From the IMG/VR virus record IMGVR_UViG_3300028394_000085, positions 1 to 58,661 of that record: 58,661 nucleotides of DNA, one strand, 5' to 3'. Positions 1 through 58,661 of the stretch are shown piece after piece. The position numbers and the translations under genes are program-made. The DNA is from a virus. The notes beneath the pieces are model-generated. The model searched no databases, was not told the origin of the DNA, and worked only from the letters and a program-made list of their open reading frames with translations. Within the stretch, counting starts at the first letter, position 1. Each line of letters opens with the position of its first letter.

Positions 1-70
1 CCTAAGAAGTAGTATACTAACCCTAGTTGTAAAAGAAGGCAGAGATTCTGCTGGACGGGTGCAACTAGAG
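1..70. repeat. Terminal overlap, left copy
   Basis: The first 70 bases match the last 70 bases (58592-58661) except at two positions (59 G versus A, 63 A versus G). It contains the last codons and stop of the proteasome-like gene that is complete at the right end, plus a promoter element. This is seen directly and shows that the contig closes on itself. The two mismatches point to population variants or read errors at the join. Confidence 0.95.
12..28 (+). promoter_or_regulatory. Promoter/operator-like element
   Basis: TATACT (12-17) is followed by AACCCTAGTT (19-28), a variant of the 10-mer found at many promoters in this genome. Here the 10-mer lies downstream of the -10 box rather than upstream, so it may act as an operator at the transcription start. 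It precedes the accessory gene at 80. Confidence 0.5.
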
Positions 71-79
71 GGAGGTAAC

Positions 80-967
80 TTGAGTAGAAAATACTTTAGC
101 CGTAATGAAGATGGCGTGATGGTTCAGAAATGGACTGATGACGCTATTAAGTATGAAGTAACAAGAGATAAAAACGATGGCTCTATTAGTAGGCACATCA
201 GAGCAAAAGAGATGTGGCTTAGTTTATATCGCTATGACGAGTCTGCTCCTTTTCATGTTACTTGGATGAGTTGTAATTCCAGCGGGAAACCATTGGAAAA
301 TCCTACTCAATGGAATACTCACGAACAGGGTGCGTATTTCAATATCGACATGGGTAAATTTGCAACATTAAAAGAGGCAGAAAATTTTGCTCTTGGTTTT
401 GCTTACGATTATCGAGAATACGGAAATTTCTTTCTCTATGACCCTGCAAACCCTGTGTTTGAAAGATTGAAGCAGGAAGAAAAATATAGTGACAGAATAA
501 AGATTTCCGAGATACCTGTTCTATGGAAATATAACCGTGCAACTCAAATGTACGACGGTATAAAAATTCAAATACCTTACAACGATGTTAGTCAAGAGGT
601 GCTTGAAAAAAGAAAAGAGGAGACAAAGCGTCGCCTTGAACTAAGAGAGAAAATCAAAAACGGAGGGGAGGACACACGAATTATGGTTAAAATTCTATTG
701 AATGTAGACCTTGGTGACTTGGGACAAGCAATCTCAGATAAGTTACTTGAGGAAGTTTCTACCGTTGATGGTGTTGGTGCTGATGGTGACTCTGTTTACA
801 ATGTTGATGATGTCGTAGTTGATGTCAAAAATACTGGTGAAGTAGAGGCTACCTTTTATCTCGAGCGTGAATCAGGAAAATTCACAAGTGCAGATGAACT
901 ACGGAGTGAGATTGTAAATTCAATCAGTAGTATCGATATAGATTTACCAATTACAGTAACGGAATAG
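80..967 (+). CDS. Hypothetical protein
   Basis: Function not recognised. The frame is open from a GTG at 59, but residues between 59 and 80 would be the translation of a Shine-Dalgarno sequence (GAGGGAGGT, 68-76), so TTG at 80 is the preferred start (295 aa). The protein has a charged N-terminal two thirds and an acidic, beta-prone C-terminal part beginning near an internal Met (ATG at 683). That ATG is preceded by a purine-rich GGAGGGGAGG (662-671), so an internal in-frame start could also give a 94-residue product. The gene is first in a plus-strand pair with the membrane protein at 976. Confidence 0.7.
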   Translation: MSRKYFSRNEDGVMVQKWTDDAIKYEVTRDKNDGSISRHIRAKEMWLSLYRYDESAPFHVTWMSCNSSGKPLENPTQWNTHEQGAYFNIDMGKFATLKEAENFALGFAYDYREYGNFFLYDPANPVFERLKQEEKYSDRIKISEIPVLWKYNRATQMYDGIKIQIPYNDVSQEVLEKRKEETKRRLELREKIKNGGEDTRIMVKILLNVDLGDLGQAISDKLLEEVSTVDGVGADGDSVYNVDDVVVDVKNTGEVEATFYLERESGKFTSADELRSEIVNSISSIDIDLPITVTE

Positions 968-975
968 GGGACAAG

Positions 976-1155
976 ATGAACGAGCAAGAAGTAAATGAAA
1001 GGTTTGACAACTTGGTAAAGCCACAGGTTGTTAAAGAAAAAAAGGAACCAGCAAAGTTCCCTGAACTGCGATACCTATGGGGTGTTGTTCTTCTCGGTAG
1101 TTTTGTCTTGGTTGTCTTGAGCGCGGTAATCACCACGGTTATCGAAGCCTTGTAA
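976..1155 (+). CDS. Small single-span membrane protein
   Basis: A 59-residue protein starting at ATG 976 with the leader AGGGGACAAG. Residues 1-30 are hydrophilic and charged; residues about 33-55 form one hydrophobic segment (YLWGVVLLGSFVLVVLSAVI), followed by a very short tail. This predicts a single membrane helix with a cytoplasmic N-terminus. It starts 8 bp after the upstream gene and is probably co-transcribed. No family was recognised. Confidence 0.65.
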   Translation: MNEQEVNERFDNLVKPQVVKEKKEPAKFPELRYLWGVVLLGSFVLVVLSAVITTVIEAL

Positions 1156-1210
1156 TCCGCAGATGCAGATTACTCGGGACTCAAAGGTAGTTGGATTGGG
1201 AACGGGAATT

Positions 1211-1232
1211 ACTCGGTAACAATCAGCCGAGT
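1211..1232. terminator. Weak hairpin between convergent genes
   Basis: ACTCGG (1211-1216) and CCGAGT (1227-1232) form a 6-bp stem between the plus-strand membrane protein gene and the end of the minus-strand zinc protein gene. There is only a short T-rich stretch nearby, so assignment as a terminator is tentative. Confidence 0.3.
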
Positions 1233-1429
1233 GATTCTTGTTTCTCCATGTATCGTTCAGGGTCATAAATAGTTATTGCCTTTGCTATTAAGTGTGGTTG
1301 TAAAGTCTTTGCATGATGTCCACAAAAATATAATTCACCGTTTAGAAACGAGGCTCCGACTTTTGCCTTGGCTCCGCAACTATCACAGTTCTCAAACACT
1401 TCAATAGGTGTCCGAACCATCGCGGTCAT
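1223..1429 (-). CDS. DUF7455-like small zinc-binding protein
   Basis: 68 residues. A CDSCGAKAKV motif (residues 15-24) and CGHH (36-39) make a compact Cys/His metal site. This resembles the short actinophage and actinobacterial proteins grouped as DUF7455, which have the same CxxCxA...FCGHH layout. The molecular role is unknown. Its ATG overlaps the stop of the upstream 45-residue gene (ATGA), showing translational coupling within the 2608-1223 minus-strand operon. Confidence 0.75.
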   Translation of the reverse strand: MTAMVRTPIEVFENCDSCGAKAKVGASFLNGELYFCGHHAKTLQPHLIAKAITIYDPERYMEKQESLG

Positions 1430-1563
1430 TTCTTTTGCTTTGACTCAGGCGGATATTTTTCAATCTGCTCTCTAATTTTTCCGTCCTTACCCATTCGAAC
1501 TATCCAGCCATCTTTGATTTGCATGGGATTAAATGAATCGCATCTTTTATATGAGGCTGACAT
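1426..1563 (-). CDS. Small hypothetical protein
   Basis: 45 residues, hydrophilic and basic. The start overlaps the nuclease stop (TAATG) and the stop overlaps the next start (ATGA). Tight junctions at both ends are the main evidence that this short frame is a real gene. No family recognised. Confidence 0.6.
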   Translation of the reverse strand: MSASYKRCDSFNPMQIKDGWIVRMGKDGKIREQIEKYPPESKQKK

Positions 1564-1958
1564 TAGCCCCTCCTCTTTAATAACTCTTCAAAATCTTTCT
1601 TCTTTGTTCCGCCATCATAAGACCAAGCGTATCCCTTGTTTACTAATTCCATATTAAGGGAACCCGTTCCTTTATTAACAAATAGCCATCCAAGGATTCT
1701 GCCGTACTTTTCTGAACTGTCTACCTTCTCGGTGCGGATAACAATATCGGTTGCTCCCTCCAAAGCCTTCTTCAAATACTCTTTGACTTCTTGCCCTAGG
1801 ATTTTTTCTCTAGCATCTGTCGTCCGAGATTCAGGGGTATCAATACCAGCAAGGCGAACTCGAGATGTAAAAGAAATATCAAAGCCTAAATCGATGACCA
1901 CATCAATCGTGTCACCGTCTACAACTTTTACAACTTGTTTAACTCGATACTCGTACAT
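1563..1958 (-). CDS. Staphylococcal-nuclease-like (thermonuclease family) protein
   Basis: 131 residues covering one SNase domain, an OB-fold nuclease that hydrolyses DNA or RNA in a Ca-dependent way. Visible motifs are VVDGDTIDV near residue 12, VRLAGIDTPESR near 34 (Arg and Asp of the active site) and KYGRILGWLFV near 84, which carries the second catalytic Arg. There is no signal peptide, so it probably acts inside the cell, for example in host DNA breakdown or nucleotide recycling. It starts immediately after the upstream hypothetical gene (1-bp overlap). Confidence 0.88.
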   Translation of the reverse strand: MYEYRVKQVVKVVDGDTIDVVIDLGFDISFTSRVRLAGIDTPESRTTDAREKILGQEVKEYLKKALEGATDIVIRTEKVDSSEKYGRILGWLFVNKGTGSLNMELVNKGYAWSYDGGTKKKDFEELLKRRG

Positions 1959-2608
1959 TACTTTTCCTTTTTCGAATCAGTAGTTTTAATGTCATAATTG
2001 TAACGGTTGGAATCTTCGGCTATCCATTTACCCGCATCTTCAACATCCCAAGTGTAGGTATTGATTAACCTATCAATGACTATTGTGTCTTTAGTAGTAA
2101 AAGATGGTTCGTAAAGCAACACTCGATTGTTTGGTTGGATGGCATAGTTCCCGTCATCGCGTTCAATTACATGACCGCATTTATGTTGCCCAGGATTTTC
2201 AGAATACCCTTGGTCTAAAATGTTGGACTCGGGGTTATGCCAATCTAGGGTGAATAAATACTTACCTAATACTTTTTCTTTTTTCCTATCCCTGTAAGAC
2301 ATTTTCATATTGGCTAAGTTGGCAAACTTTGTGACCGATACATAGGGACTGAAAGAATTCCAAAGAACCAAGTTATGTAAGTCCTCTTCGGGAACATTGG
2401 GCTTGGTGCAAAAAGCGTTAATCGGCATCCGCCACCAAATCCCGCCATCCTCCATCAGAAAATGAAACAAGGGGCTTCGGTTCTGAACTGTTGCTACTCC
2501 AAAAATAACGCATGGAAAATACTGGTCGTGGCTGTCCTGTTGATTGCGTAGAAAGTTCCCTCTCACATAACACTCTATGGGAGGGATATTGGCGTTTAAC
2601 TCAGGCAA
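1958..2608 (-). CDS. Hypothetical protein
   Basis: 216 residues with no domain I can name. It is soluble, aromatic-rich and contains several Trp, Cys and His residues, including CGHVIERDDGNYAIQPNN near residue 145. The apparent start is TTG at 2608 with only a poor ribosome site, so the true start may lie downstream. It is the first gene of a four-gene minus-strand operon divergent from the plus-strand operon at 2802. The intergenic stretch 2609-2747 shows nothing clear apart from divergent transcription. Confidence 0.65.
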   Translation of the reverse strand: MPELNANIPPIECYVRGNFLRNQQDSHDQYFPCVIFGVATVQNRSPLFHFLMEDGGIWWRMPINAFCTKPNVPEEDLHNLVLWNSFSPYVSVTKFANLANMKMSYRDRKKEKVLGKYLFTLDWHNPESNILDQGYSENPGQHKCGHVIERDDGNYAIQPNNRVLLYEPSFTTKDTIVIDRLINTYTWDVEDAGKWIAEDSNRYNYDIKTTDSKKEK

Positions 2609-2747
2609 AGGTGGCTCTTACATCCTGAGTCGCGGGTGGGCATAATGCCTTCAAAAGTGCGGAGACTGCTGGTGTAAGAGACATGAGCCAAGCGTATCAG
2701 GCGAACACTTGTTCTAATTTAGGCGTGAAAATTCTTTGTGTTTCGGG

Positions 2748-2776
2748 ATGATTTCTAACCCCAGTTGTGTTATACT
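2748..2776 (+). promoter_or_regulatory. Promoter with AACCCCAGTT element
   Basis: AACCCCAGTT (2757-2766) lies 4 nt before a -10 box TATACT (2771-2776); an ATGATT at 2748-2753 sits in the -35 position. A strong GAGGAGG follows before ATG 2802. This is the clearest copy of the genome-wide element. Confidence 0.8.
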
Positions 2777-2801
2777 GGTGTAGTCCTGAGAGGAGGACAG
2801 A

Positions 2802-2969
2802 ATGAAGAAAGTCTACGAAGTAGAAGTCAGAGGTCAAAAAGAAAAGTATCACTTTGCGACTAAAGGCGAGGCTGAGGCTTATGCGATAACTGCAACTGCT
2901 TGGGTCGGCGGTCAATACAGAATTACAGGAATCTTCATCAACGAACCAGTAGAAGAGGTGGCTAAATAA
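2802..2969 (+). CDS. Small hypothetical protein
   Basis: 55 residues, acidic C-terminus, no recognised family. It begins 5 nt after a strong GAGGAGG ribosome site and 26 nt after the -10 box of a consensus phage promoter. It ends in a TAATG overlap with the next gene. Promoter, ribosome site and coupling together make it a confident gene despite its size. Confidence 0.8.
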   Translation: MKKVYEVEVRGQKEKYHFATKGEAEAYAITATAWVGGQYRITGIFINEPVEEVAK

Positions 2970-3352
2970 TGACTACAACAATCGAGAAGGTAAAAGTTAC
3001 GCCTAAAGTTGGCGACATTCTTTACTCATCATGGGGCTACGACCAAACCAATATCGACTTTTACAAAGTCGTTAAGGTCAGCGAATTCTCTGTTTGGATA
3101 CAGGAACTCAGCAAGAAAATTGTTGAGATAACTGGGTGGGCGCATGAAAGAGTCGTGCCGACTGATTCATCAACTTATGAAACTCGTAATTACGAGAACA
3201 ACGAAATAGAGACTCGAACTTACGCAATTAGCAGACATAAAATCCAATACCCAACTTGGCAAACCGAGAAGGAATACTATGTAAAACTTAATAGTTTTTC
3301 CTCGGCTTCTCCTTGGGACGGTAAACCAAAAGACGCAAGCCACACACACTAG
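2969..3352 (+). CDS. Conserved phage hypothetical protein
   Basis: 127 residues. The segment GDILYSSWGYDQTNIDFYKV (residues 15-34) is a signature I recognise from small proteins in many actinophages and other phages, but no function is known to me. The protein probably forms a small SH3-like beta domain (inference). It is translationally coupled to the 55-residue gene upstream by a 1-bp overlap. Confidence 0.75.
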   Translation: MTTTIEKVKVTPKVGDILYSSWGYDQTNIDFYKVVKVSEFSVWIQELSKKIVEITGWAHERVVPTDSSTYETRNYENNEIETRTYAISRHKIQYPTWQTEKEYYVKLNSFSSASPWDGKPKDASHTH

Positions 3353-3358
3353 ATTATT

Positions 3359-3384
3359 AACCCCAGTTGTGATAAACTGGGGTT
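3359..3384 (+). promoter_or_regulatory. Promoter with perfect operator-like dyad
   Basis: AACCCCAGTT (3359-3368) and its exact inverse AACTGGGGTT (3375-3384) flank 6 nt, with a TAAACT -10 box (3373-3378) between and within the arms. The 10-bp arms could bind a dimeric regulator or form a hairpin in the nascent RNA. GAGAGGAG and a GTG start follow. Confidence 0.75.
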
Positions 3385-3405
3385 GTTCTTAGAGAGGAGA
3401 ACATT

Positions 3406-3879
3406 GTGAAAAGTAAAGATATAAAAGTAGGCGGTATTTATGCTTACAAGCGTTACAGAAGTTACAGCGGAAGCGCTTGGGTTAATGCAGTCAAAGTAAT
3501 TACCGTGGGCAAAAAGAAAGTCGAGATTAAATTCGTAGACAAAGTGACATTTGAAGAGATTGATGTTTCAAATCCTAGGTACTACGGTGCTAAATCTGAG
3601 TGGGTTCCATTCTCTTTCATCAAGGGCGAATACCAAGAGTATGTTGAGCAGATTAAGCAAGAAGAGGCAGAGTACAAAATCTTGCTTGCTGGATACGCCA
3701 AGGAAAGAGCAGAGAGAGAAAAGTTCCAAAAGGAAGTTTACGAACCTGCCTTTGCTGAACTTTTATCCCAACTTGAGGCTTTGCATGAATATGTTAATCC
3801 TTACGATTCATTAAACTCTTTGCCTCATGACTTGATAGTAAAACTATCTGCAATCTTAAAAGAAAAGGCGGTGGCGTAA
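3406..3879 (+). CDS. Hypothetical protein
   Basis: 157 residues from a GTG start preceded by AGAGAGGAGA. The N-terminal 75 residues look like a small beta domain (GGIYAYKRYRSYSG...KKKVEIKFVDK). The C-terminal half is a Glu/Lys-rich helix likely to form a coiled coil. No family recognised. It is the first gene of the five-gene plus-strand operon 3406-4974. Confidence 0.75.
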   Translation: MKSKDIKVGGIYAYKRYRSYSGSAWVNAVKVITVGKKKVEIKFVDKVTFEEIDVSNPRYYGAKSEWVPFSFIKGEYQEYVEQIKQEEAEYKILLAGYAKERAEREKFQKEVYEPAFAELLSQLEALHEYVNPYDSLNSLPHDLIVKLSAILKEKAVA

Positions 3880-4247
3880 TGGGGTGGGATGTAACTCAAG
3901 TAAGTAGCAGATTTACCACTAAGCAATTTATTAACTGGTATCTTAAAAGTACCTACGATGGTATTTATGAGCCAGTTAAAATCTTCGAGGGTAAGAATGA
4001 ATTTGGGCAAAAGGCTTTCTATGTAGCCCTAAAGAAACTCGAGGATAACTCAATCTTCGCTTGTGTTATTTTGACCAAGCGTAAGAATGGCTCCGTGGCT
4101 GTAAAGGTCTTAGGGGAATCCGAAGAACCTTTGTACTACGAGGCTCCTAAATCATTCATTGATGTCTTAACTCCAGCATCAACTTATAGCGGTGCTTGGT
4201 GGAGAAACAGATGCTTAGAAAAATACTTAGAGAAGGAGGACGCATAA
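3879..4247 (+). CDS. Hypothetical protein (MGW N-terminus)
   Basis: 122 residues with the N-terminus MGWDVTQ, a central region ending in LYYEAPKSFIDVLTPAS and a C-terminal WWRNRCLE motif. Proteins with an MGW start and a C-terminal W-R-x-x-C motif are found in phages; a DUF6927-like assignment is possible but I cannot confirm it. It overlaps the previous stop by one base and the next start by one base. Confidence 0.7.
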   Translation: MGWDVTQVSSRFTTKQFINWYLKSTYDGIYEPVKIFEGKNEFGQKAFYVALKKLEDNSIFACVILTKRKNGSVAVKVLGESEEPLYYEAPKSFIDVLTPASTYSGAWWRNRCLEKYLEKEDA

Positions 4248-4462
4248 TGAGTTATCAAGGGATAAGCACAGAGACGCTTCAATCAAGCCTTGATGTTTAT
4301 TACGCAAGGCTGACAAGTTGGAATACATCTGAGGCTAAGAAACAAAAGTATCTTATCCGTATCGATGAGATTACTGATGAACTTCAGAAGAGGGAGACAC
4401 TTGAAACCCTTAAAACTGCTAACAAGGTGTTAGTCGAAATGTTCGGAGAGGGGAATAACTAA
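4247..4462 (+). CDS. Small helical hypothetical protein
   Basis: 71 residues; start ATG 4247 chosen because it overlaps the upstream stop (TAATG) and follows GAAGGAGGA. Sequence is charged and helical (LKTANKVLVEMF at the C-terminus). No recognised family. Confidence 0.65.
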   Translation: MSYQGISTETLQSSLDVYYARLTSWNTSEAKKQKYLIRIDEITDELQKRETLETLKTANKVLVEMFGEGNN

Positions 4463-4864
4463 ATGGGGTATACACATTACTGGGCTTTCCAAGAGAAGCC
4501 ATCCACAGAAAAGTTTGCTGAGTTCATAGAAGGCGTCAAGCAGATTGTCGCTACTGCTGAAGAAGCAGGAATTGAAATCGGTGAGCAAAAATATGAATCA
4601 GATTGTGTAAGTTTCAACGGCGTAGGAACTGGAGCGCATGAGATTTTCTATATCGACCTACACAGTCATGATGATGGATTCTGCAAGACTGCGGAGAAAC
4701 CATACGACATGGCGGTAACTGCATCCCTAATCCTTGCTAAGAAAGTTTTTGGTGCTGACATCAGCATCCGAAGCGATGGGGATTGGAAAGATTGGGAAAG
4801 CGGACAACTGCTCTACGAATCTGTTTATGACATCCAGCCTCAGAATGTTTTGGCTAGTCGGTGA
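4463..4864 (+). CDS. Conserved hypothetical protein (MGYTHYW family)
   Basis: 133 residues. MGYTHYW at the N-terminus, FNGVGTGAHEIFYI in the middle, FCKTAEKPYD near residue 72 and a later IRSDGDWKDW form a pattern that I recognise from a widespread family in phages and bacteria with no assigned activity. Its conserved His, Cys and Asp residues could form an active or metal site (inference). Confidence 0.78.
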   Translation: MGYTHYWAFQEKPSTEKFAEFIEGVKQIVATAEEAGIEIGEQKYESDCVSFNGVGTGAHEIFYIDLHSHDDGFCKTAEKPYDMAVTASLILAKKVFGADISIRSDGDWKDWESGQLLYESVYDIQPQNVLASR

Positions 4865-4974
4865 TTGAGTGGTTAGCGCTCGCCATTAGCATTATTGCTT
4901 TAGGTGTTTCGATTAAGGCTTACTTGAACTCGGGCTGGATTGATATTGATTGGCACTACAAGGATGAGGAATAA
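4861..4974 (+). CDS. Very small membrane protein
   Basis: 37 residues from a GTG that overlaps the previous stop (GTGA). Residues about 2-18 are hydrophobic (IEWLALAISIIALGVSI), followed by a polar, acidic tail, consistent with a single membrane anchor. It ends one base before the stop of the convergent terminase gene. Small size keeps the confidence moderate. Confidence 0.5.
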   Translation: MIEWLALAISIIALGVSIKAYLNSGWIDIDWHYKDEE

Positions 4975-6576
4975 CTACAAACTTCCCCATTGATTTGATT
5001 GCCCGATAGATATTGGCGCAATGCTTTGAATGACTGAGCGATTCTCATAAAGGGCTAGAAGGATTGCCTCGGCTCTGTCAGGGGATGCAACGCCTCGCTT
5101 CTTCATGTCTATCTTTGATTCAATAACAACTCGACCTGAAGCATCGGATGTATATGTTGGACCTGCCATTTGAGATAGCACAAACCTATCTACATTTAAT
5201 CTAATATCCTGTTTGCCATCTTTGGGCTGAACCAACTGCCGAGCGTTCCACCACATCTCTGCTCTTTGATTCTTGAACTTGGCTTGGTCTTTAGGCTTCT
5301 CGGCTACATTGACTGCGATGATGTCAGCAATTAGCGAGCGCTCTTTGCACCATCTATCCAACATGGAGACAACACCCCAACCTAATCCGATGGTATCGAC
5401 CTTGACTCTAATCCTGTCTTTGACTCCTCTATCTTGATGAATCTTGATGCAAACTTCAATCTCTCGCATAACCACACCAGCCACATCAACTGCGTTAGCA
5501 TTTTGCTTACCTGATGAGCGGTGAACAATGCTTACTGCTCCGCCATCTAATCGAGCAATAACAAATTCATCTCCGCCATCTGATGCAATATCAACTCCCA
5601 GTTTAATTATCTTAGATTCAATTGGTGTTTCATTCTCTGTTGCTAACTCAGCCCAAGCAAACGGGATTACCTTGCCTGTACTTGACTTAGGGAATTGCGC
5701 CTTAACACGGGCTTCAACGAATGTAGAGTCCTCGCCAAACTCAGACATCACATCATCGACCCAAGTTTTATCTACCAAGTGTGTTTTAACTTCGTGGGCT
5801 TCTATGTAATCAGGGCAAGACTTGCATCGACCAGTTGGCTCGCCCGTAAAGTTTGGCGTCTCATAAGCGCTGATTGGAATTATGTTGTAGAGCGGACTCG
5901 AGCAGATTCTTTCAAACCAAGTTTGCTCGGCATCTGTTGGAGGGTTACCAAGGACAAGTAGTTTTGTATTACCTCCAGTCATCAGGGACTCAAGGGCTGT
6001 GCCGATTGTGTCGGATAAACCTCCAGCCTCATCAACTACTACGAGCAAGTTAGGTGCGTGGATACCTTGAATTGCTGTTTCATCATGAGCGGCGGGACTA
6101 AATCCATATCCAACTACTGTGCCATTGATTTTCCATTGAACCGTATCGGCTTCTCCAGGCAGGTTGTTCTTTGAATGAACTCTACGAATTGCCGCCCACA
6201 TAATGTTTCTAACCTGTCGATGTGTAGTCGCTGTTGTAATTGCTACCGCCGTCCCAGGGGCGTGACAAGATAACCACCAAGCAACTGCTCTAGCCGCTAA
6301 GTGAGATTTTCCAGGAGCGTGACAAGCAGGAACTACCGTTCTTTTATTAGTCATCACAGAATTAAGAATCTCTTTTTGTTTACTCCATAAAGTTTCATTC
6401 AGCCCTTGTTCAACAAAACCTATTGGGTCGTTTTGCCATCTAGCCCATGGATTCTCTAATTCAGCATCAAGGATAACCAGCAAGGCATGGCGCTCTTCAG
6501 GTGTGAGCATGGCAAGCAACTCAGCCTGTTTGTTGGTATCGCTTTCGAGGAACTTATCGAGAAGTCTCTCGGTCAT
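4975..6576 (-). CDS. terL: Terminase large subunit
   Basis: 533-residue DNA-packaging motor. The ATPase domain has a Walker A-like ACHAPGKSHLAAR (about residues 84-96) and Walker B VVVDEAGG (179-186). The nuclease domain has the acidic residues expected for the RNase H fold: GVDIASDGG near 327, KVDTIGLGWG near 392 and SPDRAEAILLAL near 498. A CxxC pair at 251-254 is an extra. It docks on the portal and pumps DNA into the prohead. It lies 3 bp downstream of the small subunit. Confidence 0.95.
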   Translation of the reverse strand: MTERLLDKFLESDTNKQAELLAMLTPEERHALLVILDAELENPWARWQNDPIGFVEQGLNETLWSKQKEILNSVMTNKRTVVPACHAPGKSHLAARAVAWWLSCHAPGTAVAITTATTHRQVRNIMWAAIRRVHSKNNLPGEADTVQWKINGTVVGYGFSPAAHDETAIQGIHAPNLLVVVDEAGGLSDTIGTALESLMTGGNTKLLVLGNPPTDAEQTWFERICSSPLYNIIPISAYETPNFTGEPTGRCKSCPDYIEAHEVKTHLVDKTWVDDVMSEFGEDSTFVEARVKAQFPKSSTGKVIPFAWAELATENETPIESKIIKLGVDIASDGGDEFVIARLDGGAVSIVHRSSGKQNANAVDVAGVVMREIEVCIKIHQDRGVKDRIRVKVDTIGLGWGVVSMLDRWCKERSLIADIIAVNVAEKPKDQAKFKNQRAEMWWNARQLVQPKDGKQDIRLNVDRFVLSQMAGPTYTSDASGRVVIESKIDMKKRGVASPDRAEAILLALYENRSVIQSIAPISIGQSNQWGSL

Positions 6577-6579
6577 AAG

Positions 6580-7098
6580 TTAAGCGCTCTTCGTTTTACG
6601 GGACTCGAGAACCTTGGCTATCTTCTCTTGTAGTTCTCCCATGGTGACTGTAACTCTAACTTCTGACACGGAATGACTCAAAACTTCTTGCTTATCGATG
6701 CGACCAAAATCTTCAGGAACTTGACGCTCTAACCACCAAGCCGATGCTTTCCAATCTCCTTGACTAGCCGCGCTGGATATAACCGCAACCTTTTTGGCGA
6801 TTGCTTCCGCTCGCGCCCGTGTGAGTGACTCCAAAAACTCTAAGTAGATTTTCTCCTCGGGTTTAGGTTTAGCATCAGGAATCGTTGCCAGCCTATCCCG
6901 CTCTACCATTCCTCGGCTCATCCAGTTATAGAAAGTCGACTCAGATATGTTCACCATGGCTACCGCTTTGTTTACTGGCATACCAAGCACAATGAGGTTG
7001 ATTAACTCTTCTCGCTTTACCTCATCAAGAAGCATCAACATTCGCCCACCAGTTTTGGGTTTAGGTTTAGCGCTCTTCTTTACAACTGCGGTTGTCAC
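6580..7098 (-). CDS. terS: Terminase small subunit
   Basis: 172 residues. The N-terminal basic tail is followed by a helix-turn-helix (residues about 40-65, ending ISESTFYNWMSRG). The C-terminal part has the segment GDWKASAWWLERQVPEDFGR, a hallmark of phage small terminases, which recognise packaging sites and regulate the motor ATPase. Adjacent position to the large subunit supports this. Confidence 0.85.
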   Translation of the reverse strand: MTTAVVKKSAKPKPKTGGRMLMLLDEVKREELINLIVLGMPVNKAVAMVNISESTFYNWMSRGMVERDRLATIPDAKPKPEEKIYLEFLESLTRARAEAIAKKVAVISSAASQGDWKASAWWLERQVPEDFGRIDKQEVLSHSVSEVRVTVTMGELQEKIAKVLESRKTKSA

Positions 7099-7129
7099 TT
7101 GTTTTTCTCCATGGGTTTATTCTACCCTC

Positions 7130-7267
7130 TTAACAACTAGAGCAGTAGTTATACGCTCTAATGTTATTAACACCAGTTTGAAACTCTTTACCGCAATGAT
7201 AACAACTGACAGTCTTTGTCTCAGACTTGTCCTCTAGTTTGGTTATTTCAAACCCTAGTAATTTCAT
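7130..7267 (-). CDS. Small zinc-ribbon protein
   Basis: 45 residues with CYHCGKEF (residues 22-29) and a C-terminal YCSSC, giving two CxxC knuckles. Starts directly after the ParB-like gene stop with no gap and ends 31 bp before the small terminase start. Likely a DNA- or protein-binding accessory factor; family not recognised. Confidence 0.65.
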   Translation of the reverse strand: MKLLGFEITKLEDKSETKTVSCYHCGKEFQTGVNNIRAYNYCSSC

Positions 7268-8470
7268 TTAATTCTCCTCCACTTCACACGCCTCTACGGG
7301 GATAAATAATAACTCAGCGATGTCTTTCCAGCCATTTATCGTGTTAGCCCATTCATTCAAATCCTCGGTATGAACTCTCATGTTGTGTTCGCCTACCCGA
7401 ATTGTTGTGCGACCCACAGGAATATGCCCAGGCTTAGATTTTCCCCCTGAGAGAATTTCAGCCACTTCTTCAGAACTAAAGCCTGTTCCCCGCAAGCCCG
7501 TACTCATTAGAAGTTTGTTCAACTCCTGTGGGTCGTAGGTTGCCAAGTCAGAGGTTCGATTATCAACGATAAGGATTTTAATTTCCTCTACCTCATCAAC
7601 ATCAACCCAATGAACGGCAATCTTTTCCCACCCTAACTGAACCGCGCCTTGATAGGTGTGGTTCCCTGAGAGAATATGTTTGGTTGCTTTATTAACAACA
7701 ATAGGTCGGTACTGCCCCATGTGTGTAAGGGACTCGATGATTGAACCGATGTCGCCTTCTCTTGGATTAAGTGGATGAACCTTAATCTCATTGATTGAAA
7801 CTGTTTCAATATCTGTGGCTTCGACATTTGAGCGCTCACCGCTTGGCTCAGGCTCAACTGGTTTGCGTTCAGGTAATCCCAATCGGGTTTTAATCTCTTT
7901 GATGGCTTTCTGTTTGGTTGGAGCATCTACATAGAGTTGCTCTTTCCAAGCCTTGTAAGCCTCCATCTCGACTGTGAACTTCCAAGCGCTAATTTTTACT
8001 TCAGGGTCGCTAGGTAAAGACTTAGAACCGCCTACATTGTCTTTGTCTTTGCCATTCATCAGCCTATCTAAAGTCTCAACCTCAGATTGAGTGAAGCCTG
8101 TTCCTTCAAGTTCGGGGAGCGCTGTCAATAAACTTTTAAGTAATGGTTCGTTATATGTTGCAAGGTCGGTTAGCCGATTATCAGCCAAGACAATCTTGCG
8201 AGCGCTCTCTTCATCTACCTCGACATAAGTTATCTTGATTTTTTTCCAGCCAAGTTTCTTCGCTGCTTTGTAGGTGTGGTTACCAGCCAAAATGAAATTC
8301 GTTCCGTACTGAACAACAATTGGACGATATTGCCCATGGGCTTTGAGTGACTGAGCAATCGCCTCAATGTCACCTCTGCGTGGATTCGTTGGGTAACTCT
8401 CGAGCGTGTTAAGCGCAACTGAAGCAACTTGTCCAACTTTTATGTTCGCTTTCACTTTATGTATATCCAT
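7268..8470 (-). CDS. Tandem ParB/sulfiredoxin-domain protein
   Basis: 400 residues containing two ParB N-terminal-like domains. Copy 1 spans about residues 10-135 (NPRRGDIEAIAQSLKAHGQ, ILAGNHTYKAAKKLGW, IVLADNRLTDLATY). Copy 2 spans about 220-345 (NPREGDIGSIIESLTHMGQ, ILSGNHTYQGAVQLGW, LIVDNRTSDLATY). The central ParB helices for site-specific binding are absent. Such proteins occur near phage methyltransferases and terminases; members bind nucleotides or act as nucleases, so neither role is proven here. The gene overlaps the CmoA-like gene by 19 bp, linking it to the modification cassette. Confidence 0.85.
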   Translation of the reverse strand: MDIHKVKANIKVGQVASVALNTLESYPTNPRRGDIEAIAQSLKAHGQYRPIVVQYGTNFILAGNHTYKAAKKLGWKKIKITYVEVDEESARKIVLADNRLTDLATYNEPLLKSLLTALPELEGTGFTQSEVETLDRLMNGKDKDNVGGSKSLPSDPEVKISAWKFTVEMEAYKAWKEQLYVDAPTKQKAIKEIKTRLGLPERKPVEPEPSGERSNVEATDIETVSINEIKVHPLNPREGDIGSIIESLTHMGQYRPIVVNKATKHILSGNHTYQGAVQLGWEKIAVHWVDVDEVEEIKILIVDNRTSDLATYDPQELNKLLMSTGLRGTGFSSEEVAEILSGGKSKPGHIPVGRTTIRVGEHNMRVHTEDLNEWANTINGWKDIAELLFIPVEACEVEEN

Positions 8471-9099
8471 GCTTCAAAGTTAAAGAACTTCCAAAACATT
8501 GTGCCTACTGTAAATCCTGCGTTTTCTGCCAATATCTGATTTCGCATTGAGGTGTTTACTTTCATGATTGGTCGAAGGTCGCGCTCTTTGTTTAATATCT
8601 CATCAGCGCTAAAGGCTTTGCGCTTGAAGTCATAATGAGCGCCATGGATTGCTTGCTCTAGTTCACCTGATTCTTCTCGGACTTTCTCAGCCCATATAAA
8701 AGCCCCACCCTCAACTAAAGATTCGTAGATAAGGCTCAGGATGTTTGGTCTGTCCTCGTATGGGATAAATTGAAGTGTAAAGTTTGAAAGAATTAAACTG
8801 GATTTACCAAGGGTAGTAAAGGCTCTGAGGTCTTTGCGTAGATACAAAGTTTCATCATGCGACTCAGGCAAAAGGTTATCGGCTATATCAATTCCAACTT
8901 TCTTGCCACGATGAGGAAGTCTTTCTAAAAGTTTGCCAGTAGAACATCCAAGGTCAATCACTTGAGTATCTTCGGTCATGAAGTATGTACTCAAGTCACA
9001 AATTGCTTCAGTCAGGGTGTGATAGTTTGGAATTGATTGAGCAATATGCTCATCAAAATCTCCTATGGTGTCAAACGAGAATGGCTTAGTAGAACTCAT
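8452..9099 (-). CDS. cmoA-like: CmoA-like carboxy-S-adenosylmethionine synthase
   Basis: 215-residue class I Rossmann protein closely resembling CmoA, which converts SAM plus prephenate to carboxy-SAM. Visible matches are FDEHIAQSIPNYHTL (compare FDERVAEVFPDMI...VPGY in E. coli CmoA), VIDLGCSTG, LSNFTLQFIPYEDR, AHYDFKR and a C-terminal AGF...FNFEAW. The loop holding the carboxylate-binding Arg of E. coli CmoA aligns ambiguously (NKERDLRPIM), so activity needs testing. The frame is open to 9243, but ATG 9099 is chosen: it has AGAAGG upstream and cuts the overlap with the methyltransferase to 14 bp. No CmoB, the usual tRNA partner, is present, so a DNA partner is inferred. Confidence 0.75.
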   Translation of the reverse strand: MSSTKPFSFDTIGDFDEHIAQSIPNYHTLTEAICDLSTYFMTEDTQVIDLGCSTGKLLERLPHRGKKVGIDIADNLLPESHDETLYLRKDLRAFTTLGKSSLILSNFTLQFIPYEDRPNILSLIYESLVEGGAFIWAEKVREESGELEQAIHGAHYDFKRKAFSADEILNKERDLRPIMKVNTSMRNQILAENAGFTVGTMFWKFFNFEAWIYIK

Positions 9100-10177
9100 G
9101 AAGCCTTCTACCAATTGCTTCCACGACAGGAATTGTAATTGTTCTTCCGCACCGTTCATATCTTTCGGCATCTGAAACTCTTCGTCCATCATCGTAAAAC
9201 TCCGTCCATCCATCAGGTAATCCTTGAAGTCTTTCACATTCAAGCGGTGTTAATTTTCTGATTGCAACTGAATTTTCATCTCCAACTACAACGCCGTGCC
9301 TATCTTGAGAAGTAACCGTGTACATTGGTTCGTTATCTTCTTTAATCATTCTTCCGTTTGGCGATTTATTGACTCTTGCTACATCAAGAATCGCTTTTAC
9401 AAAAGGAACATTATGCCCTCCAGTTCCCATGTTGGCTGTTAAGGTAGGAACTCCTTCACTTTTATATTGTCGGAAATATCCTCTTCTCCATTGAGCAACT
9501 TCTAACTCAGGAAAATCCTCCATTACATAAGGTCGAGATGCTCCCCCTTTGTAATAATGGGCATCGAGCGTTGGAGAAATGTTGGAGAGAAGCCCCTCCC
9601 TTCTTCCTTGTTCTTTTTCGTTCGACTCATCATTCTCTGTACTTGAGATTCCGATAGGAAATACTTTTGGTCGGGGTTTTCCTCTAAGATTTCCGATAAG
9701 GAAAATCCTTTCTCGGTGTTGCGGGACTCCGAAATTTTGGCTGTCAAGCAATTCCCATTGACAGTCATACCCCAAGCCATCCAAGACTTCGAGGATGATT
9801 TCGAAAGTTCTTCCTTCGTCGTGGTTGAGGAGTCCTTTGACATTCTCAAAGAGAAGATACGGTATTGACTTTTCGCTTGCGAGTCTAAACATCTCAAAAG
9901 CGAGTGTCCCTCGGGTGTCATCCAAGGAAAATCCTGTTCGCTTTCCTGCAATTGAAAAAGTCGCACAAGGGAATCCTCCAACGAGGAGGTCGGCATCAGG
10001 AATGTCTCCAGCGGAAACATTTCTAATATCTCGTCCGTCGGGTTGTTCTCCGAAATTTCGGGCATAAATACTCCTAGGTCTCTCTAACCATTCGTTAGCC
10101 CACACACACTCATGACCTGTTCTTTCAAGTCCGAGTCTGAACGCACCAACTCCTGCGAACAACTCTATAAATTTCAT
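9086..10177 (-). CDS. C5-cytosine DNA methyltransferase, Asn-to-Arg in motif X
   Basis: 363 residues with all major C5-methyltransferase motifs: I (FIELFAGVGAFRLGLE), IV (GGFPCATFS, nucleophile Cys71), VI (ENVKGLL), VIII (QHRERIFLIG), a target-recognition region about 190-300, IX (RKLTPLECERLQGLP) and X (CGRTITIPVVEAIGRRL). In motif X the near-invariant Asn of GN(S/A)V is Arg345 (codon AGA, 9143-9145). In the CpG enzyme M.MpeI, replacing the equivalent Asn with Lys lets the enzyme use carboxy-SAM. With the overlapping CmoA-like gene, this enzyme may transfer a carboxymethyl group to cytosine (inference). The recognition sequence is unknown. Confidence 0.93.
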   Translation of the reverse strand: MKFIELFAGVGAFRLGLERTGHECVWANEWLERPRSIYARNFGEQPDGRDIRNVSAGDIPDADLLVGGFPCATFSIAGKRTGFSLDDTRGTLAFEMFRLASEKSIPYLLFENVKGLLNHDEGRTFEIILEVLDGLGYDCQWELLDSQNFGVPQHRERIFLIGNLRGKPRPKVFPIGISSTENDESNEKEQGRREGLLSNISPTLDAHYYKGGASRPYVMEDFPELEVAQWRRGYFRQYKSEGVPTLTANMGTGGHNVPFVKAILDVARVNKSPNGRMIKEDNEPMYTVTSQDRHGVVVGDENSVAIRKLTPLECERLQGLPDGWTEFYDDGRRVSDAERYERCGRTITIPVVEAIGRRLHEFY

Positions 10178-10476
10178 TAAGCAAGTTGTTTCGCTGGTCG
10201 TCCTCGTCTGCGAACTAAGTTACCTTGAGCGTCGTACTCAGGTGTACGAGAAATATCATTGCGGATGATTTTGTAAATCAACTGCTCAGATACTCCCATG
10301 GCTTCAGCAATTTCACGGTAGGTAATGCGCTGTTTACGCAATCGAAGAATCAACTGCTTACGGCGTTTACCTAAATCTTGAATCTGTACTTGATGGGTAC
10401 GGATAGCATCGGTAAGTAACTTAACCTCACCAAGTCCTTTGCCATCTAACTCTGTCGCTTCCATTACTGTACTCAT
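10177..10476 (-). CDS. Helix-turn-helix DNA-binding protein with AT-hook-like tail
   Basis: 99 residues. A basic helix (LGKRRKQLILRLRKQ) leads into a resolvase-type helix-turn-helix (ITYREIAEAMGVSEQLIYKI, about 50-69). The tail RRRGRPAKQ is an AT-hook motif for minor-groove contact. It starts the modification cassette and its stop overlaps the methyltransferase start (TAATG), so it may regulate that cassette or bind the genome-wide operators. Confidence 0.75.
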   Translation of the reverse strand: MSTVMEATELDGKGLGEVKLLTDAIRTHQVQIQDLGKRRKQLILRLRKQRITYREIAEAMGVSEQLIYKIIRNDISRTPEYDAQGNLVRRRGRPAKQLA

Positions 10477-10679
10477 ATAACTTCTCCCTCTTCGAACAGG
10501 CGTTCGACTGCATCATCAAACTTGACCTTCTTCTGAATGTGGTTTGCCGTTGCGACAAATTCCAATTCAATTTTCATAACTGATTTCTTATACGCAATTA
10601 ACATCGCAATATAAAAAGGCAGTATGAAAAAACTAGCAACCGCTATTCCTACAACTGTCCATATTAAATTCCAGTTCAA
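10473..10679 (-). CDS. Small membrane protein
   Basis: 68 residues with one strong hydrophobic segment (about 4-29, LIWTVVGIAVASFFILPFYI) and a charged C-terminal helix rich in Glu and Lys. Coupled by ATGA overlaps to both neighbours. Role unknown. Confidence 0.65.
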   Translation of the reverse strand: MNWNLIWTVVGIAVASFFILPFYIAMLIAYKKSVMKIELEFVATANHIQKKVKFDDAVERLFEEGEVI

Positions 10680-11083
10680 AATGTCCTCTCCTTCTTTACT
10701 CCTCGTATGTAAATAACTAACGAATTTTTATCGTTCCTTGGTGGCAGAAAAATTAAAGATTTAACAAACTGCGAAGAATCATCGGGAAGAACTCCCGCGT
10801 CTACGAGTCCATCAATCGCCGCTTTTGCTGAGGGATTACACGCCCCTACATCCTGTAAGCGACCACCTTTCTGATGTGGTTCCACCGTAACGGTAATCCA
10901 CGCCATAGGGGGAATCTTCTCATATTTAGCCAAGAGTTGAAAACCCGCTCGCCATTCCTTTGTGAGTTTTGCTCGCTCCCATCGGTTGCCAGCCCGTTCA
11001 GCATTAGTCGTCCAAGGACGCTGGTTGAACTCAAGACGATAAATCGTCTGCTCGGCTTCATCAATCTGACAGAAACATTCCAT
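10676..11083 (-). CDS. rusA-like: RusA-like Holliday junction resolvase
   Basis: 135 residues. The pattern PWTTNAERAG near residue 23 and GACNPSAKAAIDGLVDAG followed by VLPDDSSQFV (about 80-107) matches RusA resolvases, where Asp residues coordinate Mg to cut four-way junctions. The first Asp of the classic DxDN motif is weakly conserved (DVGACN). In phages these enzymes trim branched DNA before packaging. Located 3 bp after the HNH gene. Confidence 0.72.
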   Translation of the reverse strand: MECFCQIDEAEQTIYRLEFNQRPWTTNAERAGNRWERAKLTKEWRAGFQLLAKYEKIPPMAWITVTVEPHQKGGRLQDVGACNPSAKAAIDGLVDAGVLPDDSSQFVKSLIFLPPRNDKNSLVIYIRGVKKERTF

Positions 11084-11086
11084 GGC

Positions 11087-11476
11087 TCAAGCATGAGGGT
11101 TACTCCTAATCATGTCCAGTTGTGTTTTCTGCCCGTAGTTGTCAATATTCCACCAAGCACCAGTTTCGTCTTGAAATGGAATCTCTTCAGCCGATTCAAT
11201 CTTTTGAATTAGGTATCCGAGTTCACGGGCTTTGGCTCTGTTTGACTCGACCCATCCATGACAACCGCTAGTTCCAGTACCACAAAGAACAATTAGATTC
11301 GCTGATTCATGAAGCATCTCATTCTTTGAGCCACCCATCATTCGAGGTCGCCTGTGATGAACTGACATTGGAAAACCTAAGAAATCTCGATTACATCTTT
11401 CACACTTATAGAAAGCACGGGCTAAGACAACCCATCGAGTTTCTTCAGATACTCGGTTAGGTTTAGGCTTTGCCAT
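11087..11476 (-). CDS. HNH endonuclease
   Basis: 129 residues. CERCNRDFLG (about 26-35), SVHHRRPRMMGG (38-49) and NLIVLCGTGTSGCH (61-74) give the HNH metal-finger nuclease with a structural zinc from two Cys pairs. HNH proteins near terminase often assist DNA packaging by nicking at cos or concatemer sites; here it lies about 4 kb from terminase among replication genes. A homing role is unlikely because it sits neatly in the operon. Confidence 0.85.
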   Translation of the reverse strand: MAKPKPNRVSEETRWVVLARAFYKCERCNRDFLGFPMSVHHRRPRMMGGSKNEMLHESANLIVLCGTGTSGCHGWVESNRAKARELGYLIQKIESAEEIPFQDETGAWWNIDNYGQKTQLDMIRSNPHA

Positions 11477-11622
11477 TGGAGTCTTTCATCTGCGATGGCG
11501 TCCAAGCAAGCAGGGCATACTTCTGACTCCGTTTGAATCGCCATCTGCTGTACCAACCTACAAATCGCAACATCCTCATGAGTTAGGTGCCACCGTCCCA
11601 TTATCATTTTCCAACGGAGCAT
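11422..11622 (-). CDS. Small hypothetical protein with CxxC
   Basis: 66 residues with CPACLDAIADERLQW (about 37-51), suggesting a metal knuckle. An AGAGG ribosome site precedes ATG 11622. It overlaps both neighbours out of frame by about 50 bp, which lowers confidence, but the compact operon makes such overlaps plausible. Confidence 0.5.
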   Translation of the reverse strand: MLRWKMIMGRWHLTHEDVAICRLVQQMAIQTESEVCPACLDAIADERLQWQSLNLTEYLKKLDGLS

Positions 11623-11968
11623 CTTGACCTCTGTTCAATTTATCTAATAATTCTTTTTTAATTTTTGCTACAACTTCAGGAGAGGCTTTTTCTTTTTCTT
11701 TTTTCTCCCACTCTAAAGACATTTGGCGTCCGCGCTCGCGTTCTCTCGAGTCGGCTAGTCTACGACGCCACTCCCGATTTATGTGCGATGGAGTAATGGC
11801 TGTGTCAAGGTTTGAGTAATGCCAAGAAACAATTTTCTTTGCTTCATCTAAAGGCACATCTGTATCCAAAGACTCAGCCCATGCTCGAACCTTTAACTCA
11901 TCGACCTGAATTCGCAAGTCATAGATTCCAATAAATCCTAAAAGGATTGCTAGGTCAGATAGATTCAT
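11576..11968 (-). CDS. Putative replication accessory protein
   Basis: 130 residues from ATG 11968; the frame extends to 12016, but the internal start limits overlap with the replication initiator to 14 bp. The first 75 residues contain AILLGFIGIYD, a Trp-rich helix and SWHYSNLDTAITPSHINREW, reminiscent of helicase-loader or G39P-like proteins that regulate helicase loading. The rest is a charged coiled coil. The assignment rests mainly on position after the winged-helix initiator. Confidence 0.5.
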   Translation of the reverse strand: MNLSDLAILLGFIGIYDLRIQVDELKVRAWAESLDTDVPLDEAKKIVSWHYSNLDTAITPSHINREWRRRLADSRERERGRQMSLEWEKKEKEKASPEVVAKIKKELLDKLNRGQDAPLENDNGTVAPNS

Positions 11969-12671
11969 TGCGGAACTTTTCTGCCAAGTCGATTGCTCTA
12001 ATTGCTGATTGTTCATGTTTTGTTTTTACTCCTACTCCTCTGAGAACTAAATCCATCTGACGCATTGAAGGGACTGTCCCTATGTAATCTAAAGCCTGTT
12101 CAATCTGCTCGGCTGTGTAGTTTCTTTTCTCTGCCGCTTGGCAGATTGCCAGTAGTGAGTGCCACGCACTTTTGCCTAAAGGTTTAACTCTTTGCTTCTC
12201 CCACCATTTTCTAGCAACTGCTTCAGAGACCGCGATAACTGCGATAGCAGTTTCGTCGCTCTTTGTTGTAGATAGGACGGATGTATAGGACGGATGGTAC
12301 GGAGTGGAGTTGGGGAGTGAGACCTCTAAAGTTGGGGAGTTGTGGGTATCTGAGTTGGGGAGTTCTACATCCCCTAAACTTTGTTCCTCCCCAACATAGT
12401 TGGGTAGTTTCTTCCATAACAACTGATAGACAGTTGCGTTGCCACGGGAGTTTCCCTTAGTAATAATCTTCAAGTGTCCGTCGGCAATCATCTCGTTGAT
12501 AACCTTTCGGACATACTCAACAGAGCATCGACCTTTGGTTGAGAGATTAGTTTGAGATGCAAAAAAGCGACCATCATCATGAGAAATATCTGCGAGCGCT
12601 AGGTGGATAAGTAGACGGGTTCCGTCGTAGGGCGAATCAGCCCAAACTTTTGTTATCCACCTAATGCTCAC
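11955..12671 (-). CDS. Winged-helix replication initiator-like protein
   Basis: 238 residues. The N-terminal domain (about 1-90) is a winged helix as in phage replication initiators (LLIHLALADISHDDGRFFAS, CSVEYVRKVINEMIADGHL). A Ser/Thr/Pro-rich linker (95-145) joins it to a helical C-terminal domain (about 150-225). This layout resembles DnaD-like or phage O-type proteins that bind the origin and recruit host helicase. No helicase or polymerase is encoded nearby, so the host replisome is likely used. Confidence 0.68.
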   Translation of the reverse strand: MSIRWITKVWADSPYDGTRLLIHLALADISHDDGRFFASQTNLSTKGRCSVEYVRKVINEMIADGHLKIITKGNSRGNATVYQLLWKKLPNYVGEEQSLGDVELPNSDTHNSPTLEVSLPNSTPYHPSYTSVLSTTKSDETAIAVIAVSEAVARKWWEKQRVKPLGKSAWHSLLAICQAAEKRNYTAEQIEQALDYIGTVPSMRQMDLVLRGVGVKTKHEQSAIRAIDLAEKFRNESI

Positions 12672-13045
12672 AAATTACCTCCACAATGCGGACAACATTT
12701 TTTGCGTCCTTGTCTTTCAATAACTCGATTCTCAATACAACTAACATCTACATAAATCTTGCAACCATCTCGAGCCTCTTTAAGTCGAGCAATGCGTCCA
12801 GTTTTATGAAGAACAGACAATACACCCGAAGCGGTTCCGTGGTGAAGTCCAGTTATCTCGGAAAGTTCTTTCCAAGTTAAACCCCTCATCTCTCGTTGAG
12901 ATAAAAGGTTCAAGGCTTGCGCTTGACGCAGGGCAGTCTTACCTGACCTATCTGCATGAAGCGCTCGCTCCTTAGAAGTCTCGGTTCCGCTATGCCCTGA
13001 AGTTCCGTTATACGGTAACTCGGGCTGGTTCAATAGTGCTGACAT
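12668..13045 (-). CDS. Winged-helix DNA-binding protein with C-terminal zinc knuckle
   Basis: 125 residues. A winged helix at about 45-95 (LTWKELSEITGLHHGTASGVLSVLHKTG is the helix-turn-helix portion, read in two parts) is followed by a wing ending IYVDVSC and a C-terminal CCPHCGGNL that could bind zinc. Probably a transcription or replication regulator. Overlaps the ERF gene by 38 bp and the initiator by 4 bp. Confidence 0.65.
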   Translation of the reverse strand: MSALLNQPELPYNGTSGHSGTETSKERALHADRSGKTALRQAQALNLLSQREMRGLTWKELSEITGLHHGTASGVLSVLHKTGRIARLKEARDGCKIYVDVSCIENRVIERQGRKKCCPHCGGNL

Positions 13046-13679
13046 CTTCGATTACCTCTTCCAACTTCGGTGGGTTCAATTTAGATTGTTGCTCTTTGAA
13101 CTTGGCACGGAATTGGTCAAGAAGTCCAACGGGGTAGGCGTCCTTGTTCGCGGTTATGTACTGACCGACCTCGGATAAAGATTCAATCGTGGTCGATTGG
13201 TTAATTTTTGCTATGACTGCTTCGGATGCTAAAACATCTTCAGAACTTGAGCGTTCATAAGAATGTGCATCAGGGTCTACCTCATCGGTTGGTAGTGATA
13301 ACGATTGAAGCAAGGCAGTACGGAAAGCAACTGACATGGCTTTGGCTGTTGCCTTGTCGCCTGAGTCCATTGCTTCTCCAACAACTGTTGCCTTTAGTGA
13401 ATCACCGTTTGCTCCAATGAATGTGTAGGTCACTTTAACTCTGACATGACCCATTGCTGTTCGGTTGCGTCCAATCTCAACTGTTTGATAGTCGTACTCT
13501 TCAACTGAAGGCACCACGACTACACCGAACTTTTGAAGTGCTGGAGATACCGCATTAACGACAGAATCAATTCCTCGGAAATTAAATCCTTGGGCTGTGT
13601 TCTTGTCCTTCTTTGCGATTGCTCCCACCGCTTTCATAACTTCACTCAATGCTTGAGCGATAGGTAATTTGTTTTCCAT
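13008..13679 (-). CDS. erf: ERF-family single-strand annealing recombinase
   Basis: 223 residues. The ERF domain (about 5-145) shows FNFRGIDSVVNAVSPALQKF, VTYTFIGANGDSLKATVVGE and MDSGDKATAKAMSVAFRTAL followed by SLPTDEVDPD, the classic family signature. ERF proteins form rings that anneal single strands for phage recombination and circularisation. The neighbouring Gam-like gene supports a recombination module. Confidence 0.92.
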   Translation of the reverse strand: MENKLPIAQALSEVMKAVGAIAKKDKNTAQGFNFRGIDSVVNAVSPALQKFGVVVVPSVEEYDYQTVEIGRNRTAMGHVRVKVTYTFIGANGDSLKATVVGEAMDSGDKATAKAMSVAFRTALLQSLSLPTDEVDPDAHSYERSSSEDVLASEAVIAKINQSTTIESLSEVGQYITANKDAYPVGLLDQFRAKFKEQQSKLNPPKLEEVIEDVSTIEPARVTV

Positions 13680-13690
13680 GTTTCCTCTCT

Positions 13691-14233
13691 CTACTCTGCT
13701 ATTAAGAACGAGACTGAAACTTCAGCGGGTACAACTTTGACTGAAGGAACAATTTCGCCTTGGGTTGATATTACTTTATCTTCTGACTGATTCAAAGCAC
13801 CTAGGGCTTTTTTATCAACTTCTTTTTTAACTCGGACTAATTCAGGGGCATTGGTCTCAGCCCATTCAAGGAACTTAGATTCGTCCTCAATATCGAATTT
13901 AACTCGACCTGAGATAGTTTTAATGGTGCCGTGGGGCAGGAGTATGCTTTTACGGTCTTTAGAGCGCTCCTGAAGGGCGTATGGGCGTAGGTTCGCTTCA
14001 AACCATTCAGCATCTCTTTCAAGGTCTGTATTGACCTTCTCTAGCCATTCTGAGACCCTCTGTAATTCTCGGTCAAAGATTGCTTTGTTATCTAATTGCT
14101 TGCGTCGAATGGATGCAAGTTTTCTCATTGCCCAATCTGCTTTTGAATCGTCATCTACGACGAATGGCTCACGGGCTGGTTCCTCGATGATTTCAAAATC
14201 ATCTACTGGTGTTACTGATAATGCGTTGTCCAT
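13691..14233 (-). CDS. gam-like: Gam-like host-nuclease inhibitor
   Basis: 180 residues from ATG 14233, chosen because an AGAGGAG ribosome site and a promoter precede it; the frame runs further upstream through the promoter. A long coiled coil (about 35-85) is followed by ILLPHGTIKTISGRVKFDIE and FLEWAETNAPELVRVKKEVD, the pattern of Mu Gam-type proteins that coat DNA ends against RecBCD/AddAB-like nucleases. Co-transcribed with the ERF recombinase. Confidence 0.8.
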   Translation of the reverse strand: MDNALSVTPVDDFEIIEEPAREPFVVDDDSKADWAMRKLASIRRKQLDNKAIFDRELQRVSEWLEKVNTDLERDAEWFEANLRPYALQERSKDRKSILLPHGTIKTISGRVKFDIEDESKFLEWAETNAPELVRVKKEVDKKALGALNQSEDKVISTQGEIVPSVKVVPAEVSVSFLIAE

Positions 14234-14256
14234 GTGGACTCCTCTCGTTATAGGAG

Positions 14257-14286
14257 AGGGTACTAAACTGGGGTTTAGATTGTCAA
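14257..14286 (-). promoter_or_regulatory. Promoter with consensus -35 and AACCCCAGTT
   Basis: On the minus strand TTGACA (14286-14281), then AACCCCAGTT (14275-14266) inside an 18-bp spacer, then TACCCT (14262-14257). It drives the gam/erf/replication operon. It is the only copy with a perfect -35, and shows that the 10-mer occupies the promoter spacer. Confidence 0.7.
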
Positions 14287-14289
14287 GCC

Positions 14290-14571
14290 CTACAACCCGA
14301 TAACTTGTCCAACATACATTGAGGCACCGACAACCGTACAGATAAAGAGCGCTCCAACGGTACGGATAACCCATTCGGAGCGACTCTCCATCTTTTCAAG
14401 ACGGTCTGTAATGTGGTTCATGGCTTGAGTGACTCTTTCAGAGTCCGAGTCGTAAACATCTTTGCGAAGATAAGTTTGGCTGACATTCAGATTCATCTGC
14501 TTGACTTCCATGGTCAGGTCATCAAGCCGACGCATAATCTCTCCTAAACTTGGCTTTACTTCTTCGCTCAT
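14290..14571 (-). CDS. Membrane-anchored coiled-coil protein of the lysis cassette
   Basis: 93 residues. A coiled coil (about 10-65) is followed by one membrane segment (about 68-90, VIRTVGALFICTVVGASMYV). It follows the endolysin by 3 bp, a common place for a second holin, pinholin or regulator. The N-in, C-out layout is inferred from charges. Confidence 0.6.
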   Translation of the reverse strand: MSEEVKPSLGEIMRRLDDLTMEVKQMNLNVSQTYLRKDVYDSDSERVTQAMNHITDRLEKMESRSEWVIRTVGALFICTVVGASMYVGQVIGL

Positions 14572-14574
14572 TTT

Positions 14575-15057
14575 TTATGCCTCGTACTTCGGGCGGACAA
14601 CTGCCATGATTAGTTTGTAATTTCTTTTCTTTAAGAAAGCGCCGTCTCCGTTTGATTGACTGCCCTTTCCATCACCGCTTGTATTACCTTCGTAAACTTG
14701 TAGATACTTTAAGGTTGTGTTGTTCCATTTCACAATACCAACATGGTCTGCCTGAGCATCATCATCAAACTGGAAAAATGCAATATCTCCAGCCTTGGCT
14801 TGTCCAACTGGAACCAACTGACCTTTACCTGCAAACCATTTCAAACCAGCATCGCATGAAGCAAAACCTTTTTTAGATTCAGCCGCAATCAGGTCAGAGA
14901 GATTAGCCTCCTTGAAGCACCATGAAACATACATGGCGCACCAAGGCTGATTATTGAGTCCATACCATTTACCAAATTTTGTATCGTTGTTAGTACCTTC
15001 TCGGTATCCAGCATCGACTTCGGCTTTAGCCGCTAGTAGGACTTTTTGAACTGACAC
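14575..15057 (-). CDS. CHAP-domain endolysin
   Basis: 160 residues from a GTG start. The CHAP amidase/endopeptidase core is visible: catalytic Cys in QPWCAMYVSWCF (about 37-48), AKAGDIAFFQFDDD, and catalytic His in ADHVGIVKW. The enzyme cleaves peptidoglycan peptides or amide links. There is no signal peptide, so the adjacent holin is needed for release. No separate cell-wall-binding domain is evident; the C-terminus ends soon after the catalytic core. Confidence 0.85.
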   Translation of the reverse strand: MSVQKVLLAAKAEVDAGYREGTNNDTKFGKWYGLNNQPWCAMYVSWCFKEANLSDLIAAESKKGFASCDAGLKWFAGKGQLVPVGQAKAGDIAFFQFDDDAQADHVGIVKWNNTTLKYLQVYEGNTSGDGKGSQSNGDGAFLKKRNYKLIMAVVRPKYEA

Positions 15058-15327
15058 TTATTTCTTCTTTGCTGTTTTTTTGGCTGTAATCTTTTTGACT
15101 ACTGCATCTGTTACTCCGTCGGCAATTTTGCCAAACGCAGGGTCTTTAGGGTTAGCCGCTCTGATGGCGACGGGGAGTACGGCTGAAACGCCAGCCGCTA
15201 AAATTGCTTTAAGTGCATCGCCATCAAGAGCAAGGATGTCCCCGCCTGTAATCATGAAGGCTGTTGTTACTGCCGCTAGGAATGACCGTCCATACGAAGC
15301 GAGCATTGCTTTAATTTTACTGTCCAT
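15058..15327 (-). CDS. Putative holin
   Basis: 89 residues with two hydrophobic segments (about 12-31 and 40-56) and a Lys-rich C-terminus (KKITAKKTAKKK). The AVLPVAIRAANPKDPAFG motif resembles holins of actinophages and aquatic phages. Its stop directly abuts the endolysin start. It would form the membrane lesion that releases the endolysin. Confidence 0.65.
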   Translation of the reverse strand: MDSKIKAMLASYGRSFLAAVTTAFMITGGDILALDGDALKAILAAGVSAVLPVAIRAANPKDPAFGKIADGVTDAVVKKITAKKTAKKK

Positions 15328-15359
15328 TATATTCTCCTAAGAGTAGGTGGATAAATTCT

Positions 15360-15384
15360 AACCTATGGTTTATGAACCACGGTT
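15360..15384. repeat. Imperfect inverted repeat
   Basis: AACC..TGGTT and AACCA..GGTT arms form an interrupted hairpin between the last tail gene and the lysis cassette. No U-tract follows, so it may be a weak terminator, processing site or operator. Confidence 0.35.
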
Positions 15385-15385
15385 A

Positions 15386-15628
15386 TTATGCTTGTTTCCC
15401 AATGACTAACAAATCTGCGCCAAATGATATTAACCAAACTGTGTCATTTTGCGTTGGGCTATAACTGCTCAGATATTTGACTGAAGGCAAAGTGTTTGCA
15501 CCTCCAGCAATTTGAACATCAAGAGAAGCGGGACTGACATTTACAGTCACAACTTTTGCTTGGCGGAGCCGTAGATTTGGCAAACTGACATCGCCTTTTA
15601 TTTGATTAACAAGGTAAGCCAAGTCCAT
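15386..15628 (-). CDS. Small minor tail/baseplate protein
   Basis: 80 residues, all-beta in character (VVTVNVSPASLDVQIAG, NDTVWLISFGADLLVIG). Short proteins of this pattern close phage tail operons and probably form an OB-like domain in the tail tip. Its start overlaps the DUF5047-like gene stop by 1 bp. Confidence 0.55.
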   Translation of the reverse strand: MDLAYLVNQIKGDVSLPNLRLRQAKVVTVNVSPASLDVQIAGGANTLPSVKYLSSYSPTQNDTVWLISFGADLLVIGKQA

Positions 15629-16746
15629 CAGAATCTCCTACTTCTGCCAATTGCGTTCATCGTACCCTTGGCATCTAGGGGTATCGTGATTGAGTCTAGG
15701 GTCAAAATTTTGTCTACGCCAACTGGAGTGCGGGTGATTTTTACTAGGTCATAAACATCATGGGCAGGGTTCACTATTTGGTCCCATGTAATTTTCTCGG
15801 TTGAGCCTATGACTTTCTTTAACTCAGCCTTAGCCGCCTCGGTTGCCTCGGCAACTGTTAGCACCGTTGGACTGCTCATAAACTTTACAACCTCACCGTA
15901 GGTTTTGCGGTAGGTAGGTGAACTCGGGTTATCGTCAAAGGCTTCACCAATTACACCAATAGATAAGTTTGTTCCCTCTCCTGTAAATATAACCCCATTA
16001 TAGGACTCATCAATACTAAGAGAACGGTTGATTTGAATTAAGATTGAATCAGCGCCGTCGGTATATGTAGCAACTGGTGAACCCAAGTCAGGGTCAGGAA
16101 TTGGTCGCATACGGGCTGTACCGTTTTCATCAAAATATAAATCCATAGAAGCGGACTCAGCAATCTTCAAAGCCTCGCGCCATGGGTCAGAACTTTGGTC
16201 AAGGGTTGGATATAGCAAAGTTGTAACTTGTCCAGTAGCAGGAAAGATTGTTTTAACTTGCGGGTACCTAAACTTCAAAATTTGTTCAATAGCGGTTTCT
16301 TTGGCTGTGCCATCTGCAATATAGAACTCATGGTTTGTAAATTTAGCCCGAGCAAGAAGCAAACTTCGGTCAGAGCCTTTGACTGCAATTTTTACACCTT
16401 GGGCTGTATCTGTAATTTCTACACCCGTAATTACAAACACTCCAAGAGGAACTAATTCCTCGGTGCCGTCAGGAAAGACAACCCCGCGGTAAATTTTTAT
16501 TTCTCGGTTATATGGCAGAAAGATTGCCGACCTATTGTTTTGTGGGACTAAGGTTCCATCTTTATCTATGAACTCAAGGGAACACTCGCGCCGAACTGAA
16601 CGGCGGTTATCAATACTTACGCTTCCTGAAATTGGTTGAGCGGTGCTAATAATAGTTCCGTTTGAGACATCAAAGACCTCAACCTTTACTTTAGTTACAT
16701 GAGATTTTTTTACGGTTTCTTTGAATAAAGCCGAGACTGCATACAT
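15628..16746 (-). CDS. DUF5047-like minor tail protein (tail hub)
   Basis: 372 residues. The N-terminal region (HVTKVKVEVFDVSNGTII, SVSIDNRRSVRRECSLEF) and central region (SDPWREALKIAESASMDLYF, followed by MRPIPDP) match actinophage minor tail proteins with DUF5047, which are hub-like baseplate components related to phage gp27-type folds. It acts at the tail tip between tape measure and fibres. Confidence 0.75.
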   Translation of the reverse strand: MYAVSALFKETVKKSHVTKVKVEVFDVSNGTIISTAQPISGSVSIDNRRSVRRECSLEFIDKDGTLVPQNNRSAIFLPYNREIKIYRGVVFPDGTEELVPLGVFVITGVEITDTAQGVKIAVKGSDRSLLLARAKFTNHEFYIADGTAKETAIEQILKFRYPQVKTIFPATGQVTTLLYPTLDQSSDPWREALKIAESASMDLYFDENGTARMRPIPDPDLGSPVATYTDGADSILIQINRSLSIDESYNGVIFTGEGTNLSIGVIGEAFDDNPSSPTYRKTYGEVVKFMSSPTVLTVAEATEAAKAELKKVIGSTEKITWDQIVNPAHDVYDLVKITRTPVGVDKILTLDSITIPLDAKGTMNAIGRSRRF

Positions 16747-17171
16747 TATGGGGCATCAACTTCAAAGTAAGTAACTTTTACAACTCTAATTAAACTGTCT
16801 ATATTTCCTGATTCTGTCCAGTTTCTATCTACAAAACGAACATACTTTAGACGAGCAAGCGGGTCGCGTACTAATAGAGTTCCTTGGTAAACAAGAACTG
16901 GGTATAACTCATCCCAAGCATCTTCTCCTTGAACTGTAATCTCATAGGTACCATCAATACCATAAATAGATTGGGCTACAACTACTGACTTAGATGCACC
17001 GAGGGGTTTGAATACTCCATAGGCTTCAACAATAGTTTGACTTAAAGGTTGTTGAACTTTAACCCCTACAACTTTTATATTATCATCATCGGGGGCGACA
17101 AAAGACCAACTTAGAGGATTAGGAACAAGAATAGGAGAAGAGGATGTGTAACCTGAAGAAATAGTAGCCAT
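16746..17171 (-). CDS. Minor tail protein
   Basis: 141 residues, beta-rich, with YVRFVDRNWTESGNIDSLIR near the C-terminus. Function inferred only from position: it abuts both the fibre-like protein and the tail hub with 1-bp overlaps. Confidence 0.6.
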   Translation of the reverse strand: MATISSGYTSSSPILVPNPLSWSFVAPDDDNIKVVGVKVQQPLSQTIVEAYGVFKPLGASKSVVVAQSIYGIDGTYEITVQGEDAWDELYPVLVYQGTLLVRDPLARLKYVRFVDRNWTESGNIDSLIRVVKVTYFEVDAP

Positions 17172-18742
17172 TAAATATCAGCCCTCGCTTTCGCTCTGTA
17201 TTGGATTGTTGTATCAAGAGGAATTTCATAATCGTCAATTTGAGCAATTTGTGAAGTATCAGCCGTAACTGGACTGTTACGGATAGCGGTAAATATAGTT
17301 CCACCATCTACTGAACGCTCTACATCAAATTTGAATTCTGAAAACCCACCACGGGTAAAGACAGGCTCATTACCTGAGTGAAAAGCAATCTTGTCTACAT
17401 AATGAACTCCGCTTGCACTTGCGCTAATAACTTTTACAAAAACTTGAGCATGGGTAGCGGTTGGGGGCGCTAAAACTGTTGCACTCGCTGTTGCCCAAGC
17501 AGAACTGGTTGCGCTGACTGATGTTCCAAAAGTCGTGCTTATTGTTGCACCCGCTGAAGTCAAATAGCGAATACCAACTGCACAATCACGGGTTGTACTC
17601 CCTGCCTTAAAATCTGCAATAGCAGAAAATTCTTGGTTTGCTGAAACTATAAATTTTGTACCAGTAGTTGTTGATGCCGTGGCATCTCCTGATGCTGTTG
17701 CTGTTATTGCAAGTGAGGCTGTGCCATCAGAGAATTGAGCAGTTGAACGAGCAATTGAAGAATTTGTTACTGCAATCCAACCAGTTGTATTGGTTTCAAG
17801 GGAGGCTTGGTTAGCGCTTAGAACATTTGTTCTACCAAAAACTGTAAGGGTTACTGCCTCAATGTTGGTATCGTAGAAAGCGGTAATAAGTGGTGTAGAG
17901 GGAGCATCAACATCAATAGTAAATTGACTATAAGCATAATCACTAAAGTAATCAGCACCGTTTAATAATTGAGCAACTCGCACATAGGCTCTATAAGTTG
18001 TGCTATCGGCTAAGTCAGCCTCAAGCGTTTGCCCGTCGTTACCTGAAGTTACAACTCCAGTCTCTACTGATGGGGTTGTTGTTGCAGGGTCAAAACCTGA
18101 GCCACCGTATGTAGCGGCGTCAAAGATTTTAATTTCATAAGCGCTTTGTGGGTCACCATCTACATCAGCATAAGTCCAAGTAACAGAAGGAAAAGTAGTA
18201 TCTGTGATAGTTCCAGTTGGCGCTGTGACTGTTACGGTTGGTTGAGTTGTAGTTTCTACATCAACAAAAAGAGCAACAAGGTCTGCTCGGTCACCGCTTA
18301 TTATTGCGTTATCCGTAAACTTAACAACAAGATTATCAATGAGAGTCTGAGTCCAAGCCTCACCATTTGGAGCGGTTGTAAGTTTTAAGCCAGTATCAAG
18401 AGTTGTAACAGGTAAAGTGTTTGCCTTTGTAAATGGAACTGAGTAACTCACGGTGCGACCATTTCGGTCTGTAATAACTCCAAGGCTCAACTGAATACTG
18501 CCAGTAGTTCCGATTACGGCACGGGCGCGAAGATTGACATAGGCAACTTTTTCAGTAGCGGCTAAAGTTGTTGTTCCAAACTCTGCCTCATAAGAAATAG
18601 GAACTGTTGTGCTAGTACGCTTAACTTTTGTTGCATCATCATTATCGGCAAGCGCCGCGTGAACTGAAGCCGAGCCACCTGTAATAGTAAAAGAAGCGGC
18701 GTTATTCCAGTTTGCGTTAGGGCGAAGTACATAGGTAGCCAT
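17171..18742 (-). CDS. Minor tail protein with Ig/Fn3-like and jelly-roll-like modules
   Basis: 523 residues, Thr/Ser/Ala-rich. Residues about 170-270 look like a fibronectin-III module (VTWTYADVDGDPQSAYEIKI, TTYRAYVRVAQL). Residues about 300-450 resemble a carbohydrate-binding jelly roll (WIAVTNSSIARSTAQFSDGT, VHYVDKIAFHSGN). Likely decorates the tail tip and contacts host glycans (inference). It follows the tape measure directly. Confidence 0.72.
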   Translation of the reverse strand: MATYVLRPNANWNNAASFTITGGSASVHAALADNDDATKVKRTSTTVPISYEAEFGTTTLAATEKVAYVNLRARAVIGTTGSIQLSLGVITDRNGRTVSYSVPFTKANTLPVTTLDTGLKLTTAPNGEAWTQTLIDNLVVKFTDNAIISGDRADLVALFVDVETTTQPTVTVTAPTGTITDTTFPSVTWTYADVDGDPQSAYEIKIFDAATYGGSGFDPATTTPSVETGVVTSGNDGQTLEADLADSTTYRAYVRVAQLLNGADYFSDYAYSQFTIDVDAPSTPLITAFYDTNIEAVTLTVFGRTNVLSANQASLETNTTGWIAVTNSSIARSTAQFSDGTASLAITATASGDATASTTTGTKFIVSANQEFSAIADFKAGSTTRDCAVGIRYLTSAGATISTTFGTSVSATSSAWATASATVLAPPTATHAQVFVKVISASASGVHYVDKIAFHSGNEPVFTRGGFSEFKFDVERSVDGGTIFTAIRNSPVTADTSQIAQIDDYEIPLDTTIQYRAKARADI

Positions 18743-21700
18743 TATTTGTTAGCCAATTCTTTTGCCAAGATAGCGAATGTTTCTTGAATTCTCTTAGTGA
18801 TTATGTCAGCCTTTTCACCTTGGTCTGCGGCACCTGTTGTATCAACATTGACTACAAACGCGCCTTGCTCAATAACTATATTGTTTCCACCAGTACCCCT
18901 AAAACTTGCTTCGGCACCTGTAATCTGAGCAATGCTAGCCTGAGCGCTTGCAATCTTTTGACCAAACGCCGCCTCTGAACCAAACTTACCAATTGCCGCA
19001 CCTGTAAATGCAATTGATTTTTGAATCTCATTGATTTGTGCAATTGCTTCAGCGCCTCCGCCAAGAATTGACGCAGCAATTTGAGCGCCTTTGATTGGTC
19101 CTGATTCAACTAAATCTTTAATTGCAGTTGCATCTAAACCAAGGGCTTGTAGTTGAGTTATCTGAGTAGCAAACTGTTGGCTCTTATTAAGACGAGTTTG
19201 CATATTTTCAATAAGAGATTTTGCTTTAGGAATAAATCCATCAGGAAGTTCTACACCTTTGAGTCCAGCAAAACCCATAATGGTGTCTTTAAGAGAATCT
19301 GCAAAATCTTTAGCCGCTTGTTGTAAGTCTGATAGAACATCACTCATTGATTGAATACCAGCGGTCATTGCTTCACGAATTTTTTTCATTAAATCTGCTT
19401 GGTCTTGAATACTACCCAAGGCATCATCGTTAGTACCACCACCAGCCGCCGCCGCTTTATCTTTTTCTTTTTTAAGAATGTCTCCAAAGCCAAGACCTTC
19501 TTTAAGGCTGGCTTGAATTTTTCCAATAAAGTCACCAATGCCATCTGCAACATTGCCAGCAAAATCTGTTGTATCTGCAAACGCTAACATTTGAGTTGAT
19601 AGGTTAATTAAATAATCACCAGCCGCGTCAGCCTTATCAGCCACGCTATCAATAAATTTTCCTACTGTTCCTGCAAAATCAAATTTAACTGCTTCACCAA
19701 GGGCGTCAATCATTGTTCCTAAAGCGGCTGATGCTGTCTTTGCTCCACCAACTAAACCTTCAATAAGTTTGGCACCATTATCTTTATTTCCAAACTCCTG
19801 AACTTTAACCGCAAAATTAGTAAGAGTTTTCTCTGTTGCCCTTAATCCTTTTTCAACTGCATTTCCAACAGTAGATATTCCATTAACTGTTTTTGTTACC
19901 CCGCTAAGGATTCCATCAAATGCTGTTTTACCAAACCCTACAAGCGTGGATGCAAAACCTGTAACTAATGCTTGACCAGCGGCAAGACCGCTTTTTATAC
20001 CGCTTGAAATTTGAGCGCCGACTAAAGGAATTTTTTCAAATAATGCCGCAAGCGATTTAATCCATCCAGTTAATTTGTCAAAAACAAAACCAAGAAATTT
20101 ACCTACTCCTTGGGCTATATCATCTAAAATACCAAAAATTCCTTCGCCTACATTTCCAATAGCCGATAGAATCTTTAGGAATATGTTTTTAACTCCGCCA
20201 AACAAATCATTAAATGCCCCCACTAGGTCAGCAACGGCACCAATGATAAATGCAAAGACTCTAACTATGCCTTCAACAACCAAAGAAATTACTTTAATGA
20301 TTCCATTGAATATAGTTTTAACTACATCGTAAAGAGTTCCTTGGGCTTCCATAAACATAATAAAAGCATCAACAACAAATTTAATAGCCTTAAGTAAAAA
20401 CTTATACCAAGTAAGAATAATGTCAATTACGAACTCAAAGACCATGGCAACTACTTCTGCAAAAGAACCAATAACTCGTATAATTGAAGCAAAGGCTTTT
20501 ATTACATAGCCGATAGCCTTTACAATGTATGCAAAGACGCTAATTACAACTTTGACAATAAAGTTAAAGACTGTCTTAAATACATCACCTACGGTTTTAT
20601 TTGTTTTAATTAAATAACCAAGAGCCACTAATAAGGCAACAATTACTCCAATAAAGAGCGGAATAGGGTTTAAGGCTATGGTCATATTTAATATAGCCAC
20701 CGCACTTCTTAAAGCATTTATTACTATTGTGACTCCCGCTGTAACGGTTCCCCAAATTGCTGTTGCCGCGGTGGTAAGTATTATGGCTGTTCTATATGCG
20801 CCATAACCTAGTGCAACTGCTCCAATTACAATTCCTAAGACTTTGAATACTTCAACATATTTTTGAATAAAACTAATAGATGCTGTGACTACTGAAGCAA
20901 CAAGCCTTATAGCCTTTGCAACAACACCAATTGCTAGGGCAGAAACCTCTGTAAATACTGCTGAAACTTTTTTAAGTATTGGTAGTAATGGTGCAAAAGC
21001 AGTAACTAATTGTCCCAATGCGCCTCGTATTTGAGGAGATGTAACGGCTAAAACTAATAATGTAAAAACGGCATTAAATCTTGCTAGTGTTTGAAAAAAC
21101 CCTTGGAAAAAAGGAGCGGCTTGGGCTAAAGATTTACCCGCTTTAATTCCAAAAAAAGTAGCAAACGCGGCGGCAACTGGTAAAACTTTTTCCATGGTGC
21201 CAGCAATTTCATTCACGCTTGTTTTGCTTTTATCTATTTTCTCAATAAAGTTGCCAATGCCGTCTAGTAATTTTGCAAATGGGTCTGCTAATTTAGTTAA
21301 TACTTTTTCCATAGCGTCAAGGAATTTAGAAAAAGTCCCAGTTCCTTCTGAGGCTTTTGTAAATTTAGTAGATAAAGCAAGAGTAGATAAAATTATTGAA
21401 CTAAAAGCATTTAGTAATCTTGACCCTACCGCCTCTTGTACTTTTCTAGTTTGGTCTCCTAGTTCCTTTAATGCTCGAGAAGGGCTTTGTATTGCTAGTG
21501 CATAAGCACCTTGAACTTTTGTTCCCTCTTTTAGAATAAAATTCATTACTGCTTGGCGTCTTTCAGCCATATTTAACTCACTAGCACTCTTACCTATTGT
21601 CCGTCCATAGATAGCAAAAGCCTCGGTAGCCCCAGTTGTGATACCAATTTGGCGTAACATTCTTGTTTGCCCAGTTGTAATAGCAAAGATTAAAGTTTGT

Positions 21701-22149
21701 AAAGCATCAGCAGAACTTACACTTGCTGTAACAGATAAATTTTGGGCAACTGTGGCTAATTGAGTAGCATTACCCAAATCAACATTTGACTGAGCAAGTT
21801 TGATAACCGCTCGTTGGGCGCCCACCGCGGATATTCCAACATTTTTAATTTCTTCAACTGCAATAGAAAGTTGGGTATATCCGTAGCGGGTGGACTGACC
21901 AATAGCCTGTAAAGCAATATCTAACTCTTGAACTTCAGCGGCGGCTCTAAATGATTTAGTAGCAAAAGCAATTAAAGCAATTGCTGTACCAGCGGCAATA
22001 CCGCCAAGCGCAGTTAAACTTCCATTAAGTTTTCTAGCCGCGCCTTGGAAAGTTTCAGCACTTTTTGTTGCATCTTCTAAACCTTTTGTGAATTGAGCAG
22101 AATCAGCGGTGAGGCGAGCGCGGACTTCCATGGTTGGTGAATCAGCCAT
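18742..22149 (-). CDS. Tape measure protein
   Basis: 1135 residues, the longest gene, as expected for the tail-length ruler. The N-terminus is coiled coil (TADSAQFTKGLEDATKSAET), the middle contains many repeated hydrophobic amphipathic segments (about 330-720, e.g. FKTVFNFIVKVVISVFAYIV) and the C-terminus is again helical. At roughly 0.15 nm per residue this predicts a tail of about 170 nm. It starts right after the frameshifted chaperone stop. Confidence 0.95.
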   Translation of the reverse strand: MADSPTMEVRARLTADSAQFTKGLEDATKSAETFQGAARKLNGSLTALGGIAAGTAIALIAFATKSFRAAAEVQELDIALQAIGQSTRYGYTQLSIAVEEIKNVGISAVGAQRAVIKLAQSNVDLGNATQLATVAQNLSVTASVSSADALQTLIFAITTGQTRMLRQIGITTGATEAFAIYGRTIGKSASELNMAERRQAVMNFILKEGTKVQGAYALAIQSPSRALKELGDQTRKVQEAVGSRLLNAFSSIILSTLALSTKFTKASEGTGTFSKFLDAMEKVLTKLADPFAKLLDGIGNFIEKIDKSKTSVNEIAGTMEKVLPVAAAFATFFGIKAGKSLAQAAPFFQGFFQTLARFNAVFTLLVLAVTSPQIRGALGQLVTAFAPLLPILKKVSAVFTEVSALAIGVVAKAIRLVASVVTASISFIQKYVEVFKVLGIVIGAVALGYGAYRTAIILTTAATAIWGTVTAGVTIVINALRSAVAILNMTIALNPIPLFIGVIVALLVALGYLIKTNKTVGDVFKTVFNFIVKVVISVFAYIVKAIGYVIKAFASIIRVIGSFAEVVAMVFEFVIDIILTWYKFLLKAIKFVVDAFIMFMEAQGTLYDVVKTIFNGIIKVISLVVEGIVRVFAFIIGAVADLVGAFNDLFGGVKNIFLKILSAIGNVGEGIFGILDDIAQGVGKFLGFVFDKLTGWIKSLAALFEKIPLVGAQISSGIKSGLAAGQALVTGFASTLVGFGKTAFDGILSGVTKTVNGISTVGNAVEKGLRATEKTLTNFAVKVQEFGNKDNGAKLIEGLVGGAKTASAALGTMIDALGEAVKFDFAGTVGKFIDSVADKADAAGDYLINLSTQMLAFADTTDFAGNVADGIGDFIGKIQASLKEGLGFGDILKKEKDKAAAAGGGTNDDALGSIQDQADLMKKIREAMTAGIQSMSDVLSDLQQAAKDFADSLKDTIMGFAGLKGVELPDGFIPKAKSLIENMQTRLNKSQQFATQITQLQALGLDATAIKDLVESGPIKGAQIAASILGGGAEAIAQINEIQKSIAFTGAAIGKFGSEAAFGQKIASAQASIAQITGAEASFRGTGGNNIVIEQGAFVVNVDTTGAADQGEKADIITKRIQETFAILAKELANK

Positions 22150-22690
22150 TTATCTCCTAGCCTTTGCTCTTCTCTCGGCTTTCTCGCGTTCCTTTTCTTT
22201 TACAAGATAGAAAGCGTTCCATTCGGTCAATTCCATACTGCTAAGTGGGCGGTGGGATTTACTTCCGTAAAGAAGTTCTCCCACCGTCCTACCTAACTTT
22301 TCTGCTAGTTCAAAAAGAAACCGTCTCTCAGGATTCTTTAGGAAATCGTACCTGTGCTTCGTCTACCGCCTTTTCGCCTAAACCTGAACTGCCAAGAGCC
22401 TTTGTTGCCAAACGCTCAATGACTGCGCCATTCTTAGAAAGAATTGCTTCACGGTCTTGTTCGGTAAAGACTGGTAAACCCGTTGTAGGGTCAAACACAG
22501 TTGCGATAACAGTCTTTGCGTACATATTAGAAACATCCACCTTATCTGCCGAGGTTGCCCCCTCAGTAAGTGTTGCTCTCTGTCCAGCCGTCATAGAACG
22601 AATTTCTACTGAAACGCCCCACTCAGGGACTTGCAGTAACTCCTTCGTAATGTCGTCTGCTTCAAATATCTTTCCGCGTAAATCTGTCAT
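22150..22690 (-). CDS. Tail assembly chaperone long form (gpGT-like), via +1 frameshift
   Basis: The short chaperone stops at 22328, but a second frame, closed upstream by TAG (22363-22365), runs to a TAA at 22150-22152 just before the tape measure ATG. It encodes PERRFLFELAEKLGRTVGEL, LYGSKSHRPLSSMELTEW and a charged KEKEREKAERRAKARR tail, matching gpT-type extensions. The shift needed is +1 (or -2), within 22331-22362. Candidate slip sites are CGA TTT C and TCC TGA at the 0-frame stop. The chaperone pair wraps the tape measure during tail assembly. Confidence 0.8.
22328..22362 (-). promoter_or_regulatory. Programmed +1 frameshift window
   Basis: Reading 5' to 3' on the minus strand the window is GAA GCA CAG GTA CGA TTT CCT AAA GAA TCC TGA in frame 0 (written here codon by codon). 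Slip at TTT to TTC, or at TCC TGA as in eukaryotic antizyme mRNAs, would move ribosomes to the gpT frame. No canonical -1 heptamer is present. Confidence 0.65.
22328..22690 (-). CDS. Tail assembly chaperone short form (gpG-like)
   Basis: 120 residues between tail-tube genes and tape measure. VPEWGVSVEIRSMTAGQRAT and YAKTVIATVFDPTTGLPVFT are typical of gpG-like chaperones. It is the 0-frame product; most ribosomes should stop at TGA 22328-22330. Confidence 0.85.
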   Translation of the reverse strand: MTDLRGKIFEADDITKELLQVPEWGVSVEIRSMTAGQRATLTEGATSADKVDVSNMYAKTVIATVFDPTTGLPVFTEQDREAILSKNGAVIERLATKALGSSGLGEKAVDEAQVRFPKES

Positions 22691-22755
22691 TTTTTTCTCC
22701 TTGGGACACTAGGTTGGTCACGATAAATTATTTAGTTTTTTTGAAACAATTCCTA

Positions 22756-23172
22756 TTAAGCGTAGGTACCGCGTGTTACGGCGCCTGTTACTTGGAACTC
22801 GGCTGAGTATGTCACTACATCTCCGATAGCACCACTCTTCTCGTAAGAGGTTAGAAGTGCTTCTCCTGTGTACTTTGTGTAAGTAGCAGTTGAACCTTCA
22901 GGACCGTACTCGAATGAAACTGAGTCTGCTTTTCCTACGATAGCCGCTAGGTGAGCATCAACTGTTGCATCAAAGTTACCTGATACTGAAATCGTTGCAT
23001 CTGTTAGCCCAACTACATAAGATTTTGCTGAGGAACCAAAAGCGCTGGTCTCGGCTGTGTCTACTGATTGTGGGAATGAAACATCTGTAAGGGTATTGCT
23101 AATATCGGTAAGTGACCCAGCGTTGTTGTCTACCTTGAATACGGTGGATTTACCATGTCTAAATGTTGGCAT
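22756..23172 (-). CDS. Major tail (tube) protein, copy 1
   Basis: 138 residues from ATG 23172; the frame continues upstream to 23340 but inside the neighbouring gene. The segment SVDTAETSAFGSSAKSYVVG is nearly identical to the next gene, and the C-terminus SAEFQVTGAVTRG is typical of siphovirus tube subunits. It lacks the extra C-terminal domain of copy 2. Confidence 0.8.
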   Translation of the reverse strand: MPTFRHGKSTVFKVDNNAGSLTDISNTLTDVSFPQSVDTAETSAFGSSAKSYVVGLTDATISVSGNFDATVDAHLAAIVGKADSVSFEYGPEGSTATYTKYTGEALLTSYEKSGAIGDVVTYSAEFQVTGAVTRGTYA

Positions 23173-23176
23173 TTTT

Positions 23177-23908
23177 TTACCTCCTAGTAAAAGCCACCAC
23201 AGGGGTAGCCGAGCCTGATGAACCTGCGACTGTGTATACAACTCGTAGGTATCGATTGATTGTTGTTCCGCTTGCAACCTCAACTCTTTCTGAGGTTTTC
23301 TGAGTGCTTGTAACGGTTGTGAAAGATACAAGGTCAGCAAAAGTTGAGTTATCTGCTGAGTGTTGAACCTTTACGCCGATTGTTCCGTTACGGGTATTAA
23401 CTGGAACTGACAAGAATCCCGCTCCGCCATTTGTGGAGGAAGTGGTGTTATCTACGCCTGTTCCATTTCCAGTCGCAGAAATAGCCGCACCCGAGGAAAG
23501 TATTTTCCCGTGTTCAACCGCATCTGTTGATTGGAATTCTGCGCTTGCTTGGACGACATCTGCGATGGCACTTGAGACCTCATAGGATGTATCGTCGGCA
23601 ACTAACATAATTGCTCCTGCGGCAAGTGAATTACCTTGGGGAGCAACAATTATTTTATTTTTTGTAGAGGAACCAAGAGCGGTTGCAAAAAAAGCATCTG
23701 TTCCTGTGGAGGCGGTTCCTTCAAACATCCCTGAAAGAGAGATTGTTCCGTCTCGGTGACCGACAATGTAGGTCTTAGCACTTGTACCAAAGGCACTTGT
23801 CTCAGCGGTATCAACACTTGTTGAAGCGCTAACATCATTAAAATAAGTAGAAAAATCAAATTCATTTAGAAATACATTGACATTTTTACCATGGGCGAAT
23901 GTAGGCAT
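23177..23908 (-). CDS. Major tail (tube) protein paralogue with C-terminal domain
   Basis: 243 residues. Residues 1-120 are homologous to the neighbouring tube protein (SVDTAETSAFGTSAKTYIVG, DGTISLSGMFEG). Residues about 140-243 add an Ig-like or discoidin-like beta domain (GFLSVPVNTRNGTIGVKVQH) that could decorate the outside of the tail. The two genes are 4 bp apart and arose by tandem duplication. Confidence 0.8.
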   Translation of the reverse strand: MPTFAHGKNVNVFLNEFDFSTYFNDVSASTSVDTAETSAFGTSAKTYIVGHRDGTISLSGMFEGTASTGTDAFFATALGSSTKNKIIVAPQGNSLAAGAIMLVADDTSYEVSSAIADVVQASAEFQSTDAVEHGKILSSGAAISATGNGTGVDNTTSSTNGGAGFLSVPVNTRNGTIGVKVQHSADNSTFADLVSFTTVTSTQKTSERVEVASGTTINRYLRVVYTVAGSSGSATPVVAFTRR

Positions 23909-24219
23909 TATTTCTCCTCAACTGGGCGTTGATGTGGGGTTCCGTCTTGTAAGAATCCATCGCCATCGCCATCTGTGGCATCGGCGTCAAAACCATCTGC
24001 AACAACAGGTTCTTCTACAACCTCTGCAACTGGTTCGGCTTTAGGTTCTTCAACAACAGACTTTTCAATTTTCTTTGCTGGCTTATCTGTATCTTCAATG
24101 ATTCCTGAATCTAAAAGCCACTTGACTGACTGGGCTGGAATATCTTCAACAACATCCCCAACTTCAGCGCGTTTATTAGGTGGGTAATCAATACCCTGTA
24201 AGACTCTATAACGAGCCAT
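23908..24219 (-). CDS. Small virion-associated protein with DGDGDG tail
   Basis: 103 residues. Residues 1-45 form a short beta domain (YRVLQGIDYPPNKRAEVGDV) similar to the 53-residue protein at 34700. A Glu/Val/Pro-rich linker leads to a calcium-site-like C-terminus, DATDGDGDGFLQDGTPHQRP. A related C-terminal motif (DHDGDGVIYDGTAREKP) occurs in the cargo protein at 40949. It starts the tail operon after a GGAGGAGG ribosome site. Confidence 0.6.
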   Translation of the reverse strand: MARYRVLQGIDYPPNKRAEVGDVVEDIPAQSVKWLLDSGIIEDTDKPAKKIEKSVVEEPKAEPVAEVVEEPVVADGFDADATDGDGDGFLQDGTPHQRPVEEK

Positions 24220-24251
24220 TAAAACCTCCTCCGTGACGGCACATAGAAAAC

Positions 24252-24276
24252 CCGAGTGACCGTCAAGGTCACTCGG
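24252..24276 (-). terminator. Strong hairpin, likely intrinsic terminator or attenuator
   Basis: A perfect 10-bp stem (CCGAGTGACC, 24252-24261, with GGTCACTCGG, 24267-24276) and 5-nt loop, followed on the minus strand by GTTTTC. It separates the metallophosphoesterase operon from the tail operon. Because a possible promoter lies at 24324, it may instead act in the leader of the tail mRNA. Confidence 0.6.
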
Positions 24277-24323
24277 ACACGGAAGAGACGAAAAACTCAG
24301 GCGACTAAGCGCACATTAGGTTT

Positions 24324-24329
24324 AGTATA
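24324..24329 (-). promoter_or_regulatory. Possible late promoter -10 (TATACTAA class)
   Basis: Minus-strand CTATACTAAACC resembles two other sites (37544, 51653) sharing a CTAT(A/G)CTAAA core. It lies upstream of the tail operon and lacks the full AACCCCAGTT element. Tentative. Confidence 0.4.
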
Positions 24330-24341
24330 GCGTATTGCTTT

Positions 24342-24758
24342 TTAGGACTTCTGAGCCTCTACATACTCTGAACTTACAAACAACTTCTCACCCACGGCAG
24401 TAACAATTCCTACCCTCTTTAAGATTGACTCACCGTTCCAAGTTTCATAACCTAACCAAAAGATTTCTCCTTCAGTTCCTTTGGCTACTTTACGACCTTT
24501 GACAACGACAACTTTTTGACCTTTGACAATTGCACCCTCAGCCAAATCTTTTGAAACCTTGGCTTGATACTTAGTAATCTCAGATTCATCGCACTCATGG
24601 GCTGGATAGATAGCCTTACCCCGAGCGCCGTAATCAGCATATTGGCTACTTACAATCTCAATGTTGCCAATATAAAATTTACCGCTTTTGGACTCGCACT
24701 TAACGGTTATGCGCCCACACTTAGAGCATGGCTTTGAACTCTCAATTGGTCTTGCCAT
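24342..24758 (-). CDS. Zinc-ribbon protein with KOW-like segment
   Basis: 138 residues. CSKCGRITVKC (about 11-21) suggests a zinc ribbon; residues 75-110 (VVVVKGRKVAKGTEGEIFWL) resemble a KOW/SH3 RNA-binding loop. Preceded by a consensus phage promoter and AGAGGAGA, it is probably a single-gene transcription unit ended by the hairpin at 24252. A regulatory role is inferred. Confidence 0.65.
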   Translation of the reverse strand: MARPIESSKPCSKCGRITVKCESKSGKFYIGNIEIVSSQYADYGARGKAIYPAHECDESEITKYQAKVSKDLAEGAIVKGQKVVVVKGRKVAKGTEGEIFWLGYETWNGESILKRVGIVTAVGEKLFVSSEYVEAQKS

Positions 24759-24782
24759 CTTGTCTCCTCTCAGGACAAGGCA

Positions 24783-24802
24783 AGTATATCACAACTGGGG
24801 TT
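24783..24802 (-). promoter_or_regulatory. Promoter with AACCCCAGTT element
   Basis: Minus strand: AACCCCAGTT (24802-24793), GTGA, TATACT (24788-24783), then a GAGAGGAG ribosome site and ATG 24758. The element overlaps the stop codon of the upstream DUF6378-like gene. Confidence 0.8.
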
Positions 24803-25085
24803 AGATATTATCTCTTCTTAAGCGCTCTTCTTGAATCATTCCAAGGGTTAAGAAGTAGCCAATACCATCTACCGCCGTATCGGGCTTAGATTGATTGACT
24901 TCACGGGCTATCTTCATTCCAACCATACAGAGGGCAACTTGCTCGGCAGAAACCTCACAGCCGAGGATTACAGACCATATCTTTGAGGCACGGGTAAAGT
25001 TATCGAGCGGATGCCCATAGGCGTCCTGACGCTCTCCTGAGACCAACTCAGCGGCATATAAGGCTATATCTCTTGGGTCGTTCAT
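24801..25085 (-). CDS. DUF6378-like protein
   Basis: 94 residues from ATG 25085, which overlaps the phosphoesterase stop (ATGA). The pattern ERQDAYGHPLDNFTRASKIW, VALCMVGMKIAREV and DTAVDGIGYFLTLGMI fits the short phage family DUF6378, whose conserved His, Asp and Lys resemble all-alpha NTP-pyrophosphatase-like folds (relation is inference). Confidence 0.75.
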   Translation of the reverse strand: MNDPRDIALYAAELVSGERQDAYGHPLDNFTRASKIWSVILGCEVSAEQVALCMVGMKIAREVNQSKPDTAVDGIGYFLTLGMIQEERLRRDNI

Positions 25086-26275
25086 AATACTTGGATGTCC
25101 GAGACTCCCTCGCTGGTCACTAGGAATGTCAGCACTCCCACAGCCGCAACCTCCCCCTTGGACTGTCTCCACCAAACGCTTCCCCCGTCGAGGGCTGGTG
25201 CTTGTAGCCATTTGACTCCTCCCCAATCTGCTAGACGGAATGAATGATAATGACCTGAGACCAAAATGTCACAATCGCCGATTGATTGGCGTCCTAGAGT
25301 TTGGTCAGCAATCCACCTGCGAAGTTTTGCTTCGGGACTTCCAGCGCTACGAGCAAGGTGTCCATGAGTAATTCCAATAATCTTTCCATTAACCTCAAGG
25401 GTAAGACTTAACTCCTCTGTTGGGATAGCAAAACGAATGTGACCATAGGCTTCAGGGTTGGCTTGGAAAATTTCAGCAACGGACTCAACTAGGGCTACAT
25501 CATCATTGTCATTAAGGGTTGTAAAGGCTTTACCGTTCTTGCGGTTCTCACCATGGTTTCCACCAATTGCCGCAACGGTGATATTAGGGACAACCTTTGA
25601 CCAGCGGATAAGAGCATCTCTTAAGAGACGACGAGCAATTTTTACTTGGTCTCTTCTATCAACTTCAACTGTAAAGGTCTGAATGTCATAGTGACCATCG
25701 CATCCTTCAACTAAATCACCTAGGCATAAAACGGTAATTGAATCAATTGGGCGACCTATCTTTTTTAATTCTTTAATTCTAAACTCAACATCATCAACTG
25801 CTTGGAGCCATCTACCAACTAAACCCTTTAGACCATCACCATCTCGTTTACCTGTCTGCCAATCTGCGGCACATACGACAAGGCTTGCTCCACCTGTAAT
25901 TGGTTTACGCTCTCGAGGTTTGTGTTTCTTTATCTCTTCGATTAAGGCTTCAATATCGGCAACTTCTTGTTTGCCCTTTCGAACTACTTTGCCCTTCCAT
26001 TGGCGATTAAGAACTCCTAAAGTATCGCCCCACACATTGAAAAGAACTGGTTCTACTACTTGAAAATGCTCGGGGTCTAATCCCCACATTCGAAGAACTC
26101 CCGACCAATCAGGAGAGTTGTCGCCCTCCATTGGCTGAGTAGTAACTGTTCCTTCTTCACCTTGCCAAGTGACCCCAGGCATCCACTCTGCTTGTCTTTG
26201 ACGAGGTTCAGTTTTTTGAACTGAGTTCATCTCACTCGTCTTAAGCAGATTATCTAAAGCGTCATCAAGACTCAT
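25082..26275 (-). CDS. Calcineurin-like metallophosphoesterase
   Basis: 397 residues. An unstructured N-terminal ~100 residues precede a metallophosphoesterase domain with CAADWQTGKRDG (near 153), CLGDLVEGCDG (near 207), GGNHGENRK (near 260), GITHGHLAR and VSGHYHSF (near 347). These supply the two-metal ligands. Substrates could be phosphodiesters in DNA ends or nucleotides. This protein is common in actinophages, its role unproven. Confidence 0.85.
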   Translation of the reverse strand: MSLDDALDNLLKTSEMNSVQKTEPRQRQAEWMPGVTWQGEEGTVTTQPMEGDNSPDWSGVLRMWGLDPEHFQVVEPVLFNVWGDTLGVLNRQWKGKVVRKGKQEVADIEALIEEIKKHKPRERKPITGGASLVVCAADWQTGKRDGDGLKGLVGRWLQAVDDVEFRIKELKKIGRPIDSITVLCLGDLVEGCDGHYDIQTFTVEVDRRDQVKIARRLLRDALIRWSKVVPNITVAAIGGNHGENRKNGKAFTTLNDNDDVALVESVAEIFQANPEAYGHIRFAIPTEELSLTLEVNGKIIGITHGHLARSAGSPEAKLRRWIADQTLGRQSIGDCDILVSGHYHSFRLADWGGVKWLQAPALDGGSVWWRQSKGEVAAVGVLTFLVTSEGVSDIQVL

Positions 26276-26651
26276 TCGGACACTTACACCCGTCTTTACC
26301 TAGAAGCCTTCGTCGATGCCTTCTAAGAACATCGCTAGAAGATACTTGAAGTCCGTAGGCTAACATAACCTCGCCAAGACGAGCAGAGTTTACTTTTTCA
26401 TTACGCATGATTTCATTAAGTTTAGAACGCAAAGGTTCATCTAATTTTGCAACTAATCTGCCGATTGAACAACCAGTCTGTTGTCTATCAAAACCAACTA
26501 AAGAATCTAAATCCCTAAAAAAATCATCCTGATTTATTTTTGGATTTACACCTTGGGCATCGGATACTCCACGGGCGCGTTGCACTCTCGAAGAGGAGCC
26601 TGTCACATTTCCAGCATCGTTGGAACTCATCGGTTGTTGCGTTTCTGCCAT
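26265..26651 (-). CDS. Helix-turn-helix protein with C-terminal CxC
   Basis: 128 residues; disordered N-terminus, then SARLGEVMLAYGLQVSSSDV followed by LRRHRRRLLGKDGCKC. Phage proteins ending in RHRR...CxC are likely DNA-binding. The N-terminal half overlaps the Com-like gene out of frame by 128 bp, so the true start may be internal (for example a GTG). Overlaps the phosphoesterase start by 11 bp. Confidence 0.6.
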   Translation of the reverse strand: MAETQQPMSSNDAGNVTGSSSRVQRARGVSDAQGVNPKINQDDFFRDLDSLVGFDRQQTGCSIGRLVAKLDEPLRSKLNEIMRNEKVNSARLGEVMLAYGLQVSSSDVLRRHRRRLLGKDGCKCPNES

Positions 26652-26712
26652 ACGGGTCTACCACTCTCTCTTGCGGAGCCGTTGGCTCCTCGTTTACATT
26701 CTCACTAAGCAT
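26524..26712 (-). CDS. Com-like zinc-finger protein
   Basis: 62 residues. CWKCDRLLFESATRPWSIRC followed by PRCKSKNK is very close to the Mu Com family (CxxC-LLF-x-IxCPRCK), a zinc finger that binds mRNA and turns on translation of the mom DNA-modification gene. There is no mom gene visible here. It lies at the head of the connector operon, overlapping both neighbours. A target mRNA is unknown. Confidence 0.65.
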   Translation of the reverse strand: MLSENVNEEPTAPQERVVDPYGRNATTDEFQRCWKCDRLLFESATRPWSIRCPRCKSKNKSG

Positions 26713-27095
26713 CGGAAATTCACCGAGATTAGTGGGCGGTACTTCGGGTCTACTCCTAACATATTTACTGAACCCATCGGTTCAATCCTCATAATATGCA
26801 CCCCTGAGACCGATTGTTCAAGCACCGACGCGAGTAAAACGCGAATTGTTTCTGCTTTGTCTCTAGCCGTTGGATAATCTTCTCTACCTGCTCGGCAGAT
26901 AATTTGAAGCATTGGGTAGTCAATTCTGATACCGCCTGACCCCATAGTAAATGTTGGGGAATTTCCAGCGTTCTCATAAACTGCTACACAAGCGTCAGGT
27001 GTTTCAGGAAGAGTTCCTAAAAAGATGTTAGTTCCAAGAGTTCCTTGGCTATTAGTAACTAAATAGTCACCTACTGATTCAAGAATAGTTGCCAT
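26694..27095 (-). CDS. Tail terminator / minor capsid (Minor_capsid_3-like) protein
   Basis: 133 residues. ILESVGDYLVTNSQGTLGTN, PDACVAVYENAG and IDYPMLQIICRAGREDYPTA match the phage minor capsid or tail-terminator group that caps the tail tube before joining to the head. Order with the next three genes is the usual connector order. Confidence 0.72.
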   Translation of the reverse strand: MATILESVGDYLVTNSQGTLGTNIFLGTLPETPDACVAVYENAGNSPTFTMGSGGIRIDYPMLQIICRAGREDYPTARDKAETIRVLLASVLEQSVSGVHIMRIEPMGSVNMLGVDPKYRPLISVNFRCLVRM

Positions 27096-27505
27096 TAGTT
27101 TCTATGCCCTTTCTGTATGATGTCAATAATTCTACCCTTTATGTTTTCTTGGATTGTAGACATTGCTTCCATGACTGGTTGCTCAAGGTATTTAGCCTGT
27201 GTCGGTGGATTGTGATAGTTGCCAATAATCTCATGAACAAAAAGAGCATAAGAAGCGGCGGGACCACCATAAAAAATATCTACAAAATAACCTGTGTTGC
27301 CCATTTGTGGAGCAGAGACTCCGCCTGAACCACGGAGAACTCCAGTATCTACTGGAACTAGAACTTGTGATTTAGCAAAAATAACATTGGCTTCTTCATA
27401 AATTGCTTGGGCTATTGCTTGAGGGGTATCTTGCGCACCAGCCTTAAGAGCATTAACTAACTCTTGGTCGCCGATTAAGTCGAGTGTAAAAGACGACTTT
27501 GCCAT
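27095..27505 (-). CDS. HK97 gp10-like neck/tail-completion protein
   Basis: 136 residues. The motif VLVPVDTGVLRGSGG (about 49-63) and ASYALFVHEIIGNYHNPPTQ followed by AKYLEQPV are hallmarks of the HK97 gp10 family, which links head and tail. Overlaps the preceding connector by 1 bp. Confidence 0.85.
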   Translation of the reverse strand: MAKSSFTLDLIGDQELVNALKAGAQDTPQAIAQAIYEEANVIFAKSQVLVPVDTGVLRGSGGVSAPQMGNTGYFVDIFYGGPAASYALFVHEIIGNYHNPPTQAKYLEQPVMEAMSTIQENIKGRIIDIIQKGHRN

Positions 27506-27507
27506 GT

Positions 27508-27834
27508 CTAACGCCCAAATCTGATGACGGCGTGATGCGCTCCGTTTTCGTCTTTGATTTTATCTATTGCATTTATTGTAAAGGTGTCCGCCCCGACGAC
27601 CATTTTATGACCTACCGTAATTGTTGCGGCGGGACCATTAGTAATAAATCTCCCAATATCTACAACTTCTTGACCTTGAACATCTTTAGATTTTGTTTGT
27701 CCGTAAATTAAACGACCAGTTACGGTGGTGTCTCCACTAAAAGTAGGTTTGTTATATTTATCAACTGAAGTTTTGGCGGTAAAAACAACAGAGTCGGTAA
27801 GGAACTCTGCAACTTTGGTATAGATAGCATCCAT
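27508..27834 (-). CDS. Head-tail stopper-like connector protein
   Basis: 108 residues, beta-rich (TFSGDTTVTGRLIYGQ, ITVGHKMVVGADTFTINAID). It sits between adaptor and gp10-like genes, where SPP1 gp16-type stoppers lie. Assignment is mainly by position and fold character. Confidence 0.65.
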   Translation of the reverse strand: MDAIYTKVAEFLTDSVVFTAKTSVDKYNKPTFSGDTTVTGRLIYGQTKSKDVQGQEVVDIGRFITNGPAATITVGHKMVVGADTFTINAIDKIKDENGAHHAVIRFGR

Positions 27835-27843
27835 TGGCTACCC

Positions 27844-28287
27844 CTATTCAACTATACGGCGGTCATAGACATTGTTAGGGTTGTCGTGAATTCCAGCATA
27901 AGCATCAGTATTGTAATCCGTAACAAGTCTGTCATTTGTAGATTTAAGAGAATCGGCGTTGGCAAATGGACGAGGAGGAGTTTTACGCATACGGCGCTTA
28001 AGAAAATTCTCGGCAAGGTCTGTGTATTGTTTTGATTTAGCAGAATACGACTCAGATACCGAAATGTCTCCTACGCTCTTTGAAGTTGAATCTGCTAAAC
28101 GGTTGAAACGAGAAGCAAGAGTTTCACACGCCGCACGACAAATTTCATATACATCTACCCACTCAGCAATTAAATAATCTAACTCAGCGTCATTAAAAAG
28201 AGCATCGGTAGAATCAACATCGTTGATAAGAAACCGAACTTTATTACGGGTTGAGGTAGACGGGTCACTTGAGTAGGTAAAAGTCAT
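27844..28287 (-). CDS. Head-tail adaptor (gp6-like) protein
   Basis: 147 residues, mainly helical: TRNKVRFLINDVDSTDALFN, DAELDYLIAEW and a helix with CRAACETLASRFNRLADS are typical of adaptor proteins that sit under the portal. Starts where the fibre-like gene stops. Confidence 0.72.
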   Translation of the reverse strand: MTFTYSSDPSTSTRNKVRFLINDVDSTDALFNDAELDYLIAEWVDVYEICRAACETLASRFNRLADSTSKSVGDISVSESYSAKSKQYTDLAENFLKRRMRKTPPRPFANADSLKSTNDRLVTDYNTDAYAGIHDNPNNVYDRRIVE

Positions 28288-28637
28288 TACATTCCACCAA
28301 GCATAAATGCAGTTTGTCTAGCACGGTCTAAAGCAGAAATATCTGTTGCGTATGTACTGGCTAACATAGTATTTGTTACCGTTCCAGTATCTCCTGTTGT
28401 AACTACTGTTCCAGTTACATTTGGCAAAGTAATAGTTCTATCTGCCGTTGGGTCTACAACTGTAAGTGTAGTTTCAAAAGCATCTGCGGTAGCACCCTCA
28501 AATACAAGGCTTGTTGTAACTTGTGGCGCATTAAAGTAGTTATCAATATCTGTTGCTAAATTAAGGAAGTCAGTATGAATGGCAGGGTTATCACCCGCCG
28601 TTGGGTATCTAAACCCCTTAGTTGTTGTACCTGCCAT
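28287..28637 (-). CDS. Small fibre/appendage protein
   Basis: 116 residues. GFRYPTAGDNPAIHTDFLNL and DPTADRTITLPNVTGTVVTT resemble collar or fibre proteins of aquatic phages. Probably a virion appendage encoded beside the connector genes. Confidence 0.6.
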   Translation of the reverse strand: MAGTTTKGFRYPTAGDNPAIHTDFLNLATDIDNYFNAPQVTTSLVFEGATADAFETTLTVVDPTADRTITLPNVTGTVVTTGDTGTVTNTMLASTYATDISALDRARQTAFMLGGM

Positions 28638-28651
28638 GATTTACTCCTTAG

Positions 28652-28990
28652 TTATTCTACTTCTACCCAAGCGAGGGTATCTTCGTCCCATGAGTAACGC
28701 TTATCATCTGTTGGCATAGGAGTTGGGGCGTTCCATAGGTAAGTTGTTGAGTTCTTTGTCCAAGATGGATATGGTTGAGGAGCAGCAAAACCTGTGCCGT
28801 CCCATGAGTATCCAATTCCAGCATAATTCTTATGCAGAGCAGTTCCACCATCACGGCTATTTACTCCGCCTTGAGTGTTATAGGAAGTCTGTATCCACTC
28901 GCCACCTAAATTCGCCTGACACCATTCTTTAGAATCGGCAACAATAACTTGTGTCACGACCCCATCTTCTACTTTCGCATAATGAGCCAT
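28652..28990 (-). CDS. Conserved aquatic-phage hypothetical protein
   Basis: 112 residues. AHYAKVEDGVVTQVIVAD, GGEWIQTSYNTQGGVN and ALHKNYAGIGYSWDGTGFAA are the family signature of a protein repeatedly seen in cyanophages and other marine phages. Function unknown; probably structural. Points to an aquatic gene pool. Confidence 0.75.
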   Translation of the reverse strand: MAHYAKVEDGVVTQVIVADSKEWCQANLGGEWIQTSYNTQGGVNSRDGGTALHKNYAGIGYSWDGTGFAAPQPYPSWTKNSTTYLWNAPTPMPTDDKRYSWDEDTLAWVEVE

Positions 28991-28992
28991 TA

Positions 28993-29193
28993 TTATTCCT
29001 TTTCTTCTCCGTAGAGAGTTTGTGTATTGACTAATTTTACATCACGCTTTGTGACGATTCCACCTTTGTCATCAAGTTGAGTTTTAGCAGTCGCTTCATT
29101 ATCGGCGATTACATGAACCATCATGACAACTTCAAAACTGAAACATTGAGTTTTCTTTGTTTCTTTAATCTTAGTTACATTATCTTTAGCCAT
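28993..29193 (-). CDS. Small hypothetical protein
   Basis: 66 residues, hydrophilic. Residues 25-55 may form a beta-alpha-beta unit (MMVHVIADNEATAKTQLDDK). It sits between the glycine-rich fibre and the aquatic-phage protein and starts with a GAGGGAAAA ribosome site. No family recognised. Confidence 0.6.
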   Translation of the reverse strand: MAKDNVTKIKETKKTQCFSFEVVMMVHVIADNEATAKTQLDDKGGIVTKRDVKLVNTQTLYGEEKE

Positions 29194-29205
29194 TTTTCCC
29201 TCTCG

Positions 29206-31632
29206 TTAGATTGCATATCTTACGATTACTGTACCTGATGCACCTGTTCTTTCAAATGGACCACCTTTGCCTGTGTTGGCAGTTGGAGTAGTATTTGCAG
29301 CAGTTCCCCCAGTACCAGCACTACCTGGAGCACTAGACCCGTTTCCCATACCGCCATTAGAATAATAAGTTCCAAAGTATTGAAGTCCAGCACCAGCATC
29401 TCCTCCTGTGCCACCACTTCCATTTCCACCAATACCACCTGCTCCTCCGCCGCCGCCTGAACCAAAAGTGCCTATGGTAGTTCCAGTTCCACCGTCATAA
29501 CCTTGGCTAGCAGTTGCTGTTCCACCTACTCTATAAGCAGATGTATTTGATGAAGCACCACCACCGCCTGAGCCTCCATTACCACCCTTTTGATTATTAT
29601 TATTATCTCCACCAACTCCACCACCTACTGCGGTTTGTGAATTAAATACAGTATTTGAACCTGAAGCATTTACTGAACCACCAGCACCAACTGTTACTGT
29701 GTAGTTTTGAGCAGTTAAGGAACCTGCTGTAATATAAATTAAGCCTCCTCCGCCGCCACCACCTGCGTAGTTATTTCCTCCACCGCCACCACCTGCGACT
29801 ACTAGATAGTCAGCAGTTAATGATTGTTTAGGAGTAAATGTTCCACTAGATGTGAAGGTGTGATACCAGTAAGTTCCATCATTAGTAATATTTCCACCAT
29901 TGGCTTTGGCTACGGAGTATCTAACAATAACTACACCTGAGCCACCTGAACCACCAGCAACTCCTCCTCCATAACCAGCACCTCCGCCGCCTCCAAGATT
30001 GGCAGTACCAGCGACAGGAGTTCCAGTTGTACCCGAACCTGCACCACCACCACCAGCACCTCCTGCTGGATTAAATGCTGATTGCCAACTTCCACCACCA
30101 CCACCTGCGTAAGTTATGGATGAACCACTTATCGCAACAGCAACTCCTGCTCCTCCTGTTGGATAGTTAGGAGCATTTCCATTACTCGCAACAGCAGCAG
30201 CACCAGCACCGCCTCCTCCGCCACCAGCACGATTTGAGCCAGCAGTATTTCCATCAGCACCTGCAAAACCTTGATTAACAGTTCCCGTTCCTCCAGTACC
30301 ATAACCACTTGCGGCATTTCCGCCACCACCAGAACCGCCAGATAAACCATTATTAGCAACAGAAACATAACCTCCACCGCCACCGCCACCAGTTGAGGTA
30401 ATTGTAGAAAATACAGAGTTAGAACCACTACCTCCATTACCGCTAGTAACACCAGCACCGCCAGCGCCAACAGTAACTGTATATGCTTGAGCAGTTAAAG
30501 TTAAGGCAGATTCTAATGAACCACCACCGCCTGTTGCAGTTACAGTTGAACGAAGTCCGCCAGCACCACCACCACCAGCAATTTCTTCTCCACCTGCACC
30601 GCCGCCTGCAACAACTAAGTAGTCAGCAATAAGTGATTGGCTTGGTGTAAATGTGCCTGATGAGGTAAATGTATGAATAAAATAATAACCACTAAATGCA
30701 ATTGTATTTCCACCTGTTGCTAATGCAGAACCAGTATAGAAATCACCTGATGAGTTAAAGGTATGAATTGTATTACCACCTGATGTGGTTACAGTTCCGC
30801 CGTATGCTTTTTGTTCTGTACCTGAGTATCGGGCTATAACAATTCCTGAACCGCCGTTGCCGCCATCTCTTGAACCAGCGGTTCCTCCTTGTCCTCCAGC
30901 ACCGCCAGCGCCACCACCAGTATTAGCAGTAGCGTTGCCACCAACACCACTTGAACCACCACCATTTCCGCCACCACCTGAACCACCAGTACCACCAGTT
31001 GCTGTACCTGATGAACCTGTTCCTCCACCACCACCGCCAGCATAAGTAACAGAACTTCCTGAAATAGAAACGGCTACACCAGCGCCACCATTACCGCCAA
31101 CGCCACCGCCAGTTTGGTTTGCACCTACGGCTCCAGCACCACCGCCGCCAGCACCAGCCTCATTATTGCCCGAGTAAGTTCCTCCAGCATAACCTTGACC
31201 TGCTGTTCCAGCACCGCCAGTTGCATAACCATAAACACCACCACCGCCTGAACCTCCAGCGCCAGTACCAGCAACATTATACTCAGCACCTTTGCCACCA
31301 CCAGTTGAGGTTATAGTAGAAAATACTGAATTGCTTCCATTACTTGCTGAACCAACACCTGAGCCACCTGCACCGACAGTTACTGTGTATGAAGTATTTA
31401 ATGCTAAAGTTAAGGCAGATTCTAATGAACCACCACCGCCTGTTGCAGTTACAGTACTTCTTAAACCACCTGCACCACCACCGCCACCGCCAACACTTCC
31501 AGTATTACCACCTGCACCACCACCGCCAGCAACGACAAGGTAATCAACGATTCCATCCCAAGCAGGAGCAAAAGTTCTCATGCCACCAAAAGAACTAGCA
31601 GCGCCACCTGCGCGAGAAGCAATAATTGGCAT
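29206..31632 (-). CDS. Glycine-rich receptor-binding tail fibre, three repeats
   Basis: 808 residues. Three homologous glycine-rich units begin with DYLVVAGGGGAGG (about residue 31), DYLVVAGGGAGG (about 337) and DYLVVAGGGGGG (about 602); each has a TVTVGAGGSG strand and ends with IVRYS-type strands. Linkers read HTFTSSGTFTP. This fold is like the polyglycine-II sandwiches of phage adhesins, whose loops bind host surfaces. A 51-bp perfect DNA repeat joins units 1 and 2, so copy number may change by recombination. Confidence 0.8.
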   Translation of the reverse strand: MPIIASRAGGAASSFGGMRTFAPAWDGIVDYLVVAGGGGAGGNTGSVGGGGGGAGGLRSTVTATGGGGSLESALTLALNTSYTVTVGAGGSGVGSASNGSNSVFSTITSTGGGKGAEYNVAGTGAGGSGGGGVYGYATGGAGTAGQGYAGGTYSGNNEAGAGGGGAGAVGANQTGGGVGGNGGAGVAVSISGSSVTYAGGGGGGTGSSGTATGGTGGSGGGGNGGGSSGVGGNATANTGGGAGGAGGQGGTAGSRDGGNGGSGIVIARYSGTEQKAYGGTVTTSGGNTIHTFNSSGDFYTGSALATGGNTIAFSGYYFIHTFTSSGTFTPSQSLIADYLVVAGGGAGGEEIAGGGGAGGLRSTVTATGGGGSLESALTLTAQAYTVTVGAGGAGVTSGNGGSGSNSVFSTITSTGGGGGGGYVSVANNGLSGGSGGGGNAASGYGTGGTGTVNQGFAGADGNTAGSNRAGGGGGGAGAAAVASNGNAPNYPTGGAGVAVAISGSSITYAGGGGGSWQSAFNPAGGAGGGGAGSGTTGTPVAGTANLGGGGGAGYGGGVAGGSGGSGVVIVRYSVAKANGGNITNDGTYWYHTFTSSGTFTPKQSLTADYLVVAGGGGGGNNYAGGGGGGGLIYITAGSLTAQNYTVTVGAGGSVNASGSNTVFNSQTAVGGGVGGDNNNNQKGGNGGSGGGGASSNTSAYRVGGTATASQGYDGGTGTTIGTFGSGGGGGAGGIGGNGSGGTGGDAGAGLQYFGTYYSNGGMGNGSSAPGSAGTGGTAANTTPTANTGKGGPFERTGASGTVIVRYAI
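30496..30546. repeat. 51-bp direct repeat, copy A
   Basis: Identical over 51 bp to 31405-31455; both encode the LESALTL / TATGGGG segment of the glycine-rich fibre. Perfect identity at DNA level suggests recent duplication or gene conversion. Confidence 0.9.
31405..31455. repeat. 51-bp direct repeat, copy B
   Basis: Partner of 30496-30546, 909 bp away, inside the same gene. Recombination between copies would delete one fibre module in frame (909 is divisible by 3). Confidence 0.9.
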
Positions 31633-31645
31633 TATTAAATCTCCT

Positions 31646-32620
31646 TTAGGCGAACTTGGTTTGTGTTTCTAAGACTGTGAAGGTTGCAGAGGCGGTCTTA
31701 ATAATAGTGAAAGAGTACGCATCAATAGATGAAGCATTACCAGCAGTAATAGCAGCAGGAACTTTAGGAGTTACTGAGTTGCCATCAATAGTAATTGCGC
31801 TTGGATAGTAAGCAGTTGCTCCATTGGTATTGAGCCAAACAACAGTAAGTGAATCACCTGTGTTCATAAAAGTATTTAATGAAACGCTACTTGAGTATCT
31901 AAAGTTCAAAGTATGGTTGGCTGTTGCGTTTGAAGTGTAATACCAAATTGAGGCAGTAGTTACATCAAAGTTAATTGTTCCAGTTGCCGCAGAAGCCACA
32001 ACATTTATATCTTCGTTTAAGCCCTTGACTATGTTATCGGCGATAGTTCCAGTCGCAACATTTGAAGCATTAAGACCATTATTAACTGCTGTATTGATTG
32101 CAGGACTTGTTAGAGTTTTATTTGTAAGGGTATCTGTTGTTGCCTTACCTACAAGAGTATCGGTTGCGGCGGGTAATGTTAAAGTTCCTGAAGCGGCGGC
32201 TGAGGCTTGTAATACTGTTGAACCGCTTGATGAACCAGTATGTGTAGCACCACTACCAATAGTAGGAGATGTTAAAGTTTTATTAGTAAGCGTATCTGTG
32301 GAAGAAATAGTAACAACATTAACGCCTTCAACAGATAATCTACCAGCAGAAGCACGGGCTAAAGTTGTATCGGTTGCGTGACCTAATTCAACACTTCCAA
32401 CACCTAAAGCAGTAGAGGTTGAGGCTGTAATTCCGCTGACTGGTAATCCAGTTGTGTTAGTAAGAGTTCCTGATGCAGGTGTTCCAAGGGCAGGAGTTAC
32501 AAGAGTTGGGCTTGTATTAAATACAACTACGCCTGTTCCTGATTCATCAGAAATTGCTAGTGCTAAATCTGCTGATACTGCAAGTACGGTTCCAGCGGAA
32601 CCATTGGTAGTTATTGCCAT
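31646..32620 (-). CDS. Tail fibre/appendage protein with Thr-rich repeats
   Basis: 324 residues from ATG 32620 (frame extends upstream into the next gene). Contains TPALGTPASGTLTNTTGLP and two copies of TDTLTNKTLTSP, repeats known from fibre stalks of aquatic phages. The C-terminal ~100 residues (about 225-324) form a beta domain (YTSNATANHTLNFRYSSS) that may be the tip. Confidence 0.7.
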   Translation of the reverse strand: MAITTNGSAGTVLAVSADLALAISDESGTGVVVFNTSPTLVTPALGTPASGTLTNTTGLPVSGITASTSTALGVGSVELGHATDTTLARASAGRLSVEGVNVVTISSTDTLTNKTLTSPTIGSGATHTGSSSGSTVLQASAAASGTLTLPAATDTLVGKATTDTLTNKTLTSPAINTAVNNGLNASNVATGTIADNIVKGLNEDINVVASAATGTINFDVTTASIWYYTSNATANHTLNFRYSSSVSLNTFMNTGDSLTVVWLNTNGATAYYPSAITIDGNSVTPKVPAAITAGNASSIDAYSFTIIKTASATFTVLETQTKFA

Positions 32621-32621
32621 A

Positions 32622-32948
32622 TTATGATATCTCGCTTCCAAATAAAGAAATAGAAAGGTCGGTTGTTGAGCCATAAATATAAACTTGGTCAGCGGCGTCT
32701 AGTGTAATTCCTAGAGTGTAGGCGGTAGTTGAATTGGCTTTACTGGTTACATCGTAGGCAATATAGTGTTTTTGCGCCAAAGTTGCGTTATTAGGCTGAA
32801 TAGTAATCCTGTAAGTTCTATCGCTGGCACTTACATTGGCAACTACTATGCTTGAAATAATAGTTTCAGTTGAGGCTGGAACTGTGTACATGCTTGCTAA
32901 AGATGTTGTTGTCGCTTGTTGTGCAAGCACCTTATATGATGTTGCCAT
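32622..32948 (-). CDS. Small virion protein of aquatic-phage type
   Basis: 108 residues. YKVLAQQATTTSLASMYTVP, SSIVVANVSASDRTYRI and GITLDAADQVYIYGSTTDLS form an all-beta pattern found in many marine phage structural proteins, perhaps a trimeric head or tail ornament. Stop lies 1 bp before the next start. Confidence 0.65.
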   Translation of the reverse strand: MATSYKVLAQQATTTSLASMYTVPASTETIISSIVVANVSASDRTYRITIQPNNATLAQKHYIAYDVTSKANSTTAYTLGITLDAADQVYIYGSTTDLSISLFGSEIS

Positions 32949-33623
32949 TTATCCTCCTATTAAAAGTAATGGGCTTATTGTAGCGGATGCGTTTGCGGTG
33001 GCTGTTGCTAGGCTGGCTGTTGCAGAACTAGCCGATGCTTGAGCCGTTGTTACAAATGCAGAAATATCAGAATAATCAAGGTAATGAGTTGCTGATGTTA
33101 AAGCAGTATATGTAGAGAAGGCAGTATCAACCGCTGTATAGGTAGCATAAAAGGCTGGTATGTACCAGTATTTACCCGAAGCAGGTATTGTTGAGGTTGT
33201 TTGATTGATATTTGTATCAAGGGCATCTATTAGAACCTCTAAAGATGTCCAAGTTGTATCGTCTACTAATTGAACATAAGTAGTTGCAATAGTTGGAAGT
33301 GGGCTTATATCTGCTAAATCCAAAGAGCCTCCGTTATACGGCACACTAATTGTGTAAGTTCTTCCTCCAACAAAAGACTCAACAACTGTATATGTATAGG
33401 GGTTTGGAATTACATCGGGGTCATTGGTGGCTGGTAGCGTTACTGAAAAAGCACCTGCAACCAAAGGAACTACTACGGTAGATGGAGCAACCATTACATT
33501 ATCAATTCCCGAGCGAAGTACATCGCCAAGAGTAAAAGTAATCTGACCTGTTATAGCCGTCCCTGAATAATCAACATAAGCGCCAGTTATTGTTATTGTG
33601 CTTAAATTTGTTGGTAATGCCAT
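32949..33623 (-). CDS. Virion appendage protein A (paralogue of 33816)
   Basis: 224 residues. N-terminal beta domain (ITGAYVDYSGTAITGQITFT, TNDPDVIPNPYTYTVVESF, VGGRTYTISVPY), middle region, and a C-terminal Ala/Ser-rich helix (ASASSATASLATATANA). The N-terminal domain repeats in the gene at 33816. It probably attaches to the virion while the C-terminal parts differ. Confidence 0.65.
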   Translation of the reverse strand: MALPTNLSTITITGAYVDYSGTAITGQITFTLGDVLRSGIDNVMVAPSTVVVPLVAGAFSVTLPATNDPDVIPNPYTYTVVESFVGGRTYTISVPYNGGSLDLADISPLPTIATTYVQLVDDTTWTSLEVLIDALDTNINQTTSTIPASGKYWYIPAFYATYTAVDTAFSTYTALTSATHYLDYSDISAFVTTAQASASSATASLATATANASATISPLLLIGG

Positions 33624-33814
33624 TATGCACCAGCCAAAAAGAATAGATTTGTATTACTTAAATTTAGAACAGCATTTTTTGAAGCAAGAGCCGAGGCTTT
33701 TGCCGCTACTAAAGCGGTAGTGTTAGCGCTTGTCGCGTTAGTTGTAATTTCAAGAAGTGTTAAAAGAGTATTGTAAGTTGTATAATCAGCAATAGGTACA
33801 TACGGTTCAGCCAT
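33623..33814 (-). CDS. Small appendage protein
   Basis: 63 residues, Ala/Thr/Leu-rich helix (TSANTTALVAAKASALASKN) ending NTNLFFLAGA, which resembles the C-terminal endings of both flanking paralogues (SPLLLIGG, NQLMLMGL). Looks like a detached C-terminal module. Confidence 0.55.
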   Translation of the reverse strand: MAEPYVPIADYTTYNTLLTLLEITTNATSANTTALVAAKASALASKNAVLNLSNTNLFFLAGA

Positions 33815-33815
33815 T

Positions 33816-34361
33816 TTATAGTCCCATCAACATCAACTGATTAGGGGTATTGTTTTGGATTAGTGCGGCGGCGGTTGATGCCGTTGCTGCATAAGTCGCA
33901 GAATCTTCATCATAATCCTCGGCATCAACAACAATTGTGCGTCTTAACTCATCGGTTGTATAACGCGCTAGGAGCGCTTGATATTGGTCAAGGGTGATAT
34001 AAGATGCGGATTCTGCTGTTGTAACGGCAGGGAGCAAGTCTGCAAGGTTTTGGGTGGTATTAGCAACCGATAGTGGTAAGGCAATCTGAGTGGTTCTACC
34101 ACCAGTAAAGTTCTCAACTATGGTGTAAATAAAAGGTTGTGGTGTCACATCTGTATCACTTGTGCAAGGTAGGGTTAAACTTAATGAACCTGTTGCATCT
34201 AAAGTTTTGACAATAGCGGTGGGCATTAAAATAACATTAAGAGTTGTTTCTTTAAGAATGGTTTGTGGCGTAAAAGTAACTGACCCACTAATAGGATTGC
34301 CAATTAAATTTACATAAGTTGCTTCAACTGTACAAGTTGAGAGAGAGGCTGGCAACGCCAT
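33816..34361 (-). CDS. Virion appendage protein B (paralogue of 32949)
   Basis: 181 residues. The first 110 residues match appendage protein A (VEATYVNLIGNPISGSVTFT, SDTDVTPQPFIYTIVENFTG). The C-terminus is a different helical region. The two genes plus the 63-residue gene between them suggest a duplicated adaptor for fibres. Confidence 0.65.
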   Translation of the reverse strand: MALPASLSTCTVEATYVNLIGNPISGSVTFTPQTILKETTLNVILMPTAIVKTLDATGSLSLTLPCTSDTDVTPQPFIYTIVENFTGGRTTQIALPLSVANTTQNLADLLPAVTTAESASYITLDQYQALLARYTTDELRRTIVVDAEDYDEDSATYAATASTAAALIQNNTPNQLMLMGL

Positions 34362-34364
34362 GGG

Positions 34365-34643
34365 TTAAACGCCTTGTCGGAGAACTGCTACTGACTGTGT
34401 TGATGACGCTACTGCACCATAAAGGGCTTCATCTTGATTAAGTTCAATAGCGATATTAGTACCAGCGGCAAGGATAAAACCATAAGCCGAAGAAGTAACT
34501 CCTGCTCCACCTAAATAAACAGCAACGCCACCCGAAGGATTTTGAACTAAAATTGTAGAACCATCTTTACCACCACCTGAAGCGGCGACAGTTAAAAGGG
34601 TTGCGCTAGTTCCAACACTCACTATTGCATGGTTAATTGCCAT
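34365..34643 (-). CDS. Head fibre/decoration-like protein
   Basis: 92 residues, all-beta: ILVQNPSGGVAVYLGGAGVT and YGFILAAGTNIAIELNQDEA are typical of small phage capsid ornament proteins. Position just downstream of capsid genes agrees. Confidence 0.6.
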   Translation of the reverse strand: MAINHAIVSVGTSATLLTVAASGGGKDGSTILVQNPSGGVAVYLGGAGVTSSAYGFILAAGTNIAIELNQDEALYGAVASSTQSVAVLRQGV

Positions 34644-34663
34644 TTGAACTCCTTATTAGAAAA

Positions 34664-34693
34664 GGGTGGCAACTCATCTCTGAATTGCCACCC
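34664..34693 (-). terminator. Intrinsic terminator
   Basis: GGGTGGCAA (34664-34672) pairs perfectly with TTGCCACCC (34685-34693); on the minus strand the hairpin is followed by TTTTC. It would reduce transcription from the capsid genes into the appendage genes. Confidence 0.75.
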
Positions 34694-34699
34694 CCATAA

Positions 34700-34861
34700 T
34701 TATTTAGTGGCTTTTTCTTTAATTTTGACTTGAGGGGCGTCAGTTAAATAACGCTGTTCTACCAACTTCTCAACATACTTCCAGCCTGAAACATCTACTA
34801 TATCCCCGTGATTTAATTGCTTTCCGTCAGCAATCATTGTCTTGAGAACAAGTTTTTGCAT
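34700..34861 (-). CDS. Small beta-domain virion protein
   Basis: 53 residues from ATG 34861, which overlaps the upstream stop. Sequence MQKLVLKTMIADGKQLNHGD followed by IVDVSGWKYVEKLVEQRYLT resembles the N-terminal domain of the protein at 23908. A head-tail joining or capsid-associated role is inferred. Confidence 0.6.
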   Translation of the reverse strand: MQKLVLKTMIADGKQLNHGDIVDVSGWKYVEKLVEQRYLTDAPQVKIKEKATK

Positions 34862-35259
34862 TATGCTATTCGGTAAATTGATACTGTTGTTGGAGCGGTT
34901 ACAACTACTTGCCAACGAGATGCTTGTCCAGCAGTCGCCGCGGTTGTTGCAAGTCCTACGATTGTTACACCAGTTCCACCAGCCAAAGTAGCAACATAGG
35001 CTGCTAAGTTGATGTAACTAAACTTAAAACTTGTTCCTACAACAGAACCTGTTGCTGCAATAATCGCAGCCGCAGTCGGTGTAGTAATAGTTCTTGCTGT
35101 CGTAAGGGTCGCAGTAGTAATACCACCTTGCATACCCGCTACCGTATGTACCATTGAGGCACCATCAGCGATATTTGTTACTGAACGAATTTGTTGCAAT
35201 TGACCAGTTACGGTAAGTCCACCTACAACTGCATTTCCTCGCGTAATTCTATTAAACAT
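34861..35259 (-). CDS. Putative capsid-associated structural protein
   Basis: 132 residues, Ala/Thr/Gly-rich and beta-prone (GGLTVTGQLQQIRSVTNIAD, GTGVTIVGLATTAATAGQAS, VSIYRIA at the end). Proteins of this type follow the major capsid gene in aquatic phages. Function not established. Confidence 0.6.
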   Translation of the reverse strand: MFNRITRGNAVVGGLTVTGQLQQIRSVTNIADGASMVHTVAGMQGGITTATLTTARTITTPTAAAIIAATGSVVGTSFKFSYINLAAYVATLAGGTGVTIVGLATTAATAGQASRWQVVVTAPTTVSIYRIA

Positions 35260-35279
35260 ATTTCTCCTTGTTTTGGAGA

Positions 35280-35305
35280 GGGAGAGGGTTTCTAGTCCCC
35301 CTCCC
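35280..35305 (-). terminator. GC-rich hairpin after the major capsid gene
   Basis: GGGAGAGGG (35280-35288) pairs with CCCCCTCCC (35297-35305) through 9 pairs including one G-U on the minus-strand RNA, where it lies just after the capsid stop. No U-tract follows, so it may stabilise the 3' end or partly terminate. Confidence 0.5.
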
Positions 35306-35317
35306 TACTCAATTTAA

Positions 35318-36295
35318 TTAAGCGACGACTGTATCCCAAAACCAACCAAGGTCAGAAGCGATGACTTTATTATCAAAAGCCATTTCTGCTTCAATTCGGT
35401 CTGCTTTAAGAGATTCCATACGGAATTGTGAAGTACCTACTGTTGCGCCTAGACCGCCTGATACACCTGTCCATGAGAAAGAGTATCCAGCAGAAGGAGT
35501 CAATAAGCCTGGAGTTGGAGCAACATAGCAAAGAAGTGCTTTCTTACCTGATGTAAATGAATACGCGGCAGTTGCACCTTCATTGTTTGTAGCCTTAACA
35601 GCCTTTGAAATGATAACGCGAGGAACATCAAACATCGCGGCTAACATATCGGCAGTAACAGTCTGTGAAGATGTGTATTTGATACGGTCTACGATGTCAG
35701 GGTGATTCTTTAGCGCACGGAATACATCGTATCCCAATACTAAAGTGTTTGGTTCCATACCAGTTGTTGAAAGGATACCTGCTTTGGCATCCTCAATATC
35801 ATCAATTGGGTCTGAAGCGGCGTAATCTGACCATTGCTTTACTTCGTTTGTTGAAGGAGTTCCTGAAACACCGTCGTAATCATTAGCCCAAATAGAGCCA
35901 GCGAAGAAATCTGTGTTCCATTGAATTTCCTTGCGAAGCATTAAACGGCGAGTTACAAACTCTGTTGCCTCACGAAGAGGGTTTAGAGGTGTATCTGCGT
36001 TGTAAAGAGTTTGGTCATCTACATCCTTATGGAACGCAAATACATCTGCGCTATAAGAAGCAGTTGAAAGACCGTAACCTCCACCAGCAGATTCAGTTCC
36101 ACCAGCGCGGCGTTGAGCCTCGTCACGGAACCAATCGTTCTTGGTGTAGGTAAAGAATTTATCGCTCTTCTTATCGACAGGAATTACTGGGAATACCTTG
36201 TCAGCGATAAAGTTATCTTGGTTCTGCAAATAAGCAACCGAGATGTTTGTAAGAATTGCGTCCACATGGACGGAGTTAATATTTGGTTGTGGCAT
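35318..36295 (-). CDS. Major capsid protein
   Basis: 325 residues of HK97-like type. Features include INSVHVDAILTNISVAYLQN, FIADKVFPVIPVDKKSDKFF, REATEFVTRRLMLRKEIQWN and ADMLAAMFDVPRVIISKAVK, patterns of capsid proteins in phages with DUF2190-type decoration neighbours. It forms the icosahedral shell; it lies next to decoration and scaffold genes as usual. Confidence 0.9.
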   Translation of the reverse strand: MPQPNINSVHVDAILTNISVAYLQNQDNFIADKVFPVIPVDKKSDKFFTYTKNDWFRDEAQRRAGGTESAGGGYGLSTASYSADVFAFHKDVDDQTLYNADTPLNPLREATEFVTRRLMLRKEIQWNTDFFAGSIWANDYDGVSGTPSTNEVKQWSDYAASDPIDDIEDAKAGILSTTGMEPNTLVLGYDVFRALKNHPDIVDRIKYTSSQTVTADMLAAMFDVPRVIISKAVKATNNEGATAAYSFTSGKKALLCYVAPTPGLLTPSAGYSFSWTGVSGGLGATVGTSQFRMESLKADRIEAEMAFDNKVIASDLGWFWDTVVA

Positions 36296-36308
36296 GAGTT
36301 ATATCTCC

Positions 36309-36698
36309 TTAGTTCGCTCTAGTTGGGTTAGCACAGTTCACAACTGCGGTAATTACATCAGAACTTGCGCCACCTGAGATGGCACTACCAAGAACATACT
36401 TAGTTGTATCTGTTGTTGTAACAACGCTTGCTTTTGCGGCTGATGTTACGCCTAGTAGGTCGCCAATAGCGACAGTTGCACCAGCGACTAATTTAGTTCC
36501 ACCGACGATTAAAACTTCGGCTTCTTGTCCTGATGTTGGGGCGTTCTGCAACACACCGATTGGAATATCGGTTGCGGCTGAACAAGTAACAACTGTGTCA
36601 GTTGTACTTAATTTTACAAAAGTGTATTGAAGGGCTGATAAGTCAGCGCCAGCAACTCTTGAAATTTTTACTGAATAATTACTAAATTCAAATGCCAT
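36309..36698 (-). CDS. Capsid decoration protein (DUF2190-like)
   Basis: 129 residues from ATG 36698. VKLSTTDTVVTCSAATDIPI followed by GVLQNAPTSGQEAEVLIVGG is characteristic of DUF2190-like small decoration proteins located between scaffold and capsid genes. Confidence 0.8.
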   Translation of the reverse strand: MAFEFSNYSVKISRVAGADLSALQYTFVKLSTTDTVVTCSAATDIPIGVLQNAPTSGQEAEVLIVGGTKLVAGATVAIGDLLGVTSAAKASVVTTTDTTKYVLGSAISGGASSDVITAVVNCANPTRAN

Positions 36699-36699
36699 T

Positions 36700-37509
36700 T
36701 TACTTAGCACCCTTCTCGGTTAGATATTGGCTGTAAAGGTCAGGGTTGTTTAACGCAACATCGGCAATGGCTTGAGCCATTGACTTTGATACACCCTCAT
36801 CAACGGCAGACTTAGCAAGCGTAGTCATACGCTCATAAGCATTACCTGATTTGAAGTCCGCAGATTTGCCGATTTCTGCAAAAATTGATGCTGACTCAGC
36901 CTGAGCATTGACTGAAGAAAGAATCTCTTCAACACTCTTTGCTAGTTCTGAATCTGTTTCAGACAAACGACGAAGCGCTGGTCCAACTTTTTCAGCATTA
37001 AGATTGAGATTAGCCCAACCCTTTGCTTTTTCAACTGATTGAGCATCAGCACGGGCTTCACGCTCTTTACGAAGTTCAGCGGTTGCCTCCTCTGCTTGCT
37101 TTTTCAAGTCTGTAATCATTTTAACAACTGATTCGGGAGCGGATTTCATATATTCCTCATCCACTTTAGGTTTCATTGAGTCCTCGTTCATCGCCATCTT
37201 TAATTCTTCTATTTCAGGCTTTTGGTTTTTTTCGGCGAGTTGTGCCTCGAGTTCAGCGATACGGGCATCTGCCGCCGCTAATTGTTCCTCAACGGTTTTT
37301 TCAACCTTAACTTCAGTTGCCTCGGTAGTTTTCATATCCTCCATGTTGGAGTCCTCCTTGGTCAGCGATTTGTCGAGAACCCTCTGAACTTCAGATTCGG
37401 ATGCTGACTTCATTACAAGCCAACCTTCATGTAAGTGCGCTGGATGGTCTACTCCACTCGTTTCCTCGATGGCTAAATTCACCATTTTGCGGGTACGGGG
37501 TTTTGACAT
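36700..37509 (-). CDS. Scaffolding protein
   Basis: 269 residues. The N-terminus (NLAIEETSGVDHPAHLHEGW) looks like the end of a prohead protease, suggesting a split or rearranged protease-scaffold fusion. The centre is a long acidic coiled coil (about 60-160) and the C-terminus is helical. It guides capsid assembly and is removed before packaging. Confidence 0.78.
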   Translation of the reverse strand: MSKPRTRKMVNLAIEETSGVDHPAHLHEGWLVMKSASESEVQRVLDKSLTKEDSNMEDMKTTEATEVKVEKTVEEQLAAADARIAELEAQLAEKNQKPEIEELKMAMNEDSMKPKVDEEYMKSAPESVVKMITDLKKQAEEATAELRKEREARADAQSVEKAKGWANLNLNAEKVGPALRRLSETDSELAKSVEEILSSVNAQAESASIFAEIGKSADFKSGNAYERMTTLAKSAVDEGVSKSMAQAIADVALNNPDLYSQYLTEKGAK

Positions 37510-37543
37510 TTATGCTCCTAACAAACTAGAGGTGAGTCTTTTT

Positions 37544-37549
37544 AGCATA
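37544..37549 (-). promoter_or_regulatory. Possible capsid promoter -10
   Basis: Minus-strand CTATGCTAAAAAG lies 35 nt before the scaffold start in a 105-bp gene-free gap (37510-37614). It shares the CTAT(A/G)CTAAA core with 24324 and 51653. Tentative. Confidence 0.35.
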
Positions 37550-37614
37550 GGGCTAATAAAACTAACCTCGGGTCTTGACAGACAAAGAATACCATAGGTG
37601 TAATTCAAGCCTAT

Positions 37615-37881
37615 TTATTGGTTTGCTAAAACCCTTGTCTTGGTTAGGGCTTCGATTAAATTAGGTGAAACCCACATTGAAAAAGGGTTCTCATTAGCCC
37701 AAAACCGAGCCAACCTAAAATGAAAATCAGTTTGGTCTATTTTTGTCCAAACAAAAAATGCTTGAGAATCATTAGGTAGATTTACTTGAATTCCTGCATA
37801 CCCAGGCGGGGTTGAAACTCGATAAGAAGAAATGCCCATAGATTTAAGAACTTGCATTGTGTCATCAATAACGCTTGGCAT
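37615..37881 (-). CDS. Hypothetical protein
   Basis: 88 residues from ATG 37881, chosen because it overlaps the stop of the frameshift extension (TAATG); the frame is open to 37920. Contains MGISSYRVSTPPGYAGIQVN and FHFRLARFWANENPFSMWVS. Mixed alpha/beta, no family recognised. Last gene before scaffold. Confidence 0.6.
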   Translation of the reverse strand: MPSVIDDTMQVLKSMGISSYRVSTPPGYAGIQVNLPNDSQAFFVWTKIDQTDFHFRLARFWANENPFSMWVSPNLIEALTKTRVLANQ

Positions 37882-38524
37882 TACTTTTTCTTTCTTGGAT
37901 AATCCATGGTATCCATCCACTTTGGGTCATCAGCATCTAATTCTTCAAACTCTTCTTCAGAATCATCTTTGTAGGGAACAAAATTTTGTTTACTGTTTTT
38001 TGGCTCTGATGAATCTTCACCTTCGGAGTCATCACCATTACGCCAAGAACCATGACTTGATTGGTCATGGTCGCCGTGCTTTTCAAGTATTACTTTTTTT
38101 TTAGTGTTGAGACCTTATGTCCAACTTTAGTATCAGTTGGTTTACCATCACGATATAAAACAATTAACGCGGCTGGGTCATCTTCTGAGCCTTCAATTTC
38201 AAATGATGAATCAGGAACATTGATTTTACCTGAGCGTTCAATTCTTAAAACTTTACCCTCCGCTGTTCCACCTGATGCGCTCCATGAAACTCTATCTCCG
38301 ACTGAAACATTTTTCTCAAATGCTAATAGTTTGCTTTCTATTGCTTTGTTAATCTCTCCACCCATTAGGCGTATTGCTCGTTGAACTGTTGATTTTGCGT
38401 AACCACTAAGTCCGTTAAAACCAAACTTTTTTACATCTTCTTCAATCATTTTGAACTCGTCCTCGTCCATACCAGCCAAAGGTCCTTTGCGAAGTTCCGC
38501 TAACATCCGTGAATCTTTTTTCAT
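37881..38524 (-). CDS. Frameshift product: HVA1-like domain plus KHGDHDQSSHGSW tag
   Basis: At the 3' end of the 144-residue gene the sequence is CTA AAA AAA AAG TAA. A -1 slip on A AAA AAG continues as GTA ATA CTT GAA AAG CAC and gives a 70-residue extension carrying the tag EKHGDHDQSSHGSW (residues about 148-161), an acidic region and PRKKK at the end. The extension has no start codon of its own and is open only from a TAA at 38115-38117. The full product would be 214 residues. A homopolymer read error is the alternative. Confidence 0.7.
38043..38081 (-). repeat. Tag copy 1 (KHGDHDQSSHGSW)
   Basis: Encodes KHGDHDQSSHGSW in the -1 frameshift extension. Reverse-strand sequence is nearly identical to the copies at 42731, 44189 and 44633. 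Confidence 0.9.
38090..38524 (-). CDS. DUF2945/HVA1-like small protein
   Basis: 144 residues in frame 0. The C-terminal half (VSVGDRVSWSASGGTAEGKV, SEDDPAALIVLYRDGKPTDT) matches the Tudor/SH3-like DUF2945 (HVA1) pattern. The N-terminal half is helical. Start overlaps the protease stop (ATGA). Translation probably stops at TAA 38090-38092 most of the time. Confidence 0.7.
   Translation of the reverse strand: MKKDSRMLAELRKGPLAGMDEDEFKMIEEDVKKFGFNGLSGYAKSTVQRAIRLMGGEINKAIESKLLAFEKNVSVGDRVSWSASGGTAEGKVLRIERSGKINVPDSSFEIEGSEDDPAALIVLYRDGKPTDTKVGHKVSTLKKK
38093..38099 (-). promoter_or_regulatory. -1 frameshift slippery heptamer A AAA AAG
   Basis: Reading the minus strand, A AAA AAG (38099-38093) is phased exactly as the E. 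coli dnaX site and is followed at once by the 0-frame stop TAA. It sits within a run of nine A residues, so transcriptional slippage is also possible. An SD-like stimulator upstream is not obvious. Confidence 0.7.
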
Positions 38525-39252
38525 ACGGTTTCTACTTTCTTTGGTTTTTTCTTTGACGGTGACATTATTGTATCAACATGTACATCGGATACAGTTGGGT
38601 CGTTCTTTTCTAAGTCTATATCAACGAATAAACGCTCTGCTTTACCACCAATTGAATAGCCACGAATCTTTCCTTCGGTAACCATGTTCCATGCCCAAGG
38701 CTCCCAAATGACACCAAGAAAAACTGTATTAGGTGGATATGTGTGTTCTAAATCTTGACCTTCAGGTGTTTTAATTGGAACTGTTAATGAATATGGGAAA
38801 GCCATAACTTCTACCCATTCTCCAGCAACTACATCTCTATTGTGTTGTAAACGAATACGACGGTCATTGCTTTTTACATAATCCCAAACTGCTCTTTGTA
38901 ATTCATCTGAATCTGTCCACTCTCCATGAGCATCTTCCATATCAGGGATATACATAGCACCTAGGGTGTAACGCTTTTCGCCCTCGGCTTTTTGTAAATC
39001 AAACTTACCTAACGCCTTTGTAGTCTCCTCTGTGAATACATCAGGAAAAATTTGACGGGCTACTTCCTCGGTAACTTCTTGGAACTCGCCTTCGCCTTGG
39101 GTTAAATAGCGGACGACATCAGCATCGGGATTATCCATCCAACTCTTAGTACGAATATCCCATCTATCTTCAACCATGGCTGTTTCTCCACGCTCAAAAC
39201 GATAAATGTTTATCGCCTCGTTATCTGCGCCTAGTTTTGCAAAATATCGCAT
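38521..39252 (-). CDS. XkdF-like prohead serine protease
   Basis: 243 residues from ATG 39252, preceded at 8 nt by GAGGAGGT. Residues about 85-215 carry LGAMYIPDMEDAHGEWTDSD, a catalytic-type His in RIRLQHNRDVVAG and Ser in KIRGYSIGGKAERL, matching XkdF-type prohead proteases that process scaffold and internal proteins. It has its own promoter inside the end of the upstream gene. Confidence 0.82.
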   Translation of the reverse strand: MRYFAKLGADNEAINIYRFERGETAMVEDRWDIRTKSWMDNPDADVVRYLTQGEGEFQEVTEEVARQIFPDVFTEETTKALGKFDLQKAEGEKRYTLGAMYIPDMEDAHGEWTDSDELQRAVWDYVKSNDRRIRLQHNRDVVAGEWVEVMAFPYSLTVPIKTPEGQDLEHTYPPNTVFLGVIWEPWAWNMVTEGKIRGYSIGGKAERLFVDIDLEKNDPTVSDVHVDTIMSPSKKKPKKVETV

Positions 39253-40748
39253 ACGGCTGTACCTCCTCTCGTTATTCTCCACATTATATCAACCCCCGTT
39301 GATTTTACCAAACCTGCTTGTTGAGCGGTCTCAAAAGTCTGCGTTACAAGCGTTCCGATGGTCAGCAGTTTTGCCATGTTTGCTGGTCTAGGGATTGCTT
39401 TAGCCTTGTCTACCATTCTGTCCCACATTGCTTGGCGCTCTGTGTTATTTGTAGATTTTCGATACACCTCGTAGTCATCGTGTAAATCTACTTCTTTGAC
39501 TTTGTGAGAGGTTGGAGTATGAAGTTGTAGTTCTACCTTGACGCCATCTTTACTCAACTTGATATTAGTGCCATCGTAAGGGTCACCTGCTTGCCAAAAG
39601 TTTTTAACCGATTCAACTTTCCAACCAGTTTGTTCTACCGCGTTGATTGTTTTTTCAACACCGTCTGCATAATTATTATCATCAACATTGAGTGTATAAC
39701 GAACCGCATCAGAGATTGCGTTTGCCGCTTTCTCTCTATCGCCGCGATGGTCTTTCTCTGCATCGGCATCAATTTTGCGAGCGAGTGAATCTGTGGACTT
39801 TAATCTTTCTGTAAGCGAACTCTTGCCATCGATTTCAGGAAAATCAGCGCCGATTGTTTTTGCAATACCTTCCATCAATCCAGTAATAACTGGCTCGACT
39901 GCCTCGGCATCTTTTCTTAATCTTTGGGCTTCTCTAATGGCTTCTTTAGATTGTCCTTGTTTGGGAGCAATATCAGGTGCCATAGCGGGGCGACCAGTCG
40001 AACCCTTATCTTCTCCACCGCTAGTTCCAGTAGCCCAACTTCCATGTGCGGATTGGTCACCATCTCCGTGTTTTTTAACTTCGTTTTCATATTTTTCCAC
40101 CATTGATTCTGCCCAAGCGAATCCAGCATCTCCGCCCCAAGCGTCCCATGACACTCGACCAGCGCTAGGGAATCCTTTTTCACCACGATTAAATCCGAGG
40201 GCTTGTCCATCAACTTTATGTCGAGAAAGAAAAGATTTCATTCGTTTCAAGGTTTCGATAGAAACACTTTCACCACGGGCTAATTGACCCGCTCTAGTTC
40301 TACCGACTGAAGTAAATCCACCGCCAGCAAAACCTTTATCAATCCATTCAATTGCTCGTTGCGCCGCATCTCTTACTGATTGAGGAGGAGTAAAACTATC
40401 CTCGGCTTTTGCAACTTGCTCAATTCGCATTTGATAACCATTGACAGTAAAGAAAGTTTTGATGTTACCCACGGTATCGCCCGTTGATTTGATTACATCT
40501 AGGACTGTCTCGGCTGGCAATCCAGCAATTGAGGTTAGGTCTACATCATCGATTGAATCAATTAGAATCTCGTAATTATCCCAATCATCCTTTGGGCGTT
40601 CCATCTTGCGTCTAGCCATCTCATTAAGAATGGTGTGATGAACCTCGATTTCAGCCGAGGAGGGAGACGCTGATTTATGGACATTCGTGTGGAGCGCGAG
40701 TAGTTCCTCAGCGCTTAGATGAATTAGTTTGGGTGCAATATCCGCCAT
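39231..40748 (-). CDS. Tagged cargo protein with RelA/SpoT-like C-terminal domain
   Basis: 505 residues. Residues about 115-222 form a phage module (FTSVGRTRAGQLARGESVSI, WDAWGGDAGFAWAESMVEKY) seen in head-gene regions. The tag KHGDGDQSAHGSW is at 226-238. The C-terminal region about 370-470 (VESVKNFWQAGDPYDGTNIK, VKVELQLHTPTSHKVKEVDL) resembles RelA/SpoT-like nucleotidyltransferase toxins linked to MuF. The last ~20 residues translate the next gene's promoter and ribosome site. The start has no ribosome site. It is likely an ejected or capsid-internal effector (inference). Confidence 0.75.
   Translation of the reverse strand: MADIAPKLIHLSAEELLALHTNVHKSASPSSAEIEVHHTILNEMARRKMERPKDDWDNYEILIDSIDDVDLTSIAGLPAETVLDVIKSTGDTVGNIKTFFTVNGYQMRIEQVAKAEDSFTPPQSVRDAAQRAIEWIDKGFAGGGFTSVGRTRAGQLARGESVSIETLKRMKSFLSRHKVDGQALGFNRGEKGFPSAGRVSWDAWGGDAGFAWAESMVEKYENEVKKHGDGDQSAHGSWATGTSGGEDKGSTGRPAMAPDIAPKQGQSKEAIREAQRLRKDAEAVEPVITGLMEGIAKTIGADFPEIDGKSSLTERLKSTDSLARKIDADAEKDHRGDREKAANAISDAVRYTLNVDDNNYADGVEKTINAVEQTGWKVESVKNFWQAGDPYDGTNIKLSKDGVKVELQLHTPTSHKVKEVDLHDDYEVYRKSTNNTERQAMWDRMVDKAKAIPRPANMAKLLTIGTLVTQTFETAQQAGLVKSTGVDIMWRITRGGTAVCDILQN
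39283..39300 (-). promoter_or_regulatory. Promoter embedded in the upstream gene
   Basis: Minus strand: AACGGGGGTT (39300-39291; inverted form of the element), GA, TATAAT (39288-39283), then AACGAGAGGAGGT and ATG 39252. TTGGTA sits 17 bp upstream of the -10. It drives the protease gene and overlaps the last codons of the 505-residue cargo gene. Confidence 0.75.
40035..40073 (-). repeat. Tag copy 2 (KHGDGDQSAHGSW)
   Basis: Divergent copy of the 13-residue tag, placed between the N-terminal phage module and the RelA/SpoT-like region. Followed by ATGTSGGEDKG, a flexible linker. Confidence 0.88.
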
Positions 40749-40767
40749 GTGTTAAGAATAGCGGATG

Positions 40768-40784
40768 GTATTATTACTGGGGTT
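40768..40784 (-). promoter_or_regulatory. Promoter for the cargo gene at 40748
   Basis: Minus strand AACCCCAGTA (40784-40775) then TAATAC (40773-40768); a second -10-like TATTCT lies at 40760-40755, 6 nt before the ATG. Either -10 gives a leaderless or nearly leaderless mRNA. The element also contains the stop codon of the 51-residue gene. Confidence 0.6.
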
Positions 40785-40929
40785 TATTTCCTTGAAGTAT
40801 GGTTGAAATTTCTTCCATAATCTTTGACTCATCCTCATTTGAAGCACCAGTCTCAGAAGTGAACTCAACCTTTTCAGACCACTTGGAATAAGCCTCTTGG
40901 ATAGCCTTTTGTTTCTCTCGTCTATTCAT
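40774..40929 (-). CDS. Small hypothetical protein, probably leaderless
   Basis: 51 residues (start MNRREKQKAIQEAYSKWSEK), charged and helical. The ATG lies exactly 6 nt after a TATAAT -10 box, so transcription would start at or next to the A of ATG; no ribosome site exists. It ends NKPQ-stop, where the final codons and stop are the next gene's promoter element (AAACCCCAGTAA). Confidence 0.65.
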   Translation of the reverse strand: MNRREKQKAIQEAYSKWSEKVEFTSETGASNEDESKIMEEISTILQGNKPQ

Positions 40930-40935
40930 AATCTA

Positions 40936-40949
40936 ATTATACCCCAGTT
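40936..40949 (-). promoter_or_regulatory. Leaderless promoter with inverted element
   Basis: Minus strand AACTGGGG (40949-40942) directly before TATAAT (40941-40936), then TAGATT and ATG 40929. The 10-mer appears in inverted orientation. It overlaps the end of the 672-residue gene. Confidence 0.7.
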
Positions 40950-42967
40950 TAGTTCTTTTTGCTAGGCGCTGGTTTTTCACGGGCTGTCCCATCGTAAATT
41001 ACACCATCTCCATCGTGGTCAATAGGACCTTCAAGAAGTTTCTGACCCTCAGCAGTCAAAGATTTAACATAACTTACTTTGAGGTTATACATCAATTCTT
41101 TACCAGCCCAAGTTCCAGTTTCTTCTTCTATTTTTTTTGAATATCCAATGTTTGCAAAATGAGCAGGTAATGGAAAATCTTCGTCTGTGAAATTTTTGAC
41201 TGAGCCAAAAGCAGGGTATTTATATCCACTCTCATCTTCAAAATATGGAGAATAATCATTTGTTGCTCTTGACATTAAAGAATCAAATTCTGCTCGTTCG
41301 GCAGAACCTTTTGCGAACCAACCACTTTCTTCATCGTCCATAGAAGCAACCCTTTGGGAAATTGTGTCAAGATTTTCTCCTACTTTATTTGGCGCAAAAT
41401 CATAACCTGCTCTAGCCCAATGTCGAGCGCCATCCTGAGCGGTTGATTTTATTTCAATGTAACCTAAACCTTTTGCTGTATACCAAGCCTCAGTCTGTTG
41501 AATAAATTCTTTGCCAAAACCAGTCCCTTTATTTTCTTCCTCATAAATCCATAAAAGTCCATGCTCAACATTGAGTGTGCCGTTTTTTTCAAAAAATGTG
41601 CGAGATATTTCTCCAACTTGTTCACCCTCTCCATTGTAAATTGAGCCTTGCACTCTTAATTCATTTCCATCCTTGTATACATTTTCAATTCTTGACTCTA
41701 AGGTAACCGTATCTCCAGTTAAACTTGTCCCTGTTTGACTAACTACAAATACATCATTAAGAGGTCCAACTAAATCGTCGGTGTTTATTGGCTCATAACC
41801 CTCAACAGCCATAGCGTATTCTGTTAATGATTCTCTTTGACCATCAACATAATTTTCAATCATTTCACTTTGTACTCTTTCAAAAATATCATTTTTTTCT
41901 TGTTCGGTATATTCACGGTTTGGAAATTCTGCTTGAAGCGATGCAAGACTTTCGGCAACTTTGCCATCAATACCTTGGGTTGCATCTGCATACAAATCGC
42001 CGTCTTGTTCCACATACTCACTTAATTGATTATCGCTATATGTTTTTGGTTTGATGGCTTGTAAAATATCTTTAGCCGACGGTCCAACAGTAGCCATTGA
42101 TTCAATACGAGCAACTTCATCAGCCGTATAACCTCTAGCCCAGTTACCGTGTTCGGACTGGTCATGCTCACCGTGTTTTAGTACGGGTTTTAACCCATAA
42201 TCAAAATAAATTACTTTGAGGGTTTTGCTAACTTTGCCCAAATCTCTTTGGCGTAAGCGTCTATCTGTTCGTCTGTCATGTTCGACATATCGGGCAGTTG
42301 TACCGCTTCGAGTTTTTTCGATGCCACCTGTTCCTCCTGTTTCTATTTCTTTGAAGTTTGCTACATCCCAAATTGAGATTTGGTCTCTTTCACGACCCCG
42401 AGAGATAGCCTCTCCCTCGTCCTTAATGTTTTCTGATACATCAAGGTAGACCTGTCCATCGTTCGTATTATGCCATAACCCTAGGTAGTTATTCGAATTA
42501 TTGAACTCTGATTTATGTTGCTTCATGTAGGAAGAAAGAATCTCAGCGCCTTTAGCCTCATCAAAAAAGTCATCAGCCTTGACTATCGCCGCAAACTTCT
42601 TGCCTTTGGCAACCATAAAGCCCTTAGTAGGCTCAGAACCGTCCTTGAGGCTGACTGAGAGACCGCCATTCTCTTTGACCCTCTCAAGCGTCGAGCGGAC
42701 AATCTCAGGGGCTACTTGGACTCCCTGCGCCCATGAGCCATGAGAACTTTGGTCATGGTCGCCGTGCTTTTCTACAATTTCATAGGTTGCTTCCCAATCG
42801 CCTCTACGAAGTATTGACCCAAGTAATTGTTCTTCAAAAACTTTTCCATTTGGATTACGGACAGAAGCGTAAAAATCTTCATCATTTGTTCTTGTGAATA
42901 AAATTTCGCTACCATCTGAGCGTTTGTATAGAACAGTACCTTTTTCTATATTTAATGTATTGTTCAT
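40949..42967 (-). CDS. Tagged cargo protein with GNAT-like domain
   Basis: 672 residues with two tags (67-79 and 264-276). Between them is a module with YLGLWHNTNDGQVYLDVSEN and ISIWDVANFKEIETGGTGG of unknown function. Residues about 380-530 look like a GNAT acetyltransferase (NVEHGLLWIYEEENKGTGFG, QTEAWYTAKGLGYIEIKSTA, ARHWARAGYDF). The C-terminus is a calcium-site-like DHDGDGVIYDGTAREKP. Internal tags suggest fusion of once separate tagged proteins. Probably packaged within the capsid and delivered to the host (inference). Confidence 0.75.
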   Translation of the reverse strand: MNNTLNIEKGTVLYKRSDGSEILFTRTNDEDFYASVRNPNGKVFEEQLLGSILRRGDWEATYEIVEKHGDHDQSSHGSWAQGVQVAPEIVRSTLERVKENGGLSVSLKDGSEPTKGFMVAKGKKFAAIVKADDFFDEAKGAEILSSYMKQHKSEFNNSNNYLGLWHNTNDGQVYLDVSENIKDEGEAISRGRERDQISIWDVANFKEIETGGTGGIEKTRSGTTARYVEHDRRTDRRLRQRDLGKVSKTLKVIYFDYGLKPVLKHGEHDQSEHGNWARGYTADEVARIESMATVGPSAKDILQAIKPKTYSDNQLSEYVEQDGDLYADATQGIDGKVAESLASLQAEFPNREYTEQEKNDIFERVQSEMIENYVDGQRESLTEYAMAVEGYEPINTDDLVGPLNDVFVVSQTGTSLTGDTVTLESRIENVYKDGNELRVQGSIYNGEGEQVGEISRTFFEKNGTLNVEHGLLWIYEEENKGTGFGKEFIQQTEAWYTAKGLGYIEIKSTAQDGARHWARAGYDFAPNKVGENLDTISQRVASMDDEESGWFAKGSAERAEFDSLMSRATNDYSPYFEDESGYKYPAFGSVKNFTDEDFPLPAHFANIGYSKKIEEETGTWAGKELMYNLKVSYVKSLTAEGQKLLEGPIDHDGDGVIYDGTAREKPAPSKKN
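42140..42178 (-). repeat. Tag copy 3 (KHGEHDQSEHGNW)
   Basis: Most divergent copy, preceded by YGLKPVL, the same lead-in as copy 6 (GYKPVL). Separates the N-terminal and GNAT regions of the 672-residue protein. Confidence 0.88.
42731..42769 (-). repeat. Tag copy 4 (KHGDHDQSSHGSW)
   Basis: Exact consensus at residues 67-79 of the 672-residue protein, preceded by ATYEIVE. DNA is almost identical to copy 6 at 44633. Confidence 0.9.
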
Positions 42968-44716
42968 TTAATCTGACCAATCGTCTCGATATTTGTCTTT
43001 TTCCGCTGGTAAAAATTCTACTTTGTTTATTAAATTTTTATTACCTGAAGCATTCAACATATTTTTGACCTCACTCACCCGACGCTCTCTATCTTGTGAG
43101 TCACTACTTTGAGAACCAACAATATAAATTTGTTTAATATCTGAGACTTTTACACCATTTCTAATTTGTACTTCGGCGTACTCACTTGTGTGTTTACCAC
43201 TACTTCCCCAAGAACTCCTTGCATGTAGACCCGCAGTTACAAGATTATCTCTAGTCACTTTCTCGGACAAGGGTTGTGGAAGTGAGCCTGTATGTAAAGA
43301 ATCTCTTAAAGTATATGTTGTTCTTTCTTTTACATCATCATTTAACAATACCCTTAAATCGCCATATTGTTCTACCCGACTTGTGTTTACGGTAAATGTA
43401 TTAGTAGGTTTTTCATTATTTACATCTCTTGCAGAATTTTCATCAACAGATAATTGGCTTGCAAGGTATCCGTAAATTGGTCTATCACTTAATTTACTAT
43501 TCACGGGAATTCCTTGTTCCACTTCTTCAAGTTTTCTTTTGCTTCTATCGTACATTCCCCCACTTTTATTTGACTCAAATTGTGACTTAAACCTACCATC
43601 CTTTAATACTTTTTCAAAGTCCCTTGAATCAATGGCTATAACTGGAAATCCTTTAGAAACATTGCTACTAATTTCTTCTGTCACTCGTTTGTGATTTTCT
43701 AAATAGTTACCTAATTGACCACCTCGTAGTTCGTCAAGAAGAGGATGAATGGCTTTTGCCATTTCATATCTAACCTCTGCGTTATTTGCGTCAAGATAAT
43801 TTGATAATCTTTGCGTTTGACCCGCAACATAAACTTTAGAATTTGTTGCGCCTAAATTTTGTTTTCCTGCCTCAAGTTCAAAATAAGTTTGAACTTTGTC
43901 CATATCGGCTGTTAAAAATTTTTTAGAAATTTCTTCTATTTTACTTTGCATTTCAGGAGTATATTCATTTCTATCTATAAGCCTTTGAATTATGTCTCGT
44001 AATTGAGGACCTGAATGTGAAGCGGCGTCATTGGTAAGCGCTCTTGGGTCAAAGGGTCTACTAAATTTAGATGGGTCAAAGCGTGATGTTACTACGGAGT
44101 CATATTCAGCAATATATTTTCCGCTTTCTATTATTCCGCCTTCTTTTAATCTTGAATACTCTGCTTGTAGAGCAGAATTTCCGTGCGCCCATGAGCCATG
44201 ACTTGATTGGTCATGGTCACCATGTTTAGTTACATCTGCCCAAGCCTTACCTGAAGGAGATAACATATTCCAGTCGTGGCGGATTTCAATTCCATCTATC
44301 ATATTTTTACGAGCAAAATTAAGCATTGCAGTTGCTATGCCTTTGCGCTGATAGTTTGTTCGGACTTCTACATAACCTATTTTTGCGTATTCTTTGTTTG
44401 ACACAAATTGATTGGAGGCTGATAGACGACCAATGTTTCTATTTTCACTATCTTTCAAAGATAAATTCATTACCGCTACACCATCATCATATTTTTCATT
44501 TATTTGAGAGATGTTAAAACCTTCATTTTGAACAGTTATTTTTGCTGAGATTATTTCTCCACTAATTTTTCCTCGACCTAATTCGCTTGTAGGAATAGTT
44601 TCGGACTTCACATCACTAATTGTTCCCGTAGCCCATGAGCCATGAGAACTTTGGTCATGGTCGCCGTGTTTTAGAACTGGCTTATATCCAATAGGAAATG
44701 TGATAGTGATACTCAT
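42968..44716 (-). CDS. Tagged cargo protein: GNAT-like plus ADP-ribosyltransferase-like
   Basis: 582 residues. Tag at 16-28, then a GNAT-like domain about 40-160 (IGYVEVRTNYQRKGIATAML), a second tag at 164-176, a helical linker and a C-terminal domain about 350-565. That domain has KLSDRPIYGYLASQLSV, YGDLRVLLNDDVKERTTYTL and EYAEVQIRNGVKVSDIKQIY, a pattern like DUF3626/ART-type toxins with a conserved Arg and an E-x-Q/E element. Start overlaps the MuF stop by 4 bp. A virion-borne effector role is inferred. Confidence 0.75.
   Translation of the reverse strand: MSITITFPIGYKPVLKHGDHDQSSHGSWATGTISDVKSETIPTSELGRGKISGEIISAKITVQNEGFNISQINEKYDDGVAVMNLSLKDSENRNIGRLSASNQFVSNKEYAKIGYVEVRTNYQRKGIATAMLNFARKNMIDGIEIRHDWNMLSPSGKAWADVTKHGDHDQSSHGSWAHGNSALQAEYSRLKEGGIIESGKYIAEYDSVVTSRFDPSKFSRPFDPRALTNDAASHSGPQLRDIIQRLIDRNEYTPEMQSKIEEISKKFLTADMDKVQTYFELEAGKQNLGATNSKVYVAGQTQRLSNYLDANNAEVRYEMAKAIHPLLDELRGGQLGNYLENHKRVTEEISSNVSKGFPVIAIDSRDFEKVLKDGRFKSQFESNKSGGMYDRSKRKLEEVEQGIPVNSKLSDRPIYGYLASQLSVDENSARDVNNEKPTNTFTVNTSRVEQYGDLRVLLNDDVKERTTYTLRDSLHTGSLPQPLSEKVTRDNLVTAGLHARSSWGSSGKHTSEYAEVQIRNGVKVSDIKQIYIVGSQSSDSQDRERRVSEVKNMLNASGNKNLINKVEFLPAEKDKYRDDWSD
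44189..44227 (-). repeat. Tag copy 5 (KHGDHDQSSHGSW)
   Basis: Internal copy between the GNAT-like domain and the C-terminal toxin-like part of the 582-residue protein; followed by AHGNSALQ. Confidence 0.9.
44633..44671 (-). repeat. Tag copy 6 (KHGDHDQSSHGSW)
   Basis: N-terminal copy at residues 16-28 of the 582-residue protein, just after MSITITFPIGYKPVL. Position at the very N-terminus shows the tag does not need a preceding domain. Confidence 0.9.
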
Positions 44717-45729
44717 GAGCGTCTCTCAGGTGGAATGATTACCATGACGCAACGGCAATTAGGGTGAACTCTTCCTGGAGTTTCATCACCGCTAGAAAAT
44801 GTTCCATCCCAAGGAACTATCTCGCCATCTAGTTCAATACAAATAGGGCAAGTGCGTTCGTCTTGAGCAATAACCCACATCTTTTGTGATTCAACATCTA
44901 CATAACCTTGCTCTGCCGCTTGGTTCCATCCCTCTTGGCGTCCCTCGTTTTGAGCAATTTGAATCTCTGTGCGAGCAATCATTGTGGCTCTCTTGCTCTT
45001 AAGAGAATCTGAATAACGGGTAGAGCGTTCGATTGCTTTAGCGCGAGCGGCTTCTTCTTTTATTCCGCTTTTAACTAATCGGGCATATTCTTTTTTTTCA
45101 AAGTTAGTTACTGCATCAGCAAATCTTGGATGTAGTCCTACAACACTTTTAATTCTTCGGGCTGTTGCTCTGTAATCTAAGCCCTCATTGAAAGCATCAA
45201 TAATTGCTTTGCGAACTGAGAGACGGGTTAGCGCATCAATTGAGGTTACAAGTTCTCCAGCACGGCGTTGAGCAAAGGCTAAAGAGTTTGGGTTTGTTTT
45301 ATTAAAAGACATAGTAAATTCCACTTTAGGTGGTTTTGGTTGCGCCCATATAGGAATTTTTGTGAACTCAAGGTTAGCCAATGCTGGTCTATTTTCTATC
45401 TTTACTTTAGAAGGTGTAAAGGCTGGAAGGGATAACTTAGGAGCAATCTTTTGAATTTGTTTGATGGCATCTTTACCACCAATATCAATTGAGTTAAGGA
45501 GGGAATCTCTAATGTTTTTTTGATTAGCAATAGTTATGCCCGCTAACAAACGCTCCAAAGTTTCAGGGTTCATATTGCGAAGCAAGGACTCAAGTTGTTT
45601 CATTGAGATTTTATCCGTCGCTCGTTGAATTGATTGATACAAAGTACGAGCAAGTTCTTGTTCTTGAGGTGTTAGCGGAACTCTTTTGTTTCGCGCCTTT
45701 TCAAAAGGATGAACAAAATGTAACGCCAT
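44713..45729 (-). CDS. MuF-like minor head protein
   Basis: 338 residues. The Mu F-type domain spans about 160-335: LSVRKAIIDAFNEGLDYRAT, MIARTEIQIAQNEGRQEGWN, CPICIELDGEIVPWDGTF and GRVHPNCRCVMVII. These Cys and His positions are conserved in the family. MuF proteins sit at the portal vertex and may be injected with DNA; in many phages they carry fused toxins. Here the toxin-like domains are in separate downstream genes. Confidence 0.88.
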   Translation of the reverse strand: MALHFVHPFEKARNKRVPLTPQEQELARTLYQSIQRATDKISMKQLESLLRNMNPETLERLLAGITIANQKNIRDSLLNSIDIGGKDAIKQIQKIAPKLSLPAFTPSKVKIENRPALANLEFTKIPIWAQPKPPKVEFTMSFNKTNPNSLAFAQRRAGELVTSIDALTRLSVRKAIIDAFNEGLDYRATARRIKSVVGLHPRFADAVTNFEKKEYARLVKSGIKEEAARAKAIERSTRYSDSLKSKRATMIARTEIQIAQNEGRQEGWNQAAEQGYVDVESQKMWVIAQDERTCPICIELDGEIVPWDGTFSSGDETPGRVHPNCRCVMVIIPPERRS

Positions 45730-45731
45730 CT

Positions 45732-47162
45732 TTAACCAACTTCAGGGAGTTTCGGAGCCTCCGTAGTTGGAGCAGGTGGTAATTCTTCCTCACCAGCGCC
45801 ATCGGGTTCTTCAGGCATAGGAGGAACTCCAGCGCCTTCAGGCATAGGAGGCATACCAAAATTCTGTCCATCATGTTCGGCAGGTGGTAATCCAGCGAGG
45901 TCGCGTAGATACTCTTCTAACTTAGGGTCAGGAACTATTGCACCTGTTTGTACCAAGTTGCCAACAAATCCAGCAATCTCATTCAAATCAACATGGCTTA
46001 CTTCACCATAAGTTAGATAAGGAGCGCGAGCAACATCCATGCCATTTAGTTTTAATAAACGAGGAATAGCGTGTTGGTTAATTACTTCAGCAATACTTTT
46101 AGCAATTGCATCAACTGACATCGACCACAAATCCATTTTGGAAGTTCCAAGGGCGTAGGAACCAACTCGGTCAGAGCCAAGGAGAATAAAGTCAGAAAGG
46201 ATTGACATTGCAATTCTTTGGTCATAACGCTGGATAACTTTGTCTGTATCAAACTGACGAGAACCGCCTGAAGATAAAAGAACTAAATCAAATACTTTGT
46301 GTCCTTGGTCGTCATACATCGAGGGCATAATGATTCCTTCTTGCTCATTACGCTTAATAGAAGTAACGATGCTTTGGATTGATGCAAGAACTGAGGCTTG
46401 CTCGGCTGTTGCTGATGATGAAAGGAACTCAGGTGGTACATAAGCAACTGGTAGACCTGCTAAGTCACGCTCAATACCGATTGCTTCAATCTCTTCAATA
46501 CGACGCTTGAAGTACCAAGAGCGATAAGCGTTACGAAGAATAGAACGACCTTCAGGGTTATTCTTTTGTGTATGGGTACGGAATAACAAAGCCTTCTCAA
46601 TTGGAATTGTATGGATACCACCCGCTGATGGGTCTACTTGAACCATGGCTTGAATACCGCCATCGTCATCCATTTCCCAACGGAATAAAGTTTCTTGGGC
46701 GCGAATAGGCATTTTGCGCCAACCAATACGACCATCATTATATTTAGATTTACGCTGTGGGTTTTTGCTATCACCCTCACGGATTTTGTAAACAATCTCA
46801 TGATATGAAAAACCAAAGACAAGCATTGAAAGTATTTGAGATAGAGCAGAGTCCCAAGACTCGCTCATATCATGTATACAAGATTCTACGAATACTGCTA
46901 CTTCTTTATCTTCCTTAGAAATATCTCCGTCTTGAGAATCATCCGAGAAAGGGTCTACACGCCATTCAAGACGAGTAATAACTTTTTCTATTGCATACAA
47001 CATTGAGCCGATGGTTGGGTCGTTGTCCGCCATCTCTCGATAGATTCTTGCTCCGCGTTGTCCACGCAGATTAACTAAAAATTCTTCAAAGACCGTTCCA
47101 CCTGAACGGCGTAAACCAGTAGAACCTAACTCTTGTAAATCGGGCGTTATTTTCTCAGCCAT
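45732..47162 (-). CDS. Portal protein
   Basis: 476 residues of DUF935/gp29-like portal type: YREMADNDPTIGSMLYAIEK, ITRLEWRVDPF, FRTHTQKNNPEGRSILRNAY and LLGSDRVGSYALGTSKMDLW. It forms the dodecameric channel for DNA entry and exit. The C-terminus is Pro/Glu-rich (about 420-476). Two bases separate its stop from MuF. Confidence 0.93.
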   Translation of the reverse strand: MAEKITPDLQELGSTGLRRSGGTVFEEFLVNLRGQRGARIYREMADNDPTIGSMLYAIEKVITRLEWRVDPFSDDSQDGDISKEDKEVAVFVESCIHDMSESWDSALSQILSMLVFGFSYHEIVYKIREGDSKNPQRKSKYNDGRIGWRKMPIRAQETLFRWEMDDDGGIQAMVQVDPSAGGIHTIPIEKALLFRTHTQKNNPEGRSILRNAYRSWYFKRRIEEIEAIGIERDLAGLPVAYVPPEFLSSSATAEQASVLASIQSIVTSIKRNEQEGIIMPSMYDDQGHKVFDLVLLSSGGSRQFDTDKVIQRYDQRIAMSILSDFILLGSDRVGSYALGTSKMDLWSMSVDAIAKSIAEVINQHAIPRLLKLNGMDVARAPYLTYGEVSHVDLNEIAGFVGNLVQTGAIVPDPKLEEYLRDLAGLPPAEHDGQNFGMPPMPEGAGVPPMPEEPDGAGEEELPPAPTTEAPKLPEVG

Positions 47163-47170
47163 TTAACCCT

Positions 47171-47326
47171 CTACTCTTTGGTTGCTAATCCTACGACAAT
47201 TGCGATTGCCTGTTGCTCATTGAATCCCGCATTTATCAACTCCGAAAATACTTCGTGAGTTTGAATTGCGAAAGCCCGTAAAACAGACACGACAGCCTCA
47301 CGATTGGGTGAAAGGTTATCGTACAC
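47171..47326 (-). CDS. Small protein at the head of the capsid operon, leaderless GTG
   Basis: 51 residues (YDNLSPNREAVVSVLRAFAI, ELINAGFNEQQAIAIVVGLA), a helical UBA-like fold similar to short proteins that precede portal genes in actinophages. GTG lies 6 nt after TATAAT, so its mRNA should be leaderless. It ends 8 bp before the portal start, which has AGAGGG. Confidence 0.65.
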   Translation of the reverse strand: MYDNLSPNREAVVSVLRAFAIQTHEVFSELINAGFNEQQAIAIVVGLATKE

Positions 47327-47332
47327 CTGTCG

Positions 47333-47338
47333 ATTATA
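47333..47338 (-). promoter_or_regulatory. Leaderless promoter of the portal operon
   Basis: Minus strand GGTATAAT (the -10 is 47338-47333), CGACAG, then GTG 47326. It lacks an AACCCC element, so may belong to a different, late class. Likely to drive portal, MuF and cargo genes. Confidence 0.6.
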
Positions 47339-47360
47339 CCGTTAAGCGGATTTAGCCTTT

Positions 47361-47660
47361 TTATTCTCCGTCTGAAACAAGTTCAAAAGAGTTAATTCTT
47401 TTGTTAGTTATTCCTAGAGCAGATTTCAAAGCCAAATCTCTGTCGCCAACTTGAGCAAAGAGACGATTTTCTAATTCGCCACCAATTGCATCAAAGCGTC
47501 GGAAGTAGATGTTGTAAGGCAAAGCATCCCGTTGGATGTTTAACTCAATCTCAACATACTCTTTTAGAGCAATCTCTTGAGATACAAATGGTTTACCATT
47601 CGAATCAACAACAACTTTTGAACCTGCTAATTCCTTTGTGAAGAAATCAGTCCAAGCCAT
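47361..47660 (-). CDS. Hypothetical protein
   Basis: 99 residues: AWTDFFTKELAGSKVVVDSN and VEIELNIQRDALPYNIYFRR. Mixed alpha/beta, no family recognised. It has its own promoter-like region upstream and a GAAAGGGG ribosome site. Single gene between SSB and the portal operon. Confidence 0.65.
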   Translation of the reverse strand: MAWTDFFTKELAGSKVVVDSNGKPFVSQEIALKEYVEIELNIQRDALPYNIYFRRFDAIGGELENRLFAQVGDRDLALKSALGITNKRINSFELVSDGE

Positions 47661-47692
47661 TTACAACCCCTTTCGAGAGTTTTTCAACCCCG

Positions 47693-47711
47693 ATTATACT
47701 ACATAAGGGTT
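47693..47711 (-). promoter_or_regulatory. Promoter-like element, two-sided
   Basis: Minus strand AACCCTTATG (47711-47702), TATAAT (47698-47693) followed by CGGGGTT. On the plus strand the same DNA reads AACCCCGAT-TATACT. Overlaps the SSB stop. Confidence 0.6.
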
Positions 47712-48138
47712 AGAAAGGTGCAATGTCAGATATTGGCATACTCCAAGCATCTGAAGGCGTCTTAGGTGTATCTGTGCGAGTGGTTGTACTTACTTGAGCA
47801 ACTGTATGGCGCTTCATGTCAATGCCTAAGTTCCAAGCGGTAACTACAATCTTTGAGCGTTTAGCCCCTGTTACTTTGTCATCCCAGTTTTCTTGAACTG
47901 CGGTGCCTACAACAATTACTGACATTCCCTTGCCTAAAGAGTCTGCACAATTTTCAGCAGTCTTGCCCCATGCTTTTACATCCCAAAATGTTGTATCTAC
48001 ATTGTCCCAAGTTCCATCAGGTTTTTTACTGGACTTAGATGTCACTACTGTAAATACTGCTAAGGCTTTACCGTTAGGAGTAAATCTTAGTTCAGGGTCA
48101 TTAACTATATTTCCCGTGATTGTTATTGGTGCGCTCAT
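47710..48138 (-). CDS. ssb: Single-stranded DNA-binding protein
   Basis: 142 residues. OB-fold (about 1-108): ITGNIVNDPELRFTPNGKAL, TTFWDVKAWGKTAENCADSL, MSVIVVGTAVQENWDDK. The C-terminal tip is SDIAPF, a diverged form of the DDDIPF host-partner-binding tail. It protects single strands in replication and recombination with ERF. Start overlaps the WhiB-like stop (ATGA). Confidence 0.93.
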   Translation of the reverse strand: MSAPITITGNIVNDPELRFTPNGKALAVFTVVTSKSSKKPDGTWDNVDTTFWDVKAWGKTAENCADSLGKGMSVIVVGTAVQENWDDKVTGAKRSKIVVTAWNLGIDMKRHTVAQVSTTTRTDTPKTPSDAWSMPISDIAPF

Positions 48139-48413
48139 GCTACATACCTTTCGTTCGTTATTGGTTTGGCGATTATGTTTAGTTGTTTTCTCATTCTGTC
48201 GCGTTCTTTAGTAGATTTTCCACCCCAAATGCCGACTACTTTGTAATGTAACGCATAGGTCAGACATTCTTCTTTCCAATAGCATCCATCACAAATCTTC
48301 TTTACTTTTCTGTTCTCCTCGGTTATCTGATTCTTCTCGGGAAAGAAATAACTCGTCTCTATTCCCCAACAACTCGCTCCCTCGAATTTCCAAGGCATCA
48401 TAATTTTCTTCAA
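48135..48413 (-). CDS. whiB-like: WhiB-like regulator B
   Basis: 92 residues from a TTG at 48413 preceded by GGAGAGG; ATGs at 48401 and 48398 are alternatives. Four Cys for an Fe-S cluster occur as ASCWG, CDGC and EECL, and GIWGGKSTKERDRMR is the WhiB turn and basic end. WhiB proteins bind the vegetative sigma factor in actinobacteria and change promoter choice. FFPE after the first Cys is typical. Its first ~40 codons overlap the other WhiB gene out of frame. Confidence 0.85.
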   Translation of the reverse strand: MKKIMMPWKFEGASCWGIETSYFFPEKNQITEENRKVKKICDGCYWKEECLTYALHYKVVGIWGGKSTKERDRMRKQLNIIAKPITNERYVA

Positions 48414-48669
48414 TGTTTTCCTCTCCAACAATTAGTCGATAGGGGGAAGAGGCATCTAACTTAGCCACAATTCTTCCATTGCGCCATACCTTGCCAGCAA
48501 CTACACCATCATAAAAACTTGGCTTAGGCTTTACTAGAGAATCACACTCTTCCCAAAAAATACATCGGGAACAATAATTAAGTGCTGGTTGTACTAAATC
48601 TAAATTAAATTGGTCAAAGAGCCAAGGGTCAGCATCACGGCACGGCGCTTTAGATGCAAATGAACCCAT
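48289..48669 (-). CDS. whiB-like: WhiB-like regulator A
   Basis: 126 residues. KAPCRDADPWLFDQ, NYCSRCIFWEECDSL supply the four Cys; DGVVAGKVWRNGRI replaces the usual G-V/I-W-G-G turn and is degenerate. An acidic tail of about 50 residues overlaps the start of WhiB B out of frame by about 125 bp. May act on host or phage promoters. Confidence 0.78.
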   Translation of the reverse strand: MGSFASKAPCRDADPWLFDQFNLDLVQPALNYCSRCIFWEECDSLVKPKPSFYDGVVAGKVWRNGRIVAKLDASSPYRLIVGEENIEENYDALEIRGSELLGNRDELFLSREESDNRGEQKSKEDL

Positions 48670-48678
48670 GCAGGAATT

Positions 48679-48792
48679 TTAGCGCTTGGCTTTATCATTG
48701 TTATTTATTTCGGGAGCCTTGCGTGTCGCCCACTCACCATACCGCTCTGTTATCAATTTATTAAGTAAGTTGATTCTTTCTTCTTCATCCAT
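48679..48792 (-). CDS. Very small hypothetical protein
   Basis: 37 residues, charged helix (MDEEERINLLNKLITERYGE). Starts 5 bp after the upstream stop and lies just before WhiB A. No strong ribosome site is visible, so confidence is low. Confidence 0.4.
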   Translation of the reverse strand: MDEEERINLLNKLITERYGEWATRKAPEINNNDKAKR

Positions 48793-48796
48793 CGGT

Positions 48797-49051
48797 CTAT
48801 TTGTCTCTGAGTCCGATGTCATCGTTACCCTCCCAATACTTTAGCCCGTGATGAACTAAACCGAGGTGGCGCCAATCAGGATTTTGGTCATCGGCAAGAG
48901 TTAGCGTCCAGTAATCTTTAATGCCATCGCCCATCCATTCAGATACAAGAACCCAGCCCGTACAAATTGCTGGTTCCATAAAAGCAACGCGCCCGATTTC
49001 GGCGAGCGCATTGTCTATTGCTGATGGTTTTTTCTGCTCTTCACTTCCCAT
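48797..49051 (-). CDS. Actinophage-type hypothetical protein
   Basis: 84 residues. ICTGWVLVSEWMGDGIKDYW followed by LGLVHHGLKYW matches a small family recurrent in actinophages (Trp and His pattern), function unknown. Ribosome site GAAGTGAAG is weak but it follows the lysozyme-like gene by 9 bp. Confidence 0.65.
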   Translation of the reverse strand: MGSEEQKKPSAIDNALAEIGRVAFMEPAICTGWVLVSEWMGDGIKDYWTLTLADDQNPDWRHLGLVHHGLKYWEGNDDIGLRDK

Positions 49052-49060
49052 TTAGGGAGG

Positions 49061-49516
49061 TTAGTACCAAAAATTAGAACTCCAAAAGCGCCACGCCGAG
49101 CAAGGGTTGGAATATCTGTGTTCAATGTAAACGAATCCTCGGGTTATTTGTTCCTCAACTGATAAGTCAGGGTCAAGTCCGAGTATTTGTGGAATTCCGC
49201 CAGCATGAAGTTTTTCTCCATCTTGGTAAACGGCTGTTTTATTGTAGGCATCGGGACGCCAGTTTGACTCTTTTGTCCAAAGCGATAGCAAACATTCCCA
49301 TTGAGCGGGTGTATCCCAACCATAAGCATCAAGACGCTTCTTAGCGAACTCTTGGGATGCCTCGGGTGTCCGTTCAACCAATATCGGTTTCATAATTACT
49401 TCAACCGCTTGTGCTGGTGAATCGGGTGGAATGTGAAATGGATTTAGAAGTATAAATCCAAGTATAAATAGTGCGACTGGAACTGGTTTAGTAATAACTT
49501 TTTCATAGAATCGCAT
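49061..49516 (-). CDS. Membrane-anchored lytic transglycosylase-like protein
   Basis: 151 residues. A hydrophobic N-terminal helix (about 11-26, PVPVALFILGFILLNPF) acts as signal or anchor. The SLT-like region has WECLLSLWTKESNW with the catalytic-type Glu, GGIPQILG and a C-terminal RGFVYIEHRYSNPCSAW. Similar secreted actinobacterial enzymes cut glycan strands. It may aid lysis or late host-wall changes, separate from the CHAP endolysin. Confidence 0.78.
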   Translation of the reverse strand: MRFYEKVITKPVPVALFILGFILLNPFHIPPDSPAQAVEVIMKPILVERTPEASQEFAKKRLDAYGWDTPAQWECLLSLWTKESNWRPDAYNKTAVYQDGEKLHAGGIPQILGLDPDLSVEEQITRGFVYIEHRYSNPCSAWRFWSSNFWY

Positions 49517-49547
49517 ATTCCTCCATTGTTAGGAGTGAACATTTATT

Positions 49548-49858
49548 CGCTACTGGATGTAGCGCTTCTCTGTTGTCAGTATTGGACTGACCTCACTTTG
49601 GCGAGTAGGTGTTTTGCGAACCTTGTTTAAGGGTACATCATCAAGATGAATGAGTGTCAAGGAGGGCGCTCGGTGGCGGAGCGATGAAAGTTACGCTAGA
49701 GAGAGGACGGACGCGCAACAGGCGCTACTACGCCACCGAACTATTTGGGTACCCGCGTAAATGATACCCCACACATAACCATGAAAGGAAAAAAGGTGGT
49801 TATGTGGTTCATCCCGCCAATCTAAGAAGAGACCGACGGGATGAATTTTAGTTTTATT
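49548..49858 (+). ncRNA. Structured gene-free region, candidate non-coding RNA
   Basis: 344 bp (49517-49860) without a convincing gene. Hairpins: CGCTAC/GTAGCG (49548-49564); an 8-bp closing stem CGGTGGCG/CGCCACCG (49671-49678, 49731-49738) enclosing GCGC-AACAG-GCGC; GGGTA/TACCC (49747-49769); a 10-bp stem CACATAACCA/TGGTTATGTG (49772-49806); and a 9-bp stem TTCATCCCG/CGGGATGAA (49808-49845) followed on the plus strand by TTTTAGTTTTATT, an intrinsic-terminator pattern. This suggests a plus-strand RNA; its promoter is not clear. It does not fold as a tRNA. Confidence 0.45.
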
Positions 49859-49860
49859 AC

Positions 49861-50274
49861 TTAGTCAAGGCGACTTCCAGCGCTCGCTTCGATTCCGTAT
49901 TTTCCTAGAACCTGAGCAAACGCTCCAGCAAAAGCCGCTTTACGGTCTACGCTCTGTCCGAATTCACGAACCCAAATCTCGTATCCACCGTAATAACCCT
50001 TGCTACCAATGCCTTGAGCCTTTAACCAATTCACAAACGCACCTCGCGCTGGAGAAATGTTTACCCAAGCAAATCCGCAAAGACCGTCAAGGATGTAAGT
50101 TTTTTTACTAAAATCAATATCACTACCAAGTGCAGTAGTTGGTGAACCAACTACAAACTTTGGAGTGTCTGCATCTTTGCCAGCCAAAAGACCAGCCTCG
50201 TATGCTTCAACATAAATGCGCTTACATTGAGTTTTTGTAAGAGCCTTTTTCTTCTCGATGACTGAAGTTGTCAT
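49861..50274 (-). CDS. Conserved phage hypothetical protein
   Basis: 137 residues from ATG 50274 after GAGAGGAGGAC; the frame extends into the leader. CGFAWVNISPARGAFVNWLK, YYGGYEIWVREFGQS and a C-terminal SAGSRLD recur in proteins of actinophages and aquatic phages. Unknown role. Own promoter at 50302. Confidence 0.75.
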   Translation of the reverse strand: MTTSVIEKKKALTKTQCKRIYVEAYEAGLLAGKDADTPKFVVGSPTTALGSDIDFSKKTYILDGLCGFAWVNISPARGAFVNWLKAQGIGSKGYYGGYEIWVREFGQSVDRKAAFAGAFAQVLGKYGIEASAGSRLD

Positions 50275-50301
50275 TTGATGTCCTCCTCTCGGACAATTCA
50301 A

Positions 50302-50320
50302 AGTATATCCTACTGGGGTT
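50302..50320 (-). promoter_or_regulatory. Promoter with AACCCCAGTA element
   Basis: Minus strand AACCCCAGTA (50320-50311), GGA, TATACT (50307-50302); TTGATT lies 17 bp before the -10. The element forms the last codons and stop (KPQ-stop) of the upstream small gene. Drives the gene at 50274. Confidence 0.8.
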
Positions 50321-50474
50321 TGGAAATCAAACTAAAGCGAGCCATCTTTCGAGCGCGTTGCTTATCAGCCTCTTCAGCGAGGGTTTTATCCAACTGCGCC
50401 CTACGAATAGCCCTTAATGAGCCTTCAGAGACCCGTAGAGGCTTATTACCCCTTAGCCATGATAGAAGTATCAT
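50310..50474 (-). CDS. Small basic hypothetical protein
   Basis: 54 residues, basic helix (LRAIRRAQLDKTLAEEADKQ). ATG overlaps the previous stop by one base. Ends KPQ-stop inside a promoter element, like the gene at 40774. No family. Confidence 0.6.
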   Translation of the reverse strand: MILLSWLRGNKPLRVSEGSLRAIRRAQLDKTLAEEADKQRARKMARFSLISKPQ

Positions 50475-50650
50475 CAGAACCACTTGCCAGTCTCTATTGA
50501 CCCTACAATCCCGAAAATCAATAGGATTCCACCTAGGAAAATCATTGCCTCAAGATTCTCTGCCCAACTGCGTCCCTTGGGACTCAATCGGATTCCCTTC
50601 TTGAGCAATCGACCTTCTATAAAACCGATTTCATCATTGATAGTTTTCAT
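50474..50650 (-). CDS. Small membrane protein
   Basis: 58 residues. Charged N-terminal half, then a hydrophobic segment about 36-51 (MIFLGGILLIFGIVGS). Start overlaps the zinc-ribbon stop (ATGA). Unknown role. Confidence 0.62.
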   Translation of the reverse strand: MKTINDEIGFIEGRLLKKGIRLSPKGRSWAENLEAMIFLGGILLIFGIVGSIETGKWF

Positions 50651-50781
50651 GCTGTCCTCTCTTTGATTGTTCGAACTATTCCGTACTGCTCCATTGAAGC
50701 ATCAGCCTCGCACCTAAAGCAATAGGTTTTTCCTTTAACTACTGTCAGTCTTAACTCGCTACCGCAAGTAAAACATTTCAT
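50647..50781 (-). CDS. Zinc-ribbon small protein
   Basis: 44 residues with CFTCGSEL (3-10) and CFRCEADA (21-28): two CxxC knuckles. ATGA overlaps link it to genes on both sides. Similar in size to the zinc proteins at 7130 and 54551. Confidence 0.68.
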   Translation of the reverse strand: MKCFTCGSELRLTVVKGKTYCFRCEADASMEQYGIVRTIKERTA

Positions 50782-51620
50782 TGGTTCCCCCTCTTCTTGT
50801 ACTTAGTTTCTAGTATTTTCAACTGCTGGTCAAATGACACGCCGTTCTTCTCTGCAAGATTTTTACAGATGATGTCCGCTATCTCTTTGTTTTGAGCAAT
50901 CTTTTGCTCTTGCTCAATGATTGATTCAGCGCTGTGTGGTGTTCCGTCGTAGTAGTGAGTTGTAACTTTTTCTTTGATTCTCCATTGCAACTCAAACCAT
51001 TTTGTAACCGCTGAACGCTCTGTCTTGATTACCTCGGTGTATTTTCCGTTCTTGAAGTAAAGGAACTCACCGCTCTTTGTTGGAGCGTTTGCTTTTTCCT
51101 TTGCAATCTTCTCAGCCTTCTTTGCTTCTCTCTCTGCCTTGGCTTGAGCCTTAGCAACTTTGTCGGCTGTAACGATTCTTGAAGGACGATTTAAGACCTC
51201 GGCTGGAGCGCTTGGGTAACAAATTGTGCAAGCATCCTGACCAGCATCCTCAACGATTGTGTTCTCATCGTCGTTGCTGTACTGGATTAACCAGTTGTAT
51301 CTAGTAGTTGGAAAACAAGTATTGCAATCCATTGAACTGTGAACATGACCATTGCTGTTGATTACCAAGAACGCTCTTGTCCAAGGGTCTTGGTTATAGA
51401 TTGCATCTAACTTATTTATCTCTGCTTGAATCTTTGCCTTTTGCTCTCTTAATTCCGCAATTCTTTTTTGGATTTCTCCAACCCGACTTGGGAAATGTTT
51501 TACATAAAATTCAATAGAATCTTCAGCATCCAAGATTTTGCTATTGACTAACCAACGCTTCTCGTCCCAAGAAGATAACTCGGTATCAATCTTGACCGCG
51601 AACTCTTTTGTCACACTCAT
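50778..51620 (-). CDS. Hypothetical coiled-coil protein with Cys motif
   Basis: 280 residues. Coiled coil (about 50-75), a domain with SNGHVHSSMDCNTCFPTTRY and GQDACTICYPSAP (two CxxC pairs, likely a metal site), an Ala/Lys/Glu-rich helix (about 150-180) and a C-terminal domain with THYYDGTPHSAES. Seen in actinophages; function unknown. First gene of a four-gene operon. Confidence 0.72.
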   Translation of the reverse strand: MSVTKEFAVKIDTELSSWDEKRWLVNSKILDAEDSIEFYVKHFPSRVGEIQKRIAELREQKAKIQAEINKLDAIYNQDPWTRAFLVINSNGHVHSSMDCNTCFPTTRYNWLIQYSNDDENTIVEDAGQDACTICYPSAPAEVLNRPSRIVTADKVAKAQAKAEREAKKAEKIAKEKANAPTKSGEFLYFKNGKYTEVIKTERSAVTKWFELQWRIKEKVTTHYYDGTPHSAESIIEQEQKIAQNKEIADIICKNLAEKNGVSFDQQLKILETKYKKRGNQ

Positions 51621-51641
51621 TGGAACTCCTCTCGTATTTAC

Positions 51642-51658
51642 AACCCCAGTTTAGCATA
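51642..51658 (-). promoter_or_regulatory. Promoter with inverted element
   Basis: Minus strand TATGCT (51658-51653) followed directly by AACTGGGGTT (51651-51642), then GAGAGGAG and ATG 51620. The element is downstream of the -10, as at the left end of the contig. Confidence 0.65.
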
Positions 51659-51672
51659 GATTTGGGTATTGG

Positions 51673-51718
51673 TACAATAAGATGTCCCCGTGTCCCCGTG
51701 ACCCCTGTTCAAAGGGTC
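51673..51718 (+). promoter_or_regulatory. Promoter and hairpin before the secreted protein
   Basis: TACAAT (51673-51678) is a possible -10. Two tandem TGTCCCCG units (51683-51698) follow, then a hairpin GACCC/GGGTC (51700-51704, 51714-51718) that includes the AAGGG ribosome site before TTG 51723. Pairing could limit translation. Confidence 0.45.
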
Positions 51719-51722
51719 AAAA

Positions 51723-53375
51723 TTGCGCTTAGTCCGTATTCTCGCCGTCTGCCTTCTAGTCTTTTGGTGGGCGCTTCTACCCGTAGATTCCGCCTCGGCT
51801 GATGATGTAATTGTCAATCTCACCCCTGATACCGCATTTGTCGATATTCCCGTATCGGTGGATACCAGCACCGTTTATTCAATTACGACTCAAACAGGCG
51901 CCCGATTTGAGATAGTCAATGGGCAAACTGTTGAAAGACTTGCGTGGGTAGATTCTTGGCTAGAACTTCGCCAAAACGATTTAGTGTTAAGAGCCGATGA
52001 CGACGGCAACCACAATGGGCAAACTAATTATTTTGCTTCTCGAATTACTGGAACAATTCCAGCGGGTACTTACATAATTCGTGCTACATCTTATGATTAC
52101 ATTGTTGCTCAACAAAGACCTATTGGAACTTATACAGTAACTAGCAATTTGATTGTTGTTGAACCTAGTCCTTCCACGGCTCCAACACCTCAACCATCTC
52201 CTCAGCCAACTGCAAGTCCTGAGCCGACGGCACAACCACAACCGACTGCTTCCCCCAGTTCGGAACCATCTCCCACCCCGACTGCTCCGACACCTTCACC
52301 AACATCGGAATCAACTTCGACACCGACTCCAACCCCTGAACCTTCTGTAACTCCGACTCCTCAACCTCAACCGAGCCAGCAACCCGAGCCGTCCACACCT
52401 GAACCCACACCTTCGCCATCGCCTACCCCAATTCCAATTCCGTTACCTGAGCCGATTCCCAATCCTGAACCAATCCCTGCTGTGAATCCAAACGGTACCC
52501 CCGCGGTAGAGCCGACTCCCGTTCCGTTGCCTGAACCCATTCCCATTCCGTCCCTTGAACCTGAGCCGAATCTAAATCCTGAAGAGATACCTTCGCTCGA
52601 CCCTGAGACTTTGCCAACTGTTCCGCCTTTTGAAGAACCTGCAATTCCACCTTTTGAAATCCCAACGGAAATTGACCCTCCAAGTCCCATACCTGAACTA
52701 CTACCACCTGTTGAGACCTCCGAGTTAATTGAAAATGTTTTAATGGATGGACAGATTACACCCGCTGATGCAGAAGCGGTAGTTGATTCATTGATGTTGG
52801 ATGGGCTAGTTACTGAAGCAGAAGCGACTACCTTGATTGAAACTCTTTCAGATGGTGGCGTCCTAACTGGAGCCGAAGAAGATTTAATTATCGATGTTCT
52901 TTCAGCCGATGGCGAGATTACTCAAAGTGAAGTAAACAATCTTTCCGAAACTCTTTCCAAAGATGGGCGATTTACGAAAGCGGAAAGAGAACTTGTTGCC
53001 GAAGTGCTTATTGAATCCGCTGAAGGTCAAGCGGTAACTGTTGAAGCAATAGCCGAGGCTGGAATCACCTTGGAAGATTTACCTCCTGCTCAACCTGTTG
53101 AAGTTCGACAAGATGAGAACGGAAACGAAGTTGTTATTACAGCCGAAGTCGCCGTTGCTTTAGAACTACTTACATCGGCTGGAGATATTGTTTCAGCAAT
53201 CTTTGAAAGCCCTGCACAACTTCTCTTTGCTATCGGAAACCTTGGAGCAGATATGTCTGAGGAAGAACGCAAAGAAGCAAGTGAGACAATTATTGCCGCG
53301 ACAATCGTTGGCAATATCGCTACGACTACAATGGCTACCGCAATCGGTAGTGTTGGATATAGGAGACAGAAATGA
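51723..53375 (+). CDS. Secreted proline-rich protein with acidic helical repeats
   Basis: 550 residues from a TTG start. Signal peptide at 1-27 (ILAVCLLVFWWALLPVDSAS). Residues about 30-140 form a beta domain (GTYIIRATSYDYIVAQQ). A Pro/Thr/Ser/Glu linker of about 190 residues (145-335) is followed by helical EF-hand-like repeats each with DG (LMDGQITPADAEAVVDSLML, LSDGGVLTGAEEDLI, LSADGEITQSEVNNL). The C-terminus has a hydrophobic segment (about 480-540). Possibly a surface or periwall protein changing the host envelope, for example superinfection exclusion (inference). It is on the strand opposite its neighbours. Confidence 0.75.
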   Translation: MRLVRILAVCLLVFWWALLPVDSASADDVIVNLTPDTAFVDIPVSVDTSTVYSITTQTGARFEIVNGQTVERLAWVDSWLELRQNDLVLRADDDGNHNGQTNYFASRITGTIPAGTYIIRATSYDYIVAQQRPIGTYTVTSNLIVVEPSPSTAPTPQPSPQPTASPEPTAQPQPTASPSSEPSPTPTAPTPSPTSESTSTPTPTPEPSVTPTPQPQPSQQPEPSTPEPTPSPSPTPIPIPLPEPIPNPEPIPAVNPNGTPAVEPTPVPLPEPIPIPSLEPEPNLNPEEIPSLDPETLPTVPPFEEPAIPPFEIPTEIDPPSPIPELLPPVETSELIENVLMDGQITPADAEAVVDSLMLDGLVTEAEATTLIETLSDGGVLTGAEEDLIIDVLSADGEITQSEVNNLSETLSKDGRFTKAERELVAEVLIESAEGQAVTVEAIAEAGITLEDLPPAQPVEVRQDENGNEVVITAEVAVALELLTSAGDIVSAIFESPAQLLFAIGNLGADMSEEERKEASETIIAATIVGNIATTTMATAIGSVGYRRQK

Positions 53376-53539
53376 AAGACTTCTTAAATGACCTGATAGG
53401 TCAAATATGGACAATGCTTGGAATGTTTGTTGCTTGGATTCTTGTTGATGGTGTTGCTAAAAATATCGTTGGCTATTCAATCCTGATTACTTTTGGCGTT
53501 TGGGTTTTGACTTATCCTCTTCGTCGTCCAAAGGACTAG
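53372..53539 (+). CDS. Small membrane protein
   Basis: 55 residues, two hydrophobic stretches (about 12-26 and 34-48). ATGA overlap with the secreted protein implies coupled translation and a joint role. Its 3' end overlaps the convergent holin-like gene by 53 bp. Confidence 0.6.
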   Translation: MKDFLNDLIGQIWTMLGMFVAWILVDGVAKNIVGYSILITFGVWVLTYPLRRPKD

Positions 53540-53783
53540 ATAGATAATCTTGATTTTTGCTTAACGGATTAAAAGCATCGTTAATTTCTTCGATTGTTAG
53601 TTTTCCGTCATCAAGATATTCACGGGCTAATCGTTCTGCCACGGATGCAACTGCTAACAATCCAGCCATCGATAAGGCAATCCAAGTTTCAACTCCCATG
53701 ATTGCTCCAGCACCTAGAGTGCCGAGAGCGCCAACGGTAAAGACCGCAACCATGCGACTTAAGATGTCTTGGAGTTTTTTCAT
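53487..53783 (-). CDS. Two-span membrane protein, holin-like
   Basis: 98 residues. Two hydrophobic segments (about 10-30 and 34-48) with a short turn, then a charged tail ending KSKPKRQK. This layout fits a class II holin or accessory membrane protein; it is far from the CHAP endolysin, so the assignment is tentative. Start 14 bp after the metallohydrolase stop. Confidence 0.58.
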   Translation of the reverse strand: MKKLQDILSRMVAVFTVGALGTLGAGAIMGVETWIALSMAGLLAVASVAERLAREYLDDGKLTIEEINDAFNPLSKNQDYLSSPLDDEEDKSKPKRQK

Positions 53784-53797
53784 GCCCCAAGTCTAGC

Positions 53798-54367
53798 CTA
53801 CGCACTTCTCTCAACTAATTCATCAAAACCTTCATAGACCTTTACCTCACCTGTCTCAATTTTTTTGAAACGCTCTTTGGTTTCCTGCAACCATTGAACT
53901 CGAGACTTTGGTAGTCGGGCTTTGACATCGCCATTCTTACCTCTGACCTTGACGCCAGTAAAGTGAAATGCACCTTGGAGCGCATCGGCTTGTTCTTTAC
54001 CTAAAACATTCCTGACTAAATCAAGAAGGCATGAGGTGAACCATGCGTGGTGTCCATCGCCTCTATTTATGTGATGAGCAACCTCATGCAAAATTACATA
54101 CTTGTTTCTCATCTGCTTAGGTAGACAGATTACAAACTCCCCATGGCGGAAAGTGGCACAAGCCGAACGACGACCCCTGCCATCTAAAACCTTGATTGGA
54201 TATTTGAAAGGATAGTTTCTTTGAACGAAACTTCTCTTCATTACAGCATCCACAAACTTTTGGGCTTGTTGCAGAGTCATATCTTCTTTGCGGTTTCCAC
54301 CTGCATAGACACTCATAGCAAGACCCTCAGCCTTATAGACCTTTCCTGCTTGGTCTCTTTTTCTCAT
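53798..54367 (-). CDS. TIGR04338-like putative metallohydrolase
   Basis: 189 residues. Zinc-peptidase motif ILHEVAHHINRGDGHHAWF (HExxH plus distal His, about 92-110) and an N-terminal basic segment KRDQAGKVYKAEGLA. The family is restricted to actinobacteria and their phages, supporting the host. Substrate unknown; may be a SprT-like protease. Confidence 0.82.
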   Translation of the reverse strand: MRKRDQAGKVYKAEGLAMSVYAGGNRKEDMTLQQAQKFVDAVMKRSFVQRNYPFKYPIKVLDGRGRRSACATFRHGEFVICLPKQMRNKYVILHEVAHHINRGDGHHAWFTSCLLDLVRNVLGKEQADALQGAFHFTGVKVRGKNGDVKARLPKSRVQWLQETKERFKKIETGEVKVYEGFDELVERSA

Positions 54368-54393
54368 ACCTACTCCTCTCGTAGTTAAGACCC

Positions 54394-54412
54394 ATTATAT
54401 CAAATGGGGGTT
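54394..54412 (-). promoter_or_regulatory. Promoter with AACCCCCATT element
   Basis: Minus strand AACCCCCATT (54412-54403), TGA, TATAAT (54399-54394), then GAGAGGAG and ATG 54367. It is one half of a divergent promoter region (54368-54550) that holds no gene. Confidence 0.78.
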
Positions 54413-54506
54413 TAGTAATAAACCAAACTTGAGTCGCCTAGGCTCAACTTTCCAGCGACACGCCACGATTAGGTGCCTGAAACTGCCTTTCTTGATTGGA
54501 TTTATT

Positions 54507-54525
54507 AACCCCCGTTTGGTATACT
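54507..54525 (+). promoter_or_regulatory. Promoter with AACCCCCGTT element
   Basis: AACCCCCGTT (54507-54516), TGG, TATACT (54520-54525), then GAGAGGAGG before ATG 54551. Opposite-facing partner of the promoter at 54394. Confidence 0.8.
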
Positions 54526-54550
54526 GGTGGAGTCCGAGAGGAGGACAGAT

Positions 54551-54682
54551 ATGAAGTGCGTGAAGTGCGGAGTTGCCGTCGGGAAGATGGAAGTCTTTCA
54601 GGGTGGCGTCTGCTTGCAATGCTATGCCGTGGAGTTTGAAAAGGAATTCCAAAGTGCGTTGAAGATAGCGAGGTTGAAGTAA
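54551..54682 (+). CDS. Zinc-ribbon small protein
   Basis: 43 residues: CVKCGVAVGKM (3-13) and CLQCYAVEF (21-29) make two CxxC knuckles. Strong promoter and GAGGAGG. TAATG overlap with the next gene. Probably a regulator of host or phage proteins (inference). Confidence 0.72.
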   Translation: MKCVKCGVAVGKMEVFQGGVCLQCYAVEFEKEFQSALKIARLK

Positions 54683-54903
54683 TGAAAAGTAAAAGATATG
54701 GAATCTGTAAGGCTCAACACGCTGAATCAACTATCAAAAGTAACATCAAGAGTTGGGCTAAAGAACGAGAAAGTTTTGATGGTATTGCTCGTTCTAAACA
54801 AGAGATTCAAGAAATAGTTGCCTTGCAGTTAGAAGATATTGCTAGAGGCAATGCTGAAATTGCTTGTGAAATTACAAACTGCAATAGAGAGGTGGTTAGA
54901 TAA
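54682..54903 (+). CDS. Small hypothetical protein
   Basis: 73 residues, helical and charged (RSKQEIQEIVALQLEDIARG). Overlaps both neighbours by one base. No recognised family. Confidence 0.65.
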   Translation: MKSKRYGICKAQHAESTIKSNIKSWAKERESFDGIARSKQEIQEIVALQLEDIARGNAEIACEITNCNREVVR

Positions 54904-55238
54904 TGTCTCAGAACCAAATCAAAGGCGCTAACTTAAAACAGTTAGAAGCCATTTGCGCCGCAATAGACGGTGTTGATAACGGTGGTTTTGGCGCCGCTGG
55001 TGGTAATGAATGGGTAAAACCACAGAAAGCCGATTGGAGCGATTTGGCTCAGGCTATTGACTGGTTATTAAGTTATGAGTGGGGCGAAGATGTAGAGCAA
55101 GGTCAATGCTACATAAACGCCGCTGAGTTTTTGGCTGGAGAAGCCTTAAAGAAATTGAAGAAGGACTATGCCAAGGCTAACGGACTTAAAGTTTCCCAAG
55201 TCAGTTTCAAGAAAGCCGAGGAAATCGTCAATGGCTAA
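54903..55238 (+). CDS. Hypothetical protein
   Basis: 111 residues: LEAICAAIDGVDNGGFGAAG and QCYINAAEFLAGEALKKLKK. Helical, no family recognised. Its end overlaps the next start by 8 bp. Confidence 0.66.
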   Translation: MSQNQIKGANLKQLEAICAAIDGVDNGGFGAAGGNEWVKPQKADWSDLAQAIDWLLSYEWGEDVEQGQCYINAAEFLAGEALKKLKKDYAKANGLKVSQVSFKKAEEIVNG

Positions 55239-55395
55239 AGTAACCAAGAAGGCTCAGAGAGCAATCCTTAAAGATATTAGACGCCAAGTAGTTTGGATTG
55301 AACAAGCCATCAAAGATGGTAACCAAGAGTGGATTGACATATACGCAAACCAACTCGGCGCGACAGCACTTTCACTTCATAGTGAGAATAACTAA
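55231..55395 (+). CDS. Small hypothetical protein
   Basis: 54 residues from ATG 55231 (GAGGAAATCGTC upstream; the frame is open further). Sequence is basic then acidic (KKAQRAILKDIRRQVVWIEQ). Ends where the next promoter element begins. Confidence 0.6.
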   Translation: MAKVTKKAQRAILKDIRRQVVWIEQAIKDGNQEWIDIYANQLGATALSLHSENN

Positions 55396-55413
55396 CCCTA
55401 GTTATGATATACT
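55394..55413 (+). promoter_or_regulatory. Promoter with AACCCTAGTT element
   Basis: AACCCTAGTT (55394-55403), ATGA, TATACT (55408-55413), then GAGAGGGGG and ATG 55437. Overlaps the preceding stop. Confidence 0.8.
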
Positions 55414-55436
55414 CAGATTGTCCGAGAGGGGGCAAA

Positions 55437-55613
55437 ATGGAAAAGCAAGAAAAGGAAAAGCAAGAAAGATTGGCTTACCAAAAAAGGTTGTTGCAAAATC
55501 CTGAGTTTCTAAAAATGTTAGAGGCTGAGGAAGATTTTGAAAGAACTGCCGCTTTTGGTAGCGGAGTCAAACTTGTCAATGTAGTAACTGGCGAACGATT
55601 TACAACTAAGTAA
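55437..55613 (+). CDS. Small hypothetical protein
   Basis: 58 residues from ATG 55437, chosen for the GAGAGGGGG site; upstream codons are the promoter. Highly charged helix then GVKLVNVVTGERF. Unknown. Confidence 0.62.
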   Translation: MEKQEKEKQERLAYQKRLLQNPEFLKMLEAEEDFERTAAFGSGVKLVNVVTGERFTTK

Positions 55614-55628
55614 GGGAGAGGAAACAAA

Positions 55629-55994
55629 ATGACAAAAGTAATTGATAAAGGTCGTCCGTTCAGCGTAGAGGTTCTTAAGAGCCAAATTGGTTTTTGGAAT
55701 ATCGGCGCTATCTCAGGTGGTCGCGTTTTAATTGACGGTGCTACTTACAACGAAGAATACAAAACAACCCAACAGGTCGAATTACCAGTTGCCTATGGCT
55801 ACCGCGTTCGAATCACATTAGGTTGGGATGATACATACACAGTTTCCCGAGTAATCGTAAAGAATACAAAAAAGGGAATCAGCGAAGTTATCAAAGGCAC
55901 CGTTGAAGGTGTCTATTGCGAAAATGTTGGCGAGGTTGCTTACAGAGCATCTTGCTTCCGTTCCTATGAATTCGGAGAGAAGGTAAAAGCATAA
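55629..55994 (+). CDS. Conserved actinophage hypothetical protein
   Basis: 121 residues. NIGAISGGRVLIDGATYNEE, VELPVAYGYRVRITLGWDDT and GTVEGVYCENVGEVAYRASC form a pattern I recognise from many actinophages. All-beta, role unknown. One-base overlap with the next gene. Confidence 0.75.
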   Translation: MTKVIDKGRPFSVEVLKSQIGFWNIGAISGGRVLIDGATYNEEYKTTQQVELPVAYGYRVRITLGWDDTYTVSRVIVKNTKKGISEVIKGTVEGVYCENVGEVAYRASCFRSYEFGEKVKA

Positions 55995-56188
55995 TGACTA
56001 AATGGAAATTATTGTCAGGCAGGGTATATGTAACTGCCGACAATAAATTCATGGTCAAAAATGTTGGTTACAAGTCTTGGGGTTTGTTTATCAATGACGG
56101 CTCTGAGATGTGGGAATTTAATTGGGTAGGCTCAACTTATCCAACCGCAAAGTCCGCAATGTTATCTATCGAGGAGGTAAGCGCATGA
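55994..56188 (+). CDS. Small hypothetical protein
   Basis: 64 residues, beta-rich with many Trp ([20 protein letters not shown]). Overlaps both flanking genes. No family. Confidence 0.62.
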
Positions 56189-56340
56189 CAATCGAAGAAG
56201 CCAAGAAAATTGTTGGCAACCAGCCAACTTGGGCTTTGAAGAATATGGTCAAGGCTCTTCAGATGTTGCCGTGGCGAAATACAGCGGAAGATTTAGAAAG
56301 ATTGACCGCCGCAAAGATTGTGCTTAAGCATAGAAAGTAA
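56185..56340 (+). CDS. Small conserved phage protein
   Basis: 51 residues from ATG 56185 (GAGGAGG upstream, ATGA overlap). [20 protein letters not shown] resembles a short phage family. Function unknown. Confidence 0.66.
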
Positions 56341-56342
56341 AG

Positions 56343-56348
56343 TATAAT
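56343..56348 (+). promoter_or_regulatory. Promoter -10 with GGGGGTT
   Basis: TATAAT (56343-56348) is followed at once by GGGGGTTAA, similar to the inverted element form, then AGAGGGGGAGGG and ATG 56377. Confidence 0.6.
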
Positions 56349-56376
56349 GGGGGTTAATAAAGAGGGGGAGGGAAAT

Positions 56377-57300
56377 ATGGAACATGCAATTCTTGTTCAT
56401 TCGCCTGAGTATGCGAACTGGGTTTTTGACCCGACGCATCCAACTCAAGGGCGACGCTTCCTCCATGCCCGAAATCAATTGCTTCTGCGAGCGCAAGAAC
56501 GCCATCTCAATGTCTATGAGATTGAACCGCAGATGCCACACACCGATGACCTTCATTCTGTTCATAATATGGATTATGTTTACGATGTAACTGTTCGAGG
56601 GGAATCAACGGAGTGGAGCGGACAACGCCACGACTTAGGCGAGTTAGCCAAGTTATTCGCTGGCGGTACTTTGACTGCCCTAGATTCTTTGATTGATTAC
56701 AAAACTAGATTGGCTGTTCACTTCGCTGGTGCAAAGCATCACGCGATGCGTGATTACTCCAGCGGTTTCTGTATCTTCAATGACTTTGCTATTGCCGCTA
56801 CTAAAGCGACAGAAGAGTACGACCAGCGTGTAGCCATCTTTGATTGCGATGCTCACCATGGCGACGGTACTGAAATGCTATTAAAGAAGAATAAGAATGT
56901 TATGACTTATTCAGTTCATGAGTATGGAATTTTTCCAGGCACGGGTTTGATGAGCGATTGGAAACACCGCGCCTATAACTTCCCGCTTGCATCCAAGTCG
57001 GGTGATGACGCCTTGCTATCTGCTACTGAGGGATTTCTTCAGGCTTGCAATGAATTCCAGCCTACGATGATTTTTGTTGCCTGTGGCGCCGATGCTCTAA
57101 AAAATGACCCGCTCTCATCCCTTGAGTTCACCAAAGAGGGTTACTTCGAATCCATGCGGATGATTAGAGAGCAATACTTTGACCATCCAATTCTGCTCGG
57201 TGGAGCAGGTGGCTACCAGCCTGACACGGAAACCCCTGACCTATGGGCGACAGTTGCGCTTGGACTTATGGCGGTTCAAACCGAGGTTGTAAAACCCTAA
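56377..57300 (+). CDS. Histone-deacetylase-family (acetylpolyamine/AcuC-like) hydrolase
   Basis: 307 residues, start ATG 56377. HDAC-fold motifs are intact: tandem His in GAKHHAMRDYSSGF (121-122), zinc ligands in FDCDAHHGDGTE (Asp158, His160) and CGADALKNDPLS (Asp239), and the catalytic Tyr in LLGGAGGYQP (Tyr280). The family removes acetyl groups from lysines, polyamines or other amines using zinc. The substrate in a phage is unknown; polyamines for DNA packing or host proteins are options. Confidence 0.88.
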   Translation: MEHAILVHSPEYANWVFDPTHPTQGRRFLHARNQLLLRAQERHLNVYEIEPQMPHTDDLHSVHNMDYVYDVTVRGESTEWSGQRHDLGELAKLFAGGTLTALDSLIDYKTRLAVHFAGAKHHAMRDYSSGFCIFNDFAIAATKATEEYDQRVAIFDCDAHHGDGTEMLLKKNKNVMTYSVHEYGIFPGTGLMSDWKHRAYNFPLASKSGDDALLSATEGFLQACNEFQPTMIFVACGADALKNDPLSSLEFTKEGYFESMRMIREQYFDHPILLGGAGGYQPDTETPDLWATVALGLMAVQTEVVKP

Positions 57301-57317
57301 CCGTTACGCTTGGTGCT

Positions 57318-58040
57318 ATGAATCCACCAAAAAAACTGCTGACCCAAAACAGCGAACTAAAACCTGACGGAATTTTTAACTGGACTCTACCTGCCTTTGC
57401 CGTAAAATTAACAGATGGAAGTAATTTTAATGTTTGCCCGCAAGCAGGAGCCTGTGCAAGTTTTTGTTATGCAAGAAATGGGACTTATCTGTTTCGCAAT
57501 GTGCGCTCGCGCCATATCTTAAATCTTGAATATGTAATGCACTACCCCGAACAATGGTTTGAGCAGATGTTGGGCGAAGTGCAAAAGCCAAAGATGATTG
57601 GTAAACATATTCGAATTCACGATGCTGGAGATTTCTTTTCTGAGGATTATCTAAACCTATGGTTGAGGATGGCTCGTTTAACTCCCGATGTAACTTTCTA
57701 TTGCTACACAAAGGAAGTCGCTTTGTTTAAGAAAGTTGTTGAACCTGATTGCCCTGCGAACTTTCGTTATCTTTACAGTATGGGTGGTAAGCAAGACCAT
57801 CTCATCAATAAAGAAACTGACCGCCATGCTGAAGTCTTTCCTGATGACGCCGCTATTTTAGATGCAGGTTACATGAGCCAAGATGCCAGCGACCTGTTAG
57901 CGATTACTTTACCTAGCAACAAAATTGGCATACCAGCCAATAACATTAAGCATTTTAATAAGAAACTTGCAGGTCGTACCTTTGGTGATGTCCAAGATGA
58001 ACTTGATGAAAAACGACGAGTCAAACTCGGTGGTGCATAG
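57318..58040 (+). CDS. GP88-like protein
   Basis: 240 residues from ATG 57318 (the frame starts earlier inside the HDAC gene). LLTQNSELKPDGIFNWTLPA, CPQAGACASFCYARNGTY and IRIHDAGDFFSEDYLNLWLR are the conserved core of the GP88 family from mycobacteriophages. The Cys cluster C-x5-C-x3-C suggests a metal or Fe-S site; activity unknown. Coupled to the Ntn-hydrolase gene by overlap. Confidence 0.88.
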   Translation: MNPPKKLLTQNSELKPDGIFNWTLPAFAVKLTDGSNFNVCPQAGACASFCYARNGTYLFRNVRSRHILNLEYVMHYPEQWFEQMLGEVQKPKMIGKHIRIHDAGDFFSEDYLNLWLRMARLTPDVTFYCYTKEVALFKKVVEPDCPANFRYLYSMGGKQDHLINKETDRHAEVFPDDAAILDAGYMSQDASDLLAITLPSNKIGIPANNIKHFNKKLAGRTFGDVQDELDEKRRVKLGGA

Positions 58041-58603
58041 TGACTACGATTATTGCTGTTCAATATGATGACAAGGCAGTAATCGGAGCAGACTCACAAA
58101 CAACTGGTGCAACAGGGCGCAAAGCCTCTCATGCACAAATGGTTAAGGTAACTCAACGCGGAGATTTTATTGTCGCTGGTTCGGGTGAATGTGCGCCTTG
58201 CGATATTGCTCAACATATTTGGGTTCCTCCAGTTCCCTCCGCAAAGGACTGGAATAACCTTTATCATTTTATGATTGCCAAAGTTGTTCCATCTCTTAAG
58301 GCTTGCTTCAAAGAGAACGAATACAAATGGGATGTAGAAGATGATGAAACTAAATTCGCTTTCCTGATGATTATTGGCGGAGAGATATTTGAGATTGCAG
58401 ATGACTTTTCTGTTTGCCTAGATGGAAAAGGTTACTACGGAGTAGGGTCAGGTTCAGATTTTGCAATAGGCGCACTCAGCGCTGGAGCAACTCTCAAAGA
58501 GGCTCTAAAGATTGCTTCAGATAACGATGCCTTTACATCTCCACCGTTTATTTACCACACGCAACAAAAGCGTCAGAAGGTTGTAACTCGACCTAAGAAG
58601 TAG
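58040..58603 (+). CDS. Proteasome-beta/HslV-like Ntn hydrolase
   Basis: 187 residues from a GTG that overlaps the previous stop. After Met removal the N-terminal Thr (TTIIAVQYDDKAVIGADSQT) would be the nucleophile; Asp17 in GADSQ and a Lys in MVKV fit the catalytic set, with GSG near 47. GVGSGSDFAIGALSAGATLK is the second family signature. Such subunits assemble into peptidase rings. Actinobacteria have proteasomes, so a host mimic or inhibitor is also possible. The stop lies in the terminal overlap. Confidence 0.85.
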   Translation: MTTIIAVQYDDKAVIGADSQTTGATGRKASHAQMVKVTQRGDFIVAGSGECAPCDIAQHIWVPPVPSAKDWNNLYHFMIAKVVPSLKACFKENEYKWDVEDDETKFAFLMIIGGEIFEIADDFSVCLDGKGYYGVGSGSDFAIGALSAGATLKEALKIASDNDAFTSPPFIYHTQQKRQKVVTRPKK

Positions 58604-58661
58604 TATACTAACCCTAGTTGTAAAAGAAGGCAGAGATTCTGCTGGACGGATGCGACTAGAG
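58592..58661. repeat. Terminal overlap, right copy
   Basis: Matches 1-70 with two changes. Here position 58650 is A, giving ATG in place of GTG at the possible upstream start of the left-end gene. Confirms circular closure. Confidence 0.95.

Follow-up and report, generated by a model that had tools for sequence, protein, structure and literature searches.

Fuchs, Alva and Lupas described 22 new homologs of the proteasome in 2021, and in their classification group I comprises HslV, BPH, AAH, CPH, PPH, RPC and DPH (PMC8665760). As described there, PPH is a protein of about 140 residues without helix H2, BPH possesses a long acidic loop after its second helix and apparently uses no unfoldase, and connectase, a monomeric ligase within the proteasome homologs, demonstrates that the chemistry of the family can change (PMC8665760). 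The authors describe AAH as commonest in Actinobacteria but could find it in no actinophage, and for the new homologs they report few functional clues and no informative gene neighborhoods (PMC8665760).

The proteasome fold, its phage members (phrog_1040 and PPH), actinophage copies deposited under 'protease' names and a few phage genes of the HDAC family were already known. Here, we describe a proteasome homolog encoded in the window, the whole 58,661-nucleotide stretch of viral DNA that was analyzed (Table 1). What is new is a distinct clade of freshwater actinophage proteins on the AAH side of group I and the recurrent pairing of their genes with a gene of the HDAC family; the open-licence literature yielded no study of AAH in actinophages or of an HDAC gene paired with a proteasome homolog.

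Table 1. Positions of the features discussed in the text, numbered along the window
Feature	Position	Strand	Evidence or remark
Group I proteasome-homolog gene, predicted Thr peptidase	58040..58603	+	Sequence, conservation, AF2 model, profiles, tree
GP88-family gene (PF17338), between HDAC and proteasome homolog	57243..58040	+	Optional in relatives
HDAC-family Zn hydrolase gene, 317 aa	56347..57300	+	PF00850 E 7.5e-58, PDB HDAC matches
WhiB-family match	48192..48383	-	51.1 bits, cut-off 23.6 (six-frame search)
Peptidase_S78_2 (XkdF-like) putative head maturation protease	38521..39282	-	E 9.2e-11, over cut-off
Terminal near-repeat of window 1-70	58592..58661	.	68/70 identical; two ends differ at two bases

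The proteasome-homolog gene and its predicted product

The gene encodes 187 amino acids and begins with a GTG, the sole start codon of its frame, which overlaps the stop codon of the preceding ORF by one base. Its product matches phrog_1040 ('peptidase HslV family', E 4.6e-29), and the Pfam proteasome family (PF00227) aligns with residues 2-49 only, slightly under the curated cut-off (20.2 vs 22.4 bits). A tblastn search found matches in 163 of 50,697 phage records (E <= 1), and viral contigs yielded 428 relatives, 80 of which were kept. When the window gene was compared with 10 relatives, dN/dS was 0.043-0.104 in all 10 computed pairs, with synonymous change near saturation in the most distant. 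The gene is under strong purifying selection; this, together with the phrog_1040 match and the viral relatives, indicates that the ORF is real rather than a chance reading frame.

The alignment of 83 rows (70 distinct) comprises the 80 viral loci, the window copy, and the copies of phages DSL-LC01 and Pitbull. Thr2, Asp18 and Lys36 are invariant in every row, Thr2 corresponding to mature Thr1, Asp18 to Asp17, and Lys36 being aligned to Lys33. Gly49, Ser137, Asp163 and Thr166 are likewise invariant in 83 of 83 rows, and from the alignment we assign them to the Gly47, Ser129, Asp166 and Ser169 positions of the family. All 83 proteins begin with MTT, and no start codon lies further upstream in the window ORF. 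The first-pass annotation had proposed that the catalytic Thr, Asp and Lys are kept and that no propeptide precedes the Thr beyond Met, and both proposals agree with the alignment. Conservation is concentrated in segment 46-64 (AGSGECAPCDIAQHIWxPP), in which 15 of 19 columns are invariant compared with 63 of 187 overall (24 sequences). Seven acidic residues lie at positions 92-104, after the second helix. The two cysteines of the ECAPC motif (window 58190-58201), beside the active-site helix, are kept in 80 and 81 of the 83 rows and may have a disulfide or metal role.

An AlphaFold2 model built from 24 sequences (pLDDT 82.4, pTM 0.79) contains both first helices; a C-terminal H5 helix was not seen in it. 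Residues 27-34, which adjoin the presumed catalytic Lys, fall below 50 pLDDT, and the assignment of that Lys therefore rests on sequence alignment and not on geometry. The best PDB match in Foldseek was BPH (5ovs, E 1.1e-9), as was the best PDB match by sequence (E 0.0016). Structural alignment with VIA-align gave Z 17.5 with BPH 5ovt (rmsd 2.8, 166 residues aligned), Z 16.7 with HslV 4hnz (rmsd 3.2, 161 residues) and Z 15.9 with the Mycobacterium tuberculosis proteasome chain 3mka (rmsd 3.0, 166 residues). Since rows no more than 1 Z apart were counted as tied, and the proteasome-family chains among the 50 matches listed were nearly tied at Z 15.5-17.5, the fold is proteasome-like but no single family is picked out. 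The equivalents of Thr1, Asp17, Lys33 and Gly47 in a proteasome-like fold place the protein in the proteasome-like (group I) superfamily. The initial identification of a proteasome-beta-like hydrolase is thus borne out by an ORF of the extent proposed and an Ntn fold that matches BPH, HslV and proteasome beta subunits. The evidence supports a conserved N-terminal Thr hydrolase that is probably active.

Placement beside the AAH family

Cellular AAH-like genes were collected from plasmids and genomes (185 relatives in genomes, 80 kept); the genome relatives come from rhizobia, Azospirillum, Streptomyces, Frankia, Actinomadura, Paenibacillus and others. These loci (L088-L172) are called AAH here by taxa and sequence rather than by comparison with the sequences of PMC8665760. 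In profile-profile comparisons the window clade scored 165 with the other actinophage copies, 134 with D'Alembert/pT24, 129 with AAH and 97 with PPH, followed by BPH (67, from two partial chains), HslV (57), PrcB (42, over 44 columns) and PrcA (22).

A maximum-likelihood tree was computed from 53 proteins, with PrcA and two Azospirillum rows left out and a sample that does not include CPH, RPC or DPH. The window clade is monophyletic (100/99) and adjoins the copy of Planktophila phage E7 (97/76). A branch with support of 98/88 unites the window clade, the other actinophage copies and cellular AAH, and leaves BPH, HslV and PrcB outside. The copies of E7, DSL-LC01, Pitbull, Pumpernickel and WaterT belong to the same assemblage as the window clade. 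Branches are long for several phage rows, a row from an Erwinia phage groups with Pitbull, and the PPH rows do not form one group; the fine order within the tree is therefore unsure, and the long branches lower the certainty with which membership in the AAH-side assemblage is read from the 98/88 branch.

Comparison with each described family leads to the same placement. The window protein resembles cellular AAH in size, in its Met-Thr start, in the T1/D17/K33 equivalents, in a profile alignment of 173 columns and in its nearby position in the tree. It differs in sequence identity (24-29%), in having GECAPCDIAQHIW where the AAH rows share SFRMGQLL, and in retaining Asp163, which the cellular AAH rows do not keep. 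A strict AAH identity was rejected, as the protein lies outside the clade of cellular AAH rows and SFRMGQLL is missing. With the phrog_1040/PPH proteins of Phapecoctavirus and other phages it shares the PHROG, the superfamily and its carriage by phages, but PPH identity was also rejected: the protein has 187 residues, both helices are present in the model, its tree position is elsewhere, and the PPH profile score is lower than that of AAH. BPH (5ovs/5ovt/5ovu) is alike in being the best match by structure and by PDB sequence and in its acidic loop, but shares 18-24% identity and occupies a separate branch. HslV identity was rejected on the NCBIfam model TIGR03692 (20.9 vs 157.75 bits), the tree position and the lack of a PF00004 match in the window, and PrcB (20S beta) identity on TIGR03690 (14.0 vs 191.9 bits), the tree position and the absent propeptide. 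As judged by sequence comparison, the product is a group I proteasome homolog from a clade of phage proteins next to AAH. The viral loci and named actinophages that carry such proteins fill, on the AAH side, the gap left by the 2021 survey, whose authors found AAH in no actinophage (PMC8665760).

The deacetylase neighbor and the copies in other phages

The first-pass annotation did not mention a conserved deacetylase neighbor. The HDAC-family protein scores 196.6 bits against a PF00850 cut-off of 27.9 and possesses the catalytic His pair, the Zn ligands and the Tyr, namely His131, His132, Asp168, His170, Asp249 and Tyr290, whose roles we assign by correspondence with those of HDACs. Among 57 aligned rows, His131 and His132 are present in 48 (the others being gaps), Asp249 and Tyr290 in 55, and a single row has Ala at His170. 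The listed start of the GP88-family gene overlaps the HDAC gene, and an alternative start at 57318 lies 17 nt past the HDAC stop.

Of 80 viral loci, 56 carry the HDAC gene 5' of the proteasome homolog; among the 70 loci whose upstream sequence exceeds 1 kb, the count is 49. Where HDAC was present and GP88 had no match, the HDAC gene ended 9-45 nt before the proteasome homolog in 29 of 31 loci. By comparison, the ORF that lies downstream in the window was directly 3' of the homolog in 3 of 80 loci, some of which are short; gene order is therefore kept upstream and not downstream. The pairing is not obligatory: HDAC is missing upstream in 21 of those 70 loci, and of 15 large viral records (52-62 kb) 10 have it and 5 do not. 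The recurrence upstream of an HDAC with an intact zinc site suggests that the two proteins form a functional pair. A recurrent deacetylase partner is a genomic context of the kind that the 2021 survey did not find for its new homologs (PMC8665760).

This neighbor, together with the strong constraint on the pocket segment, would also fit a non-peptidase Ntn hydrolase or a connectase-like ligase of narrow specificity, and the deacetylase would then serve the same small-molecule or protein-modification pathway; connectase itself shows that such a change of chemistry can occur (PMC8665760). We consider this reading unlikely, as the peptidase residues are kept, including the Asp166-type Asp163, and the solved structures nearest in fold are those of peptidases. 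The substrate of the deacetylase may likewise differ. The neighbor belongs to the fold family of Rhodococcus phage E3 gp202, the product of Microbacterium phage Magritte gene 204 and viral acetylpolyamine amidohydrolases (APAH). The viral APAHs characterized in PMC9992855 come from Imitervirales, and by analogy they make a polyamine substrate a live alternative. HDAC-family genes were found in 8 of 50,697 phage records; our guess is that the Staphylococcus ones may be bacterial contamination. In three records (G006, G354 and G355, those of loci L044, L055 and L052) the HDAC matches cross one stop codon, possibly 5' of the true start.

Homologs also occur in the Planktophila phages LanE43AprE7 and F5 (OX376640/1), in DSL-LC01, Pitbull, Hum25, Pumpernickel and WaterT, and in their relatives. 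The copies in named actinophages were deposited as 'protease' or 'ATP-dependent protease subunit', or without annotation. Among the matches listed (the best 60 of 163 records), the closest named homologs are those of OX376640 (40% identity) and OX376641 (39%); both records carry the label 'Caudovirales sp. ct2KA10', and OX376640 is without annotation. The first two phages of 'Ca. Nanopelagicales' to be cultured include LanE43AprE7 (PMC10202952). Because cultured Planktophila LanE-43 is available and its phages E7 and F5 carry a homolog, the role of the protein is testable.

The E7 copy (L326, 7500-8036) lies directly 3' of the portal gene, ahead of genes for a scaffold-like and a major head protein. 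The position immediately after the portal is a common site of the head protease. A role as a head-maturation (prohead) or virion-associated protease is therefore to be weighed: a scan of 10 E7 proteins turned up no separate head protease, and in L064, L068 and WaterT portal or terminase is at most a few kb from the homolog. In the window, however, an S78-type candidate already stands among the head genes (Table 1), and the homolog is on the strand opposite to them, adjoining HDAC and GP88. In addition, a capsid maturation protease is annotated in Arthrobacter phage Kovu, the closest of the named phages when portals are compared, and Kovu is not among the best 60 of the 163 records that match the homolog. 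Overall we regard this role as improbable; given the S78-type candidate it is unlikely in the window phage, and it is possible for E7. In E7-type viral loci, the window HDAC was matched in 0 of 80, with flanks of up to 3 kb. For the Pitbull copy, a scan recovered only three related loci. In other loci (L049, L050, L058, L062, L063, L065, L070, L072 and others) the homolog lies between small membrane (holin-like) and lysin-like ORFs, the latter visible where the flank reaches, and in a further context it is, by our reading, just 5' of terminase.

Host and proposed mode of action

The proposal that the virus is an actinophage was confirmed by the WhiB-family match (Table 1). Pfam detected no WhiB in ORF 48289-48669, and the match lies in another frame. 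WhiB matches were present in all 18 further records searched (15 records that contain relatives from the 80 kept loci, Planktophila phage E7, DSL-LC01 and Kovu), 16 of them over the cut-off, and among 14 control genomes Corynebacterium alone exceeded it. Portal and terminase are closest to those of Arthrobacter phages (57% and, for the large terminase, 52% identical to Kovu). The G+C content is 39-46% in 4 kb windows, no tRNA genes were found, and a promoter scan returned 5 candidates against 6.5 expected. PADLOC gave no defense-system match for the 5 proteins submitted.

We infer that the host belongs to the order 'Ca. Nanopelagicales'; freshwater actinobacteria of the Planktophila kind are abundant in lakes worldwide (PMC10202952). 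The best cellular match of the HDAC protein is in a 1.5 Mb actinomycete genome, G144 (49% identity, E 1.8e-79; next best E 3.6e-33), on a contig that we read as chromosomal, and 228 of 296 actinomycete genomes match. The HDAC gene was rejected as a pointer to a single host: because the other 28 of 29 window ORFs tried found no match in the 60,000 of 61,172 contig bases covered, the G144 match is only suggestive of the host.

The first-pass annotation had argued that Actinobacteria carry 20S proteasomes and that the phage subunit might mix with host rings. In a survey of 60 genomes from the order of G144, in which drafts may be incomplete and the link from order to host is indirect, the premise held for larger genomes, 39 of 42 above 2.0 Mb carrying prcB/prcA-type genes, but mostly failed for the small ones: of 18 genomes of at most 2.0 Mb, 15 lacked these genes. 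A small-genome actinobacterial host, if the host is of that kind, may thus have no 20S proteasome to mix with. A scan of genome contigs with A1 gave no match. Profile A4, used to search for cellular AAH, matched in 34 of the 60 genomes, with the listed rows at PrcB places except one ORF (G321:C337); its top score, 52.7 bits, came from the PPH profile, and its contig has, by our reading, phage-like ORFs. Mixing with, or poisoning of, host proteasome rings is favored by the fold family common to the homolog and the host subunits and by the frequency of these genes in larger genomes. It is nevertheless highly improbable: the homolog is far from PrcB by profile and tree, the small genomes mostly lack prcA/prcB-type genes, and the intact catalytic residues speak against a simple decoy. 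The suggested incorporation into host 20S rings is therefore unlikely, and a homo-oligomeric, unfoldase-independent Thr peptidase would be the more likely form of the protein.

The account that we prefer, with moderate confidence, is a catalytically competent group I N-terminal-Thr hydrolase of a freshwater actinophage clade that is homo-oligomeric, independent of an unfoldase and co-expressed with the HDAC-family protein. The host methionine aminopeptidase would remove Met and expose Thr1, and the subunits would then most likely build a homo-oligomeric ring, single or double. The analogy with BPH and HslV makes a ring of phage subunits plausible. The acidic loop after the second helix could serve as a pore element. 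Unfolded or specific polypeptides would be cut without a dedicated phage AAA+ unfoldase; PF00004, the AAA family scanned, had no match in the window and none over the cut-off in 15 related viral records, and the sole carrier of a Walker A motif among 76 window ORFs is the terminase. The substrate pocket is likely to be constrained rather than suited to loose degradation, because the conserved segment 46-64 covers the oxyanion Gly and the first helix. The gene probably forms one operon with that for the HDAC-family deacetylase, and the two products would be made together and act on host or phage proteins during infection. A more elaborate form of this proposal, in which the HDAC strips lysine acetyls and the unfoldase-independent phage ring destroys or trims the substrates, reprogramming hosts among the small-genome actinobacteria, most of which lack a proteasome, is speculative and in our estimation unlikely.

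Finally, the near-repeat joins the two ends of the record, and the related locus L004 reads through the joint. The record thus closes into a circle, so that the proteasome-homolog gene does not lie at the end of a genome. Past the joint, the next long plus-strand ORF spans 59-967, and the first stretch beyond it also has minus-strand genes matching phrog_3704 ('ferredoxin') and a staphylococcal-nuclease-like protein (1958-2608 and 1563-1958).
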